From: Deltaproteobacteria bacterium
GTDB lineage: Bacteria > Myxococcota > B64-G9
NCBI GenBank assembly: GCA_030591445.1
Contig: JAUVBB010000003.1
Span: 1 to 53,412 of the forward strand
DNA length: 53,412 nt
Direction of reading: 5' to 3'
In this document: positions 1-53,412 of the stretch, in pieces
Layout: each line of letters begins with the position of its first letter
How positions within the stretch are numbered: the stretch's first letter is position 1
The notes under the pieces: model-generated
Seen by the model: the letters and a program-made list of their open reading frames with translations, nothing else
Database searches by the model: none
Told to the model about the DNA's origin: nothing
Position numbers and translations under genes: made by a program

Positions 1-15
1 TACTAGGGTAGCTAT

Positions 16-1728
16 ATGACCTCGGACGTCCCCGTATTCACAGAAAATAATTTCTGGAAACTCGCCACTGAACTCCTCAATCGAATCAGCCAATCGAATG
101 GCGAAACCGACACCATTCGCAATATTCTGCTGACGATAAAGAGTTTCACCCGCTTCGATGCAGTCGCCATCCGTTTACAGAAAGGGGAAGATTTCCCCTA
201 TTACGTAACAAAAGGTTTTAGCGATGAATTCGTTGCCCACGAGAAGTTTTTGTGCGCAAAAAGTATCGACGGAAAAATTGCTCGTGACCAAGACGGAAAA
301 CCAGTACTCGAATGCATGTGCGGCAGCGTGATTTCCGGCGGTACCGACGCCGGCAAACCTTTTTTCACCGCGGCGGGTAGCTTTTTCACCAACAGCACCA
401 CTAAATTACTAGCGTCGACACCCGCCGAGGACTTTCAAACTTCAACCCGAAACCGGTGCAACCAAGAAGGCTACGAATCGGTGGCGCTCATTCCATTGCG
501 CCAAAAAAACGAAATCATCGGCCTGTTGCAACTCAACCACCAGCAGCAAGATGCATTCACCCTGACCATGATCGAGTTTTTTGAGCAACTCGGCAACGCC
601 ATCGGCCTCGCCTTGCGTCAACAAACGAAAGAGGAGCAACTGCACCAAGCGCAAAAGTTAGAAGCGGTTGGTCGACTGGCCGGCGGCGTGGCCCACGACT
701 TCAATAACATCCTCACGGCTATCAACGGCTACGCGGAAATGCTGTTGGCCGGTCTGCCTGCCGATGACCCAATGGCCGAGGACATCGGCATGATCTTCGA
801 AGCCGGCCAGCGGGCCGCCTCCCTGACCGAACAACTGCTGGCGCTGGGGCGACGCAAAGCCGCGCAAACAAAAACGTTAGCCATGAATGAGATCCTGGAA
901 CGAGCCCGCAAGATGCTGGGCCGGATTCTGGGAGACAAAATCAATTTGCGCTTTGAACTAAGCGATGACCTCTGGCCGGTAAACGCCGACCCAGGCCACA
1001 TCGATCAGGTTCTACTTAACCTGGCGGTCAATGCCCGTGATGCCATGGCTGACGGAGGCACGCTCTTCGTTGGGTCCGAAAACACCCCGGAAGGTGTCTT
1101 GTTGACCGTTGCCGACGACGGCGGCGGCATGAACGAAGAGACCAGGCAACGCGCCTTCGAACCCTATTTCTCGACCAAACAAAAAGCGGGTTCCTACGGC
1201 CTGGGCTTATCAACCGTTCATGGCTTGGTCTCACAGAACCAAGGCAGCATCGAGATTGGCTCCGAACTCGGCGCCGGCACCACGGTAAAGATCTACCTGC
1301 CGCGGGCGGAGGAAAAGATTGAAACCGTGCCCCCGGCGGCCGTTGCCACTTCGTCCGGAACGGAAACCATTCTCCTGGTCGAAGACGAAGCTACCGTGCG
1401 CATGTTTACCAAGCGCATCCTGGAAAAGAATGGTTACCGAATCCTGGAAGCCGCGGAAGCAAAAGAGGCGATCGAGGTTTTTGCCCGGCATCAGAATCAG
1501 ATCCACTTGCTGCTGACGGATGTCATTATGCCCAATATGAACGGACGCGAGCTTTACGAGTCGCTACAAACTTCGGTCCCCGATCTGCGGGTGCTGTTTA
1601 TGTCTGGATATTCCGCCGACATCCTTGCCCCCAACGGCGTTCTCGACTCAAGTATCCACTTGATCGAAAAACCATTTACCGCCAAAGATTTGGTGCAGAG
1701 AGTGCGAGCGCGACTAGATCAAAACTGA
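16..1728 (+). CDS. Soluble hybrid histidine kinase (GAF-HisKA-HATPase-receiver)
   Basis: Sensor kinase that should autophosphorylate on His and pass the phosphate to its own C-terminal receiver. No membrane segment or signal peptide is seen, so it is probably cytoplasmic. Residues about 20-200 look like a GAF sensor domain with several cysteines (CMCG), which might bind a metal or sense redox; that part is inference. The H-box HDFNNIL has its His near residue 227, followed by the N-box ([10 protein letters not shown], about 335), G1 (DDGGGM, about 367) and G2 (GLGLS). The receiver spans about 448-570 with phospho-acceptor Asp near 502 ([10 protein letters not shown]) and the conserved Lys in EKPF. 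An in-frame TAG lies just before the ATG, so the gene is complete here. It is convergent with the PilZ-receiver gene 25 bases downstream. Family assignment is firm; the signal sensed is unknown. Confidence 0.9.
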
Positions 1729-1753
1729 CGGTAGGCAGTTTGACAGTTGGGTT

Positions 1754-2866
1754 TTAACGGGCGGCTTCGTCAGTGATGCGAGCGGCTTCCATCAACAGGC
1801 CCTGCACACTGGTTTCGAGCTCGTCGTTGCGGCTAACATCCTGGGCAGCAAACTCAAACTGGCCGGCTTTCCAATCCAGCAATTCGACCATCATGTCCAT
1901 CTGCCCGCGACTTTCGGCGGCACCTTCGATTTCAACCGCCAGCGGTCGGCCCTCGCGAATGAAAATTCGGGCCGTGCCATCCCCCACCACCAGAATGACA
2001 CCGGTATGTCGTTCGATTTCAAGCATGGACAACACCGCCGGCAACGAGACCTGCTCCAGATCGCCACGGAGGGTCTTGTTTTCGACCGCCGAGCGATGAC
2101 TGGCCATGGTGCGCGCAACCAGGCGCTCGACGCGGGCCACCAATTCTTCCGCTTGATAGGGTTTGGCAAGGTAGTCATCAACGCCCAAACGATAACCGCG
2201 CAAGCGCTCTTTCTCGCCACCCAGGCTGGTCTGGAAAATCACCAAGACCGAGGCCAATGACGGCCGTGAACGAATCATGCGCAAAAAATCCCAGCCATCC
2301 ATGCGCGGCATCTGTACGTCGGTCAGGATAACGTCCGGCGGATCTTTCAGGCAAATGGCCAGGCCTTCCAGCCCGTCCTCTGCCATCTTCACTTTGTCGC
2401 CACGCTTTTCGAAGACCGCGGCGGCACTCTCGCGATAGGACTTGTCGTCGTCGACGACCAACACTTTTAGCGAGCGCTGAACCGCTGCGGACATCGACCT
2501 TTCGGCAGCCTCGCTGGATTTGACCGAGATAAATTCCTCGATGCGCTGCATGCTTTCTTCGAGCATGTCGAGAAACTCAATCCCTAAACCGGAGGGCCGC
2601 CCGGGACCAGAATCTTTGAGGCCGCGCACATAGATAACTTTGCCGATACAACTGACCTGACCGCCGCCTTCGGGTAAACCGATATGCAGGCGAATCACGG
2701 AATTCAGGGGCAAAAAACGCTCGGTCTTGATAAACAAGCCACCTTTGGAAATATTGCGCGTGTAATCGACCAGCAACTTGTCCATGTCGGGATAACTAAC
2801 GCGAAACTCGGTTTTCACTCGCACCGACTGCCGCCGCTTCTCCCAATCTTCATTTTTTTCGGACAC
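1754..2866 (-). CDS. PilZ - receiver - DUF4388 fusion protein
   Basis: Three-domain cytoplasmic regulator of 370 residues. PilZ (about 8-120) keeps both parts of the c-di-GMP motif: an Arg-rich start (RRQSVR) and NISKGG. The receiver (about 138-255) has its phospho-Asp near 183 in LTDVQMPRMDG and a KPY Lys motif, so it looks active. DUF4388/PATAN (about 275-365) begins LRGDLEQVSLPAVLSMLE, a fold common in myxobacteria and thought to mediate protein contacts. The ORF track starts at a TTG at 3007, but GTG at 2866 is preferred: GGGAGAG sits 7 bases upstream and the extra 47 residues do not look like a domain. The same domains occur split over two adjacent genes at 28095-30784. Output is unknown; combined c-di-GMP and phosphorelay input is inferred. 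Confidence 0.87.
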   Translation of the reverse strand: MSEKNEDWEKRRQSVRVKTEFRVSYPDMDKLLVDYTRNISKGGLFIKTERFLPLNSVIRLHIGLPEGGGQVSCIGKVIYVRGLKDSGPGRPSGLGIEFLDMLEESMQRIEEFISVKSSEAAERSMSAAVQRSLKVLVVDDDKSYRESAAAVFEKRGDKVKMAEDGLEGLAICLKDPPDVILTDVQMPRMDGWDFLRMIRSRPSLASVLVIFQTSLGGEKERLRGYRLGVDDYLAKPYQAEELVARVERLVARTMASHRSAVENKTLRGDLEQVSLPAVLSMLEIERHTGVILVVGDGTARIFIREGRPLAVEIEGAAESRGQMDMMVELLDWKAGQFEFAAQDVSRNDELETSVQGLLMEAARITDEAAR

Positions 2867-3079
2867 TTTCGATCTCTCCCGCGAACCGATTGGTACCACA
2901 AAGATTAAATCTGTCGATGCCAGTAGAAAGTTTACTGAGTAAAAAGTTTGATTGCAAGAATATGTTGCGCTACCAAGTTCGGCCACCAAAGTGACCACTT
3001 GAACCAAGGCTTCTTACTGTGCCTAAGCGGCTGTTAAACTATGAGAAGGTAAGATGACATCTCGTTACTAAGTAGCTCT

Positions 3080-3096
3080 TGCGCCAGTTTGGCGCA
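3080..3096. promoter_or_regulatory. NtrC-like palindrome, candidate enhancer
   Basis: Perfect inverted repeat TGCGCCA-gtt-TGGCGCA. Its layout resembles the known NtrC operator core (GCACCA...TGGTGC), with one changed base per arm. Its centre is about 100 bases upstream of the -24 element at 3187, a usual place for activators of sigma-54 RNA polymerase. No T-run follows, so a terminator is less likely. Binding by an NtrC-family protein is inferred. Confidence 0.5.
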
Positions 3097-3113
3097 CTTA
3101 TAAATATTACCGA

Positions 3114-3125
3114 TTGTAATTACAA
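3114..3125. promoter_or_regulatory. Perfect 12-base palindrome
   Basis: TTGTAATTACAA, a perfect AT-rich palindrome between the NtrC-like repeat and the sigma-54 promoter, centred about 67 bases upstream of the -24 box. It could be a second regulator site (activator or bending protein). Short AT-rich palindromes also arise by chance in such spacers. Confidence 0.3.
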
Positions 3126-3186
3126 ATATCCTTTTTTTTCTGCAAACATTACAACACATTACACGGTCTAGATTTTAGTGCATTTT

Positions 3187-3201
3187 TGGCACATCCTTTG
3201 C
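3187..3201 (+). promoter_or_regulatory. Sigma-54 (-24/-12) promoter for the amidase gene
   Basis: TGGCACATCCTTTGC matches the consensus TGGCACGNNNNTTGC at every fixed position but one (A for G at position 7), with correct spacing between the GG and GC elements. Transcription would begin near 3213, giving an untranslated leader of about 47 bases before the ATG at 3260. It lies in a non-coding spacer just upstream of a gene on the right strand, with palindromes at enhancer distance. Confidence 0.8.
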
Positions 3202-3259
3202 TTATAGACTGGTAATGTATTCCTTGCTGCGATGCACCCCCGATCGTGAGGAGAAAAAC

Positions 3260-4687
3260 ATGAAACAACAAGAACTTATGACCATGATGGTGATTGTATC
3301 CCTGGGCGTGTTGCTTAACGCCTGTGCCCCAGGCGAAATCACGACCATGGGAGATCTGGGGGAACTATACAACACTCATGGGCAGAAAGCAGACGCCCTC
3401 TTTGATGCCAACGGCTATGCCGCGCCCGTGTTTGCCCAGAGTCCTTTTGTCCGGGTCGGTCTCATGTGGGACGCACAGGAAGATACCTTGCTGGAGGGCC
3501 GCTTCGCCGATGAAGCCGGAAACTGGACTCGCTGGCAATCCATTGACGCCAATTGGCAAGAGGATCTAGCCCACAATGCCCATCTGGATGTCGAAGGCAT
3601 GAACAAACTTGGGTTTCAACTTCGCCTGGTGGCGGGTCCGCCGCCCAGCCGGCTCTGGACGGAAGGCATCGACGAATTAGGGGAAGCCATCGTCGATGGC
3701 TACGATGATGACATGCGTTCCAGTTCAGCGGCGCTGGTCGCTTATGCCGCGCCCAGCGATCTGGTCAACTCGCGCAGTGTGTGGGGCGCGCGCTCGCCGG
3801 CCTGTTCTTCGTCGGCGCATACGCCTTCAATGGTCACGGTACACCACAGCGCTACCCCCTTGCCCGACTCTATCTCGCCCGCCGCCCGGGTTCGACAAAT
3901 TCAAAGCTACCACATCGATAGCCGGGGCTGGTGTGACATCGGCTACCACTTCATGGTGGACTGGAACGGAGACATCTGGCAGGGACGCGCGGAGACCGTC
4001 ACCGCGGCCCATGTTGCCTATCACAATACCAACAATATCGGTGTGTCTTTCCTGGGCACCTATACCAACACCGCCGCCACCGCCACCCAACTCGACAAAG
4101 CGGGCGCCTTGCTAGCCTGGCTGGCAGACGTCTACATGATTCCGGTAGATCGCGACCATCTTCTCGGACACCGCGATTGGGTCGCCAATGAGTGCCCGGG
4201 CGAACAACTCTACCACCAACTCGACGACATCCTGGCACGGGCCAGCGGCGGTGGTGCGGGCCCCGAACCGGCTGGATTTCTAAAAGGCGTGGTGTTTGTT
4301 GATCGCGGGCTAGGCACCGCGGACATGAGCGAGCGCGTGGGCGGCGCCGTCATTTCCCTTAGCACTGGGGCAAGTACCCAGGCCGCGAGCACGGATGCCT
4401 ATTGGTCCATCGAACTGCCGGCTGGTACTTACACGGTTACCGCTTCAGCGGACGGTTTCCTAAACGGGGTCAAGACCTGCACGGTGACCGCGGGCCAAGA
4501 CAGTTGGTGTTCGATAGGGATAGAACCCTTCCTGGATCCATGTCAGGGAGAAACTTACGTGGGTCGCTGCGACGGCAACACCGTAGTCTGGTGTGAAAGT
4601 GATCGGATCTATTATTGGAATTGTTCCGACGCGGGCCGCGTCTGCGCCTACGATCCCTATTGGCAATACTATTCTTGCCGGCGATAA
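3260..4687 (+). CDS. PGRP-type peptidoglycan amidase lipoprotein
   Basis: Predicted exported N-acetylmuramoyl-L-alanine amidase, which would cut the bond between glycan and stem peptide in the cell wall. The start is ATG 3260 (GAGGAG upstream) rather than the track's 3215, giving a lipoprotein signal ending LLNAC. The amidase/PGRP domain spans about 165-325: HHSAT (about 195-199), IGYHFMVD, and GHRDW...ECPG supply the expected zinc ligands (His, His, Cys) and catalytic Tyr. A carboxypeptidase-regulatory-like beta domain follows (PAGTYTVTASADGF), then a Cys-rich tail of about 45 residues. The N-terminal 140 residues are unassigned. It sits behind a sigma-54 promoter, unusual for a housekeeping amidase, suggesting a role in a developmental or envelope-stress programme (inference). 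Confidence 0.85.
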   Translation: MKQQELMTMMVIVSLGVLLNACAPGEITTMGDLGELYNTHGQKADALFDANGYAAPVFAQSPFVRVGLMWDAQEDTLLEGRFADEAGNWTRWQSIDANWQEDLAHNAHLDVEGMNKLGFQLRLVAGPPPSRLWTEGIDELGEAIVDGYDDDMRSSSAALVAYAAPSDLVNSRSVWGARSPACSSSAHTPSMVTVHHSATPLPDSISPAARVRQIQSYHIDSRGWCDIGYHFMVDWNGDIWQGRAETVTAAHVAYHNTNNIGVSFLGTYTNTAATATQLDKAGALLAWLADVYMIPVDRDHLLGHRDWVANECPGEQLYHQLDDILARASGGGAGPEPAGFLKGVVFVDRGLGTADMSERVGGAVISLSTGASTQAASTDAYWSIELPAGTYTVTASADGFLNGVKTCTVTAGQDSWCSIGIEPFLDPCQGETYVGRCDGNTVVWCESDRIYYWNCSDAGRVCAYDPYWQYYSCRR

Positions 4688-4695
4688 AATCGCGC

Positions 4696-5013
4696 TTAGA
4701 TAAACTGCTGAAACCACTCCTCGGTCGCATGGTGAATCTCGACGCCAAATCCCATGTGCTCGGTTTGACGTAGATCGATCGGCACCCAGTGCTTCCAGGC
4801 CACCTTACCCTCCACCCGAATGGTTCCACCCGGCAAATCGATCTCCATGCCAACGTTCTGACCGGGTTCCGGCAAATGAGAAGTGCGGATGAACAAACCA
4901 CGCGGACTGATGTTGTCGGTATAACCCGTGCGTTCCTTCGGATCATCGGCCAGTCGAAAACGAACCGCAATCCGCTTATCGAGTCTTGGCAGTATTCGTT
5001 TATTTGTACCCAA
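4696..5013 (-). CDS. Single-domain PilZ protein
   Basis: 105-residue protein that is essentially one PilZ domain, a c-di-GMP receptor fold. Both binding motifs are present: RLDKR (RxxxR) near the N terminus and DNISPRG before GLFIRT. The start is TTG at 5013; no ATG or GTG is available between it and the in-frame stop upstream, and no clear ribosome-binding site is seen. Its start lies 16 bases after the stop of the FHA gene on the same strand, so translation is probably coupled. The 187-residue ORF overlapping it in another frame is a shadow. The target is unknown. Confidence 0.8.
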   Translation of the reverse strand: MGTNKRILPRLDKRIAVRFRLADDPKERTGYTDNISPRGLFIRTSHLPEPGQNVGMEIDLPGGTIRVEGKVAWKHWVPIDLRQTEHMGFGVEIHHATEEWFQQFI

Positions 5014-5029
5014 GGACCGGGCCCGGAAC

Positions 5030-5590
5030 TCAACTAGGATTTTCTTTCAGGTGCCGAATGAAGGTATCGATGTCCACGAACTCGAACACGTAGTGCCAGA
5101 GCATGATGACGTCTTTGTTCCTGACTCTTACCGGTTCGTTTTTCTTTAAGCGGACGTTATTGACCTTGGTACCGTTGGTCGAGCCCATATCCACCAAACT
5201 GTAGCTGTCTTCCCCTTCCATGAGAAAGGCCGCATGCAGCTTGGAGATCTTGCTTGCCCGGATGATGATGTCGTTATTCTTGGCCCGCCCCACGGTGATT
5301 TTTGATTTGAAAACATTCCGGTGGGTCTTGTGCACGGCCACCACTCGCTCGCCTTCGGGCATGCCTTTTTCTTCGTTCAGCAGGCTGTCGGCGCTGACTT
5401 GAATGGTCTTGGGGCCCAAGAAATCGGCTCGATCGGACATGCCGTCGGTCGCCAGCAAAAACATGTACGGGTGCGGATGGTAGCGCCGAAAGACTTCTTC
5501 CCCTTTGTCCTTCAACTCTTGCGACAATTGCTCAACCGAGATAGTCTCGATCTCTGTAATCTCACCTTCCTTCGAATCAATAACAGGCAT
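5030..5590 (-). CDS. FHA-domain protein (paralogue A)
   Basis: Cytoplasmic FHA protein, expected to bind phosphothreonine peptides made by Hanks-type kinases. The FHA core has TVGRAKNNDIII, SKLHAAF and GSTNGTKVN, the canonical Arg, Ser, His and Asn contacts. An N-terminal part of about 95 residues (IETISVEQLSQELK...) is shared only with the divergent neighbour at 5721. ATG 5590 is chosen because it gives an N terminus similar to the paralogue; the track start at 5641 adds residues lacking similarity. A weak -10-like TATCGT lies 7 bases before this ATG. Co-directional with the PilZ gene at 4696, pointing to a two-gene operon joining phosphothreonine and c-di-GMP reading. Confidence 0.82.
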   Translation of the reverse strand: MPVIDSKEGEITEIETISVEQLSQELKDKGEEVFRRYHPHPYMFLLATDGMSDRADFLGPKTIQVSADSLLNEEKGMPEGERVVAVHKTHRNVFKSKITVGRAKNNDIIIRASKISKLHAAFLMEGEDSYSLVDMGSTNGTKVNNVRLKKNEPVRVRNKDVIMLWHYVFEFVDIDTFIRHLKENPS

Positions 5591-5684
5591 AAGCACTACG
5601 ATAATCGAAAACAATCGCCGACGCAAGGATCCTTTGCACATCTTTCCCGCCCCAAAGGAAACAATAATTTAATCGGACCTCTAC

Positions 5685-5712
5685 TTGACAATTTTACGCT
5701 ATCAATTATGCT
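5685..5712 (+). promoter_or_regulatory. Sigma-70-type promoter for FHA paralogue B
   Basis: TTGACA at 5685-5690, a 16-base spacer, and TATGCT at 5707-5712. The -10 box ends 8 bases before the ATG at 5721, so transcription would begin almost at that codon, as in leaderless messages. If translation instead starts at ATG 5739, AGGA at 5728 would serve as ribosome-binding site. Confidence 0.55.
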
Positions 5713-5720
5713 GAAATTAT

Positions 5721-6275
5721 ATGGCACAGGAAAAAGATATGCAGCCGAATGAAATCGAGACGCTTTCGGTTTCAACTCTGAGCAAAGAACTCAAAGAACT
5801 GGGTGATAGCGGTTTTCGGCGCAAATACTCTCATCCTTTTCTTTTTCTGGTGGCCACCGATCGTTTCCCCGGCGGAACCTCCGAGTGGCTCGATCCCAAA
5901 ACCATTCAGACCATGCCCGACAGTGCCTCTTTGGCAGAGAAAACTTTGCCTTCACGAAAATGGGCGGTGCCGCTGCTTAAGTCTGATCGCAATGTGTTTA
6001 GTTCCAAAATCACGGTCGGCCGGGCCAAGAACAACGACATCATCATTCGCGCCGGCAAGATTTCCAAGTTGCATGCGGCTTTTCTCATCGAAGACAACGA
6101 GTCTTTCGGCATCAAAGACATGGGCTCGACCAACGGCACCAAAGTCAATCATGTCCTGCTCACCGAAAATGAATCGGCTACGCTCAAGGACCAAGACTTT
6201 GTCACCTTTTGGCAGTATGCCTTCGAATTTGTCAGCCTGGACACGATGGTCCAGCACCTGCAAAGCCTAATCTAA
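5721..6275 (+). CDS. FHA-domain protein (paralogue B)
   Basis: Divergent sister of the FHA gene at 5030; the two share an N-terminal region and a nearly identical FHA core (TVGRAKNNDIIIR, KISKLHAAF, DMGSTNGTKVN). The residues needed for phosphothreonine binding are present. The start is ambiguous: ATG 5721 lies 8 bases after a good -10 box (leaderless geometry), while ATG 5739 has AGGA at proper spacing. The longer form is listed because its N terminus matches the paralogue better. Convergent with glnS, 23 bases downstream. The inverted pair points to a local duplication (inference). Confidence 0.82.
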   Translation: MAQEKDMQPNEIETLSVSTLSKELKELGDSGFRRKYSHPFLFLVATDRFPGGTSEWLDPKTIQTMPDSASLAEKTLPSRKWAVPLLKSDRNVFSSKITVGRAKNNDIIIRAGKISKLHAAFLIEDNESFGIKDMGSTNGTKVNHVLLTENESATLKDQDFVTFWQYAFEFVSLDTMVQHLQSLI

Positions 6276-6298
6276 CCCCTGGTTTAACTCCCCCCTAT

Positions 6299-8002
6299 TT
6301 ACTTCTTTGCTTTCTTGGCGATTTTGGCCCAGGAATCTCGCAAAGCCACGGTTCGATTGAACACCTTCCGGGTGGGCGAAGACGCAACCGGGTCCAAGGC
6401 GAAGTATCCTTGGCGCTCAAACTGATATTTTTGGCCGGGCTGGGCTTGGTCCAAGCTTGCTTCCAATTGACAATCCGCTAACACTTGCAAGGAGTCCGGG
6501 TTCAGATCGGCATGCCAGTCCGCGTCCTTTCCTACCCCCGGCTTTTCGGTCAAAAAGAGCCGGTCGTAAAGACGCACTTCGGCGGCAAGCGCATGGGCGG
6601 CCGACACCCAATGAATGGTGCCCTTGACCCGCCGCCCATCCGGGGCATTGCCCCCTTTGGTTGCAGGGTCGTAACGGCAACCCAATTCGATAACCTCGCC
6701 GCTTTCGGGATCCTTGACCACCCGCTCGCAGGTAATCAGATAGGCCCAGCGCAAACGCACTTCCCGTCCCGGGCCCAGGCGGAAGAATTTCTTGGGCGGA
6801 TCTTCCATGAAGTCGGTCCGTTCGATATAAAGTTCCCGCGAAAAAGGAACCTGGCGCGAGCCCATCTTCTGGGGATCATCGGGAAGATTGGGCGCCTCGA
6901 AGTGTTCGACCTGGTCCTCGGGATAATTATCAATCACCACTTTGAGCGGCCGCAATACGCCCATTACCCGCGGGACTTTCCAGTTCAAGTCGTCTCGTAT
7001 GCTGTGCTCAAGCAATGCCACGTCGACCAGACTGTCCCTTTTGGCTACACCTATTCGTTCACAAAAGTTGCGGATGGCCTCGGGGGTGTAACCACGACGG
7101 CGCAGGCCCGACAGCGTGGGCATACGCGGGTCGTCCCAGCCGCTAACCACTTTCTCTTCCACCAACTGCATCAGCTTGCGCTTACTCAACATGGTATAGC
7201 TCAGGTTGAGCCGGGCAAATTCGATTTGTTGCGGGTGACTTTCGACCGGCAGCTGCGCCAGGAACCAATCATACAAGGGTCGGTTGTTCTGGAACTCTAG
7301 CGTGCAGATAGAGTGGGTGATGCCTTCGATGGAATCGGATAGGCAGTGGGCAAAATCGTACATCGGGTAGATACACCAGCTGTCACCCGTACGATGATGG
7401 TCAACCTTGCGAATACGGTAAATGGTCGGATCGCGCAGGCTTATGTTGGCAGCAGCCATGTCGATTTTGGCCCGCAGCACCCGGGCACCGTCGGCAAACT
7501 CTCCCGCCCGCATGCGCTGGAATAAGTCCAGGTTCTCTTCCACCCCGCGGTCGCGATAGGGACTGTTCTGACCGGGTTCGGTCATGGTGCCCCGGGTCTT
7601 GCGGGTCTCTTCGGCGCTCAAATCACAGACATAGGCCTTGCCTTGCCGGATAAGTTCTTCGGCAAACTGATACAGTTTCTCGAAATAATCCGAAGCGAAA
7701 AATTGCCGATCTTCCCAGTCGTAGCCCAGCCAACGCACATCTTCCTTGATGGAATCGGTATACTCGACATCTTCCTTGACCGGGTTGGTGTCATCAAAAC
7801 GCAGGTTGCACTTGCCGTCCTGGTTCTCGGCCGCGATGCCGAAATTAAGCACAATGGATTTGGCATGGCCGATGTGAAGATAGCCGTTGGGCTCGGGCGG
7901 AAAACGGGTGCGTACCTTACCGTTATGTTTCTTGCTTTCCAAATCATTGGCAACAATGGTGCGAACAAAATCCAAGGACTCTTTTTGCTCATTCGTGCTC
8001 AT
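6299..8002 (-). CDS. glnS: Glutaminyl-tRNA synthetase
   Basis: Class I aminoacyl-tRNA synthetase that charges tRNA-Gln with glutamine in the cytoplasm. The N-terminal catalytic part has [16 protein letters not shown] (HIGH motif, about residue 40) and the KMSKS-equivalent MLSKRKLM, followed by the two-part beta-barrel anticodon-binding region. With ATG 8002 it is 567 residues, close to the roughly 550 usual for bacterial GlnRS; the track's extra 90 N-terminal residues run into the symporter gene and are rejected. It begins 20 bases after the AGCS symporter on the same strand, so the two are probably co-transcribed. Its presence implies direct glutamine charging instead of relying only on the GatCAB transamidation route. 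Confidence 0.95.
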
Positions 8003-8022
8003 GTGCGGTTTTTTCCTTTTTG

Positions 8023-9441
8023 CTACCGAAGCGTTTCGTGGTTTTGGGCAAAGTATTCCTTGGTCATCTTGACCACCACCGGTGAAAGAATGATCAATGC
8101 TATCAAGTTCGGTACGGTCATGACCGTAATGACCGCATCGACGAATTTCCAGACCAACTCCTTGGCCCAAACCGCGCCAATGAAGATGAACACACAATAC
8201 ACATAGCGATAAGGCATCACCCATCGTTGGCCAAACAGGTAGCCCACGCAGCGGTCGCCATAATAGGACCAAGATATGGCCGTGGTAAAGGCAAACAACA
8301 ACAAACCTATCGATACCACGATGCCACCGAGTTTGGTTTCCCCCACCGTCCAGTCCAAACCAGTCTCAAAGGCTTGGTAGGTCATGGCGGCGCCCATTTC
8401 TCCGCAAGTCCAGGCGCCAGTGCTTAGGATGACCAGCGCGGTCAAGGTGCAAATGATCAGGGTATCGAGCAGGGGCCCGGTCATGGCCACCAGGCCCTCG
8501 CGCACCGGATATTCAGTCTTGGCCGCCGCGTGGGCAATGGCCGCCGAGCCCTGTCCGGCTTCGTTGCTGAAAAGTCCCCGGGCAATGCCATAGCGCATGG
8601 TGAGCATGATGGTAGAACCGATAAAGCCGCCCGTCGCACCGACCGGCGTGAAGGCGCCCTTGAAAATCATGACGAAGATGCCCGGGATATCGGCGATGTT
8701 GAATATCACCACCAACAGCGCCGCGCCGATATACAGGGTGGCCATGAAGGGCACCATTTTTTCGGCGACCTTGCCGATTCGCTTGATGCCACCGACCACC
8801 ACCAGCCAAACCAGGCCCGCCAAAATCAAGCCGATAAGGTATTTGGGAATCTGGTAACCATCGCCAATGGGAATTACGAAACGATTGACCGCGTCAGCCA
8901 TGGAGTTGGATTGAGCCATATTGCCGGTACCCAAAGAGCAGAGCACGCCGCCCACGGCAAACAAGATGGCCAGCGGTTTTGCCAATCGGCCCAATGTCTT
9001 TTTGCAGGCATGCTCGATGTAATACATGGGGCCGCCCGAGACCGACCCATCTTCGTGCACGGTACGGTATTTGAGTGACAAGGTACATTCGGCAAACTTG
9101 GTGGCCATGCCCAGAAATCCGGTCACCCATAACCAGAATACCGCCCCGGGACCACCGTAGTAGATGCCTAAGGCCACCCCGGCGATGTTACCGGTTCCAA
9201 TCGTCGCCGAAAGCGCGGCACACAAAGCCTGGAAGTGGTTGATGTCTCCGGTATCATCCGGATTGTCGTACTTACCCCGCACCACTGCCAGCGCATGTTT
9301 GAGCTGGCGCAGCTGAATGCCCTTGAGCCAAAAGGTGTACAACAAGCCCACCGGAATCAGCAAGAACATCAAGGCATAGGTGCCCACATACTCGTTGTAA
9401 AAATCCAGGATGCTACCGATCCACTCCCCGAACGCTTCCAT
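8023..9441 (-). CDS. AGCS-family sodium:amino-acid symporter
   Basis: Inner-membrane sodium-coupled transporter for alanine, glycine or glutamine (AGCS family). About 10-11 hydrophobic segments over 472 residues is the family norm. Recognisable segments include [23 protein letters not shown] near the N terminus, GGPMYYIEH, and [20 protein letters not shown] 9441 has AAAGGCG upstream. It lies between the large surface-protein gene (30-base gap) and glnS (20-base gap). The close link to glnS suggests glutamine as substrate, since some family members carry glutamine, but sequence alone does not decide this. Confidence 0.92.
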
Positions 9442-9471
9442 TTATTTTGCGCCTTTCTGTATTGTCCAAAA

Positions 9472-12400
9472 TCAGAATTGACCCATTGCACCCAAGGCAC
9501 CATCGGCGCCATCACCGCCAGGATGACCACTGGTTATGGTGCCGCCCTGACCACCCTTGCCACTGGCCCCACCGGCAAAGGTATTGTCTGACTCCGCAAC
9601 CGTGCCGGCCCGGGTATATAGCGCATAACTGTGACCACCGCCACCACCACCGCCACCGCCACTATGGCCACCACTGCCGCCATCACCCGCATCGCCGCCT
9701 TGTCCTTCGCCCGGACCGCCACCACCATGACCCCCGACCCCACCCGCTTGACCCCGTCCACCCAGGCCGCCGTCTCCCCCGCTACCGCCCACACCGCGAT
9801 TGAAGACGCATTGAGATATCTGCAAGGAAGAGTTCAGCGCCAACACGCCAAAACTTCCACCGCCGCCAGTTCCGTAGGTTCCCGCCGTGGGCGCCCGACA
9901 ACCACCAGCCGCGCCACCGCCACCACCGGCACCGGTGGAATCGGTGCCGGAATCGCAACCACCACCCCCGCCACCGCCGCCGCCGCCCGTGCCATGATCA
10001 CCTGTTTGCCCGCTCTGTCCATCCCTGCCGACCCACCAGTAAGCATCGTAAACCAGGCCCCCGGCAGCTGCTCCCGCCCCGCCATCACCATGACCGCCAC
10101 TGAGCCCGGAGTCGCCCGGGGTACCGCTAACACAAGGATTGCCGCCGCTGCCCGGGTTGCCATATCCCGTGCCCGTGGCCGCGGCCGGATCTCCGTCTCG
10201 ACCCGCGGTGGCATCACAATCGGTGCACACGCCCCAGATACAATCGTCGTCCATGCTCCCGCCCCGACCACCGTCTCCGCCACCGGCCTGCGCGGAACAG
10301 GAATTGGCGGCCCCGCCGCCGCCTCTTTCCCCGTTGTCTTCGCCACAAGCGGTGGCGAATTCATCATTGTCGTCACCGGGTTCACCGTCAGCTGCCCGCA
10401 TACTGTCGGCACTGGAGCCATCGACCCCATCGCGTCCATCCACACCCCGGCCTTGGGTAAAAGTAACTTGTTCAAAGCGCAAGTCGGAACCCTCGGCATG
10501 GACCACCTGGCTGCTTCGCCCCCGGTCCAGGACCCAGCCGCTGGCGTCCGGTCCCAGCAACTCAACATTGCCAAAGACAAATTGGGTACCGCGGGCACGA
10601 ACGGTCAGGTATTGCTGGTCGGTCTCTTGCCAGCCACCAATAATGGCGGTTCTAAACCCCGTTGCCCCGTGGTGTCCTCTTTGCCAGGAGAAATCATAGC
10701 CGCCATAGATCCCCATGCCTTTGTGGCCACTGGTCAGATTGACAATCTCGGTATAACTGCCCGACTGCACCAACACCTGGGTATCGCCCTGGCCATAGGC
10801 CACATCGAGCGCCCGCTTGAGTGAACGACAAGGATCGTCTTGGCTGCAAAATGAGCTGGCATCGCTGCCGATCATGGAGACATATACCGCTTGATCGCGG
10901 TCACCGTCGATGCCATCGCAATTGGCATCGACGTAGCCGGGATCCGGCAAGTCTTGATCCGAAAGGTAGGTGCAGGCGTACTCACACCCGTTGTCGGCAA
11001 CTCCGTCCAAATCCCAGTGGTCCGCCAGGCAATCACCCAGCTCACATCCGCCAGCCCCACAACGAGCCTCGGCCTGATCGAATTGACAAGTTTGTTGGCA
11101 GCCCAGACAGTGATCCAGGCTCACGGCAGTGTCGGTCTCGCAGCCGGCCTGTAAATCGTCACAGTCGGCGAAACTACCTACGCAGTCGACAATCTCACAG
11201 GTTCCGGTCTGACAGCTAACGTTCGCCTGGGGTAAGGCACAAAGCGTGTCACAGGCGCCGCAATGGTCCAATTGGTTCAACTCGGTCTCGCAGCCCGCCA
11301 CCGCCGGATCACAATCACCGAAACCCGCGGGACAACCCGGACTGGTACCGCTCAGCGCGATTGCCACCCGGGCCCGACCGATGTCGGAAGATACGATCTC
11401 CAGCAATCCCACATCCTTGCCGATATCACTGGGTGCATACACCACATCGAAGACCACACTGCTGCCCTGGCCGACCAAGGCCGCGCTCAAATCGGGCAGT
11501 TGTTCCAAGTGAAAATCTGCCGAGCCGGCGGCGGCCAAGCCGATGGAGTGAATCCAAAGCGGATCGGCACTGGCACTGATAAGCATCACTTGCAGGCTAT
11601 GGGTCACGCCGATGGGAACCGAACCGAAATCCTGGTCGCCTATCGGAGTTACCACCAAGGTAGGATCGATGGCGCGGGCGTGTAGCTCTACGGCCGCTCT
11701 GCCGATAACCCCATCAAAGCTCTGGTCGGGATCGTTGGTATCCATCAGCAAGCGGTCGGAGATCAAGCCGGCCCCAGTGGGAGTAAACGTGACCGATAAG
11801 CGAACCTGTTGGCCGGCAATAATCGAGTGCAGCTCAGGCTCCCAGACAAATTGCGGGTTCTGGTTCTGCAGGCGCATGTTCTCTATCAAAAGGGCATCGC
11901 CGCCTTCGTTGGCCAAGGTCACAAATAGAGTGGCCGATTCGGCGATCGCCAGACTCTGGTCCCACTGGACATCATCAAACTCGAGCAGCGACGACTGTGG
12001 GTCCATGGTCAGGCGGGCCGGGAGGTATCCTTCCGCGCTCAGCGCGGTTTCAACACTTTCGGCCGGGCCGGTATGTTCGACAATCAATCGGGCGGTGGCC
12101 GGGCCGACGGTAGTCGGGATAAAAGTCACCCGTGCCGCCACCGATGCGGCTGCCGGCAATGGATAGGGCTGCTCGGCCATTGCCTCCAGGTCGAGTTCGT
12201 CGCTGGCCAGGGTCCAGCCGCTAACATCGGATTCGAGCCTTATTTTGCTCAAGTCCAAGGAGGCGCCACCGCTGTTTTCTATCGTTACTTCGACTTGCTG
12301 CGAACCCGCGATTCGAATCCGGCCCAGGTCGACGGGGCTAGGGCTAACCGTGACCTCGCCCACCACACCTCGGCCGGTCAGGGTCAGCTCTTGCACGGGC

Positions 12401-13377
12401 ATCAGGTCATCATTGCTTACCACCAGAATCTTGTCTTGGTCTTGCTCGCGCGCTTGTGGATGATAGACCACCACCATGGTCAGGGCAGTACCGTTGTTCA
12501 ACATCAGCGGCAAGGCCAGCATCTGGCCGTCGTCGTCTTTCAGCTCAATGGTAAAATCTTCGTTGGCCACCAAGCCCAGACGCACCTCTTCCACAGTCAG
12601 CACCGCGTTTCCGCTACCTTGATTGCCGACGAGTACGGTCAGGGGTTGACTTACTTCACCGACTTCCACATCGCCAAAATCGAGCGCTGTCTTCGAGACC
12701 ATCACCTTGGCCTCTCCCTTGAACTCGCTAAGCAGGTGCACCTGAACCAGGGCTTCGTCGCTATCATTGGAGATGATATCGAGCACCCCCTGGTCAGTCT
12801 CGCCATCGCTGGCCTGGTAGATTACGTCTATGGTCGTCTGCTCACCAGGCGCCAAATACAGGGGCAGCGCTTCGAGCAACGCCGGCGGCAGACTAAAATC
12901 CCGCAGGTCAGTGCCACTCTCGAAACTCAAGGCCAGGATTCTCAGTTCCATATCGCCCTGGTTCTCCAGCACAATTTGTCGCTGTACCGTCTCGCCTACC
13001 AGGACGTTGCCAAAACTGAGTTCAAAATTGCCATCGATAGGCAAAGGCTCGACCACCGCAATGTCAGGCCCACTGGGCCCCAGGTCTGCCTCGTCTTGCC
13101 CATCCGCCTCATCCTGGCCGTCAAGCCCACCGTCACTCGCTGCCGCCACACAAGCTCCGTTGCGACACTGGAAATCATTGGGGCAATCCTGATCGTCGCC
13201 GCAAATCCGATCTCCGGTCGTGCAGAGCCCGCCCACACAGATTTGGCCGATAGGACATTCGGCATCCTCTCCGCAGGCAGTGTACTGGTCTTGGGTAGCA
13301 GTACCCGAGTTACAATGCATCGTGAACAAAGCACTCGCCCACAACAAAACGCTGGTTAAAATGGAAAACCTGTGCAT
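9472..13377 (-). CDS. Large exported protein with ASPM/Hydin-like repeats and Gly-rich tail
   Basis: 1301-residue envelope protein of unknown function. Hydrophobic N terminus ending FTMHC-NSG; the Cys suggests a lipoprotein, but the lipobox is poor. Then Cys-rich motifs (CPIGQICVGGLC) and an acidic linker. About five repeats of the ASPM-SPD2-Hydin type follow, each with an FGxVxVGE-like start (residues about 105-640). Next are Cys pairs of the GDCDPAVAGCETELN kind and a stretch with parallel-beta-helix character (DDPCRSLKRALDVAYGQGD). The last 300 residues are extremely Gly-rich with scattered cysteines. GGAGGGG precedes the ATG by 5 bases. Such proteins are common in Myxococcota, usually as surface or adhesion proteins; that role is inferred. 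The long plus-strand ORFs across it are shadows. Confidence 0.85.
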   Translation of the reverse strand: MHRFSILTSVLLWASALFTMHCNSGTATQDQYTACGEDAECPIGQICVGGLCTTGDRICGDDQDCPNDFQCRNGACVAAASDGGLDGQDEADGQDEADLGPSGPDIAVVEPLPIDGNFELSFGNVLVGETVQRQIVLENQGDMELRILALSFESGTDLRDFSLPPALLEALPLYLAPGEQTTIDVIYQASDGETDQGVLDIISNDSDEALVQVHLLSEFKGEAKVMVSKTALDFGDVEVGEVSQPLTVLVGNQGSGNAVLTVEEVRLGLVANEDFTIELKDDDGQMLALPLMLNNGTALTMVVVYHPQAREQDQDKILVVSNDDLMPVQELTLTGRGVVGEVTVSPSPVDLGRIRIAGSQQVEVTIENSGGASLDLSKIRLESDVSGWTLASDELDLEAMAEQPYPLPAAASVAARVTFIPTTVGPATARLIVEHTGPAESVETALSAEGYLPARLTMDPQSSLLEFDDVQWDQSLAIAESATLFVTLANEGGDALLIENMRLQNQNPQFVWEPELHSIIAGQQVRLSVTFTPTGAGLISDRLLMDTNDPDQSFDGVIGRAAVELHARAIDPTLVVTPIGDQDFGSVPIGVTHSLQVMLISASADPLWIHSIGLAAAGSADFHLEQLPDLSAALVGQGSSVVFDVVYAPSDIGKDVGLLEIVSSDIGRARVAIALSGTSPGCPAGFGDCDPAVAGCETELNQLDHCGACDTLCALPQANVSCQTGTCEIVDCVGSFADCDDLQAGCETDTAVSLDHCLGCQQTCQFDQAEARCGAGGCELGDCLADHWDLDGVADNGCEYACTYLSDQDLPDPGYVDANCDGIDGDRDQAVYVSMIGSDASSFCSQDDPCRSLKRALDVAYGQGDTQVLVQSGSYTEIVNLTSGHKGMGIYGGYDFSWQRGHHGATGFRTAIIGGWQETDQQYLTVRARGTQFVFGNVELLGPDASGWVLDRGRSSQVVHAEGSDLRFEQVTFTQGRGVDGRDGVDGSSADSMRAADGEPGDDNDEFATACGEDNGERGGGGAANSCSAQAGGGDGGRGGSMDDDCIWGVCTDCDATAGRDGDPAAATGTGYGNPGSGGNPCVSGTPGDSGLSGGHGDGGAGAAAGGLVYDAYWWVGRDGQSGQTGDHGTGGGGGGGGGGCDSGTDSTGAGGGGGAAGGCRAPTAGTYGTGGGGSFGVLALNSSLQISQCVFNRGVGGSGGDGGLGGRGQAGGVGGHGGGGPGEGQGGDAGDGGSGGHSGGGGGGGGGHSYALYTRAGTVAESDNTFAGGASGKGGQGGTITSGHPGGDGADGALGAMGQF

Positions 13378-13408
13378 TTCGACCCCTCCGACTTAGCAAG
13401 TTCGGCCC

Positions 13409-13438
13409 ATACTAGCCTTGCTCGCCGAACTGCGTCAA
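13409..13438 (-). promoter_or_regulatory. Sigma-70-type promoter for the surface-protein operon
   Basis: On the minus strand: TTGACG (complement of 13433-13438), 18-base spacer, TAGTAT (complement of 13409-13414). It lies 31 bases before the start codon of the 1301-residue protein and would drive that gene, the symporter and glnS. Two mismatches to consensus in all. Confidence 0.5.
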
Positions 13439-13456
13439 TTCAGATTTTTCAGGTAT

Positions 13457-13485
13457 TTGTGTTCTCAACCGGCAATGAGTAAGAT
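13457..13485 (+). promoter_or_regulatory. Candidate promoter abutting the kinase ATG
   Basis: TTGTGT, 17-base spacer, TAAGAT, then 9 bases to the ATG at 13495. No ribosome-binding site is seen before that ATG, so a leaderless message is possible. The hexamers are only moderate matches. Confidence 0.35.
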
Positions 13486-13494
13486 TGTTAAACC

Positions 13495-16071
13495 ATGAAA
13501 ACAACCGAGTTCGACTCTGGGGAGCATACCCAGGTCGCCGAAGAAGGTAACGAGGCCCAAGCGCCAGGGCTGGCTCGAGGCCATACCGTTGGCCGTTACC
13601 TGATCGTGGATGTACTAGGCATGGGTGGAATGGGGGCAGTGTATCGCGCTTTTGACCCGGAGCTAAACCGGCCGGTGGCACTCAAGTTATTATTAATAAA
13701 AAGTGACAAACCCCAAACCCAGGATGCCACCAGCCAACAAGATCGCCTGTTGCGCGAAGCCCAAGCCTTGGCCCAGCTATCGCATCCGAACATCGTTACC
13801 GTATTCGATGTCGGCACCCACGAAGATGCCATTTTCATGGCCATGGAACTAGTCGAAGGCCAAACATTGAAGGAGTGGCTCAAGCAAGAGCCCCGGTCGA
13901 TTCAGGAGATAATCTCAGTGGCAACGGCGGCCGGTCATGGCCTATCCGCCGCTCATCGGGCCGGCATCATTCATCGAGATTTCAAACCCTCCAACATCAT
14001 CATCGGTAACGACGGCCGAGTCCGGGTTCTCGACTTTGGTCTGGCCCGTGCCCTGGAAGAGACCGAAACCATCCCCAGCAAACGCGAGGAGAGATCCAAA
14101 AACAAACAAGCAGTTATTGCCTTGGACGAAGCCGGCCTGGATTCGTCCCGGAGCCTTCTTTCCTCCTCGATTACCCGCGAAGGCGCTATTGTCGGCACCC
14201 CTCATTACATGGCGCCGGAGCAACATCGTCACCAAGTTGTTGACGAGCGCTGCGACCAATTTGGTTTCGCCGTGGTATTGTTCGAGGCCCTCCACGGCCA
14301 GCGGCCTTTTCAGGCCAAAACTTATAAGGATTTGCGCGAGCAGGTCAGCCAGGGCCATATCGTTCGCCCAGCCGATTCGTCGGTGCCCGCCTGGATCGAC
14401 CAGATACTCGACCGCGGCCTGATTCCCGACCCGGCCCAACGCTTTGCCAACATGGCGGCTTTGCTTACGGCTTTGGCCAAAGACCCGGCTATCGAGCAAG
14501 CCCGCCTCCGCGCGCGCCGTCTGCGCTGGGCTGGCGGCTTGGGCGCCCTACTGCTTATCGCTCTGTCCGTATTCGCCCTCTGGTTCGGCATGTCATCCCG
14601 TGCCCGTCTTTGCGCGGGCGCCGAGGAAAAACTTGCCGGCGTTTGGGATCCGGTCAAGTCCCAACAATTGCATGCTCGGCTCCTGGCTACCAATCGGCCC
14701 CATGCCGCCGATACTTTCAAAAAGATGGCAGCCCAGCTTTCCAAGTACGCCGACGACTGGGTCATTATGCGTAACGAATCCTGCCAAGCCACCCACGTCC
14801 TTGGTGAACAATCCGAGCATTTGCTCGACTTGCGCATGCATTGCCTGGATCAGAGAAAGTCGGAATTACAGGCCCTGGTCAACTTGTTCGCCACCCGGGC
14901 CGACGCCGCCATGTTAGACAAAGCCGTCATGGCCGCACTCGGCTTGCGCAGGATAAACAGTTGCGCGGACACAGAGACCCTGCGCAAAGCCTATCCTCCG
15001 CCCGAAAATCCAGCGCAACGCAAGCAGGTGGAACAAATCGAGCAAAGTCTTGATACCGTTCGGGCCCTGGAAAAAGCCGGCAAGTATCGCGAGGCCCTGG
15101 CAGCCATGGTCGATCTCAGCAGCCGGGCTAAGCTCCTGGGTCATCCCCCCACCCAAGCATTAACGCTTCAGATGCGCGGCACCCTTGAGTTGCGTTCCAG
15201 CAAAGCCGCGGCAGCCAAAGAAAGCATCGAACAGGCCTTACAATACGCTGCCGTCTCCCGCAACGACTCCCTGATCGCGGATCTTCTGACCGACTTGGTA
15301 TTTGTGGTCGGCCACTTACAGGCGCGGTATGCAGAAGCGCTACAGTTATGCACCATCGCCCAGGCGGCCGTAACCCGGGCGGGCAACAAGCCCGTCCAGC
15401 GGGCCAACGTCCTCAATTATCTAAGCACCCTGCTTTGGCGGCAGGGAAAAAATGAACAAGCCATCGAAAGCCAACAGCAGGCGCTCGCCCTACGAAAAGA
15501 GGCCTTCGGTCCCGATCACCCTTCGGTGGCGGTTTCACTCAACAACCTGGGCGACGTGCTGATGGAACTAAAACGTTACGACCAGGCCCAAAAAGTGTTG
15601 AATCAGGCCTATTCCAACTGGGAAAAAGCCTTTGGACCTAACCATCCCTACGTCGGCTACCCCCTGACCAACTTGGGCGTGGTGCTTTTGGAGCAAGGCA
15701 AATACCCGCAAGCCAAAAAAGTCTTCGCCCGGGCCCTATCGGTATGGGAACAAGGGCTGGGCGCGGACAATCCCCTACTCACCCATCCCTTGACCGGCCT
15801 GGCACAATGCCTGCTACCCAAAGACCATCAAACAGCTCTGCCTCTGTTAGAGCGAGCGCTCCTCCTGAAACTGGCTCACCCTTCCGATCCCGCCGAACTG
15901 GCCGAGATCCGCTTTACCCTGGCCCGCGCCGTCTGGCTCTCCGACAGCAATCACGCCCGGGCTCTGCAACTGGCCAACCAAGCGGCAAGCGATCTGACCA
16001 AATCCTCCAGTCCCAAACCAAAATTGAAGAAAAAAATTGGCGATTGGCTTCGGACTAAGACTCCGTTTTAG
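13495..16071 (+). CDS. Membrane Ser/Thr protein kinase with TPR domain
   Basis: Hanks-type kinase of 858 residues. Kinase domain about 30-315: GMGGMGAVYRA loop, VALKLL lysine, HRDFKPSN with catalytic Asp near 162, DFGLAR metal-binding motif, GTPHYMAPEQ. There is an unusually long insert of about 45 residues between DFGLAR and GTPHYMAPE, rich in Ser and Lys, where activation-loop phosphorylation could be regulated. One membrane segment follows near 344-366 (GALLLIALSVFALWFG), then an extracytoplasmic region with several TPRs (about 590-800, of the TPR_12 type with NNLGDVL and TNLGVVL motifs). This layout is widespread in myxobacteria. The DUF6599-like gene follows after 32 bases. Substrates are unknown; the FHA proteins nearby are reasonable partners. 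Confidence 0.92.
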   Translation: MKTTEFDSGEHTQVAEEGNEAQAPGLARGHTVGRYLIVDVLGMGGMGAVYRAFDPELNRPVALKLLLIKSDKPQTQDATSQQDRLLREAQALAQLSHPNIVTVFDVGTHEDAIFMAMELVEGQTLKEWLKQEPRSIQEIISVATAAGHGLSAAHRAGIIHRDFKPSNIIIGNDGRVRVLDFGLARALEETETIPSKREERSKNKQAVIALDEAGLDSSRSLLSSSITREGAIVGTPHYMAPEQHRHQVVDERCDQFGFAVVLFEALHGQRPFQAKTYKDLREQVSQGHIVRPADSSVPAWIDQILDRGLIPDPAQRFANMAALLTALAKDPAIEQARLRARRLRWAGGLGALLLIALSVFALWFGMSSRARLCAGAEEKLAGVWDPVKSQQLHARLLATNRPHAADTFKKMAAQLSKYADDWVIMRNESCQATHVLGEQSEHLLDLRMHCLDQRKSELQALVNLFATRADAAMLDKAVMAALGLRRINSCADTETLRKAYPPPENPAQRKQVEQIEQSLDTVRALEKAGKYREALAAMVDLSSRAKLLGHPPTQALTLQMRGTLELRSSKAAAAKESIEQALQYAAVSRNDSLIADLLTDLVFVVGHLQARYAEALQLCTIAQAAVTRAGNKPVQRANVLNYLSTLLWRQGKNEQAIESQQQALALRKEAFGPDHPSVAVSLNNLGDVLMELKRYDQAQKVLNQAYSNWEKAFGPNHPYVGYPLTNLGVVLLEQGKYPQAKKVFARALSVWEQGLGADNPLLTHPLTGLAQCLLPKDHQTALPLLERALLLKLAHPSDPAELAEIRFTLARAVWLSDSNHARALQLANQAASDLTKSSSPKPKLKKKIGDWLRTKTPF

Positions 16072-16103
16072 GGTAGGATGGTGGCCTAACAAGGAGGCAT
16101 GCG

Positions 16104-16961
16104 ATGATGCGGCGTGCGACAGTGATTGTGTTTGTTTCGTCCTTTTGTTTATTGGGTGCCGATGGCCAAGATGATCTGTCCGGAATCTACCAGAAAACCA
16201 AAGATTGGAAATCAGAGGTGGCGGTCGAGGTCTTTGGTCCCAAGACGCTTTGGAATGCGATCAATGGTGGGGCGGAGGTTTACTTGGCTTATGGTTTCGA
16301 GCGCCTGCACATGGGAGAATTGTCTCAGGGTGACCTCCGGGTCTCGATGAACATCTTTGATATGGGTGCGGGCTTGAACGCCTTCGGCATCTATCGGAAG
16401 GAAAAGCCGCGCAAGGGGGTGACCTTGGCCATCGGGGCCCAGGCTTCCTCGGCTCCTCCGTTCCGATGCACTTTCTATAAAGATCGCTTTTACGTAAAAA
16501 TCGGCGCCATGGGCGGCGAGCTTAGTACGGAAAAGTGCCGAGAGCTTGCTTCGGCGACGGCGGCCTTGTTGCCTGGTGATAACCAGGCTCCGGGCGTGTT
16601 CGCACTGTTGCCAAAAAAAGATAGAATCGCGGGATCGGTCGGCTATACGCTCGAGAGTTGGCTGGGATTGTCGGAGCTAGCCCACTGCCTGCACGCCGAA
16701 TACAATCTGGGCCAAGACCAAGCGGTTAGCGTGTTTGTCATGTTGCCGGCGTCGAGCCGACCGGTGGAAAAAACCTGGCAGAAACTGGCGAGCAAATGGA
16801 CGCCGATAAAAAGTGACAAAGGTGCTTTTCTCTCGCGTAGCGTTCCCTATCGCGGCGATGTGGTGCTGGCCAAAACCAAACGCGGTATTTTCGGGGTAGC
16901 CGGCGCCGGCAAGATAGAACAGAGCATGGCGCTACTGCTGGGTATGATCGCTTCGAAGTAG
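16104..16961 (+). CDS. DUF6599-like exported protein
   Basis: 285-residue protein with a short N-terminal signal peptide (VIVFVSSFCLLGADG). The body, with WNAINGGAEVYLAYGFERL and NIFDMGAGLNAFGIYRKEK, resembles the family annotated as DUF6599, which has no known function. An excellent ribosome-binding site (AAGGAGG) precedes tandem ATGs at 16104 and 16107. It lies 32 bases downstream of the Ser/Thr kinase on the same strand and may be co-transcribed. Its stop is 3 bases from the stop of the convergent cobO gene, so the transcripts must overlap or share a bidirectional terminator; no hairpin was seen. The family name is from memory, not a search. Confidence 0.75.
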   Translation: MMRRATVIVFVSSFCLLGADGQDDLSGIYQKTKDWKSEVAVEVFGPKTLWNAINGGAEVYLAYGFERLHMGELSQGDLRVSMNIFDMGAGLNAFGIYRKEKPRKGVTLAIGAQASSAPPFRCTFYKDRFYVKIGAMGGELSTEKCRELASATAALLPGDNQAPGVFALLPKKDRIAGSVGYTLESWLGLSELAHCLHAEYNLGQDQAVSVFVMLPASSRPVEKTWQKLASKWTPIKSDKGAFLSRSVPYRGDVVLAKTKRGIFGVAGAGKIEQSMALLLGMIASK

Positions 16962-16964
16962 TGC

Positions 16965-17510
16965 TTACTTCTCGATGCCGGTGCGGGCCACCACGCCCTG
17001 CTGGTAATAGTGTTTAACCTCGCGCATCTCGGTTACCAAATCGGCGGCTTCGATAAGTTTGGGCTCGGCCTTGCGCCCGGTGACCACCACTTCGGTCCCT
17101 TCGGCCCGGGCGGCAATCTTTTCTAGCAGTTCATCGACGCTGAACAATTTGTAATAGGTAGCGATGTTGGCTTCATCCAGGATCACCAGCTTGAATTTGC
17201 CCGAAGCCATGGCCGCCGCTGCCTCGTCTAGTCCCGCGCGCGCGACCTCAATGTCCGCCGCTTCCGGTTCGCGGGTAATGAAACACTCCCGACCGCACTG
17301 CTTGATCTCAATGGCATCTGACAAACGCTCTAGCGCGGCCAGTTCGGAATACCACATACCCTTGACGAATTGGGCAATGTACACCCGGTAGCCGGCGCCA
17401 GCGGCCCGCAGCGCCAAACCAAAGGCGGCCGTGGTCTTGCCTTTGCCATCGCCGGTGTACACATGCAAGTAACCCTTTTTCCAATTTGAACCATCTTCTG
17501 ACTGCGTCAT
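16965..17510 (-). CDS. cobO: Corrinoid adenosyltransferase (CobO/BtuR family)
   Basis: Transfers the adenosyl group of ATP to the cobalt of corrinoids, making the coenzyme form of B12. The P-loop is at the N terminus (TGDGKGKTTAAFG, about residues 18-30), followed by VYIAQFVKG and LVILDEANIA (Walker B-like), all typical of the CobO/CobA/BtuR fold; 181 residues is a normal length. AAGGAGG lies 6 bases before the ATG. No other cobalamin biosynthesis genes are in the window, so it may serve salvage. No cobalamin riboswitch was recognised in the 130 bases upstream before the repeat element. Confidence 0.93.
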   Translation of the reverse strand: MTQSEDGSNWKKGYLHVYTGDGKGKTTAAFGLALRAAGAGYRVYIAQFVKGMWYSELAALERLSDAIEIKQCGRECFITREPEAADIEVARAGLDEAAAAMASGKFKLVILDEANIATYYKLFSVDELLEKIAARAEGTEVVVTGRKAEPKLIEAADLVTEMREVKHYYQQGVVARTGIEK

Positions 17511-17639
17511 ATTTGCCTCCTTCTATTGCAGGTACGGTAAACCAAACTGACCGGCGATGGTAGGAAAAAGCTGGCTTTCAGCCAACAGCCATGGGAAAAA
17601 TAGCTTCGCATTTGATTCGTGAGAAGTACCCCCTCATGA

Positions 17640-17717
17640 GTCATCCCCGAAACGTTTCTGTCGGGGACCCATGTTGCCTAATCACTGGGTTCCCGACAGA
17701 AACGTTTCGGGAATGAC
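17640..17717. repeat. REPIN-like inverted palindromic repeat, copy 1
   Basis: Two 32-base arms (17640-17671 and 17686-17717) in inverted orientation, matching at 30 of 32 positions, around a 14-base loop. Each arm is itself palindromic: CCCCGA at 17645 pairs with TCGGGG at 17661, enclosing the perfect palindrome GAAACGTTTC. Two inverted REP units with a short spacer is the layout called a REPIN. A related copy lies at 19778. It sits in the spacer between the divergent cobO and phosphohexomutase genes. Each arm could also fold in RNA. Confidence 0.85.
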
Positions 17718-17758
17718 TTGTTTGTATAGAACGATCTTGAAAATTGTGGAGGGCAAAC

Positions 17759-19252
17759 ATGGCTGAAAAAAACTTCAATATCGCCATTTTAATGCAAGAA
17801 AGCGGAGTTAAGTTCGGCACCAGCGGCGCCCGCGGCCTGGTCACCGATATGACCGACGAGGTTTGTTACGCTTACACCGCCGGCTTCATCCAGTACCTGG
17901 AACAAAGGGGAGAGTTGAAATCCGGCAGCACCATGGCCGTGGGCGGAGACCTGCGCGCTAGCACCGATCGCATCATGCAGGCAGTGGCCCAAGCCATCAG
18001 CGATCGGGGCTACCAGCCTCACAATTGCGGCAAGCTGCCTTCACCGGCGCTGGCTTTATACGGTCTGACCGAGGGCATCCCCACCGCCATGGTAACCGGC
18101 AGCCATATTCCGGATGATCGCAACGGCATCAAATACACCACCAAAACCGGCGAGATTCTCAAATCGGATGAAGCCGGCATGAAGAAGCAAACGGTGATCA
18201 TCCCGGACGGTCGCTTCGACCCGGAGGGTATGCTGGTCTCGCCCGGTGCCTTGCCGCAGGCCGACGATACCGGCATCGGCCGCTATCGACAACGCTACTT
18301 GGATGTCTTCGGCGCCGATTGTCTCCAGGGTGCCAAGATAGGCGTATTCCAACACTCCGCAGTCGGCCGCGAGCTGATGGTAGACATTCTTCGGGGCCTG
18401 GGCGCCGAAGTGGTTCCCCTTGGATTTTCAACCAGCTTCATCCCGGTCGATACCGAGGCCATTCGCCCCGAAGACGTAGAAAGCGCCAAGCAATGGGCCG
18501 CCGAGTATTCTTTCGACGCCATTGTCTCCACTGACGGCGACAGCGATCGACCGCTGGTGGCCGACGAGAACGGAAAGTGGTTGCGCGGCGATGTGGCCGG
18601 CATCCTGGTGGCCAAATTCCTAGGCGCCGACGCCGTGGTCACGCCCGTCTCCTGCAACACTGCCGTGGAAAAATGCGGCTTCTTCGGCCAGGTCATCCGC
18701 ACCCAAATTGGTTCGCCCTATGTAATCGAAGCCATGCAAGCCGCGGAACTTGCCGGGGCCAAGCACGTAGTCGGTTACGAAGCCAACGGCGGCTTTCTTC
18801 AGCAAACCGCGGCCCAGGTCGGTGAAAAGACTCTTGCCCTCCTGCCTACTCGCGACGCGGTCATCGTTCATCTGGCCATCTTGCTGGCCGCTCGGCAAAT
18901 GAATCTTAAAGTTAGTGAACTGGCTGCCAAGCTGCCCCAACGCTTCACCATCAGCGACCGTCTCAAACAATTCCCTACCGAAAAAAGTCATGCCAAGATC
19001 AAAGAGCTCAATAGCGGCCATGCCCGAGAAGATCGCGCGGCCATCGAGAAGCTGTTCAAAGCTCATTTCGGCGCGGTAAAAAGCCTCAATGCCGTAGACG
19101 GCCTGCGCATCACCTTTGAAAGTGAAGAGGTCGTTCACTTGCGCCCTTCCGGCAACGCCCCTGAGTTCCGTTGCTATACCGAAGCCGACACCGAGTCGCG
19201 CGCCCAAGAGATAAACCGTATCTGCATTGGCATTATGTCCACCTGGAAATGA
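17759..19252 (+). CDS. Phosphohexomutase (phosphomannomutase/phosphoglucomutase)
   Basis: Alpha-D-phosphohexomutase family enzyme that interconverts hexose 1- and 6-phosphates, feeding nucleotide-sugar synthesis for polysaccharide or LPS. Four landmark regions are visible: KFGTSGARG near the N terminus, the phosphoserine loop TGSHIPDDRNGIKY, the metal-binding loop DGDSDRP, and the phosphate-binding loop RPSGNAPEFR near the C terminus. With ATG 17759 it has 497 residues and a good GGAGGG site 5 bases upstream; the track start at 17744 only adds MWRAN. The phosphoserine loop has SHIP in place of the commoner SHNP. Mannose versus glucose preference cannot be told. The PilZ gene follows after 39 bases. 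Confidence 0.9.
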   Translation: MAEKNFNIAILMQESGVKFGTSGARGLVTDMTDEVCYAYTAGFIQYLEQRGELKSGSTMAVGGDLRASTDRIMQAVAQAISDRGYQPHNCGKLPSPALALYGLTEGIPTAMVTGSHIPDDRNGIKYTTKTGEILKSDEAGMKKQTVIIPDGRFDPEGMLVSPGALPQADDTGIGRYRQRYLDVFGADCLQGAKIGVFQHSAVGRELMVDILRGLGAEVVPLGFSTSFIPVDTEAIRPEDVESAKQWAAEYSFDAIVSTDGDSDRPLVADENGKWLRGDVAGILVAKFLGADAVVTPVSCNTAVEKCGFFGQVIRTQIGSPYVIEAMQAAELAGAKHVVGYEANGGFLQQTAAQVGEKTLALLPTRDAVIVHLAILLAARQMNLKVSELAAKLPQRFTISDRLKQFPTEKSHAKIKELNSGHAREDRAAIEKLFKAHFGAVKSLNAVDGLRITFESEEVVHLRPSGNAPEFRCYTEADTESRAQEINRICIGIMSTWK

Positions 19253-19291
19253 CAACTTTCCAATCCTTAGGAATTCAGTTATACTGGATTC

Positions 19292-19684
19292 ATGGACTCA
19301 GCTGACGACAAACGAGGCCAGACCTTCGGTGAAACATCAGGAGAAGTTCAAATCCATCGCCGCCTGACCTTGCCCACACCGGTCATCGTGCTCCAAGAGC
19401 GAGATGAGGATCGAAGAAAGACATTCTTTGGCTATGCCAAGAACATCAGCCGCGGGGGAATGTTCATCGGTTCAACCTGCCCCCACCAACCAGGTTCCAA
19501 ATTCAGTATCGAGTTTCCCCTACCCTCTCCCTTTCGCCAATTGGTCAATTGCACCTGCGAAATCGTCTGGAACCGCTCCTACCAGTCCGGTAATCTCCAC
19601 GAACCCGGCATGGGTCTACGATTCCTCGACATCCCAGAAGACGCCGCCCAATCCATCGACGACTGGGTAAATTCCACCGACTGA
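19292..19684 (+). CDS. PilZ-domain protein with incomplete c-di-GMP motif
   Basis: 130-residue single PilZ domain. The second motif is intact (KNISRGGMFI), but the N-terminal RxxxR is not clear: the expected place reads HRRLTLP. It may bind c-di-GMP weakly or act without it. No ribosome-binding site is present at normal spacing. Instead a TATACT box at 19280-19285 ends 6 bases before the ATG, which would give a leaderless message. It lies 39 bases downstream of the phosphohexomutase, so it could be co-transcribed with it, giving a possible link to polysaccharide output (inference). Confidence 0.82.
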   Translation: MDSADDKRGQTFGETSGEVQIHRRLTLPTPVIVLQERDEDRRKTFFGYAKNISRGGMFIGSTCPHQPGSKFSIEFPLPSPFRQLVNCTCEIVWNRSYQSGNLHEPGMGLRFLDIPEDAAQSIDDWVNSTD

Positions 19685-19989
19685 CATTGGGGCCTGTTTA
19701 GTTGCTTTCCCAAATGCCCCGTTTTTTCAATTCAGCACCGTGCGTTGTCTGTATTTTACTACCCCAAAAAAAACCAAGTCATCCCCGAAAAGTTTCTGTC
19801 GGCACCCTCCGGGCACCGTACAATATAGGTGCCGTGCCATTTGGTACGGGGATCTCTTGAAAAACCCGCGAATACAGGATGTTAGAGAAACCTGGGTCCC
19901 CGACAAAAACGTCTCGGGGATGACGATTTCGCATTTATCGACAGTCTCAAAACAAGCAGGAATGAGCGAATTTCATGGTGAAGTTGGGG
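19685..19989. other. Intergenic region between convergent genes, holding repeat copy 2
   Basis: About 305 bases between the stops of the PilZ gene and the nitroreductase gene. Nearly half is the palindromic repeat at 19778-19924. The short ORFs listed here by the track run through the repeat and lack ribosome-binding sites, so they are not taken as genes. Confidence 0.6.
19778..19924. repeat. REPIN-like inverted palindromic repeat, copy 2
   Basis: Left arm 19778-19802 and right arm 19891-19924 are inverted copies of the same unit as at 17640 (22 of 25 positions match between the arms). Here they enclose an 88-base spacer instead of 14 bases. The spacer has its own inverted repeat, GGCACC at 19812 with GGTGCC at 19828. 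The right arm keeps the outer CCTGGGTCCCCGAC edge. It looks like an older or expanded member of the family. Confidence 0.8.
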
Positions 19990-20541
19990 TCAGACGCGCT
20001 GGATGATCTCGTCGAGGGATTTGCGTTCTCTGGTTTTCGTGGAAATTCCGCGGTAGTGGTCGGGCAGATGGTCTTCTTCGGTACTGGGATAGCCAACGCC
20101 GATGATGACCAAAGGTTGATCGGATTCAGACAAATTGAACTGCCGGCGAACCTGGGTAGGATCGAAACCGGCCATGGGACGGGCTACCAGACCCATTTCG
20201 GTGGCGGCCAACATCAGGTTCATGGCTGACATGCCCAAGTCAAACTGATGATACTCACGCCCCGGTAGGAGGCAGTCGCTTCCTTTTTGGCTGTAGCCAA
20301 CTATCAACAAGGGTGCACGACTGGCCCACGATTTGTTGCCGCCGGCCAAAGTCTCCGCCCCTTTAATCCGCGAGGTCTCGGACTCCAGGAACAAATAGCG
20401 CCAAGGTTGGTTATTGAAACAAGAGGGAGTCAAACGGACCGACTCCATTAAAACCTTGATTTGATCGGCCTTTAGAGCTTCGCGTGAGATTGAGCGTGTG
20501 GCCAGGCGATTTTGCAATGTTTTTACGATTCGGTTTTCCAT
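19990..20541 (-). CDS. Nitroreductase-family flavoprotein
   Basis: 183-residue member of the FMN-dependent nitroreductase fold, which uses NAD(P)H to reduce nitro groups, quinones or similar electron acceptors. Family marks are an N-terminal RxSxR-like region (LATRSISREALKADQI), SCFNNQPWRYLFLE for FMN and partner contacts, and near the C terminus a hydrophobic core followed by GVGYPSTEED. GGGGAGG lies ahead of the ATG. It is 80 bases downstream of the metalloprotease-like lipoprotein on the same strand. The real substrate cannot be judged. Confidence 0.88.
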   Translation of the reverse strand: MENRIVKTLQNRLATRSISREALKADQIKVLMESVRLTPSCFNNQPWRYLFLESETSRIKGAETLAGGNKSWASRAPLLIVGYSQKGSDCLLPGREYHQFDLGMSAMNLMLAATEMGLVARPMAGFDPTQVRRQFNLSESDQPLVIIGVGYPSTEEDHLPDHYRGISTKTRERKSLDEIIQRV

Positions 20542-20621
20542 TTCACACCTCCCCGTGAAAATTTGGGCCGATGTGGCGGAATGTCAACCATGCAGAGAGG
20601 ATGATTATGATTAAATCGCTC

Positions 20622-21722
20622 CTAGGGGCATTGCGCATAGGGCAATACCGGAAAGTCCAAACCGAGGTTTTCTGCTATTCCTCTGAATGTGAAGGTCTCG
20701 ATAATTTGGGTGGTATATTGGCCAGAGCTATCTGCCTCGATGAGCGCCTCCATGAGATCGCCGGTATCCTCAACGGAATGATTGTGTAGGGCCTGGAACA
20801 AGATCGGTTGAAAACTGCTTTCTCCAATTTGTGTTCGCAGCTCCCATAGCGCCGCACTTAGAATCAAACTAGAGCCGTGAGGCTCGGGGGCAGGCGAGTT
20901 CTGGGCTACGCACTGGGCAAGGGTTTGGGAGAGGCTGGAAAAAACCTGGTCTATGCCCTCCGCCTCCATGCGTTCGAGCAGAGAACGGCAATAATCACCT
21001 TTATAAATCAGATCATCGGGAGCAATCCGCGTATTGTCCAGGTTGCGATCGAAACCGGGCCATTGACTTGGCTCGATAACTGGGTCGCCGGTAAAGCTCG
21101 CGGCCAAATAGTCGGCCAGGGCTTCGTGTATCAGGCTATTGCCAATAGATCGATTCAAGGCAAAAACCGCATGGTGGCCAAACTCGTGGGCCATTACATC
21201 CACGTTCAGCAAGGAATGGCTCAGATCCCACATACCTTGTTCTAGCGAATAGCAAAGTTGCTTGCTCTCGATAACCGCTCGGTCGAATTTAAGGACCACT
21301 CGGTCGGCGCGCAGCAATTGTTGAACTCTCTCACTATCATCCAGATCCAAAACGTAGCCAGTCAACCAGTTGGCCATGTGAGTGATTACATAATACGACT
21401 GAACCTCGTTTAGGCGCGCATCGTCCAATCCATAGAGAAAGCGGTTGTCCTCGGCCCAGGCGCTTTCCCCCAAACTAGTGCTTACGGAATCGATGAAATA
21501 TCCGCGCAAAGAGCCGTCGCCTTGCAAGCAGGGAAGATCGCGCTCCTCCAGAGCTTCCGGATCTTGCCCCAACCAAACCTGACCGCGACCAGTAAAGTAA
21601 TTTGCCGGACAGAGCATGCTTTCCTGATCCTGCCAGACTTGCGGCTCATCTGTATTGCTGGACCCACAGGCAGAGACAATGGCCAAACAAGCAATCATGA
21701 ACCATGAAAATAATCCCATCAT
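20622..21722 (-). CDS. Gluzincin-like zinc metalloprotease lipoprotein
   Basis: 366-residue lipoprotein: signal peptide ending IVSAC followed by GSSN. The catalytic motif HEFGHH lies in VMAHEFGHHAV and is followed 17 residues later by HEALADYL, which supplies the ExxxD third-ligand motif seen in thermolysin-like gluzincins. The rest of the protein does not match a family I can name, so enzyme activity is inferred from the motif alone. Tandem ATGs lie at 21722 and 21719, with no ribosome-binding site. A nearly consensus promoter ends 8 bases before the first ATG, suggesting a leaderless message. Confidence 0.75.
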   Translation of the reverse strand: MMGLFSWFMIACLAIVSACGSSNTDEPQVWQDQESMLCPANYFTGRGQVWLGQDPEALEERDLPCLQGDGSLRGYFIDSVSTSLGESAWAEDNRFLYGLDDARLNEVQSYYVITHMANWLTGYVLDLDDSERVQQLLRADRVVLKFDRAVIESKQLCYSLEQGMWDLSHSLLNVDVMAHEFGHHAVFALNRSIGNSLIHEALADYLAASFTGDPVIEPSQWPGFDRNLDNTRIAPDDLIYKGDYCRSLLERMEAEGIDQVFSSLSQTLAQCVAQNSPAPEPHGSSLILSAALWELRTQIGESSFQPILFQALHNHSVEDTGDLMEALIEADSSGQYTTQIIETFTFRGIAENLGLDFPVLPYAQCP

Positions 21723-21730
21723 AATGGAAA

Positions 21731-21759
21731 ATTATACCACTGGGTGTGGTTATGGTCAA
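21731..21759 (-). promoter_or_regulatory. Strong sigma-70 promoter abutting the metalloprotease ATG
   Basis: Minus strand: TTGACC (complement of 21754-21759), 17-base spacer, perfect TATAAT (complement of 21731-21736), then 8 bases to ATG 21722. The expected start of transcription falls on or within two bases of the start codon. One mismatch to consensus in total. Confidence 0.75.
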
Positions 21760-21815
21760 CTTGGCTTCCGGAAAATCGATAAAGAGAGTAAGTAATTGAT
21801 ATTACTGGAGCGCAC

Positions 21816-21843
21816 TTGACAGTTTAGGAAAGGTGACTATAAT
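21816..21843 (+). promoter_or_regulatory. Consensus sigma-70 promoter for the 49-residue ORF
   Basis: Perfect TTGACA at 21816-21821, a 16-base spacer, perfect TATAAT at 21838-21843. Transcription would begin near 21850, leaving a leader of about 59 bases before the ATG at 21909. It is the best match to consensus seen in the window. Confidence 0.8.
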
Positions 21844-21908
21844 CCGCGTCCAATCTTGGGGGATACGTAAACTCTTTCCCGTTGGTATGACCGCCGGAGG
21901 ATGACTGC

Positions 21909-22058
21909 ATGGTTCAAGTGAAAAGTTCAAAAGATGAAAACAACGACCGACGTCCGATTCGCAGCAAGACAACATCCAAAACTCCTGCCCGCGCCAAAAA
22001 AATGCCGACCAAAGCGGTTCTGAAGCAGATGGCCAAAGACTGGGCACACGTCACCTGA
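21909..22058 (+). CDS. Small basic protein, 49 residues (not in ORF track)
   Basis: Too short for the ORF track. ATG 21909 has GGAGG 8 bases upstream and a perfect consensus promoter about 65 bases upstream; a GC-rich hairpin follows the stop. The product begins MVQVKSSKDENN, is rich in Lys, Arg, Thr and Ser (TTSKTPARAKK), and ends in a possible amphipathic helix (AVLKQMAKDWAHVT). No cysteine, signal peptide or membrane segment. I do not recognise a family. It may be an abundantly made nucleic-acid-binding or regulatory protein, judged only from charge and promoter strength. The antisense ORF at 21802-22047 is taken as its shadow. Confidence 0.65.
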   Translation: MVQVKSSKDENNDRRPIRSKTTSKTPARAKKMPTKAVLKQMAKDWAHVT

Positions 22059-22069
22059 TACTAAGGGCT

Positions 22070-22091
22070 GGCGCGCCGTTTTCGGCGGGCC
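22070..22091. terminator. GC-rich hairpin between convergent genes
   Basis: GGCGCGCCG, loop TTTT, CGGCGGGCC: 8 of 9 bases pair. It lies 11 bases after the stop of the 49-residue ORF and 29 bases beyond the stop of the convergent membrane-protein gene. No T-run follows on either strand, so it would be a weak or Rho-assisted terminator. Confidence 0.45.
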
Positions 22092-22120
22092 TAACATAAA
22101 TCAATAAAGTCCTGAGCCAT

Positions 22121-22945
22121 TTAGTGGATGTCGGATTCCTTCGGTTTTTCCGCCTCTTGGATCACTCTATCTTTTCCCTGCTCGATGAGATTCTGGAGTT
22201 GTCTCGTTCTACTGCTTTCTCGTTCTCTCTGGTAGTCCTTGAAAATGTGCCAGCCCACGAAAACGCCTAGGGCCAGTACCAGCACCAATAACAGCATGAT
22301 GATGTCTCGAATGGTGAAGGTTCGGGAGAAGCGGTGAGACACAACCTTGGTTGCGCTGGCCATCGGCGGGGGTGTTGATACCGTCTCTATTCGTGGTTCG
22401 GTCGTACGTTTTTTTCGTTTGGATGTCCAGTTGGTTCCGAAATCACTGATGTCCAGGGGATCCATGCCGGTAGATCCGCCGGTTTCAAGCTGTTTGGATC
22501 CGGGATCGGTCTCGGTTAGCGGAGCCGTGGGCAAACCGGGGCCGGTGGGATTGGTGCTGCTTGACGGTGCTTGCTCAATGGCGATATTGCTCTCGGACGA
22601 ATCGAACAGGGAATTCAAGTTGGGCCCTCGCGTTGTCTCGGAGAACGGTTTTCGCCGGGGCAAGGGGGGCGGGGGGAAACGATCGGGAGTCGCGGCTTTG
22701 GGTGTTGTTGGTACCCGGTTTTCGACAGTTTCGGGCGCGGAAAGATCGAGGACCACGTGCTCGGTTGGCATCTGCTGATCGTCGAAAGAGGGCAGATCAT
22801 TTTCCAGCGCCGCGCTCATGCTGGGTAAGTCGATTTCCTCGATGGGCGCGGTTTCAGTGGGCGCGGCCTCGGTGGGAATGTCGAGCTCCAAGGTGTCTGG
22901 GTCGATCCGCGATCCCTGTTTGTTCGATTTTTTCTTGGTCATCAT
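22121..22945 (-). CDS. Single-pass membrane protein with Pro/Thr-rich cytoplasmic region
   Basis: 274 residues of unknown function. The first 200 are acidic, low in complexity and rich in Pro, Thr and Ser (DRFPPPPLPRRKPFSE), followed by a basic patch (TSKRKKRT). One membrane helix lies near 218-238 (IIMLLLVLVLALGVFVGW), then a short charged coiled-coil tail (FKDYQRERESSRTRQLQNL). The positive-inside rule puts the N terminus in the cytoplasm. ATG 22945 is used; the track begins at a GTG 6 bases earlier. Disordered Pro/Thr-rich regions in kinase-rich genomes are often phosphorylated, but nothing here proves it. Confidence 0.65.
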   Translation of the reverse strand: MMTKKKSNKQGSRIDPDTLELDIPTEAAPTETAPIEEIDLPSMSAALENDLPSFDDQQMPTEHVVLDLSAPETVENRVPTTPKAATPDRFPPPPLPRRKPFSETTRGPNLNSLFDSSESNIAIEQAPSSSTNPTGPGLPTAPLTETDPGSKQLETGGSTGMDPLDISDFGTNWTSKRKKRTTEPRIETVSTPPPMASATKVVSHRFSRTFTIRDIIMLLLVLVLALGVFVGWHIFKDYQRERESSRTRQLQNLIEQGKDRVIQEAEKPKESDIH

Positions 22946-23022
22946 GTTCACTCGTTAGCAAATGTTACTGTGAAAGGCCTTGCAAAGGCAAGATTTAGGG
23001 GAGGGACCGCTAGCCCCAGTGT

Positions 23023-23051
23023 TTGACACATTCTTAGCCAACAGATACCTT
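23023..23051 (+). promoter_or_regulatory. Sigma-70-type promoter for the phosphatase/two-component operon
   Basis: Perfect TTGACA at 23023-23028, 17-base spacer, TACCTT at 23046-23051. Transcription would begin near 23058, about 20 bases before GTG 23079. This argues against the track's TTG start at 22980, which lies upstream of the promoter. Confidence 0.55.
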
Positions 23052-23078
23052 CTGGGCATCTCATATCGTGGAGAGAAT

Positions 23079-23672
23079 GTGGCTAATAAAAACAATGTGG
23101 AAATATGGTTGGTGCGGCACGGCCAGACCCATAGTAATCTTCAGGGCATCATCAGTGGCTGGGCCGATGTGCAATTGACTGACTTGGGCAGAGAGCAAGC
23201 ACAAATACTGCGTCCCTTTTTGTCGGAAAATCTTTTCGAGAGTGTCTGGTCTTCCGATCTGGTGCGGGCGATAGAGACGGCTCGCTTGGCATACGGAGAG
23301 CCGACCATCGACCAACGACTACGCGAAATTCATTTTGGCGAACTGGACGGAAAATCTTTCCATGATCTGAGCAAAGCGCAGCAGGACTCTTTGATTGCGT
23401 TTTTTGATTTCAAGGCCCCGAAAGGGGAAAGTCTTTTGGAATTGACCAACAGAGTGCATGAATTCTTCGACGGCTTGGCTCCCGGCCGGCATCTGGTGTT
23501 TACCCATGGTGGTGTGGTTCGCGCCGTAACCAGCAAGCTGGGGCCCGATCACTTTTTGCCCAATGGCTCAGTGGTTGGTCTGAATTGGTCAGACAAAAAG
23601 CTCTTGTTCATCCGCGAAAACGAAAAAAGCCAAGCCAGCCCGTTGGCCCTTGCCACCGGCGGGGAAAAGTGA
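23079..23672 (+). CDS. Histidine phosphatase superfamily protein (RHG motif)
   Basis: 197-residue phosphatase of the phosphoglycerate mutase-like fold. The catalytic motif LVRHGQTHSN is at the N terminus (His about residue 12); RAIETARLAY and FTHGGVVRAV supply the other phosphate-pocket residues. Family members remove phosphate from small molecules (CobC, GpmB) or from phosphohistidine in proteins (SixA). It heads an operon with a receiver, a histidine kinase and an NtrC-type regulator, 26 bases before the receiver, which favours a signalling role without proving it. The start is GTG 23079, with GGAG 5 bases upstream. Similarity to CobC-type enzymes is a plausible alternative, given cobO 5 kb away. 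Confidence 0.85.
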   Translation: MANKNNVEIWLVRHGQTHSNLQGIISGWADVQLTDLGREQAQILRPFLSENLFESVWSSDLVRAIETARLAYGEPTIDQRLREIHFGELDGKSFHDLSKAQQDSLIAFFDFKAPKGESLLELTNRVHEFFDGLAPGRHLVFTHGGVVRAVTSKLGPDHFLPNGSVVGLNWSDKKLLFIRENEKSQASPLALATGGEK

Positions 23673-23698
23673 GACCTTCCTAGACGATAGGGGGACCG

Positions 23699-24085
23699 TT
23701 GTCAGAAAACACAATCACTACTATTTTGTTTGTAGATGACGAAGAGGTCGTGGGCCAGGTGACCAAGATGATGCTGGCCTCGCTAGGATACGGGGTGCTG
23801 TTTGCCAGCAACGGTGTCGATGCCATCGAACTTTATCGAGAACACCAAGCGGAAATCAGTTTGGTGATTCTCGACATGGTCATGCCCGAGATGAGCGGTA
23901 TAAAATGTCTGCAAAAACTCAAGGAAATCAATTCTGGGGTCAGGGTTCTCTTCACTACCGGGTACATGCAAGAAAACCCGGTGAAAAAAACAGATGACGG
24001 GGCTTGCTATCAAATTCTCACCAAGCCGTTTAGTCGTGAACAACTAGCTGATGCAGTGGGCCATGTTTTGACCAAACCGTCATGA
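23699..24085 (+). CDS. Single-domain response regulator
   Basis: 128-residue stand-alone receiver of the CheY type. Acid pocket VDDEEV, phospho-Asp near residue 59 (ILDMVMPEMSG), Thr in LFTTGY and Lys in LTKPF are all present, so it should be phosphorylated. It starts with TTG preceded by AGGGGG. Without an output domain it may relay phosphate between the kinase at 24126 and the NtrC-type protein at 25170, or act as a phosphate sink (inference). Gaps of 26 and 40 bases to its neighbours indicate one operon. Confidence 0.9.
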   Translation: MSENTITTILFVDDEEVVGQVTKMMLASLGYGVLFASNGVDAIELYREHQAEISLVILDMVMPEMSGIKCLQKLKEINSGVRVLFTTGYMQENPVKKTDDGACYQILTKPFSREQLADAVGHVLTKPS

Positions 24086-24125
24086 TTTGACAGGCCGAGG
24101 GCAAGCGGCTACGGTTTAGCAATCA

Positions 24126-25154
24126 ATGGCAAACAAGGCCCGAAGCAGTAGTGAAGTTTGGGGCACGGCGAAGACATCATTGGCAGTGGTATTTCTTGCG
24201 CTGCTGTATTGGGTTGTCGAGTCCGTGGTCGATACCCTTGTCTTCTTTCCTGAACTGGGTTTGTTCGGCAACCTGTTACCGGGTAGCCACGAAGTTACCA
24301 TGCGCTTGATTGCGATATTCTTGTTGGTTGGTCTGCTGCTTTCCTACCAGTACGCGATCAAAGACCGTGATGAGGCCAAGAAGAAACTGCAGATACAACA
24401 GACGGCTGCCATCGCCTCGGACCGGCTCAAGTCTCTCGGAGAGATGGCCTCTGGAATTGCCCACGAGTTGAGTCAACCGCTGATGGGTATCAGGGGATTT
24501 GCCGAGCATGTCATGCTTGGCTTTGACCGCCAATGGGATATGAGCCAAGCCGACATTCGCAAGATGATGGTTCGAATCGTGGAACAAGCCGACCGCATGA
24601 ATCACATTGTCGATCACGTGCGTATGTTTTCCATGGAATCGAACCGGCTGGAAGTACGTCCGGTGCAAGTGAATGAAGTGATCACCATGAGTGTCGAGTT
24701 GATGGCCACTCATATGCGCCACCGGGGTATCGAATTGGAGTGTGTGCTGGCAGAAGACTTGCCCAAAGTGAGTGCCAACCCATTCTCTTTAGAGGAAGTC
24801 TTGATGAATCTGACCACCAATGCCCGCGACGCTTTCAGGAAAGAAGCGAGTTCGGACCAGGAAGTGGCCGGCAAGATCGTTTTGCGATCTTCTCTGCTTG
24901 ACGAAGGCGAGGAAACTTTTGTGAAAGTGGAAGTGGTCGACGACGGCATGGGAATTGCCGACGAGGTGATGCCTCGGATTTTCGATCCCTTCTTTACTAC
25001 CAAAGAACCAGGCAGTGGCGCTGGGCTCGGCCTGGCCGTGGCCCGGTCCATCATCGAGAAAATGGATGGAGAATTGACCGTTCAGTCCCAGGAAGGGGTC
25101 GGCACCACGACCGGTTTCAAATTACCGGTTCCGTCCGCGGCCGATACGGGATGA
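24126..25154 (+). CDS. Membrane histidine kinase, NtrB/ZraS-like
   Basis: 342-residue sensor kinase. Two membrane helices near residues 16-36 and 58-76 enclose a short periplasmic loop of about 20 residues, so it lacks a large external sensor domain. The H-box HELSQPLMGIRGF has His near 113. The N-box (NLTTNARDAF), G1 (DDGMGIADE), F-box (FDPFFTTK) and G2 (GAGLGLAVA) follow. This architecture is typical of kinases paired with sigma-54 activators. Its stop is 15 bases before the start of the NtrC-type gene, which is almost surely the partner. Confidence 0.92.
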   Translation: MANKARSSSEVWGTAKTSLAVVFLALLYWVVESVVDTLVFFPELGLFGNLLPGSHEVTMRLIAIFLLVGLLLSYQYAIKDRDEAKKKLQIQQTAAIASDRLKSLGEMASGIAHELSQPLMGIRGFAEHVMLGFDRQWDMSQADIRKMMVRIVEQADRMNHIVDHVRMFSMESNRLEVRPVQVNEVITMSVELMATHMRHRGIELECVLAEDLPKVSANPFSLEEVLMNLTTNARDAFRKEASSDQEVAGKIVLRSSLLDEGEETFVKVEVVDDGMGIADEVMPRIFDPFFTTKEPGSGAGLGLAVARSIIEKMDGELTVQSQEGVGTTTGFKLPVPSAADTG

Positions 25155-25169
25155 GCCAAGGTGACAATC

Positions 25170-26540
25170 ATGGAAGAGAAACTGTGCATCCTGATAGTCG
25201 ACGACGAAGAGGTCCTGCGGGAAATGCTTGGCAACTATTTACGCCAGGCCGGGCACGAGATAGAAGAGGCGGACAACGGGCATGCCGCGCTTGAAAAGTT
25301 GCGTTCGGGTCAATACGATCTGGCCCTGGTGGACATTCGTATGCCCAAGATGAGCGGATTGACCCTGTTGGAAAAAATCAGTGAGATCCATCCGAATCTT
25401 CCCGTGGTGATTATCACCGGGCATGGCACCATGGACACCGCCATTTCGGCCCTGAAACTAGGGGCAGTGGATTTTCTGCTTAAACCGGTCAAGTTGCAGG
25501 AACTAGACGCGGTCTTGGCGAAAGTCGCCCATGTTTCTCAATTGCGAAAAGACAAAAGCAGATTAAAGCAGACCATCGGTTTTATCCAGAGCACGACCCA
25601 TCCCCGCGGCAACGAAGGTGAGCTAAAGGGTGTCGATCCGGCTACGCAAGAGATCAGGAAGCAGATACAACTAGCGGTCAAGGGTCAATGCGATACCATT
25701 TTGATTACGGGCGACACTGGTACCGGCAAAGATGTCGTGGCCCGTGAAATCCACGCTTTAGCCAGCACACCGAAAGATCCCTTCATCCCGGTCAGTTGTC
25801 CCGCCATTCCCGATTCCCTGGTGGAGAGCGAGTTGTTTGGCCACGTAATGGGCGCTTTTACCGGTGCCATGGAAGACCGGGCCGGATGCTTCGAGCTGGC
25901 TCATGGGGGCAGCTTGTTCCTGGACGAGATCGGAGATTTGTCCGCGGCCGCCCAGGCCAAGTTGCTGCGGGTGCTGGAGACGCGTATGGTACGCCCATTG
26001 GGCGCTGCCCGGGAAATACAGGTAAAACTTAGGGTTATCGCGGCCACCAATGTTTCGCTGGAGGATGCAGTAAGAAATCGCAAGTTTAGAGCAGACCTCT
26101 TGTATCGTCTCAACGTTTATGCCATTCACTTGCTCCCCTTGCGCGAGCGCCCCAAGGATATTCTCCCCCTGGCCGATCATTTCCTGTCATCCTATGCCCA
26201 GGCCCGCAATCTACAATTTGACGGCTTTTCTCCAGAAGCTCGCCAACGACTCGAAGAGATGGACTATGCCGGAAACGTGCGTGAGCTTCGCAACATGGTC
26301 GAGCGCGCCGCCATATTACGAAGCGAAGGCCGCATCGAGGCCGATGACCTGATTCAGATGGGCCGACGCACTAAGCCGGTCAGCAATAATGCCAACCCAG
26401 TCGATAAAAAAGACGCCGAGCGCAAGCGTATCTTGGATGCCCTGGAAAAAACAAAATGGAACCGCCGTGAAGCGGCCAAAACCCTGGGCATTCCGTATTC
26501 CACCCTCCGCTATCGTATAGAGAAATTGAACATCTCTTGA
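25170..26540 (+). CDS. NtrC-family sigma-54 activator
   Basis: Response regulator that drives sigma-54 RNA polymerase. Receiver about 1-115 with phospho-Asp near 55 (LVDIRMPKMSG) and LKPVK. AAA+ domain about 150-370: Walker A GDTGTGKD (about 181), the sigma-54-contacting GAFTGA loop (about 228-233), Walker B LFLDEIGD, and the arginine-finger region. Fis-type helix-turn-helix at the end (KTKWNRREAAKTLGIPYSTLRYRIEKL). ATG 25170 with AAGG upstream is preferred over the track's GTG at 25161. A sigma-54 promoter with an upstream palindrome lies directly downstream at 26742, and another at 3187; both are candidate targets. Confidence 0.95.
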   Translation: MEEKLCILIVDDEEVLREMLGNYLRQAGHEIEEADNGHAALEKLRSGQYDLALVDIRMPKMSGLTLLEKISEIHPNLPVVIITGHGTMDTAISALKLGAVDFLLKPVKLQELDAVLAKVAHVSQLRKDKSRLKQTIGFIQSTTHPRGNEGELKGVDPATQEIRKQIQLAVKGQCDTILITGDTGTGKDVVAREIHALASTPKDPFIPVSCPAIPDSLVESELFGHVMGAFTGAMEDRAGCFELAHGGSLFLDEIGDLSAAAQAKLLRVLETRMVRPLGAAREIQVKLRVIAATNVSLEDAVRNRKFRADLLYRLNVYAIHLLPLRERPKDILPLADHFLSSYAQARNLQFDGFSPEARQRLEEMDYAGNVRELRNMVERAAILRSEGRIEADDLIQMGRRTKPVSNNANPVDKKDAERKRILDALEKTKWNRREAAKTLGIPYSTLRYRIEKLNIS

Positions 26541-26646
26541 TGGCGAAAGCCTAATCATTCAATTCATTTTCAGTGATGAGATACACGCGACGCTTGTCGG
26601 TCTGCTATCTAATGTTAATCTTGGTAACTTTTGTTAGTAAGAATTG

Positions 26647-26666
26647 ACAAGAAGGGCTGTTCTTGT
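26647..26666. promoter_or_regulatory. Inverted repeat, candidate enhancer for the sigma-54 promoter
   Basis: ACAAGAA-gggctg-TTCTTGT, perfect 7-base arms, centred about 86 bases upstream of the -24 box at 26742. Size and distance fit a binding site for a Fis-type activator such as the one encoded just upstream. The sequence differs from the palindrome at 3080. It could also fold as an RNA hairpin after the activator gene, but no T-run follows. Confidence 0.45.
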
Positions 26667-26741
26667 TTGCCGACAGGTCCCGGTCATAGAAAAACTACAA
26701 ACTTTAGGTAGGGTTACAAGGTTCGCTCCTGGGCGGTTTTG

Positions 26742-26756
26742 TGGCATGAGACTTGC
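26742..26756 (+). promoter_or_regulatory. Sigma-54 (-24/-12) promoter
   Basis: TGGCATGAGACTTGC against TGGCACGNNNNTTGC: a single mismatch (T for C at position 6) and correct spacing. Transcription would begin near 26768, about 32 bases before the ATG at 26800. It lies in the spacer immediately after the NtrC-type gene and should drive the receiver-GAF-DUF4388-PilZ run. Confidence 0.8.
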
Positions 26757-26799
26757 TTCTAAGATGTGAATTGCTTGGTCGCAGGAGGAGAAAGGGTTC

Positions 26800-27189
26800 A
26801 TGCGCATCTGTCTCACAGATTACCAACCCTTGGTGCTGACCATGCTCGGTGATTTTCTCAGGGATTTGGGGCACGAGGTTTTTTGCGCCAATTCGGGAGA
26901 ACAAATGCTGCAAGCGCTTGACCAAAGTGAGAAGCCAATAGACTTGGTGATTGCTGATTTGGAAATGCCGGGTTGCTCGGGCAATAGTCTGGTGCGCAAG
27001 CTTCACGAATTGTTTCCCAAAATCCCTATTATTTTGATGACCGGGGCGGCTTTGAATCTTTCTCCGCAGGATGCCCTGGCGAGTGGTGTTCAGGCTTTTC
27101 TGCGTAAACCCATTTGGTTGAGTGAGCTGGAGCTATTGCTGGCACGGATATCCCACCGTGACGCCAATGGGAAAGTTGAATCCCACTGA
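26800..27189 (+). CDS. Single-domain response regulator behind a sigma-54 promoter
   Basis: 129-residue receiver. The phospho-Asp is near residue 53 (IADLEMPGCSG), Thr in LMTGAA, Lys in LRKPI. The acid pocket reads LTDYQP, with Tyr in place of the second acid, so metal binding and phosphorylation kinetics may differ. The ribosome-binding site is strong (AGGAGGAG). It is the first gene after the sigma-54 promoter and is followed at 37 bases by the GAF protein. Its kinase could be the one at 24126 or another. Confidence 0.88.
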   Translation: MRICLTDYQPLVLTMLGDFLRDLGHEVFCANSGEQMLQALDQSEKPIDLVIADLEMPGCSGNSLVRKLHELFPKIPIILMTGAALNLSPQDALASGVQAFLRKPIWLSELELLLARISHRDANGKVESH

Positions 27190-27226
27190 AAGAAGCGGCC
27201 GGCGATAGTACGCTCAGGAGGAAGAA

Positions 27227-28066
27227 ATGACGGAAAAACAGGTTCCGGAAAATGCATTGCGCATGCTTCAGGTTTTCGAAGAAGGCAAACGCTTTACGGA
27301 AGATCTGATGAAAGAGAACGAGAATCTGCGCCTGGTGGTGGCCAAGCTCAAGAATGAGAGCAAGGAACTGGAGAAAAAATACATCCAGGTGGATGTGCCA
27401 CGCATGCGCGAGAAGATGCGAATTTTGGAGGCGGAACTTCACGAATCGCGAGAAGAGAACGAAGAACTGCGGAACCAGTTTTCTTCGGTGGAGGAAGAGA
27501 ACCGGGAGTTTGCCGATCGCTACATCCAGGTGGAGCGGCAGAACTCTGATTTGATCAACATGTATGTGGCAACTTATCGCCTGCACTCCACCCTGGATTA
27601 TGACGAGGTTCTTCAGGTCGTGAAGGAAATCATCATCAACATGATCGGAACCGAATCCTTCGGCATATATTTGATTGATGAAAAAGAGAAGCGACTGGTC
27701 ATGATTGCCAACGAAGGCCTGGATGTCCAGAGCAATGAGTCGGTTCCACTGGCCGAGGGCTCGCTGGGCAAAGCGGCGCAGACCGGTCAAATTGTGTTGC
27801 GCGAGGACGTACATACCCAAAACGCAGACAGCGAGCCTATCGCTTGTGTGCCCTTGAAGGTAGGGGATCGAGTCATGGGCGTCATCGGTATCCAAAGTCT
27901 GCTGTTACAGAAGGATGGGTTTCAGGCACTGGACCACGAGTTGTTCGAAATGTTGGGTGGCCACGCTGCCACCGCGATTTACGGGGCCCGGCTTTACTCC
28001 GTTTCGGAAAGAAAGCGCAGTACCCTGGAGGGTTTTATCGACCTGATTAAATCGGACGGGAGTTAG
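27227..28066 (+). CDS. Coiled-coil GAF-domain protein
   Basis: 279 residues, cytoplasmic. The first 120 form a long charged coiled coil (KENENLRLVVAKLKNESKELEKK and similar heptads). A GAF domain follows (about 125-260: LDYDEVLQVVKEII, GIYLIDEKEKRL, GVIGIQS), then a short helical tail. No catalytic domain, so it probably senses a small ligand and acts through its coiled coil as a partner of the other module proteins. A good GGAGGA site precedes ATG 27227. Second gene of the sigma-54 operon. Confidence 0.85.
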   Translation: MTEKQVPENALRMLQVFEEGKRFTEDLMKENENLRLVVAKLKNESKELEKKYIQVDVPRMREKMRILEAELHESREENEELRNQFSSVEEENREFADRYIQVERQNSDLINMYVATYRLHSTLDYDEVLQVVKEIIINMIGTESFGIYLIDEKEKRLVMIANEGLDVQSNESVPLAEGSLGKAAQTGQIVLREDVHTQNADSEPIACVPLKVGDRVMGVIGIQSLLLQKDGFQALDHELFEMLGGHAATAIYGARLYSVSERKRSTLEGFIDLIKSDGS

Positions 28067-28094
28067 TACCCGATAAAGATTTGGGAGGAGAGAC

Positions 28095-29978
28095 ATGGCA
28101 TTTAGCGGCAATCTGGAAGATCTGGCAATCGCCGATGTGTTGCAATTGCTTCATGTCTCGAGAAAATCGGGAACGCTGCGTTTGACAGGCCCGGAAGGTG
28201 AAGTTGCCATCGCCTTCAAGGACGGGGATGTTATCGGTGCCAATCATCCTTCCAAAAAAATCAACATCGGTGGAATTCTTGTAAAGCGTGGAGACGTGAC
28301 CGAACAAGACATTGACCAGGCAGTGGCCCAACAGCAAGAGGCGGGACAACAGCGCCGGCCTTTGTTGGCTACCTTGGTCGCAATGGGCTGTGTGGATGAA
28401 AAAAAGGGTTGGCGGGCACTGGAAAATCTTATCGAAGAGACCTTGATTGAAATCGTGGCCTGGCGATCGGGAGAGTTTGGCTTCGAAGTAGATAATATTG
28501 AGGTTTTCGATGAGTTTCGGCATTTTCCCGAGAGTATGTCTCCCATGATGCCGATGGATACCCAGAGACTGCTCATGGATGCCATTCGCATTCTGGACGA
28601 ACGCAACCAGGGGGCTCCGGTGTGTTCCTTGGCTACCGAAGACGAGTTGCCATCCAACTCGGATCCTGAACCAGAACCAGAACCAGTACCTAAGCCAAGG
28701 CCGGAACCAGAATCTGAACCTGACTGCGTGCCCATGGAACTATGGGCAGAAGAGGAGACGGACACTAGCTACGTCGTGCAAGCCATGACGGCGCCGGAGC
28801 AAGCGCAGGAAAAACCTACGGCGGCACAGATCCTATCAGAAGTGAGTCCGATGGACGCCGACAAGTTACTTTCTTCGATGGAAGTGAGCGACCAGCCGAC
28901 CGATAATAGAAGCCGCGCCGATCGTAAAGTGACGGTTTTTTGTCAGGACGGCTTCGTTAAACACTCCTTGCATACGGTAGGCAAAGGGGAAGGCATCGAG
29001 ATTTTCACCACGGAAATTGATCGGGACATTCTCCGGCGTCTGGATGGTTGGATTCGAGACGACAAGTTGCCGGTACTGGTTGCCGACATGTCCGTAGCTG
29101 CCAATGGTGAACAGTGGTTGCGAAAAGGAAAACGTTTGTTACAAAGAGCCCAAAATCTGCATTCCGAAGTGACTGTGGTTGTGCTAACCGACGGCGGGAT
29201 GGAGGCACAGAAGAAGGCATTTTCTCTGGGGGCCAAGACGGTGCTGGTCCGCCCGGTGAGAAGCGAACAAGCCGACCAATACGTAGTGCAGATGAAAACA
29301 TTTTTTCAGGTGCTGATCGCTTGTTTCAACTCGGCCTTCGGCCAACGAGATGCCATGGTGCGGAGAGTAGCCCAATGCATGCAGCAGATGGCCATGCTGC
29401 GCCAACGCGTCAATGAGATCCAGTGGGGCGGCGAAGAGTCGCCCGAGATTTCCTTGGTGGTATTAAAGTACGTGGCCGATTTCCTGGACCGCTGCATCAT
29501 ATTCCTGGTGCGTCGGGGTGATCTCATTGGCCTGGGTGCCTTTGGAGTGGATGATTGTGGCGAAACGCTGTCTTCCGCCGTGGTGAAGCTTAAAATTCCG
29601 CTGGCCGAAACATCCATTCTTAAGGATGTGGTGGAAGGGGGAATGGTGTTCCAGGGTGTCTGCCATGATCCATTGCTCTACGATCGCTTATATAAAAACA
29701 TCGGAGCTCCGGCCAGCCCGGAAGTGGTGTTGTTGCCCCTGAAAACCTCCGAAAGCACCGTAGCTTTGATCTACGGCGATTTCGGCCCTTATCCAGCAGC
29801 CCCGGTGCAAACCGATGCCTTGGAAATCATGGCTTGCCAGGCAGGGATGGCTTTTCAGATTGCCCTGTTGCGCAGAAGTGTTGATGCCGGCAAATTGAAA
29901 CCAGAAAAAAAAGAAACGAAAACGGTGAAACTCGCCCGTGATAAGGACCAGCGGGATAATAGTTTGGGGGTCCAATGA
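28095..29978 (+). CDS. DUF4388 (PATAN) - pseudoreceiver - GAF-like protein
   Basis: 627 residues. The N-terminal DUF4388 is complete (MAFSGNLEDLAIADVLQLLHVSRKSG...), followed by helices on to about residue 175. A disordered Pro-Glu linker (PEPEPEPVPKPRPEPESEPD) and an acidic stretch run to about 270. Residues about 275-395 resemble a receiver fold (KVTVFCQDG, LVADMSVA, VVVLTDGG, VLVRPVR), but the acid pair and the conserved Lys are missing (RP instead of KP), so it is probably inactive. The C-terminal 200 residues look GAF-like. Its last bases overlap the next start (ATGA), implying coupled translation with the PilZ-pseudoreceiver gene. DUF4388 is linked with polarity and motility proteins in myxobacteria; the exact role here is unknown. 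Confidence 0.8.
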   Translation: MAFSGNLEDLAIADVLQLLHVSRKSGTLRLTGPEGEVAIAFKDGDVIGANHPSKKINIGGILVKRGDVTEQDIDQAVAQQQEAGQQRRPLLATLVAMGCVDEKKGWRALENLIEETLIEIVAWRSGEFGFEVDNIEVFDEFRHFPESMSPMMPMDTQRLLMDAIRILDERNQGAPVCSLATEDELPSNSDPEPEPEPVPKPRPEPESEPDCVPMELWAEEETDTSYVVQAMTAPEQAQEKPTAAQILSEVSPMDADKLLSSMEVSDQPTDNRSRADRKVTVFCQDGFVKHSLHTVGKGEGIEIFTTEIDRDILRRLDGWIRDDKLPVLVADMSVAANGEQWLRKGKRLLQRAQNLHSEVTVVVLTDGGMEAQKKAFSLGAKTVLVRPVRSEQADQYVVQMKTFFQVLIACFNSAFGQRDAMVRRVAQCMQQMAMLRQRVNEIQWGGEESPEISLVVLKYVADFLDRCIIFLVRRGDLIGLGAFGVDDCGETLSSAVVKLKIPLAETSILKDVVEGGMVFQGVCHDPLLYDRLYKNIGAPASPEVVLLPLKTSESTVALIYGDFGPYPAAPVQTDALEIMACQAGMAFQIALLRRSVDAGKLKPEKKETKTVKLARDKDQRDNSLGVQ

Positions 29979-30784
29979 GCAAGGAAAGAAGAGAATTTCC
30001 CCGGATCGAGCGCGTGCTCAAGGTTAGCTACCAGGACTCCAAGGCCTTGGCTGATTACACCGAGAACTTCAGCGAAGAGGGCGTGTTCATCAATACCGAA
30101 CAAGAATTGGCAATCGGAACCCCCATTGTTTTCGAAGTCTCCATGCCCGGACTCATCCAGCCACTGCAACTTAAGGGAGAAGTGGCCTGGTGCCGACCGG
30201 CGCGAAGTGTCGACGATGCTCAGTCAGCGGGGGTAGGAATCCGGCTTAAATTTGACCAGGAGATGACCCGGGAACGAGTGGGGCAGTTGCTGCGGCAATC
30301 CGATTGCCAGGGCAAGGAATCGGGGCCACGCCAGAGCCAGGAAAAGTGCATCATCTTGCTCGCCGAGGACAATAGCTGGACCAAAGATTTGTTTCTGCAT
30401 GCGCTTAAGTATCGTACCGGCCTGGATCTCAATCAACTTGAAATCCTTGACGTGAGCAATGCCGAAGAGGCTTGGAAACTGCTGCAGAACCAGGAGTTGA
30501 ATCTGGTGATCATCGAGTGGAGATTGTGTCGAAATCCTGATTACAACATCCTGCAATTGGTTCGTTCTCAGAACCGCCCAGGCGCGCTGAGCGTGGTCGT
30601 AGTAGGTGGAAGCGATGAGGAACGAGGCCAGGCCTTGGCTGCCGGGGCTGATGTTTATTTGCGCCGACCCATCCCCGCCAAAGGTCTGATAAACACCGTT
30701 TGCTCCCTTTTGGGTTTCGAACAAAAAAGAGCAGCCAAGAATCCAATCAGCGATTCCTTGACACCCGACGGCTTCGCCTGCTAA
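29975..30784 (+). CDS. PilZ - pseudoreceiver protein
   Basis: 269 residues. PilZ about 1-110, with both c-di-GMP motifs (REFPR and NFSEEG). The receiver-like domain about 120-255 starts with a normal acid pocket (LLAEDNSW), but the phospho-Asp position is Glu (VIIEWRL, about 181) and the conserved Lys is Arg (LRRPI). It therefore cannot be phosphorylated in the usual way and may be locked in an active-like state, since Glu can mimic phospho-Asp (inference). It overlaps the upstream gene by 4 bases (ATGA). Last gene of the sigma-54 run unless transcription continues into the kinase 43 bases on. Confidence 0.87.
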   Translation: MSKERREFPRIERVLKVSYQDSKALADYTENFSEEGVFINTEQELAIGTPIVFEVSMPGLIQPLQLKGEVAWCRPARSVDDAQSAGVGIRLKFDQEMTRERVGQLLRQSDCQGKESGPRQSQEKCIILLAEDNSWTKDLFLHALKYRTGLDLNQLEILDVSNAEEAWKLLQNQELNLVIIEWRLCRNPDYNILQLVRSQNRPGALSVVVVGGSDEERGQALAAGADVYLRRPIPAKGLINTVCSLLGFEQKRAAKNPISDSLTPDGFAC

Positions 30785-30803
30785 ATTGAAACCACTGTAA
30801 AAA

Positions 30804-30817
30804 CCTTGTTTTCAAGG
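30804..30817 (+). other. Small hairpin overlapping the kinase ribosome-binding site
   Basis: CCTTG-tttt-CAAGG, 5 perfect pairs. The AAGGA ribosome-binding site (30814-30818) of the kinase at 30828 lies in the 3' arm, so folding would hide most of it. It may tune translation. The stem is short and could open easily. Confidence 0.35.
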
Positions 30818-30827
30818 ACGTTTAGGC

Positions 30828-32411
30828 ATGTTTCAGCCTGTTCATTTCGGAAAATATTACCTCTATGAGCGCTTGGCTGTGGGCGGTATGGCCGAGATCT
30901 ACAAGGCCAAACTGTACGGCGTTGATGGTTTCGAAAAGAACATGGTGGTCAAACAGATTCTGACCCAATACGCCCGTCATGAAGAGTTTGTGCAGATGTT
31001 CGTCGATGAGGCCAAAATCTGCGTTTCTTTGTCTCATGGCAATATTGTTCCGGTCTACGAACTGGGACAAATAGAAGATATCTACTTCATTGCCATGGAT
31101 TGGGTCGATGGCAAGAACCTGGGCGAATTACTCGATGCCGGGCTCGACCGTGAAATGCCTCTGTCCGTGCCCCATGCTTTGTACATCACCAGTGAGATTC
31201 TGGCCGGTCTCGATTATGCCCACCGCAAGACCGATGAGCATGGCGAGGCGCTGCACATTGTCCACCGCGATGTCTCTCCCCAAAATGTGATCATCTCCTT
31301 CGAAGGCGAGGTCAAAATCGTCGATTTTGGTATCGCCCGGGCCGCCACCAAGGCCCACGCTACCGAAGCCGGAGTCATCAAGGGAAAATTCGGTTACATG
31401 TCGCCCGAGCAGGCCCAGGGCAAAGAGGTCGATGGTCGCTCTGATGTTTTTGCCACTGGTATCCTGCTCTATGAAATGTTGACCTTGGAACGCTTGTTTC
31501 ATAGCGATAGCTCTGTGTTCACCCTAGAGCGGGTCAAGCGGGCCGACATTCCTACTCCCTCGCGCACCAATCCCAAACTTCCGCCTCAACTCGATGCCAT
31601 CGTATTTAAGGCCTTGGAGCGAAATTCACGCAAACGCTACCAATCGGCCGGGGAAATGCGCAAAGACATCAACAAATTTCTGTTCCAGCTGGAACAAGAA
31701 GCATCTGCCAATACCGTGACTACCTACATGCAGGGGCTTTTCTCCGAGGAGTTGGTGAAGCGCAAGCGGCAAGGACCACTACCGCGTCCTCTGCCACCTG
31801 CCGCCGCGGTACCGGTAGCTGCGCAGGCTCCGGTCGATGCACCTTCACCACCAGCGTCAGGACCCGCGGTGACGGCTCCGGCGGGTCCACAAGATTTGTT
31901 CGGGGCAAGTTCGGTTGCCTCGTCGGCGGTAGATATTGGCGAGCTCGAAACCATGGAGGAATCACGGCTTGATATGGGTGTGGCCGAGGAACCGCTCGAC
32001 CTCGATTTTACCTATGGGGGCGCGGCCAAGCGGGCCAAGTGGTTGGTGATATCTTTAGTGCTGGCTGCTTTGGTTCTGGGTTATGTCTTTTTGCGCGCGC
32101 CGATTTCCAGCATGTTTTCAACCATGGGTCGCGTGGTCGATGAATCTTCTGCGCGATTGGCCCAGAAGGATTTGGGTACCATTCTGGTACGCAGCCAACC
32201 CTCCGGTGCCGCCGTCTATTTTGGCAACCGGAAAATTGGCAGCACCAACATGAGAATCAGGAAAATCGACCCGGAAATCGAGTATGAGCTGGTTTTGACC
32301 ATGGAAGGCTATCCGCCCTGGGCTCGAAAGATACTGCCCTCGGATTGGCGGCAAAATAAAAAAATGGAAATTCAGATTTTCAAGGACTGGGCGGCAGACA
32401 GTCTTCATTGA
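30828..32411 (+). CDS. Membrane Ser/Thr protein kinase with PEGA domain
   Basis: 527 residues. Kinase domain about 8-290: VGGMAEIYKA loop (GGMAE is common in myxobacterial kinases), MVVKQI, HRDVSPQNV with catalytic Asp near 148, DFGIAR, FGYMSPEQ. The catalytic loop Lys is replaced by Ser (DVSPQN instead of DxKPxN), frequent in this subfamily. A Pro/Ala-rich linker, one membrane helix near 405-427, then an external PEGA domain (ILVRSQPSGAAVYFGNRKIG...) that probably binds the cell wall. The kinase would act in the cytoplasm. It lies 43 bases after the PilZ-pseudoreceiver gene and 14 before the coiled-coil gene. Confidence 0.92.
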   Translation: MFQPVHFGKYYLYERLAVGGMAEIYKAKLYGVDGFEKNMVVKQILTQYARHEEFVQMFVDEAKICVSLSHGNIVPVYELGQIEDIYFIAMDWVDGKNLGELLDAGLDREMPLSVPHALYITSEILAGLDYAHRKTDEHGEALHIVHRDVSPQNVIISFEGEVKIVDFGIARAATKAHATEAGVIKGKFGYMSPEQAQGKEVDGRSDVFATGILLYEMLTLERLFHSDSSVFTLERVKRADIPTPSRTNPKLPPQLDAIVFKALERNSRKRYQSAGEMRKDINKFLFQLEQEASANTVTTYMQGLFSEELVKRKRQGPLPRPLPPAAAVPVAAQAPVDAPSPPASGPAVTAPAGPQDLFGASSVASSAVDIGELETMEESRLDMGVAEEPLDLDFTYGGAAKRAKWLVISLVLAALVLGYVFLRAPISSMFSTMGRVVDESSARLAQKDLGTILVRSQPSGAAVYFGNRKIGSTNMRIRKIDPEIEYELVLTMEGYPPWARKILPSDWRQNKKMEIQIFKDWAADSLH

Positions 32412-32425
32412 GGAACTCGTTAGAT

Positions 32426-33247
32426 ATGGCAAGCAAACTTCACAAAGCACAGGACCAACTCGAGCAACTCCTTCGCGACCTTGGTCAAAAAGCGCAAATG
32501 TTGGGGCTTTTCGACCAAGGCGATCCGGCCCGGGTGGCAGCCTACCAGGAGGCCGAGCAAGCAAATGCCGATCGGCAAACCGAATTGGATTTCATCCTGG
32601 CGGAAATCAGCGAGGAGGAGCGGGACCGGGAGGAACGAAAAAGGGCGTTGCAGGTTGAGATCTCACAAATGAAGGTTTCAAAGGATAAACTCAACATAAC
32701 CAAAAGCGTAAAACGGGGCAAAGTGGGCGGACTGGAAAAAAAATTGGCCGGGCTCGAATACGACTTTAAATTCGAGCAACGGGAATTGGCCGACGAGCTT
32801 CACAAGCAGAAAAAACAACAGGAACGGGAGAACCCGGACCGGGTGAAATATCACACCAGCAATATCAAGCGCATGAAGTTGAAGATGTTGAAGCAAACCA
32901 AGGAAATGGAATCATTGCGCCGCCAGATAGATAAATTTGAACAGCCGGCCCAAGAATTAGAGCAACAAAAAAGTTCGACCAAAGAGCGCATTCACGATCT
33001 GCGCGACGAGTTAGCCCGGCTGGGCAAAGAGGGAAGCACCAAGGAGAATCCCTCGGTACTGGAGCAGCAAAAAGTGGGGAAGGACAAGGAAGTCAGGCGC
33101 TCCGGTCTGCACCAGCTTAGTTGTCTGGCTGATGTGGCCGAGAGCTTGTATGACCGCCGCCTTGACCATCCGGTCTTACGCAAGTATTACCGAGATATTG
33201 AGCGGGTCGTCGAGCTGATAGATGACCTTCAGGAGCCTTTCTCATGA
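32426..33247 (+). CDS. Long coiled-coil protein
   Basis: 273 residues, almost wholly charged helix with Lys, Glu and Gln heptads and no membrane segment or signal. No family is recognised; there is loose likeness to Zn-ribbon or septation-type coiled coils, but no Cys cluster. ATG 32426 is chosen; the track's TTG at 32408 overlaps the kinase stop. It lies 14 bases after the kinase and overlaps the following lipoprotein start by 4 bases (ATGA). This position suggests that it and the lipoprotein belong functionally with the kinase, perhaps as scaffold or substrate (inference). Confidence 0.72.
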   Translation: MASKLHKAQDQLEQLLRDLGQKAQMLGLFDQGDPARVAAYQEAEQANADRQTELDFILAEISEEERDREERKRALQVEISQMKVSKDKLNITKSVKRGKVGGLEKKLAGLEYDFKFEQRELADELHKQKKQQERENPDRVKYHTSNIKRMKLKMLKQTKEMESLRRQIDKFEQPAQELEQQKSSTKERIHDLRDELARLGKEGSTKENPSVLEQQKVGKDKEVRRSGLHQLSCLADVAESLYDRRLDHPVLRKYYRDIERVVELIDDLQEPFS

Positions 33248-34860
33248 GCAGCCAAAAACTGAAAAATATCAGGCCAGTGGGGGCGGTTTGCTTGCTGGCG
33301 ATCATGCTCTGCGCTTGTTCCGAGCAAGCCCCCAACGCCGATCGGCCTTGGTTCGTGCTGTTGGATCTTGCCCCCAACGCGACCACTGCCGAAAATCTGG
33401 CCGAAGACTTGGAAGAACGATTTGAAGAGAAACTAGCTGGTTGCTCGGCTTTGCGCGTACGTGACCAGGGGGTGGTGCTTCACTGGGTGGTAAGCCGCGG
33501 ATTGTCCTCGGAGCAAGCCGGAAAGGATTTGGTTGCCCAACTTTCGGGTGCTACGCCTACTCGCTTACCGGTTCTGAACGTCAATTCTATCGAACGCCTG
33601 GCAGAAGAAGAAGGGCAGGAGGTAAGCGTCCCGGAAGAAGCGTCCGCCCTCGAAGAGTTGGCGGCTTTACTGCCCACTCCCGGGCAAGAACAACTTGGCT
33701 CCTTTCTGCTGGTACCGGCAAGCAAACGCCCGGCCGCCGCGACTATCTCATTTGGGCGCGTGGGACCTGCTTCCTGGACCAAGGCATTCGGAGCGCTTGG
33801 TTTGTCTGCCACCGCCGAGGCGGTCTACCGCGACACCGTCGGACCCCTGGGCAATGAGGTCTGGGTGTACGTCGGGCTGATGCCCGAGGGCAGCGGGGGG
33901 CAAGACTGGTTGCCCCGGATCCACCAGTTTTTGCTCGACCATCAGGTGCCTAGCGCAGAAGAGTTTGAAAAAGCACACCTAGAAGAACAGGAGAAGAAAA
34001 AGAAAAAGCGCCGTCGGCGCAGAAAATCCAAAAAACGATCGCGGCGAAAGAAGGCAAGGCCTCGAAAAATAGAGGCACCGACACCAGTGGTGGCGAAGGT
34101 GGAGTTGCCTATCGCCCTGAAGCGCTGGATGCCCTGGGGTGAGAGCCAAGTGTATCAAATGGATCGAATCGGCTGGGTGCAGCGGTCGAAGGCCACCACC
34201 AAAACTACCACTCGCAGCGCATTGTTTGGCCTGGGGCCAGAAGGTCGTGCCGTCGTCCTGGTGCTGGCACAGGACCCCGACTTGGCCGCCCGCTTGTTGA
34301 CTCCCTTTGGCCTGGGAGAATGCCACGGAATCAATCTCACCTCGGCCATGCTGGGTTCTTTTATGGTCGTACCCGAGGTGGGGGTGGAGGGGGAAGTCTT
34401 GGACTTTCTTGGGGCTCAAAGCTTTCGGCGCTGGTTGCCCAGGTCATTGCGCCGGCAGGGATGGGCCAAAGCGCATCTGGGGAGAATGGTTACCAAGGCT
34501 GCCTACCGTTCCCCCAAGGGTGGATGGCGGGTGAGTTGGGTTGATTTTGACTCTACATCCGCAGCGGAGCAAGTACTAAACGAGGCCTATATCGAGCCCA
34601 GAAAAAGTGTGCTCCAGTCGGTACTCAAGAGCAAAAGAAGTGTGCACTACGATGTGGGATTGCGGATAGTTGAAGTAGGCGATGTTCAAGGCTGGTTTCT
34701 GAAAGGCGCCCGCGGAGGCCGACTGCAAGAACTATACTTCCAGGCCGGCACGCGAGTGGTCCTCATGCAGACCGCGCAAAGAAAGAAGGATGGATTTGAA
34801 GTGGATGACTTGTTGGCCCGGGCAGAGCTGCTCCAAATTTGGGCCGAAGATCCGCAGTAA
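33244..34860 (+). CDS. Lipoprotein with Lys/Arg-rich tract, unknown function
   Basis: 538 residues. Signal peptide with lipobox MLCAC-SEQ. No known domain is recognised. The most striking part is a basic run of about 30 residues near 248-278 (KKKKKRRRRRKSKKRSRRKK), embedded between acidic and neutral regions, which may bind anionic envelope polymers. The region after it (LPIALKRWMPWGES...) is predicted mixed alpha-beta. Start ATG overlaps the stop of the coiled-coil gene. Third member of the kinase-coiled coil-lipoprotein group. The function is unknown. Confidence 0.72.
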   Translation: MSSQKLKNIRPVGAVCLLAIMLCACSEQAPNADRPWFVLLDLAPNATTAENLAEDLEERFEEKLAGCSALRVRDQGVVLHWVVSRGLSSEQAGKDLVAQLSGATPTRLPVLNVNSIERLAEEEGQEVSVPEEASALEELAALLPTPGQEQLGSFLLVPASKRPAAATISFGRVGPASWTKAFGALGLSATAEAVYRDTVGPLGNEVWVYVGLMPEGSGGQDWLPRIHQFLLDHQVPSAEEFEKAHLEEQEKKKKKRRRRRKSKKRSRRKKARPRKIEAPTPVVAKVELPIALKRWMPWGESQVYQMDRIGWVQRSKATTKTTTRSALFGLGPEGRAVVLVLAQDPDLAARLLTPFGLGECHGINLTSAMLGSFMVVPEVGVEGEVLDFLGAQSFRRWLPRSLRRQGWAKAHLGRMVTKAAYRSPKGGWRVSWVDFDSTSAAEQVLNEAYIEPRKSVLQSVLKSKRSVHYDVGLRIVEVGDVQGWFLKGARGGRLQELYFQAGTRVVLMQTAQRKKDGFEVDDLLARAELLQIWAEDPQ

Positions 34861-34902
34861 ATTTCCTCTTCAAAAAAACCAGAGAAAAAGGGCAAAAAGT
34901 CC

Positions 34903-34930
34903 TTGATTTCCTTCAGAAGCTTGATAGAAT
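34903..34930 (+). promoter_or_regulatory. Sigma-70-type promoter for rplC
   Basis: TTGATT at 34903-34908, 16-base spacer, TAGAAT at 34925-34930. Transcription would begin near 34937, giving a leader of about 46 bases to ATG 34983. That rplC has its own promoter fits its isolation from other ribosomal genes. Confidence 0.55.
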
Positions 34931-34982
34931 GCCGCGTCCCGTTAGGGTGTGTAAATTGTGATTGCTAAGGAGCGATAAAGCC

Positions 34983-35624
34983 ATGTCAGCAGTGATTCTA
35001 GGAAAGAAAAAGGGCACCACGCAGATATTTGACGAAGACGGAAACCGGGTCCCGGTGACCGTGATCGAAGCCGGGCCCTGTGTGGTCACGCAGAAAATGA
35101 CACCTGCCAAGCACAAATACAGCGCGGTTCAGGTTGGTTTTGAAAAGATCCCGGCCCGGAAAGTCAACCAGCCGGGAATGGGCCTGTTCAAAAGCCTGGA
35201 TCTGGCGCCGATGCGCTACCTGCGGGAAATTCGGATGAGCCCCGAAGAGGCAGAGGCACACAAAGTGGGCGACGAAATTACCGTGTCGGTTTTCACCGCG
35301 GGCGAGAAGATCGACGTGATGGCAACCTCAAAAGGATGCGGTTTTCAGGGCGTGGTCAAGCGCTACCACCAGAAAGGCAACACGGCGACTCGTGGTACCC
35401 ATGAAGTGCGCCGTCACCCCGGTTCCATTGGTATGTGCCAGTTTCCCGGCCGCATTTTCAAAGGGACCAGACTCCCTGGGCAAATGGGCAACAAGAGAGT
35501 GACCACCCAGAATCTTCGTTTGGTCAAGATCGACGAAGAACGTAATTTGTTACTGGTTCGGGGCGCCGTCCCCGGCGGCATCAATTCTCTGGTTGTAGTC
35601 AGAACTGCTATCAAAACCCACTGA
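34983..35624 (+). CDS. rplC: Ribosomal protein L3
   Basis: 213-residue large-subunit protein that binds 23S rRNA near the peptidyl-transferase centre and starts 50S assembly. The sequence follows the family throughout: MSAVILGKKKGTTQIFDEDG, the signature TSKGCGFQGVVKRYHQKG, and RRHPGSIGMCQFPGRIFKG..GQMGNKRVTTQN. The signature has Cys in SKGCGFQG where Lys is usual. ATG 34983 with AAGGAG is used; the track's TTG at 34962 overlaps that site. rplC normally sits second in the S10 operon, followed by rplD; here it stands alone between a lipoprotein gene and the Glt-like cluster. Whether it is the only copy cannot be told from this window. Confidence 0.95.
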   Translation: MSAVILGKKKGTTQIFDEDGNRVPVTVIEAGPCVVTQKMTPAKHKYSAVQVGFEKIPARKVNQPGMGLFKSLDLAPMRYLREIRMSPEEAEAHKVGDEITVSVFTAGEKIDVMATSKGCGFQGVVKRYHQKGNTATRGTHEVRRHPGSIGMCQFPGRIFKGTRLPGQMGNKRVTTQNLRLVKIDEERNLLLVRGAVPGGINSLVVVRTAIKTH

Positions 35625-35918
35625 CCTACCTGCTGGTAAGATCCTTTTTTTAGCGAACTCGATCGACAGCTCATTCGATCCAGTTGTCCGTTTTGCGCAG
35701 GCGCATTTCTCGTTAGAGCCTTGTTTCATAGCCTCTGGGGCGATTTGTGGGTCGAGGAAAGTGCTTGTAAACAGATGTGGTAGTAGGTGCGAAGTGTAGG
35801 GAATTAGAGGATATTTAGAATTAAAGCCTTGCCTTCTCAGGGCTTCTACTATAGAACGCTGCAGATGGTTTTTACTTCCGCAATACATTCCTTGATACCA
35901 GAGAGAGAGAGTGGATCC
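35625..35918. other. 294-base spacer before the Glt-like cluster
   Basis: Just after rplC there is a short stem (TACC-tgct-GGTA) followed by a run of seven T at about 35645, a weak terminator candidate. Further on, TTGCCT at 35829 and TATAGA at 35850 (15-base spacer) could be the promoter of the beta-barrel operon, about 63 bases before ATG 35919. Both are tentative. No ORF here looks real. Confidence 0.4.
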
Positions 35919-36680
35919 ATGCGTATCGGACGTTTTGGGAGTGCGCTTTTTGCGGTCTTCTGTCTTCTGTATGGTCCGGCAAATGCTGGAGCAGCAGAAG
36001 CGGATGAACCGATTCTGATGAACAAATTACATGATCTGAGCGGGCGCTTCGAGATTTCGCTGACACCTTCGATGTCAATTCTCGATAAGTACACCCGCCA
36101 CGTCGGCACCTCGTTGGGACTTGGTTACTCCATCAACGACTACCTGGGTGTCGAACTGGATGTGGCGTACAATTTCATCAGCGGCGACCGAAAGCTGCTG
36201 GATGAAATCCTGCGTACCGCAACCACCCTGGATGGCGTCGAGCGTTTGGCCTTGACCGACTTGAAGCACATGACCTGGTCGGCCAGCCTGGGAGTGGTCT
36301 TCAGCCCGTTTTACGGCAAGCTGAACTTCTCCTCCGAGTTCGCGGTGACCATACACTTCTATATGGTGGCCGGCGCCGGAGTGGCCGAGTATCGTTACAG
36401 CGAACTGCGCCACTCGCCGCCCTTCGACCCGCTGTTCGGAGACAATCAGTTCCATAAGCAAGAAGTCACCTATCCCGTCAAACCGACCGGCCATATCGGC
36501 GGCGGCCTGCGTTTTCATTTCAATGAGAACTGGGGCATGAAGGTGGAGATTCGGGACATCCTTTTCTACGACCAGGGCTACAAGGGGCAAATCAACGAGG
36601 GTCTGGGCGTACAAGAGCGAAATATTGATGACTTTGTCCATACCGTGTTTCTGCGGTTGGGGGCATTTTACGCCTTCTAA
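35919..36680 (+). CDS. Outer-membrane beta-barrel protein, Glt cluster (GltA/B-like)
   Basis: 253-residue exported protein with signal peptide (ALFAVFCLLYGPANAGAAEA). The mature part alternates polar and hydrophobic residues and ends in aromatic Phe (FLRLGAFYAF), as expected for an outer-membrane barrel. It resembles the myxobacterial outer-membrane beta-barrel family and its own neighbour at 36715 (shared FSPxYGKxxF and FYxxAGxGxA blocks). ATG 35919 gives the signal peptide; the track's TTG at 35829 is too early. In Myxococcus the gltA-gltB-gltC genes encode two barrels and a TPR protein in a row, as here; which of the two it is cannot be decided. Confidence 0.75.
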   Translation: MRIGRFGSALFAVFCLLYGPANAGAAEADEPILMNKLHDLSGRFEISLTPSMSILDKYTRHVGTSLGLGYSINDYLGVELDVAYNFISGDRKLLDEILRTATTLDGVERLALTDLKHMTWSASLGVVFSPFYGKLNFSSEFAVTIHFYMVAGAGVAEYRYSELRHSPPFDPLFGDNQFHKQEVTYPVKPTGHIGGGLRFHFNENWGMKVEIRDILFYDQGYKGQINEGLGVQERNIDDFVHTVFLRLGAFYAF

Positions 36681-36714
36681 GGCGTAAACGGTAAGCGGTC
36701 TTCGAGGAGAGGTC

Positions 36715-37479
36715 ATGAAAAATATCATATTTGGCTTGGTTGCCACGCTCCTGATGATGGGCTCTGCCTATGCGCAAAGTCCCAACGAACGCGTGCATGT
36801 GTTGCAAAAACGAAACTATTCGGTAAAAAACAAGACCGAGGTGAGTTTTTTCGGCGGTTTGTCAGTTGATGACACTTTTACCCAGCATTACGCCGGCACC
36901 ATAACCGTCGATTACCATCTCGACGAAGCCTTTGCCATTGAGGCCATGTGGATGACCAGCAAGATCCCCTTTGTCAACGGTGACAAACAAGGGGACGGCT
37001 ACACCGGCGACGGCATTCGCTGGGGTATGGGCTACACCGACGCTCTGGAGAATCTGCGTTCCGCCCAACTCAGCCCGTCCAATGCCGATTTGGCCATGAT
37101 TGGCAATTTCGTGGGCCTGAACGTGCAGTTCAGCCCAATTTACGGAAAGTTCTCTTTCTTCAACATGGGTCTGATTCATACCGACTTCTACGTCACGGCC
37201 GGCGGTGGTTTGGCATCCACCGAGTATCAGCGGCCGGATGATGTTTGGGTGGACACCGGTGTTTACTTCATGGGCGACTTTTGCTTGGGCCTGCGTATCT
37301 TTTTGGAGAGATGGTTCGCCTTGCGCCTGGACGTGAGAGACTTTGTCTTCGCCGCTCGGGTGGAGAATGCGACCCAGACCGGCTTCGATACTAAGATCCG
37401 AAGCACACTCTACGTGATGTTTGGGGTCAGCTTGCTGTTCGGTGGTGAGGATCCGGTGCAAATCTGGAGCCCGTACTGA
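36715..37479 (+). CDS. Outer-membrane beta-barrel protein, Glt cluster (GltA/B-like)
   Basis: 254 residues, signal peptide ending GSAYAQS. Barrel-like strands throughout, with the FSPIYGKFSFFNMGLIHTDFYVTAGGGLA block shared with the preceding gene, indicating duplication. GAGGAGAGG precedes the ATG and the gap to the previous gene is 34 bases. Predicted partner of the TPR protein that follows. In Myxococcus gliding the barrel pair joins the trans-envelope complex to the surface; transfer of this role to the present organism is inference. Confidence 0.75.
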   Translation: MKNIIFGLVATLLMMGSAYAQSPNERVHVLQKRNYSVKNKTEVSFFGGLSVDDTFTQHYAGTITVDYHLDEAFAIEAMWMTSKIPFVNGDKQGDGYTGDGIRWGMGYTDALENLRSAQLSPSNADLAMIGNFVGLNVQFSPIYGKFSFFNMGLIHTDFYVTAGGGLASTEYQRPDDVWVDTGVYFMGDFCLGLRIFLERWFALRLDVRDFVFAARVENATQTGFDTKIRSTLYVMFGVSLLFGGEDPVQIWSPY

Positions 37480-37519
37480 GTGCATGAAAGAACTTCTGGT
37501 AGCTGTGGAGGATTCGAAC

Positions 37520-39121
37520 GTGATAAAAAGTGTCGGAGCAATGGGATTTGTATTGGCAATGCTGCTAGGCTGGAGTGCACAGGGCCAGGTGGCTGGAACT
37601 TCTGCTCAACTCAATCAGGCGGTCGAAGCATATAATAGTAATGACTTAGCCGGCGCCGCCAAGCTCTTTTATGAAATCAAGATGGGCGATACCCAGGCGG
37701 CCAACCGGGCGCAAGCCGAATATTATCTGGCCCAATCGCTTTTCAAGATGGGCATGTATCAAAGCGCCTTGGCTTTCTTCAACGCGGTCTTCGTCGCCGG
37801 TCCGGCCCACCCTTATTACTTGAAGGGCGCCGAGGGTTTAATCAAGGTGGCCCAAGCCCTTCGTGATGACACCCTGATTCCGTCTCAGATCAACAAGTAT
37901 TACAACAGCCAGGAATTTGCCCGCATGGATCCACTGGTGCTAAGCAGCATCAATTTCTATGTAGGGATGTTGCTCTATCGACAGGAAAAGTATGGAGAAT
38001 CCATGGCTTTCCTGGCGGCTGTAGATGCCAAAAGCCGGGTCTATGCCAAGGGGCTCTTTCTGCAGGCCATCATCCACATTCGGCTCGGCACGCGTTATAA
38101 CATGGCCCGAGATGAGACGCGCAGCCAGGCGGAATACGACCAAGCTATCAAACTCTTCAACAACGTTATCGGACTGTCGGGTTTCAAAGAGGACCAGGCC
38201 CAAAAGGCCATGGCCACCTACGACAATATCCTTCGACTTTGGCAGCTATGTACCTTGAATCTGGCGCGGGCTTATTACGGCAAGGGGGACTACGAAAAAG
38301 CAGTCATGTATTATTCCCGTATTCCCAAATTCAGCCAAGATTGGGCCGACGCTCTGTTCGAGATGGGTTGGGCTTTCTTCTTGCGCGAAGAGTATGGCAA
38401 GGCTCTCGGTTCCTTGCATACATTGCATTCTCCTCGCTTTGGCAGTCTTTTCACACCGGAAGCGTGGATTCTCAAGTCCACGGTGTATTTCCATGTATGC
38501 CTGTATGAAGAAGCCAAAGCTGCGATCGCTTATTTCCAGGGTAATTACGAGAAGTTTCTTCCCGAACTCAAGAATTTGGTTGAATCTTCACTGCCCAATG
38601 AGAAGTATGCCTCGCTCTTGTTGAAGGATTCTTTGGATGCCAACGACCCGATGGCAGTGGTGCCGCCTACCATTCGGTCTTCTATCTTGACCAGTCCGCG
38701 GGTGGAGAACTTCCGGCATTTTCTGCGTTCCCTGGAGGCCGAGGGATTGGCCATTCCTCAGGTGAGCGAGTGGAAGGGTAGCCGCTTGTTACAAGAGCTT
38801 GCTGGGGTGGTGAGTATGCAGCGCAACCTCCTGCTTCGAACCGCCGGCGGTTTTGTAAAGGCCAATCTTATCAACCGCTATCAGACTATTTTAGGATTCG
38901 TGGGTCACTCAAAGATGGTGCAACTCGAGATCACCACCCGTGAGCGCGAGTTGGTCAAGGCCGAGCTGCCCATTCAGGCTCAACTCCGTGGGCGTCTGGA
39001 GCCTCGGCCCAATGTTCCCGACGAGACTTTCAATTACTGGTCCTTCAAGCAGGAATACTGGCAGGACGAGTTGGGATTTTTCGAGTATACGGTTCGCGAC
39101 GCTTGTCCGGCGAATCCTTAG
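37520..39121 (+). CDS. gltC: Periplasmic TPR protein (GltC-like)
   Basis: 533 residues with signal peptide (GAMGFVLAMLLGWSAQGQVAG) and several TPR or TPR-like helical repeats over the first 330 residues (AEYYLAQSLFKMGMYQSALAFF, FEMGWAFFLREEYGKAL). The start is GTG 37520: GTGGAGG lies 8 bases upstream and the resulting N terminus is a clean signal peptide, unlike the track's start at 37421 inside the upstream gene. The two-barrel-plus-TPR order matches gltA-gltB-gltC of Myxococcus. The last 200 residues have no recognised domain. The symbol rests on order and type, not alignment. Confidence 0.68.
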   Translation: MIKSVGAMGFVLAMLLGWSAQGQVAGTSAQLNQAVEAYNSNDLAGAAKLFYEIKMGDTQAANRAQAEYYLAQSLFKMGMYQSALAFFNAVFVAGPAHPYYLKGAEGLIKVAQALRDDTLIPSQINKYYNSQEFARMDPLVLSSINFYVGMLLYRQEKYGESMAFLAAVDAKSRVYAKGLFLQAIIHIRLGTRYNMARDETRSQAEYDQAIKLFNNVIGLSGFKEDQAQKAMATYDNILRLWQLCTLNLARAYYGKGDYEKAVMYYSRIPKFSQDWADALFEMGWAFFLREEYGKALGSLHTLHSPRFGSLFTPEAWILKSTVYFHVCLYEEAKAAIAYFQGNYEKFLPELKNLVESSLPNEKYASLLLKDSLDANDPMAVVPPTIRSSILTSPRVENFRHFLRSLEAEGLAIPQVSEWKGSRLLQELAGVVSMQRNLLLRTAGGFVKANLINRYQTILGFVGHSKMVQLEITTRERELVKAELPIQAQLRGRLEPRPNVPDETFNYWSFKQEYWQDELGFFEYTVRDACPANP

Positions 39122-39144
39122 AAAACGACTTCCGGAGGCATCTC

Positions 39145-42100
39145 ATGCGTACTTATAGCACACGATCAGCCTTGGTTTTGCTCTTCTTGTCGATGTTTCT
39201 ACTGGGTTCAGTCGCGCCTGCCCAGGCTGGTTTCCAGGATGGGACTCTGGTAGCCAAGGCCAAGAAGAAAAAGAAGAAAAAGAAGAAAAAACGCCGCAGC
39301 AAGGCCAGGCGGAAGGCAGCCAAGAAGGCTCCGGCCAAGAAAGCAGTGGCAGATAAAGACCAAGTATCCACCGGGCCGGCCAAGATCAAGTTGCCCATGG
39401 TGGAAGAGAAAAAGGCTGCCAGCGCGACTTTGGAAGATCGTCTTCTCGAAGAAGAAATTGCGCAAATTCGGGATATTATCCGCACAACCTCCGAAGGACC
39501 GGCCAAGGCCGATCTGCTTTTCCGTCTGGCCGAGCGCTATTACGAAAAGGCGAGGTCGATTTATTACCAAGAAATGCAGGATTATGACAAAGCGGTGGAG
39601 GCTTGGGTTCGCGCGCAAGAGAAGAATCCCAACGCCAAGGAACCGAAAATCGATAATCGCAAGAGCCAAGTTTACACCCAACAGGCCATGGACGTCTATC
39701 GCATCATCTTGGGTCGCTATCGCAATTATCGACGACTGGATGAAGTCCTTTTCACCATGGGCTACAACCTGTACGAAAGCGGCAAGAAGGCCGAAGGCGT
39801 CAAGATGTATTGGGATCTAATCAAGACCCAACCGGAAAGTCGTTTTGTCCCTGATGCCTACTTGGCCATGGGCGAGCACTATTTCAACGCCAATGACGTG
39901 TTCAACGCCAAAAAGGCCTATGAACGCGCTCTCAAGTTCAAGGATTCCAAGGTTTTTGTTTTTGCTTTGTATAAATTGGCCTGGTGTGATTACAACCTGG
40001 GCGATTACGACGCTAGTTTGGTAAAATTCAAGCAAGTCATCGAGTTGGCCGAACGTGAGTCGGCCTCGGGTGCGGGCGGAGACAAAAACAAGATTCAGCT
40101 CAAACGTGAATCTCTTAACGACTTAGTCCTGGCCTTTTCGCAGATCGATGCCCTCGACGATGCCGAGGAGTACTACTTGTCCAAGGTGGGCAAGAAAACC
40201 ACCCTGGAGTATCTGCGTAAACTAGCAAGGGTATACGAGAACCAAGGCAAGGCAGAGATGGTGGTCAAGGCTTTCCGTCGTTTGTTAAACGAGTACCCGA
40301 CCAATCCAGATTGTCCGGCTTTCCACAACTCCATTGTATTGGCCTATCGCAAGTTGAACGATCGGCCCAAGGTCAAGCAGGAAATCAATCGCCTCATCGA
40401 CCAGTATAAGCCAGGTTCTCACTGGGCCGAGGTCAACAAGGGCGACCAAATGGCCATCAAGAAGGCCAATTCTCTAGTCGAGGCATCCTTGCGCGATTTG
40501 GTAACCAGTTACCACCGGGAAGCCCAGGAGACCAAGCGCTGGGATACCTACAATCTCGCCCGGGAAATTTACGCCAAGTACTTGGAAACATTTCCTGATT
40601 CAGAACATGCCTACAAGTTGAGCTGGTACTACTCGGACATCCTTTATAAGATGGGCGATTTTTATGGCGCCGCCCAAGAATTTGCCAAGGTAGTGAAAAG
40701 GAACGAGAAGGGGGCCTTTAGTGCTGAAGCGGCCTACAATTCCGTTCTAAGCTGGGACAAATGCATCGCGCTTAGAAACGTGAAGAAGATTGATTGTCGG
40801 CAGTGGAAACCAAAAGAAGGCAAGGGACGTTTAGGCAAGGAAGAGTCAAGAGTCATTCAAAAAGAGAAGATGGATTTCATCAAATCGGGTCGCCTGAACA
40901 AAGCCGAATTGCAAAAAAGGGAGATTCCTTTCCTGGAGAAGAAGTTCCTGGCGGCCGCTGATGTATTTGCTTCGGTGGCTCCCAAGCATGAAATGTACAT
41001 TCCCATTCGCTTCAAAAGCGCCTTTTTCTTCTATCAATACCGACATTATCGGGAAATGGCGCGACGATTTGGCGAGATCATTGAACGACACCCGCGCAAC
41101 GAGTTTGCCCTGAGGGCGGTTCGTCTTTCGCTCAACACCATGTACATGAAGGCCACCACCGAGTCAGAGAGCGATAAGGAACGCAATGAGAACTGGAAGG
41201 AGATCAACCGCTGGGCAAAGACCTTTCAGAAGAACCGCGTGCTGATGAACAGCAAATCGGCGAAGAGAGAGAAATTTGCCGTTGAGGTTCAGAGCCTTAT
41301 CGAAGAATCGGGTTACAACGTAATCTTGGCTCTGCGTAAGACCGACACCCTGAAGGCGGGTCAGGAATTCGACAAGTTCGTGCACGATTACCCAAAGAGC
41401 AGCCTGGCTCATCGCGGTTTGTTTGCCGCCATGGTCATATACGACGAGGCCAATCAGTTGGATCTTGCCATTTCGGCCGGCAAGCGGCTTTTGGCCAACT
41501 ACAAGACCAGTGATCGCTACAACAAAACCGTTGGCTTTTTGGCTGATTTTGAGACCCGAGTCGCAGGTTTTGGGCAAGCAGCGGCTTACAACGAGCTGTA
41601 CTTCAAAAAATACATGGAAGAACAAGAGCAAAAATCCAAAAAGAAAAAGAAAAAGAAACGTAAAGCGAAGAAGAAGGGCAAGAAAGAAAGCAAGGCTGAG
41701 CTCATTACCGACAAGGAAGCAGCCAATTCTCTCTACAATGCCGGCTTGCTTCGTGAGAGCATGGGACAATTCGACAAGGCCATTGGTAATTATGTGAAAT
41801 ATATCAAGCACTTTCCTGATGCCAAGGATGTACCCGATGTGTTTTATAAAATTGGAAACATCTACGAGCGTAGGAAACTGTGGCGCAAAGCGGACCGCGT
41901 GTACGATGCCTACCCAGAAAAATACAAAGATCGCTCAAGCCCGGGTCGCATGCTGGCCTTGGTCTATAAAAAAGCCATGCTCCTGCTAAAAATGGACAAG
42001 AAAAAGGATTCCGACAAATTCCTGGACAAGATCATTGAGGCCTATGGCAAGTTAGACGAGAAAGCCCGCAACGAGGAGGCTAGACTGTCTGTCTCCCACG

Positions 42101-42675
42101 CCCGTTTTCTCCAGTTGGATGTAGAGTTTGTTGACTACATGGCCATCAAGCTAGTGTTGCCGCCTCGAACATTGAAACGGAATCTATTCCAGATGATCGA
42201 CGGTCGGCCAAAGTTGGAGAAGAAATACGAGGAAATCGTCAGCTTCAAAGATCCAGACTGGTCAGTGGCCGCGCTGGTACGGATTGGTCAAATTAGCCAG
42301 AAGTTGAGCCAGGCCATGTACGATGCGCCGGTTCCGCGCGGACTCACGATGGATCAGCAGGATATTTACGTACAAGAGCTGCAGAGCCAGGCCTTGCCTC
42401 TGGAAGAGAAAGCCATGAACTTCTACCGCAGGGCCATCAGCGTGTCTAACACCAAGGGAATTTACAACAAGTGGACAATCAAGGCGCAGGAACAACTGAA
42501 ATCTTATCAGCCTTCTAGTTATCCCAAAGTTTATTCGGCAAAGCTGGTTTCAACCGAGTTTGTCTACCAGCAAGGATGTGTGCGAGATAAGTTGGAAGTG
42601 CCTCCTCCGGAGGCAGCCCCAACTGTTCCCGCCGCAGTCGAAGCGGCGACCGAGCCACAAGCGGCGGCCCAATAG
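39145..42675 (+). CDS. gltD: Large periplasmic TPR protein (GltD/AgmU-like)
   Basis: 1176 residues. Signal peptide (VLLFLSMFLLGSVAPAQAG) then an intensely basic run (KKKKKKKKKKRRSKARRK), a second one near 828-850, and TPR-type repeats throughout (LLFRLAERYYEKARSIYY, AYLAMGEHYFNANDVFNAKKAY, SLYNAGLLRESMGQFDKAIGNY). Size and repeat content agree with AgmU/GltD (about 1200 residues), a periplasmic scaffold of the gliding complex. ATG 39145 has GGAGG 6 bases upstream; the track start at 39103 lies within the previous gene. It is followed by gltE-, gltF- and gltG-like genes in the Myxococcus order. Confidence 0.75.
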   Translation: MRTYSTRSALVLLFLSMFLLGSVAPAQAGFQDGTLVAKAKKKKKKKKKKRRSKARRKAAKKAPAKKAVADKDQVSTGPAKIKLPMVEEKKAASATLEDRLLEEEIAQIRDIIRTTSEGPAKADLLFRLAERYYEKARSIYYQEMQDYDKAVEAWVRAQEKNPNAKEPKIDNRKSQVYTQQAMDVYRIILGRYRNYRRLDEVLFTMGYNLYESGKKAEGVKMYWDLIKTQPESRFVPDAYLAMGEHYFNANDVFNAKKAYERALKFKDSKVFVFALYKLAWCDYNLGDYDASLVKFKQVIELAERESASGAGGDKNKIQLKRESLNDLVLAFSQIDALDDAEEYYLSKVGKKTTLEYLRKLARVYENQGKAEMVVKAFRRLLNEYPTNPDCPAFHNSIVLAYRKLNDRPKVKQEINRLIDQYKPGSHWAEVNKGDQMAIKKANSLVEASLRDLVTSYHREAQETKRWDTYNLAREIYAKYLETFPDSEHAYKLSWYYSDILYKMGDFYGAAQEFAKVVKRNEKGAFSAEAAYNSVLSWDKCIALRNVKKIDCRQWKPKEGKGRLGKEESRVIQKEKMDFIKSGRLNKAELQKREIPFLEKKFLAAADVFASVAPKHEMYIPIRFKSAFFFYQYRHYREMARRFGEIIERHPRNEFALRAVRLSLNTMYMKATTESESDKERNENWKEINRWAKTFQKNRVLMNSKSAKREKFAVEVQSLIEESGYNVILALRKTDTLKAGQEFDKFVHDYPKSSLAHRGLFAAMVIYDEANQLDLAISAGKRLLANYKTSDRYNKTVGFLADFETRVAGFGQAAAYNELYFKKYMEEQEQKSKKKKKKKRKAKKKGKKESKAELITDKEAANSLYNAGLLRESMGQFDKAIGNYVKYIKHFPDAKDVPDVFYKIGNIYERRKLWRKADRVYDAYPEKYKDRSSPGRMLALVYKKAMLLLKMDKKKDSDKFLDKIIEAYGKLDEKARNEEARLSVSHARFLQLDVEFVDYMAIKLVLPPRTLKRNLFQMIDGRPKLEKKYEEIVSFKDPDWSVAALVRIGQISQKLSQAMYDAPVPRGLTMDQQDIYVQELQSQALPLEEKAMNFYRRAISVSNTKGIYNKWTIKAQEQLKSYQPSSYPKVYSAKLVSTEFVYQQGCVRDKLEVPPPEAAPTVPAAVEAATEPQAAAQ

Positions 42676-42692
42676 GGACTTGAGGTGGAATC

Positions 42693-44381
42693 ATGAGAGG
42701 AAAACGAACCATGAGATTAGCAAGACTGTGGATTGGCTTTCTTGTCATCTGGGGCCTGGCTGGCTGCGCGGAAAAGAAAGAAATAGTCAAGGTGGATGTC
42801 TCGCCGAAGATTATCAAAGCACAGCAGCCGGAGGAGTTCTTCAACCTGGGTGCTGATTCGCTAGCGGCTGGCAACAAAGAAGAAGCCCTGGCATTATTTC
42901 AAAAAGCGGTTACCAAGGCGAACGGAGACCTTTCGCGCGTGAGCGCGGCTTACTACAACATCGGTGTTTTGCTACAAGAACGCGGTGATTTGTCTGGGGC
43001 CAAGAAATCCTATCAGCAAACACTGGCAGACAAGCCGAACCATCGAGATGCCTTGGTCAACTTGGGTGTTATCCTCAAGGCCCAAAAAGATTATGCCGGT
43101 GCCATTAAGCACTACCAAAAGGCACTGAAGAAGGTGGCCCGCGATCCATTGCTTATGAACAACCTGATCATGGTTTATCGCCTGAGCCGTCGGTATAAAG
43201 AGGCGGAAAAGACCGGACATGAGCTGTTGGCCAGGGCTCCGAACAATGTAGAAGCCTATAAAAATATGACCCTGGTTTACTACGACCAGAAAAAATACGA
43301 GATGGCCAAATTGTTGTGCATTAACGCTGGTAAAATGCTGGAGAAGGCCCGTAAGAAAAACCCGGCCATGAAAGATGACGCCGGGATCTATAGCAACTTA
43401 GGCATGATCAATATGAAAATGGGTAAGCCAAGAGCGGCCTTGGCTCAATTCCAAAAGGCCCTTGCTATCGATCCCCAGCATGTTGATTCTCTGAACAACA
43501 TCGGCGCTATCGCCCATCAATACCGGGACTATGACCGAGCCGAAGATGCCTATCGAAAAATCCGCGCGATAAACCCTGACGATGTCAATGCGCTGGTCGG
43601 GCTGGCTTATGCGGTTTACGGAAAAGGAAAGGCCAAAGAAGCAATTCCGTTATTTGAGCAAATGCTTACCAAGCGGCCCGATGATGGCGAGGCTATCTTT
43701 GTTCTGGGCGAAATCTACTACACCTTCCAGCATGATTATACCAAGGCCTTGAAGTATTACGGAGATTACAAGGCCAAGAAGGGTAAGAGTCTGCAGGCCT
43801 CCGACCTGGTTCATTCTCGGATCGCAACATCCAAGGCCAAACTGGCGATGGCGACCCAGCTAAAGAAAGACGAAGAAGCCGATCGTAAGCTGGAAGAAGA
43901 AGCACGCAAAAAGGCTCTAGAAAAGGCCAAAGCCGAATCCGCGGCCAAAAAGAAAGAGCGGGAAGCCAAGCTGAAAGAAATTCTGAAGAGTCAGGAAGCG
44001 GAAGAGGAAACGCCGGAAGCAGATGCAGCGAAATCGGACACACCGGCTGCTAAGCTCCCGCCAGACTCGAAGGCAGCCCCCCTGGATAAGAAAGCCGAGG
44101 CCGCGGGAAAAGAAGCTGCTGCCCCGGATGCAAAGAAAGAGAAAGAGGCAGCGGCACCGGCGAAGAAGGCTGCCAAGAAAGAAGACAAGCCGGCGAAGGC
44201 AAGCAAGCCGGCCAAAGAAGACAAACCGGCGAAGGCAAGCAAGCCGGCCAAAGAAGACAAACCGGCGAAGGCAAGCAAGCCGGCTAAAGAAGACAAACCG
44301 GCGAAGGCAAGCAAGCCTGCTCAGAAAGGCCCAGCAACGCCAGCGCCGGTGAAAGCAGTGGACGAAGGGGAGAAGAAATAG
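42693..44381 (+). CDS. gltE: TPR lipoprotein (GltE/AglT-like)
   Basis: 562 residues. Lipoprotein signal ending GLAGC-AEKK. Seven or more TPRs between about 45 and 370 (YYNIGVLLQERGDLSGAKKSYQ, SNLGMINMKMGKPRAALAQFQKAL). The last 190 residues are a charged coiled coil, then an Ala-Lys-Pro-rich tail with a perfect 12-residue repeat. AglT/GltE in Myxococcus is an outer-membrane TPR lipoprotein in the same relative position. GAGGTGG precedes ATG 42693. The repeat tail resembles the Lys/Ala/Pro-rich periplasm-spanning regions of TonB-like proteins or histone-H1-like tails. Confidence 0.75.
   Translation: MRGKRTMRLARLWIGFLVIWGLAGCAEKKEIVKVDVSPKIIKAQQPEEFFNLGADSLAAGNKEEALALFQKAVTKANGDLSRVSAAYYNIGVLLQERGDLSGAKKSYQQTLADKPNHRDALVNLGVILKAQKDYAGAIKHYQKALKKVARDPLLMNNLIMVYRLSRRYKEAEKTGHELLARAPNNVEAYKNMTLVYYDQKKYEMAKLLCINAGKMLEKARKKNPAMKDDAGIYSNLGMINMKMGKPRAALAQFQKALAIDPQHVDSLNNIGAIAHQYRDYDRAEDAYRKIRAINPDDVNALVGLAYAVYGKGKAKEAIPLFEQMLTKRPDDGEAIFVLGEIYYTFQHDYTKALKYYGDYKAKKGKSLQASDLVHSRIATSKAKLAMATQLKKDEEADRKLEEEARKKALEKAKAESAAKKKEREAKLKEILKSQEAEEETPEADAAKSDTPAAKLPPDSKAAPLDKKAEAAGKEAAAPDAKKEKEAAAPAKKAAKKEDKPAKASKPAKEDKPAKASKPAKEDKPAKASKPAKEDKPAKASKPAQKGPATPAPVKAVDEGEKK
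44184..44318 (+). repeat. 36-base tandem repeat, 3.75 copies, within gltE
   Basis: Units start at 44184, 44220, 44256 and 44292 and differ at only a few bases. Each codes for the 12 residues DKPAKASKPAKE. Near identity at DNA level points to recent expansion and possible length variation between strains. Reading frame is kept because the unit is a multiple of three. Confidence 0.9.
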
Positions 44382-44398
44382 GTCAGCCGAATGTTTTC

Positions 44399-44437
44399 GG
44401 TATTCGGAACTTTGCCACGATGGCATTGTCGAATACC
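44399..44437 (+). other. Stem-loop in the gltE-gltF spacer
   Basis: Outer arms GGTATTCG (44399) and CGAATACC (44430) pair perfectly. Inside them TGCCA-cga-TGGCA (44413-44425) forms a second perfect stem. Together they make a two-part hairpin of 39 bases ending 17 bases before the GGAGG of the next gene. No T-run follows, so it is unlikely to be an intrinsic terminator. It could stabilise or process the operon mRNA, or be a regulator site. Confidence 0.5.
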
Positions 44438-44467
44438 ACACGGCCCCGGAAGGCGGAGGATAAAGAC

Positions 44468-44737
44468 ATGACAAAGCTATTTTGGATTTTGTTGATTGCC
44501 GTGGCCCTGGCCATGCCGGTGGCGGCCCAGGAGGCCGCCGTAGCGGAAGAAACTGCCGAAGAGGTGGTCTACAAGAAAACGACCATCATCGACTTCTCTG
44601 ATGTCACCATCACTGGAGAGCTGACCAAGCCGGAAGGCTCTTACATGATGAACAAGAAGAATGCCAATTTCAATCTCTTGATCCGGGTACGAGATAACTT
44701 TTTGCCCGAAATGATCAAGACAGTTGACAATCTTTGA
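44468..44737 (+). CDS. Small exported protein of the Glt cluster (GltF-like position)
   Basis: 89 residues with a signal peptide (LFWILLIAVALAMPVAAQ), an acidic stretch, then a conserved-looking core (TTIIDFSDVTITGELTKPEGSY, FNLLIRVRDNFLPEMIKTVDNL). ATG 44468 has GGAGG 8 bases upstream; the track's earlier start at 44420 lacks one and is cut by the hairpin. The gene lies between gltE- and gltG-like genes, where Myxococcus has small gltF. The identity rests on position; the product is likely periplasmic. Confidence 0.7.
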   Translation: MTKLFWILLIAVALAMPVAAQEAAVAEETAEEVVYKKTTIIDFSDVTITGELTKPEGSYMMNKKNANFNLLIRVRDNFLPEMIKTVDNL

Positions 44738-44810
44738 CCAAACAGCGAACGATTGGTAGCCAGAAGACGTTGACTTGATTTCAGGATTTGCCTAGTCAAG
44801 GAGTATTGTC

Positions 44811-46763
44811 ATGGGAAGCCAAGAAACAGTTTTGAATATTACGCTTGATGTGGATTTCAACGGCACCGGAGAGGGCCGGCACGAGTTCGCGCAAAAAAGC
44901 GTGATTATAGGCAGTGGCTCGGCCGCCAATCTGCGCATTGACGACTCGTCCATTTCTAGCATTCATGCCATTCTAAAAGCCGGTGACGAAAATACCAGCG
45001 CTTTGCTGAGCGATCTTGGCAGCGAGGATGGTACCCGCATCAACGGCCGAGAAATTAGCCGAGAGGCTGCCATCAAGCGCGGCGACAAACTTGAGATCGG
45101 CGATGTGGAAATCCATGTCGTTGGCGTGGGCCAGGAAGACGAAGTGACCAGGCCCGCTGAGCCGGCGCCGGTTCGTGAAGTGGCGCAAGAAGAAGAGTTA
45201 GATGAGGCCGAGGAAATTCCTGACGAGGATGTGGGGGATATGGAAGAGGAGCCTACCTTGGTTCCCGAGGAGCCTGTCGTTGAGGCCCGTCCGAGCAAAA
45301 AGCCGCCCAAGCCGGCGCCTAAGGTCAAGAGCAAAAGAAAAAAGAAGGCCAAAGCAGCTGCTGAGCCGGAATTGGACACTGGCGAAGAGAGCGGCCGGCT
45401 TTTCTTTGAGCGCGAAGTCTTGACGATGGAGCGACCTAGCAAGAGCGATGGCTTGCTCGAAGTCAAAGTAGCTTGGGGCCAAATTGTGTTGGATGCGCGG
45501 CAATTCGCGGTAGGCGAATCTGTGACCATCGGTGATGGCGCCGACGCAAGCATTCAGGTGGGTTTGGCCGGAATGGAAGGGGAAAGTTTCACCCTACTTA
45601 GTTCCGGTGGCAAAACCGGTTGTGTAGTCAATGTAGCCTCCGGGATGAAATTGGATGTGCGTAAAGAGGGTAAATCGGTAGACGTTGACAGTCTGCCTTC
45701 GGCGGGTGCGGTGCGCACCTACGCGCTCGATATGACCGACCGCTGCCGGGTTACGGTGGGCCAATTGGCCTTCGTTATTCAATATGTGGCGCCGGGTCGG
45801 GGCGTTGTCGGCAGCCAGACCGCGGCCTCTGAGTCGCGCATGGGTAAGTGGTTTTCCTTGTTCCTGCTGGTGGCCATTGGTTTGTGGACCATGGTGCAGT
45901 TGACGCCGGCCTACGAGGTGGATGCCTCTGACTACCTGAAGAATCCGGCGCGTTTTGCTCAGTTGCTGATGCCGACCCAGGCCCAGGAGAAGAAGAAGAG
46001 TTTTGATGAGATCAAGAAGAAGGAAAAAGAAAAGATAAAAGTAGAGGAAAAAGGTCAGTGGGAAAAAGTGCAGTCGAAGGCCAAAACCAAGAACACCAAG
46101 GACGTACCGCGAGAAGTCAAAGAGAAGATCGACCGCAAGATTGCCACCTCGGCAGGTATTTTGGGTTTGCTCAAAGCAAAAGGTGGCGGTTCCGGCGATA
46201 ACTCTTCCTCTTTGTTTGGCGGTTCCGGCATGACCAATTTGGACCAATCTCTGGCCAGCTTGCGCAATACGGGCATGGGAGATTCCGGCGGATTTGGTGG
46301 TTTAGGCACCAGAGGCGGTGGTCCCGGTGGTGGCAGCGGTCTTGGCTTGGGCGGCTTGGGTACCCACGGCTACGGTCGTGGCAGTGGAAAAGGTTATGGC
46401 TCGATCAAGATTGGTCACCGCGGCAAGCATGGGGTACGGGTGGTCAAGGGACGCACGCGGGTCATGGGTGGTCTTTCGCAGAAAGTTGTTGGCCGGTACA
46501 TCCAACGGTATTGGGCCCAGTTCAAGTATTGCTATGAGCGGGAGCTGACCAAGGCCCCCAACCTGTATGGAAAAATCACGGTTACTTTTACTATCGCCGG
46601 CAATGGCCGGGTGAGCGATGCGACAGTCATTCAAACCACCATGCACAACGCCAATGTAGAAGAGTGCGTTCTGCGTGTGGTTCGGCGCATTCGATTCCCG
46701 TCTCCCAAGGGCGCTGGTGAAGTCATCGTGACCTATCCGTTCATGTTTACCACCACGGGATAA
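44811..46763 (+). CDS. gltG: FHA - membrane - TonB-like protein (GltG/PglI-like)
   Basis: 650-residue inner-membrane protein linking cytoplasm and periplasm. A cytoplasmic FHA domain (about 20-105: IIGSGSAANLRIDD, SSIHA, GSEDGTRING), an acidic linker, a basic patch, a second FHA-like beta domain (about 205-330) lacking the binding residues, one membrane helix near 346-368, a Lys-rich coiled region, a Gly-rich hinge (about 480-540), and the C-terminal domain shared by AgmX and PglI (VVGRYIQRYWAQFKYCYE..., about 555-650), akin to TonB C-termini. This is the architecture of Myxococcus GltG. AAGGAG precedes ATG 44811. Phosphothreonine input from a Hanks kinase is the likely control (inference). 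Confidence 0.88.
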   Translation: MGSQETVLNITLDVDFNGTGEGRHEFAQKSVIIGSGSAANLRIDDSSISSIHAILKAGDENTSALLSDLGSEDGTRINGREISREAAIKRGDKLEIGDVEIHVVGVGQEDEVTRPAEPAPVREVAQEEELDEAEEIPDEDVGDMEEEPTLVPEEPVVEARPSKKPPKPAPKVKSKRKKKAKAAAEPELDTGEESGRLFFEREVLTMERPSKSDGLLEVKVAWGQIVLDARQFAVGESVTIGDGADASIQVGLAGMEGESFTLLSSGGKTGCVVNVASGMKLDVRKEGKSVDVDSLPSAGAVRTYALDMTDRCRVTVGQLAFVIQYVAPGRGVVGSQTAASESRMGKWFSLFLLVAIGLWTMVQLTPAYEVDASDYLKNPARFAQLLMPTQAQEKKKSFDEIKKKEKEKIKVEEKGQWEKVQSKAKTKNTKDVPREVKEKIDRKIATSAGILGLLKAKGGGSGDNSSSLFGGSGMTNLDQSLASLRNTGMGDSGGFGGLGTRGGGPGGGSGLGLGGLGTHGYGRGSGKGYGSIKIGHRGKHGVRVVKGRTRVMGGLSQKVVGRYIQRYWAQFKYCYERELTKAPNLYGKITVTFTIAGNGRVSDATVIQTTMHNANVEECVLRVVRRIRFPSPKGAGEVIVTYPFMFTTTG

Positions 46764-46799
46764 AGCCGAGACAGCGAAAACGTCATGGAGAGATCTATT

Positions 46800-47510
46800 A
46801 TGAGCACGCGATTTTGGATGCTGGTCTTCACGTTAGCGGCGGTAATGGCTACAAACGCTGCCTGGGCGCAGGATGAGGCAGCTGCGGCTCCGGCCGGACC
46901 GACGACCGAGGCCAAACCTGAGCCCAAAGCCCAGGCCGAAGTTCCGCCGGAAGCCAAGCCTCCGCAGATGCAAGTGGACCAAAGCGAAGACGTTTCTTTC
47001 GAGCGGGTAAAAGGGTTTTACATCGAAGGTCGAGGCGGAGTTTTCTTCACCTTGAGTGGCGCTCGCGGTTACTCAAACGGCCAGCCTTTCACTGGTTTTG
47101 ATCTGGGTTACGATGTGTCTGACCGCTTTTCGGTGCAACTGGCTTATGCCAGTGGTTACCAGGCTGCCAACCCGATTTTGTACCAGGACCAGTGCACCTT
47201 GCCCACCGGTTGCTCCGACTATCACCTGGATTTTGCCATGACCTTTTTCAACCTGGCTGCCGATTACGATGTGCTTTATGGTGAGCGCTGGGCCATTGAA
47301 CTCAGGCTGGGTGGCGGGGCGGTGTTGACCAAACCGTCGGCAGAGCCCAACCAAGCTGCGATTGATGGCAACGTTTTTGGTGGCTTACGGCTCGAATACT
47401 ACACCATGCTCAAGCACTTCTCGGTTGGTCTAGAAGGCGATTTCTACTATGTATTGCCTACCGGCATCCCAGCTGTCTCGGTGGGCATGTCTATCCTTTA
47501 CAACTTCTAG
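46800..47510 (+). CDS. Outer-membrane beta-barrel protein at the end of the Glt cluster
   Basis: 236 residues: signal peptide (MLVFTLAAVMATNAAWAQ), Ala/Pro-rich linker of about 45 residues, then a barrel-like domain ending SVGMSILYNF with terminal Phe, typical of outer-membrane insertion. ATG 46800 with GGAGAG 7 bases upstream is preferred to 46785. It follows the gltG-like gene by 36 bases. It may correspond to the further barrel (GltH or another) of the Myxococcus cluster; I cannot decide. Its last 20 bases overlap, tail to tail, the M64 peptidase gene on the other strand. Confidence 0.75.
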   Translation: MSTRFWMLVFTLAAVMATNAAWAQDEAAAAPAGPTTEAKPEPKAQAEVPPEAKPPQMQVDQSEDVSFERVKGFYIEGRGGVFFTLSGARGYSNGQPFTGFDLGYDVSDRFSVQLAYASGYQAANPILYQDQCTLPTGCSDYHLDFAMTFFNLAADYDVLYGERWAIELRLGGGAVLTKPSAEPNQAAIDGNVFGGLRLEYYTMLKHFSVGLEGDFYYVLPTGIPAVSVGMSILYNF

Positions 47511-49674
47511 TTCTTCTTCTTCGCCCAAAAAGCCAGCATAGCCCAAACCACGTCCAGGCCAAAGACAATGGACTTGGGTTGGTAGAACAAGAGCATCCGC
47601 CGACAATCCCATCTCCTGGTTCCTGGCACTCTGGACTGTCGGTTTTGGTCCAATCCTGGACATTGGTGGTAGCGCTGCAAAACAGGCAGGGATTGCTGGG
47701 ATGTGGATCTCCGTCTGCATAACAGGCGCCGTTGAGAAGGCAGAAGCCTGGTTGGACTTGATTGCAAGCCTCTGTGGCTTCGTCACAGGTCAGGGTGCAT
47801 TCCAGGGCGTCGTCGGCGCACGGAGCCGCACCAGCGGCGCAGGCGCCATCTTGACAGGTCTCGGCTCCGTTACAGAATTCATCATCCGAACAGCTGCCGG
47901 CATCGTTGTTTGACCATGCCAAGGGATTGCTTACCGCCAAACAGGTCAAGCAGGGATTGTCTGGATGAATGCTGCCGTCTGAGCGGCAAATGCTGTCGAT
48001 AAGGCAGGAACCGACCTCAAGGGTATTGCACTGGTCGCTATCGTCGTCGCAAGTGAGCGTACAAGCGAGACCGTCGTCGGTACAGGGTGCGGGACCAGAA
48101 AAGCAAGTACCGTTCTGACAGATTTCGACTCCGTTGCAAAAAACACCGTCATCGCAATCACCTGCTGGATAGGCTGACCATACTTGGCTGTCGATGCCTG
48201 GCTGGCAAGCCAAACACGGATTGCTTGGATTTGTTGCTCCGTCGCTTATACAGCTTCCGTCGATGAGGCAGGACCCGGCGGCGAGCAAATTGCACGCTTG
48301 CTGATCTTCGTCGCAAGTGACGGTGCAACTGAGGCCGTCGTCGGGGCAGGGGCCGGCGTTTGCCACGCAGGCACCCGCCGAACAGGTTTCGACCCCGTTG
48401 CAAAACAGAAAATCAGCACAAGAACCGGAGTCGTTGGCAGTCCAGGCGCCGGCATTGGCGTTGACATCACAGATTTGGCAAGGATTATCCGGATTCACTG
48501 CCCCGGGGTTGTGGCAGATGCTATCGATCACACAGGCATCGTTACTGACCTCAACCGTCCAGGTAAACTCTTCGCGCATCAACGAGGAGGGGTCGGTCAG
48601 AACAAGACTGTTTTCATCCGCCACCTCCACTCTGACCAGATGGCTGCCCACGCTTAGATCCACGCTGTTGATCTGGTACTCGGTTGTGCCCACCGACTTG
48701 ACCACTCCATCGACCCACCAGGTGACGACCATGGTATCTGGAATGGGCAAGGGATATTGTACCGACAGGGTCTGGCTGCCGGTACAAGCCCCCAACTCGA
48801 CCGGAGAGGCCGGAGTGGTGGCATCGATGGGGGATACTGTGGCGTAAACAGCCAGGACATCCGCCTCGCGGCAAATGTCGCAGAAGTTGGCGCCCAGACT
48901 CCGCATGAGGCAGTTTTGTCGAGACCGGTACACGCCGCTGGTCAGGTAACGGGCGCCTTCGAAAGCGCCGACGACATCGGTATACAGGGCTGTTTCGGGA
49001 GTGGGCAAGGGGGTACTGGCCTCGATCCAGATGTTCCACTTGATGTTTGCCCTTTCGGTGTGGACGGTAACATTGGGTTCCGGACAGTCGCTTCCGCAAG
49101 GCGGAAAGCTGGGGTAGGCACTTTCATATTCGTCGGCCAGGCGACCGAAAGAATGGCCGAACTCGTGTTTGGCCACCTCGGGGGCGTTGGCATTGACCGA
49201 GAGGGTCGCCAGGCCGGTATAGCCGGCGCCGCCATATTTTGGGTCGTTGACGATGACGAAGATGGTGTCACTTTCCGGGACATGGTCGGAGACAATGCTG
49301 TAGACGGTACTGGTATTGACGCAGAGCAGACGATCGATGTCTTGGCAATTGAAATACGAATCAAGGGCGGTGTCGCGTTCAGCGCCGTAAGTGCCGTTGT
49401 CAGCCCCGGTTTCGTTAGAGACAACGTGAATCAGCTTCACATTGAAGAAGTTCTGATATTCGCCCAAAGGGGTTTCCTGCCAGAAATCCGCCAGGAACCA
49501 CTGTACATCGGTAGTGAGCTTGGTTTGATCTTCGATCCGGTAGCCATCGCCCAGAACGACAATGTCGTAACGGATGGCAGGATCGCCGTTGTCTTGCATT
49601 ACTTCCACGTCGTAGGCAAACACCGGTGCTGATCCCAATAGACAGAGCCAAGTGGCCGCAAAACTGAGCTTCAT
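47491..49674 (-). CDS. M64-family metallopeptidase with MYXO-CTERM-like sorting tail
   Basis: 727 residues, signal peptide (AATWLCLLGSAPVFAYD). The zinc site HEFGHSFGRLADEYE (about residue 170) matches the M64 (IgA-peptidase-like) motif. After the catalytic part (about 30-300) comes a beta domain, then four Cys-rich repeats of about 75 residues with the pattern CxxDGxCxxDG..NPSNPCLxC. The end reads GGCSCSTNPS, a hydrophobic helix and GRRRRTR, fitting the MYXO-CTERM signal for surface anchoring in Myxococcota. Start overlaps the upstream gene by 4 bases. Overlaps the barrel gene at its 3' end by 20 bases. The substrate is unknown. Confidence 0.9.
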   Translation of the reverse strand: MKLSFAATWLCLLGSAPVFAYDVEVMQDNGDPAIRYDIVVLGDGYRIEDQTKLTTDVQWFLADFWQETPLGEYQNFFNVKLIHVVSNETGADNGTYGAERDTALDSYFNCQDIDRLLCVNTSTVYSIVSDHVPESDTIFVIVNDPKYGGAGYTGLATLSVNANAPEVAKHEFGHSFGRLADEYESAYPSFPPCGSDCPEPNVTVHTERANIKWNIWIEASTPLPTPETALYTDVVGAFEGARYLTSGVYRSRQNCLMRSLGANFCDICREADVLAVYATVSPIDATTPASPVELGACTGSQTLSVQYPLPIPDTMVVTWWVDGVVKSVGTTEYQINSVDLSVGSHLVRVEVADENSLVLTDPSSLMREEFTWTVEVSNDACVIDSICHNPGAVNPDNPCQICDVNANAGAWTANDSGSCADFLFCNGVETCSAGACVANAGPCPDDGLSCTVTCDEDQQACNLLAAGSCLIDGSCISDGATNPSNPCLACQPGIDSQVWSAYPAGDCDDGVFCNGVEICQNGTCFSGPAPCTDDGLACTLTCDDDSDQCNTLEVGSCLIDSICRSDGSIHPDNPCLTCLAVSNPLAWSNNDAGSCSDDEFCNGAETCQDGACAAGAAPCADDALECTLTCDEATEACNQVQPGFCLLNGACYADGDPHPSNPCLFCSATTNVQDWTKTDSPECQEPGDGIVGGCSCSTNPSPLSLAWTWFGLCWLFGRRRRTRSCKG

Positions 49675-50174
49675 GGATTTGTTCTCAATGCGGGGAAATC
49701 GACTGCCCCGAGTCTCGCGAAAGCCTGTGCCGGCAGACCGCTTTTGCGAACTTGATCGGGTTTGAGGGCAAAAAAGGAAATGCTGCGTGCTTTGCGCGCG
49801 GGAACGCGGATGGTAAAGTGAACTGGTTCCTTGCGCTTTACCCGGTAGCCATCGATCTTGCTGGGGTCTTTTTCATTTCTGAACTCCCCGCGGATCCAGG
49901 TCGGGTCGTCCAGGCCGGCCTCGAATATGATCTTGTCTTGCGCATCGGTGACTTTGAATTGCCAAGCGAAAAATCGATCGCGGGCGCGGCGCAGAGGCAA
50001 GGCTGATGGAACCAGGGTGGTCTTGACCACCGTAAAAACGTTCTTTTCCCAGACCACCTGAAGCAGTAAATGCTGGCCCCCAGATTTGGCCACGGCCGAG
50101 GAATGCCGTGCCTGAATGGCAAAAAAAACCGTGCTGGCAAGAAAAGCTAAAACCACTAAAGTGTTCTTTCGCAT
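49671..50174 (-). CDS. Small exported protein coupled to the M64 peptidase
   Basis: 167 residues with a signal peptide (TLVVLAFLASTVFFAIQARH). No domain is named with confidence; predicted beta-rich (HLLLQVVWEKNVFTVVKTTLVP). The segment FAWQFKVTDAQDKIIFEAGL suggests an immunoglobulin-like fold. AAGGAAG precedes the ATG. Its stop overlaps the M64 start (ATGA), so the two products are probably made together; it may be a chaperone, inhibitor or partner of the peptidase (inference). Confidence 0.75.
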   Translation of the reverse strand: MRKNTLVVLAFLASTVFFAIQARHSSAVAKSGGQHLLLQVVWEKNVFTVVKTTLVPSALPLRRARDRFFAWQFKVTDAQDKIIFEAGLDDPTWIRGEFRNEKDPSKIDGYRVKRKEPVHFTIRVPARKARSISFFALKPDQVRKSGLPAQAFARLGAVDFPALRTNP

Positions 50175-50201
50175 GGCGTCTTCCTTATCAATTTGCCAGC
50201 C

Positions 50202-50978
50202 TCAGCGCAGAACCAGCTTTCGGGCTGCTTGCTGAATGGGCATGCGGACATTGTTGGTTTTGGCCAGTGCGCGAATGTCGCTTTTTGGCAGCCGAGCTAG
50301 CAGGACCAAGGCATCTGGCATGGGCGTTTTTGGATTGCGCACCAGATTGCGGCATACGGTAATGGAGCGGTTCCATTCTTTGCTCTTGGCGATGGTCCGC
50401 AGCACGTCTGGATTGATGCCGGGCATTTTTGCAATCATCTCAATTTCATCAAGGGTGATACCGGGGTTCTTGATCACAAAAGGATGCAGGGTCTTGTTGC
50501 GATCACGGATCAGCAACATGCGCATGTCTTTTCGGCCGCGCAGGCAAGCCGCCTTTTTTTCAGTCACAGCCATGGCATCCAACTGTTGTTTTAAGCTCTG
50601 GCGTTTTGCCGTTGCACTTAGCCCTTTTTGGGGCACAGTTTGACCAAGCTGTGATACCTGCGGATCTTCTTGATCGGAAGTGGGTGACTCTTGATCGGCA
50701 GGCAAAGACTCACATTTCTTAATGATATTTTCGACGGTAGCTTCGTTGCCGACGACAAACTGAATGGCCAGGCCTTGGCCCGGTAAGACCTGTACCACTT
50801 CTCCGTTCAAATCGAACTCTTGCCCATCCGGCGCGATGATTTTCACTGCTAAGGCGGAAAACTGGGCCAAGGTCATGTCGGTGCGAATCATCAATCCGCG
50901 CATGGCGATTTGTTGTTGGCAATCTAGCCGAAAAGTTTGCGGGGAGGTATAGCGCAGTTCAAAGGTAATAGACTCCAT
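50202..50978 (-). CDS. Degenerate PilZ-like protein with helical-repeat C terminus
   Basis: 258 residues. The first 95 look like a PilZ fold (IAMRGLMIRTDMTLAQ in place of NISxxGLFI; VVQVLPGQGLAIQF at the end), but both c-di-GMP motifs are lost. A hydrophilic linker follows, then about 130 residues of short helices (NPGITLDEIEMIAKMPGINPDVLRTIAKS) similar to repeats seen in other myxobacterial PilZ proteins. It probably acts in protein contacts rather than c-di-GMP binding. Second gene of the minus-strand run, 60 bases after the FHA gene and 27 before the small exported gene. Confidence 0.7.
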   Translation of the reverse strand: MESITFELRYTSPQTFRLDCQQQIAMRGLMIRTDMTLAQFSALAVKIIAPDGQEFDLNGEVVQVLPGQGLAIQFVVGNEATVENIIKKCESLPADQESPTSDQEDPQVSQLGQTVPQKGLSATAKRQSLKQQLDAMAVTEKKAACLRGRKDMRMLLIRDRNKTLHPFVIKNPGITLDEIEMIAKMPGINPDVLRTIAKSKEWNRSITVCRNLVRNPKTPMPDALVLLARLPKSDIRALAKTNNVRMPIQQAARKLVLR

Positions 50979-51038
50979 GACTCTCTATTCTTGCGGATGA
51001 AGAGGAATATTACAAGCCATGCTCGAAGCGGGTTTGAT

Positions 51039-51371
51039 TTAGAGGATGGTTTCTTCTTCCACGTCGTCGAGGGTGCCGGTTTCTGAACGAAGAAAGCGGA
51101 AGTGGGTTCTGCCGACGCTCAGAACATCTCCGGATTGCAGTTCGGCCGTCTTGACCTTGTTGCCATTTACTTGGATGCCGTTGGTGCTGCCCAGGTCGGT
51201 GACTTCCCAGGTGAGGCCATTCCAATTGAGACGGGCGTGCTTCCGGGATACTTTGGGATCTTCTGCCAGGCAGAAGTCGCACTTGCGCGAGCGCCCGATC
51301 TCCTTGACCGTACCGGTTAGCGGGTATCGCTTTAATCGAACCTCGTCGACAAGGTGAAACAGCGCTTCCAC
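51039..51371 (-). CDS. Single-domain FHA protein
   Basis: 110 residues, nearly all FHA: EIGRSRKCDFCL, VSRKHARL and GSTNGIQVNG supply the phosphothreonine-binding Arg, Ser, His and Asn. The start is GTG 51371, with GGGGTG ahead at short spacing. First gene of the run FHA - degenerate PilZ - exported protein - M64 peptidase. It is likely to read phosphorylation by one of the Ser/Thr kinases; the partner is unknown. Confidence 0.88.
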   Translation of the reverse strand: MEALFHLVDEVRLKRYPLTGTVKEIGRSRKCDFCLAEDPKVSRKHARLNWNGLTWEVTDLGSTNGIQVNGNKVKTAELQSGDVLSVGRTHFRFLRSETGTLDDVEEETIL

Positions 51372-51466
51372 AGATCACCCCAGCCTTCAAACAATGGATA
51401 AGACAGTTTCTCACATTTATCGTCGATAAACAAAAAATATTCTTGCTTTTCTAAATGCCGGAATTC

Positions 51467-51495
51467 TTGACCGTAGTGATATGCCAGAGTAGCAT
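51467..51495 (+). promoter_or_regulatory. Sigma-70-type promoter for the small-ORF/zinc-ribbon genes
   Basis: TTGACC at 51467-51472, 17-base spacer, TAGCAT at 51490-51495. Transcription would begin near 51502, about 44 bases before ATG 51546. The -35 is strong and the -10 moderate. Confidence 0.5.
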
Positions 51496-51545
51496 CAATT
51501 TGATGGCTAGTTTAATCTGGCCAAACACCCCCAAAGGAAATTGGG

Positions 51546-51767
51546 ATGAATCTAGTGGGAAACCTCGAGGGGCTACAGGAACTGAAGTTGCTCAAAGAAG
51601 AGCGCAAGGATTTTTTGCGCTTTCTCATCACCGAGGCCAAAACGAGTTTGAGCAGATCTTCTGTTTTCAAAGGAGTCGATGGACGTCAGTGGAAAATCTG
51701 CTATCACGTGCAAAAAGACGAATTGGAAGTGCAGATTGCCGATGAGTCTGCCCCAGCAGAGCCTTGA
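51546..51767 (+). CDS. Small hypothetical protein, 73 residues
   Basis: Short cytoplasmic protein with no signal peptide or membrane segment: a charged N-terminal helix (LQELKLLKEERKDFLRFLITEAK) and a beta-like second half (GRQWKICYHVQKDELEVQIADE). Not recognised. Accepted because AAAGGAAA lies at proper spacing before the ATG, a promoter is visible, and the zinc-ribbon gene follows 37 bases later on the same strand. Confidence 0.65.
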   Translation: MNLVGNLEGLQELKLLKEERKDFLRFLITEAKTSLSRSSVFKGVDGRQWKICYHVQKDELEVQIADESAPAEP

Positions 51768-51804
51768 TTCTTAATCCAAATAGCAAAAACCAGGAGTAAA
51801 GCCC

Positions 51805-52275
51805 ATGCCATTTTGCCCGGTGTGCCTGTCCGAATTTCGAGAAGGATTTGAACGCTGTAACGCTTGCGATGTTGAACTGGTAAGTCAGTTGGAAGAAAAA
51901 ATGGATTTATCCGAGGTGAACATTAGAGAAGCCATGGAAGGCAAAGAGTTGATCGCGGTTACCCGCGGGGATCTCGATGTGGTCAAGGAAACTCGTGATT
52001 TGTTGGCAGCCGAGCGGGTGGCATCGATCATCGTACCCGATGAGGAAGCGCCAGCGCACCCAGGTATGCCTAGCCGGGTTGTCTTAGTGGTGGCGAAAAA
52101 CGAATTGGAACGGGCCATGGCTATCATTGGGGACCGCTTCAAAAATATGGTCGAGGTGGAAGGGAAGGAAGTTATTAGCGATCAATCGTATGAGTCCTGT
52201 CCCGCCTGTGGCAGCAAGGTTTCTGCCGATGCGGAGGAATGTGCGGACTGTGGCCTGTTTGTGGGCAAAGGGTAA
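51805..52275 (+). CDS. Zinc-ribbon / DUF2007-like protein
   Basis: 156 residues. N-terminal ribbon half CPVC..CNAC (residues 4-22) and C-terminal CPAC..CADC (about 132-149) are two Cys4 zinc sites bracketing a ferredoxin-like middle (VVKETRDLLAAERVASIIVPDEE...RVVLVVAKNELERAMAII) that resembles DUF2007, a family thought to take part in signalling. No catalytic residues are seen. AGGAGT precedes the ATG. The function is not known. Confidence 0.8.
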   Translation: MPFCPVCLSEFREGFERCNACDVELVSQLEEKMDLSEVNIREAMEGKELIAVTRGDLDVVKETRDLLAAERVASIIVPDEEAPAHPGMPSRVVLVVAKNELERAMAIIGDRFKNMVEVEGKEVISDQSYESCPACGSKVSADAEECADCGLFVGKG

Positions 52276-52354
52276 ATAAATACGATTATTTGGTAACTTA
52301 TGGCGGGACGAATTGTTGCCCTGAGGAGACAATGAGGATAAAATACTTGGGAAA

Positions 52355-53374
52355 ATGTATCCCAAGCGATTCAATCCATGGAGTCAGGGGAAGCTAGCGG
52401 GCTTGCTCTGCATGTCAATCCTGTTGTTGCAGGTTGCGGAGACAGCTTGTAGCAAGGCGAGCCTGCGAGACCAGGCACAAGAACAGGAATCAAGCACTGT
52501 AAGTCAAGCTCAGGGAACCCATCACCTCGAAAAAGCTCGATCTTTTTTTGACTCCGGGCATAACAGCCTAGCCCAGGCGGAGTTCCTGTCCGCCTTACGG
52601 GCAAATCCCTTACAGTACGCCGCCCACCTTGGCCTGGCAGATGTTTATGAGTTGCAGGGAGACGCTGTCGCGGCCCTGGCAGAGTACGTAGCCCACACCG
52701 AGACTGTACCGAAGGCCGCGCTACGGGTCGAACGCATGGATGCGTATGCGCGGGCCAAATTCAGGCAATACCAGCTACAGGATCGCGAACGGGAAAACGG
52801 TTACAAGGCGCGGGCCATGCTCTTTCTGAGCGAGGCGGTGAACCTCTATCGTCAGGGGAAATACGATGCCGCCTTGGGCATGACCGCACGGTCCAAGGCC
52901 CTGCTCCCCGAGTTTGGCATGCTGGACTACCTGGAAGGTCAAGTGCATTGGCAGATGGATCGCCTGCCGCAGGCACTTTCGGCTTGGCTGAAGGCGGCCC
53001 GCTCTAATTCTTTCCTGGCCGCTCGATTGCTTGATCGAGATCTTGGCTCAAGACTGCCGGATTTGCCCGGGCAGATGGAACGGGTTTTGCGGCAAGTTCT
53101 AGCGCATCATCCGGCCGATGTGTTTGCGTCCATACAACTCGCGGCTTTGTCATACCGACAGGGTCAATACCGTCGGGCAACCAAAGTAATAAGTCAGGCA
53201 TTGGCCTGGACTGAGCCGCGGTGGGAGTTAAGTGTAATCGAGGCTGCGGCACACTGGCACTTGGCACAAAAGGAGCAGATGGCCCGCAGCTTGGCAGTGA
53301 TAGATCGGGCTCGCATCGATCTGTCGCTTGCCTTCCAAGCGCATCAGCCCAGTCTATTTCGCGGGGTGTTGTAG
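52355..53374 (+). CDS. TPR protein, probable lipoprotein
   Basis: 339 residues. A signal-like hydrophobic run (LAGLLCMSILLLQVAETAC) ends at a Cys followed by SKAS; Glu three residues before the Cys makes the lipobox imperfect. TPR helices extend through the rest (AQAEFLSALRANPLQYAAHLGLADVYELQGDAVAALAEY, AAHWHLAQKEQ). It is the last gene of the window, complete with stop at 53374. Weak ribosome-binding site (TTGGGA). The 38 bases after it hold nothing recognisable. Confidence 0.78.
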   Translation: MYPKRFNPWSQGKLAGLLCMSILLLQVAETACSKASLRDQAQEQESSTVSQAQGTHHLEKARSFFDSGHNSLAQAEFLSALRANPLQYAAHLGLADVYELQGDAVAALAEYVAHTETVPKAALRVERMDAYARAKFRQYQLQDRERENGYKARAMLFLSEAVNLYRQGKYDAALGMTARSKALLPEFGMLDYLEGQVHWQMDRLPQALSAWLKAARSNSFLAARLLDRDLGSRLPDLPGQMERVLRQVLAHHPADVFASIQLAALSYRQGQYRRATKVISQALAWTEPRWELSVIEAAAHWHLAQKEQMARSLAVIDRARIDLSLAFQAHQPSLFRGVL

Positions 53375-53412
53375 GGATCGGCTGATGATTTCCTGCGCCA
53401 AGAATTGCCCAA

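Follow-up and report, generated by a model that had tools for sequence, protein, structure and literature searches.

A conserved sigma-54 promoter and upstream palindrome before an amidase gene and their probable place in a peptidoglycan hydrolase regulon of uncultured Myxococcota

A lipoprotein N-acetylmuramoyl-L-alanine amidase is encoded at 3260–4687 on the forward strand (475 aa; Pfam Amidase_2, 8.6e-20) of the window, by which the whole 53,412-nt stretch of DNA analysed here is meant. The gene is preceded by a sigma-54-type -24/-12 element and, further upstream, by a palindrome, and the locus raises the question of whether these elements are genuine and what they might control. The Amidase_2 profile was matched with 71.8 bits against a cut-off of 26 and PGRP structures in the PDB were matched at 6e-24. 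The protein consists of a lipobox (..LLNAC), an Amidase_2/PGRP domain (aa 187–315) and a CarboxypepD_reg-like module (aa 359–415). Residues H195/H196, Y229, H304 and C312 are invariant in eight amidase orthologs; the zinc ligands (His, His and Cys) and the catalytic Tyr are presumably to be seen here in the roles known from T7 lysozyme and PGRP. The sequence ends in ..YYSCRR and gave no match to the NCBIfam MYXO-CTERM models, and the product is a lipoprotein only. A ribosome-binding site, GAGGAG, was read directly at 3248–3253 (forward strand). An open reading frame start listed at 3215 was rejected because it lies 2 nt past the predicted transcription start and because the ribosome site is at 3248–3253.

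The -24/-12 element TGGCACATCCTTTGC (3187–3201, forward strand) is intergenic and agrees with TGGCAC-N5-TTGC without a mismatch, the GG and GC being 10 bp apart; from the longer consensus YTGGCACGRNNNTTGCW it differs at GR positions only. The earlier note had placed it one mismatch from the consensus, a count that was slightly too harsh for an element that is itself sound. No other exact site occurs within the window. In the window's own genome (G000; 6.86 Mb in 610 contigs) the exact pattern was found 90 times, compared with three times for a reversed-pattern control, which puts the probability that the match at 3187 is genuine at about 96%, with its position left out of account. Counted from the C of the -12 GC at 3201, transcription is predicted to start near 3213 (forward strand), which would leave a 47-nt leader before the ATG at 3260.

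The palindrome TGCGCCA-GTT-TGGCGCA (17 bp, 3080–3096), a putative upstream activator site (UAS), starts 107 bp ahead of the -24 T, with an AT-rich spacer (73%; 3097–3186, forward strand) in between. The genome scan proposed in the earlier note, with the palindrome as motif, returned this copy as the single exact occurrence in the genome, and the enrichment of one-mismatch palindromic sites was just about twofold (29, including the window's own, versus 14 in the control). Taken alone, without conservation, the palindrome would prove little; its significance comes from its conservation upstream of both orthologous and non-homologous genes. As a stand-alone genome-wide operator it was rejected, because exact UAS copies that lack a sigma-54 element fall mostly within open reading frames.

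Eight amidase orthologs or paralogs, the window's included, were compared from six genera of an uncultured Myxococcota family; the relatives in the five other genera are 44–50% identical. Seven of these genes have retained an exact TGGCAC-N5-TTGC in the same position, 42–85 bp before the start codon, and the eighth (in G001) has the degenerate element CGGCACGATCGATGC. Upstream regions of 240 bp were searched by palindrome-constrained expectation maximization, with 25 dinucleotide shuffles as the null. A 17-bp motif, TGYGMCA-N3-TGKCRCA, was recovered in all eight upstream regions with a log likelihood of 59.9 (null 25.3 ± 2.3, maximum 30.3), and in each the palindrome lies about 100 bp further up from the sigma-54 element. 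The half-site is GCGCCA in G000 and G001 and mostly GYGACA in the other genomes, which makes the palindrome first noticed in the window one version of a diverged operator. At the sequence level both elements are thus confirmed as real, and the reading of the earlier note, that a PGRP-type amidase lipoprotein is served by a sigma-54 promoter and an activator site further upstream, is supported by their conservation in the orthologs. The gene with the degenerate promoter (G001:C11, L051; CGGCAC-N5-ATGC, the sole such case) has an intact palindrome, and its product ends right after the amidase domain without C-terminal modules.

In 27 promoters the distance from the start of the UAS to the -24 T is 79–117 bp, with a median of 100, and the UAS centre lies at -97 to -135 from the predicted start, a usual location for the sites of enhancer-binding proteins (EBPs) and inside the 80–200 bp upstream of +1 that are expected for a dyad of this type. 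Mean pairwise identity in these promoters was 64% for the UAS and 71% for the promoter element, compared with 28% for the spacer and 26% for the left flank; two conserved elements amid unconserved flanks form a clean footprint. Across 23 promoters (46 half-sites) G4 and C6 never vary, and 44 of the half-sites have A or C at position 5.

For an independent test, a weight matrix was built on the eight amidase sites alone and applied to the sigma-54 sites before NlpC/P60-type and GH25 genes that had been gathered purely by protein similarity. A UAS was found at 15 of 16 sigma-54 sites of these NlpC/P60 and GH25 lysozyme-type homologs, with scores of 12.2–20.3 at 10/11 stand-alone NlpC and 5/5 close GH25 sites; the probability of a score of at least 12 was 0.002 per window (24 000 mononucleotide shuffles), and, of the remaining 86 exact sigma-54 sites in G000, only two score as high. 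The NlpC gene of G002:C8 scored 6.5 and fails the UAS test. Further exceptions are two NlpC domains inside giant open reading frames, a G000 homolog on C18 and four remoter GH25 genes. The C18 gene is an NlpC homolog without the promoter and no GH25 match was found in G000, where the amidase alone represents the three hydrolase classes. The combined UAS and sigma-54 pattern was matched in eight of nine genomes and not once in the controls. The ninth, G003, had neither the combined pattern nor an NlpC match, and nothing in it matched the amidase domain at E ≤ 1e-20. Several further members were picked by the motif-derived pattern, so that their scores are not independent and they are weaker than the protein-selected ones; pattern-only matches with a low matrix score (L180, L185, L198, L199, L200, L201 and L206) were dropped as chance. 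The NlpC genes of G004, G005 and G008 stand second in a conserved operon under a UAS/sigma-54 promoter (G004:C357, G005:C321 and G008:C111; L284, L224 and L220), which encodes a propeller-like protein (without a Pfam match in the G005 copy) followed by an NlpC/P60-type protein with Cys-rich repeats.

Within G000 the UAS also precedes a lipoprotein gene (C36), a gene at a contig end (C237) and a gene for a small exported protein (C419). At C517:7928–8043 (L283) a UAS with a score of 19.9 and a sigma-54 element stand before VWA and trypsin domains in one reading frame; this frame has both an internal and a final MYXO-CTERM-like end and probably represents two fused genes or a frame artefact. On C372 (L132, L215) a UAS and an exact sigma-54 element lie before the gene of an FHA protein, with a gap of 206 bp to the start codon, and on G005:C428 such a promoter is followed by one gene and then by a VWA lipoprotein gene. 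Many products of the relatives carry a MYXO-CTERM-like tail (C-terminal Cys motif, TM helix and Arg cluster). Their scores straddle the curated cut-offs, the G006 amidase ortholog being above that of TIGR03382 and below that of TIGR03901. In Myxococcus xanthus MYXO-CTERM tags, which mark the myxosortase surface proteins, cause proteins to be exported by type II secretion and anchored at the surface (PMC11980579); the tails of the relatives' products resemble these tags, in contrast to the end of the window amidase. Among 79 public amidase relatives a near-consensus sigma-54 site was found upstream in 19, compared with one in the reversed control. The palindrome was also present at L348, L356, L359 and L361 in other MAGs (amidases 33–36% identical), for example as TGTGACACCCTGTCACA, and the amidase homologs in G023 and G028 are without the sigma-54 promoter; the linkage is therefore wider than the family and is not phylum-wide.

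What can be read from the DNA itself is the pair of elements, how well they are conserved, how little their spacing varies and which classes of gene they precede. The elements very probably mark a conserved sigma-54/EBP regulon of secreted or surface-anchored peptidoglycan hydrolases, of which the window promoter would be one member. We infer that sigma-54 and a single EBP act at these promoters. In the proposed mechanism a dimeric Fis-type EBP would bind the palindrome, centred near -125 in the window, and, with the AT-rich spacer looped out, would touch the sigma-54 polymerase that sits on the -24/-12 element. On a signal it would spend ATP and open the promoter, and the amidase lipoprotein would be expressed. 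The same EBP may co-activate PGRP amidases, GH25 lysozyme-type muramidases and NlpC/P60-type endopeptidases, the latter often in operons with the propeller-like protein, across this uncultured family, and the regulon may also take in some VWA/trypsin-type and other lipoproteins. The best explanation overall, a sigma-54 promoter served by a dedicated EBP within a hydrolase regulon, is considered highly probable from the sequences.

As to purpose, lysis of foreign bacterial walls, in predation or scavenging, is slightly favoured. Digestion of foreign walls is suggested because many of the products are lipoproteins and/or bear a MYXO-CTERM-like surface tag, and exported enzymes that cut glycan, amide and peptide bonds likewise suggest the lysis of other bacteria. 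The same regulon could instead remodel the cell's own envelope in development, in a sporulation-like change or under envelope stress, a possibility that we hold to be real and the less probable one. It would fit the sigma-54/EBP networks of M. xanthus, which are largely developmental (PMC6971385). It would also agree with earlier proposals that sigma-54 controls exterior and wall functions: control of the bacterial exterior has been ascribed to sigma-54 (PMC3162934), and its predicted targets in Myxococcia show an enrichment of lytic transglycosylases and type II secretion (PMC12316311). With these proposals in print, to call sigma-54 control of such a gene unexpected, as had been done, was too strong. 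Against own-envelope remodelling, the products are lipoproteins or carry MYXO-CTERM-like tags, which direct proteins outward (PMC11980579), away from the periplasmic wall of the cell itself; three cleavage chemistries together with a trypsin-like domain resemble a degradation set, and amidase genes of M. xanthus are upregulated during predation (PMC10849154). Of the regulated wall remodelling suggested in the earlier note, membership of a wider wall-hydrolase programme is supported, and the own-wall purpose is kept as the rival to foreign lysis.

A broader proposal is about as probable as not. A previously undescribed sigma-54/EBP regulon with the operator TGYGMCA-N3-TGKCRCA would co-ordinate a full set of surface-displayed enzymes for the breakdown of peptidoglycan (cutters of glycan, amide and peptide bonds, and a protease) across the whole family and beyond in uncultured Myxococcota, as a bacteriolysis switch responsive to prey or debris. 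The bacteriolytic and predation enzymes of M. xanthus (secreted amidase and glucosaminidase activities and LlpM; PMC6971385, PMC10849154) are alike in being exported Myxococcota peptidoglycan hydrolases with amidases among them, and the accessible parts of these two sources describe no shared sigma-54/UAS control for them; here, by contrast, the genes come from uncultured MAGs and three hydrolase families share a C-terminal module. Sigma-54 and EBPs have been linked to predation metabolites (PMC6971385). The EBP regulons of M. xanthus (Nla28 and the developmental cascade; PMC7910581) offer a second parallel, in Myxococcota with dozens of EBPs and with sigma-54 promoters that have dedicated upstream sites. 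The motif and the target set differ: Nla28 recognizes tandem CT(C/G)CG(C/G)AG half-sites before developmental and natural-product genes (PMC7910581). The main text of a Desulfovibrio EBP study (PMC4641369) mentions no such motif. On whether sigma-54 controls the peptidoglycan hydrolases of predatory bacteria, a literature search gave general statements only, and in literature that covered few subscription journals no description of the TGYGMCA-N3-TGKCRCA operator or of joint hydrolase control was found. How wall-dissolving enzymes are switched on in predatory or scavenging Myxococcota is poorly known. An operator and promoter common to three unrelated hydrolase families name a target set and allow the activator to be fished out and the signal to be tested; the pair may also serve as a sequence marker for wall-dissolving behaviour in uncultured genomes, and gives the view that the bacterial exterior is under sigma-54 control a concrete and conserved case.

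The palindrome had been likened to the NtrC operator. The NtrC operator is TGCACC-N5-GGTGCA, with the half-site TGCACC and A at position 4, and the ammonium transporter AmtB is a classic NtrC target. The window copy is the NtrC-like one among the conserved sites; it has the 7-3-7 geometry and is one base per half-site off this consensus. NtrC regulon promoters such as glnAp2, in which NtrC dimer sites are combined with a sigma-54 promoter, moreover share with the window promoter an exact -24/-12 element, a 17-bp 7-3-7 palindrome some 100 bp before it and the predicted looping mechanism. Nitrogen control of the amidase through NtrC is nevertheless improbable. Position 4 is G in all 46 half-sites and position 5 is mostly A, so that the half-site is TGYGMCA rather than TGCACC, and the targets are exported peptidoglycan hydrolases rather than nitrogen genes. 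AmtB (PF00909) was not found in G000, G001 and G004–G008 (7/7 genomes), and was present in all control genomes. The NtrC-family response regulator encoded in the window (25161–26540, forward strand; Pfam Sigma54_activat/HTH_8), which had been proposed to drive the amidase, lies beside a sigma-54-like site of its own, TGGCATGAGACTTGC (26742–26756, forward strand), which stands without a palindrome before a receiver-only gene (26800–27189). This site is probably a local target of that activator, and a link between the activator and the conserved palindrome is unsupported. The gene is one of 53 matches in G000 to PF00158, the domain of sigma-54 activators; about 46 of these matches are strong. 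At the G000 EBP loci examined no strong UAS was seen, and in the neighbourhoods searched by tblastn with the window activator no AAA+ activator gene lay beside the regulon genes.

Equally improbable is binding of the palindrome by a regulator of the CRP/FNR type or another non-EBP protein, acting with or against sigma-54. The consensus extreme TGTGACA-N3-TGTCACA (for example at L348) does resemble TGTGA..TCACA. The spacing is TGTGA-N7-TCACA, compared with N6 in CRP sites, C predominates at position 3, and the bases that never vary are G4 and C6. The near-fixed place of the palindrome at about -118 and its co-occurrence with -24/-12 elements are what an EBP site predicts, and sigma-54 would require an EBP in any case. 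Chance matches for both elements, with a sigma-70-type promoter serving the amidase instead, are very improbable, since against the just twofold enrichment of the palindrome alone in G000 stand the conservation in other genera amid unconserved flanks and the success of the independent NlpC/GH25 test.

The divergent neighbour of the amidase gene, encoding a PilZ-receiver-DUF4388 protein (1754–2875, reverse strand; Pfam), is given as context and lies outside the regulon on present evidence; no similar gene was found in the neighbourhoods of the amidase orthologs. Two genes for FHA-domain proteins are situated just downstream of the amidase gene (5030–6275). Elsewhere in G000 an identical element, TGGCACAGTAGTTGC, occurs five times (C118, C236, C343, C384 and C544), some copies having near-identical flanks, which suggests that a sigma-54-like site is borne on a repeated element.
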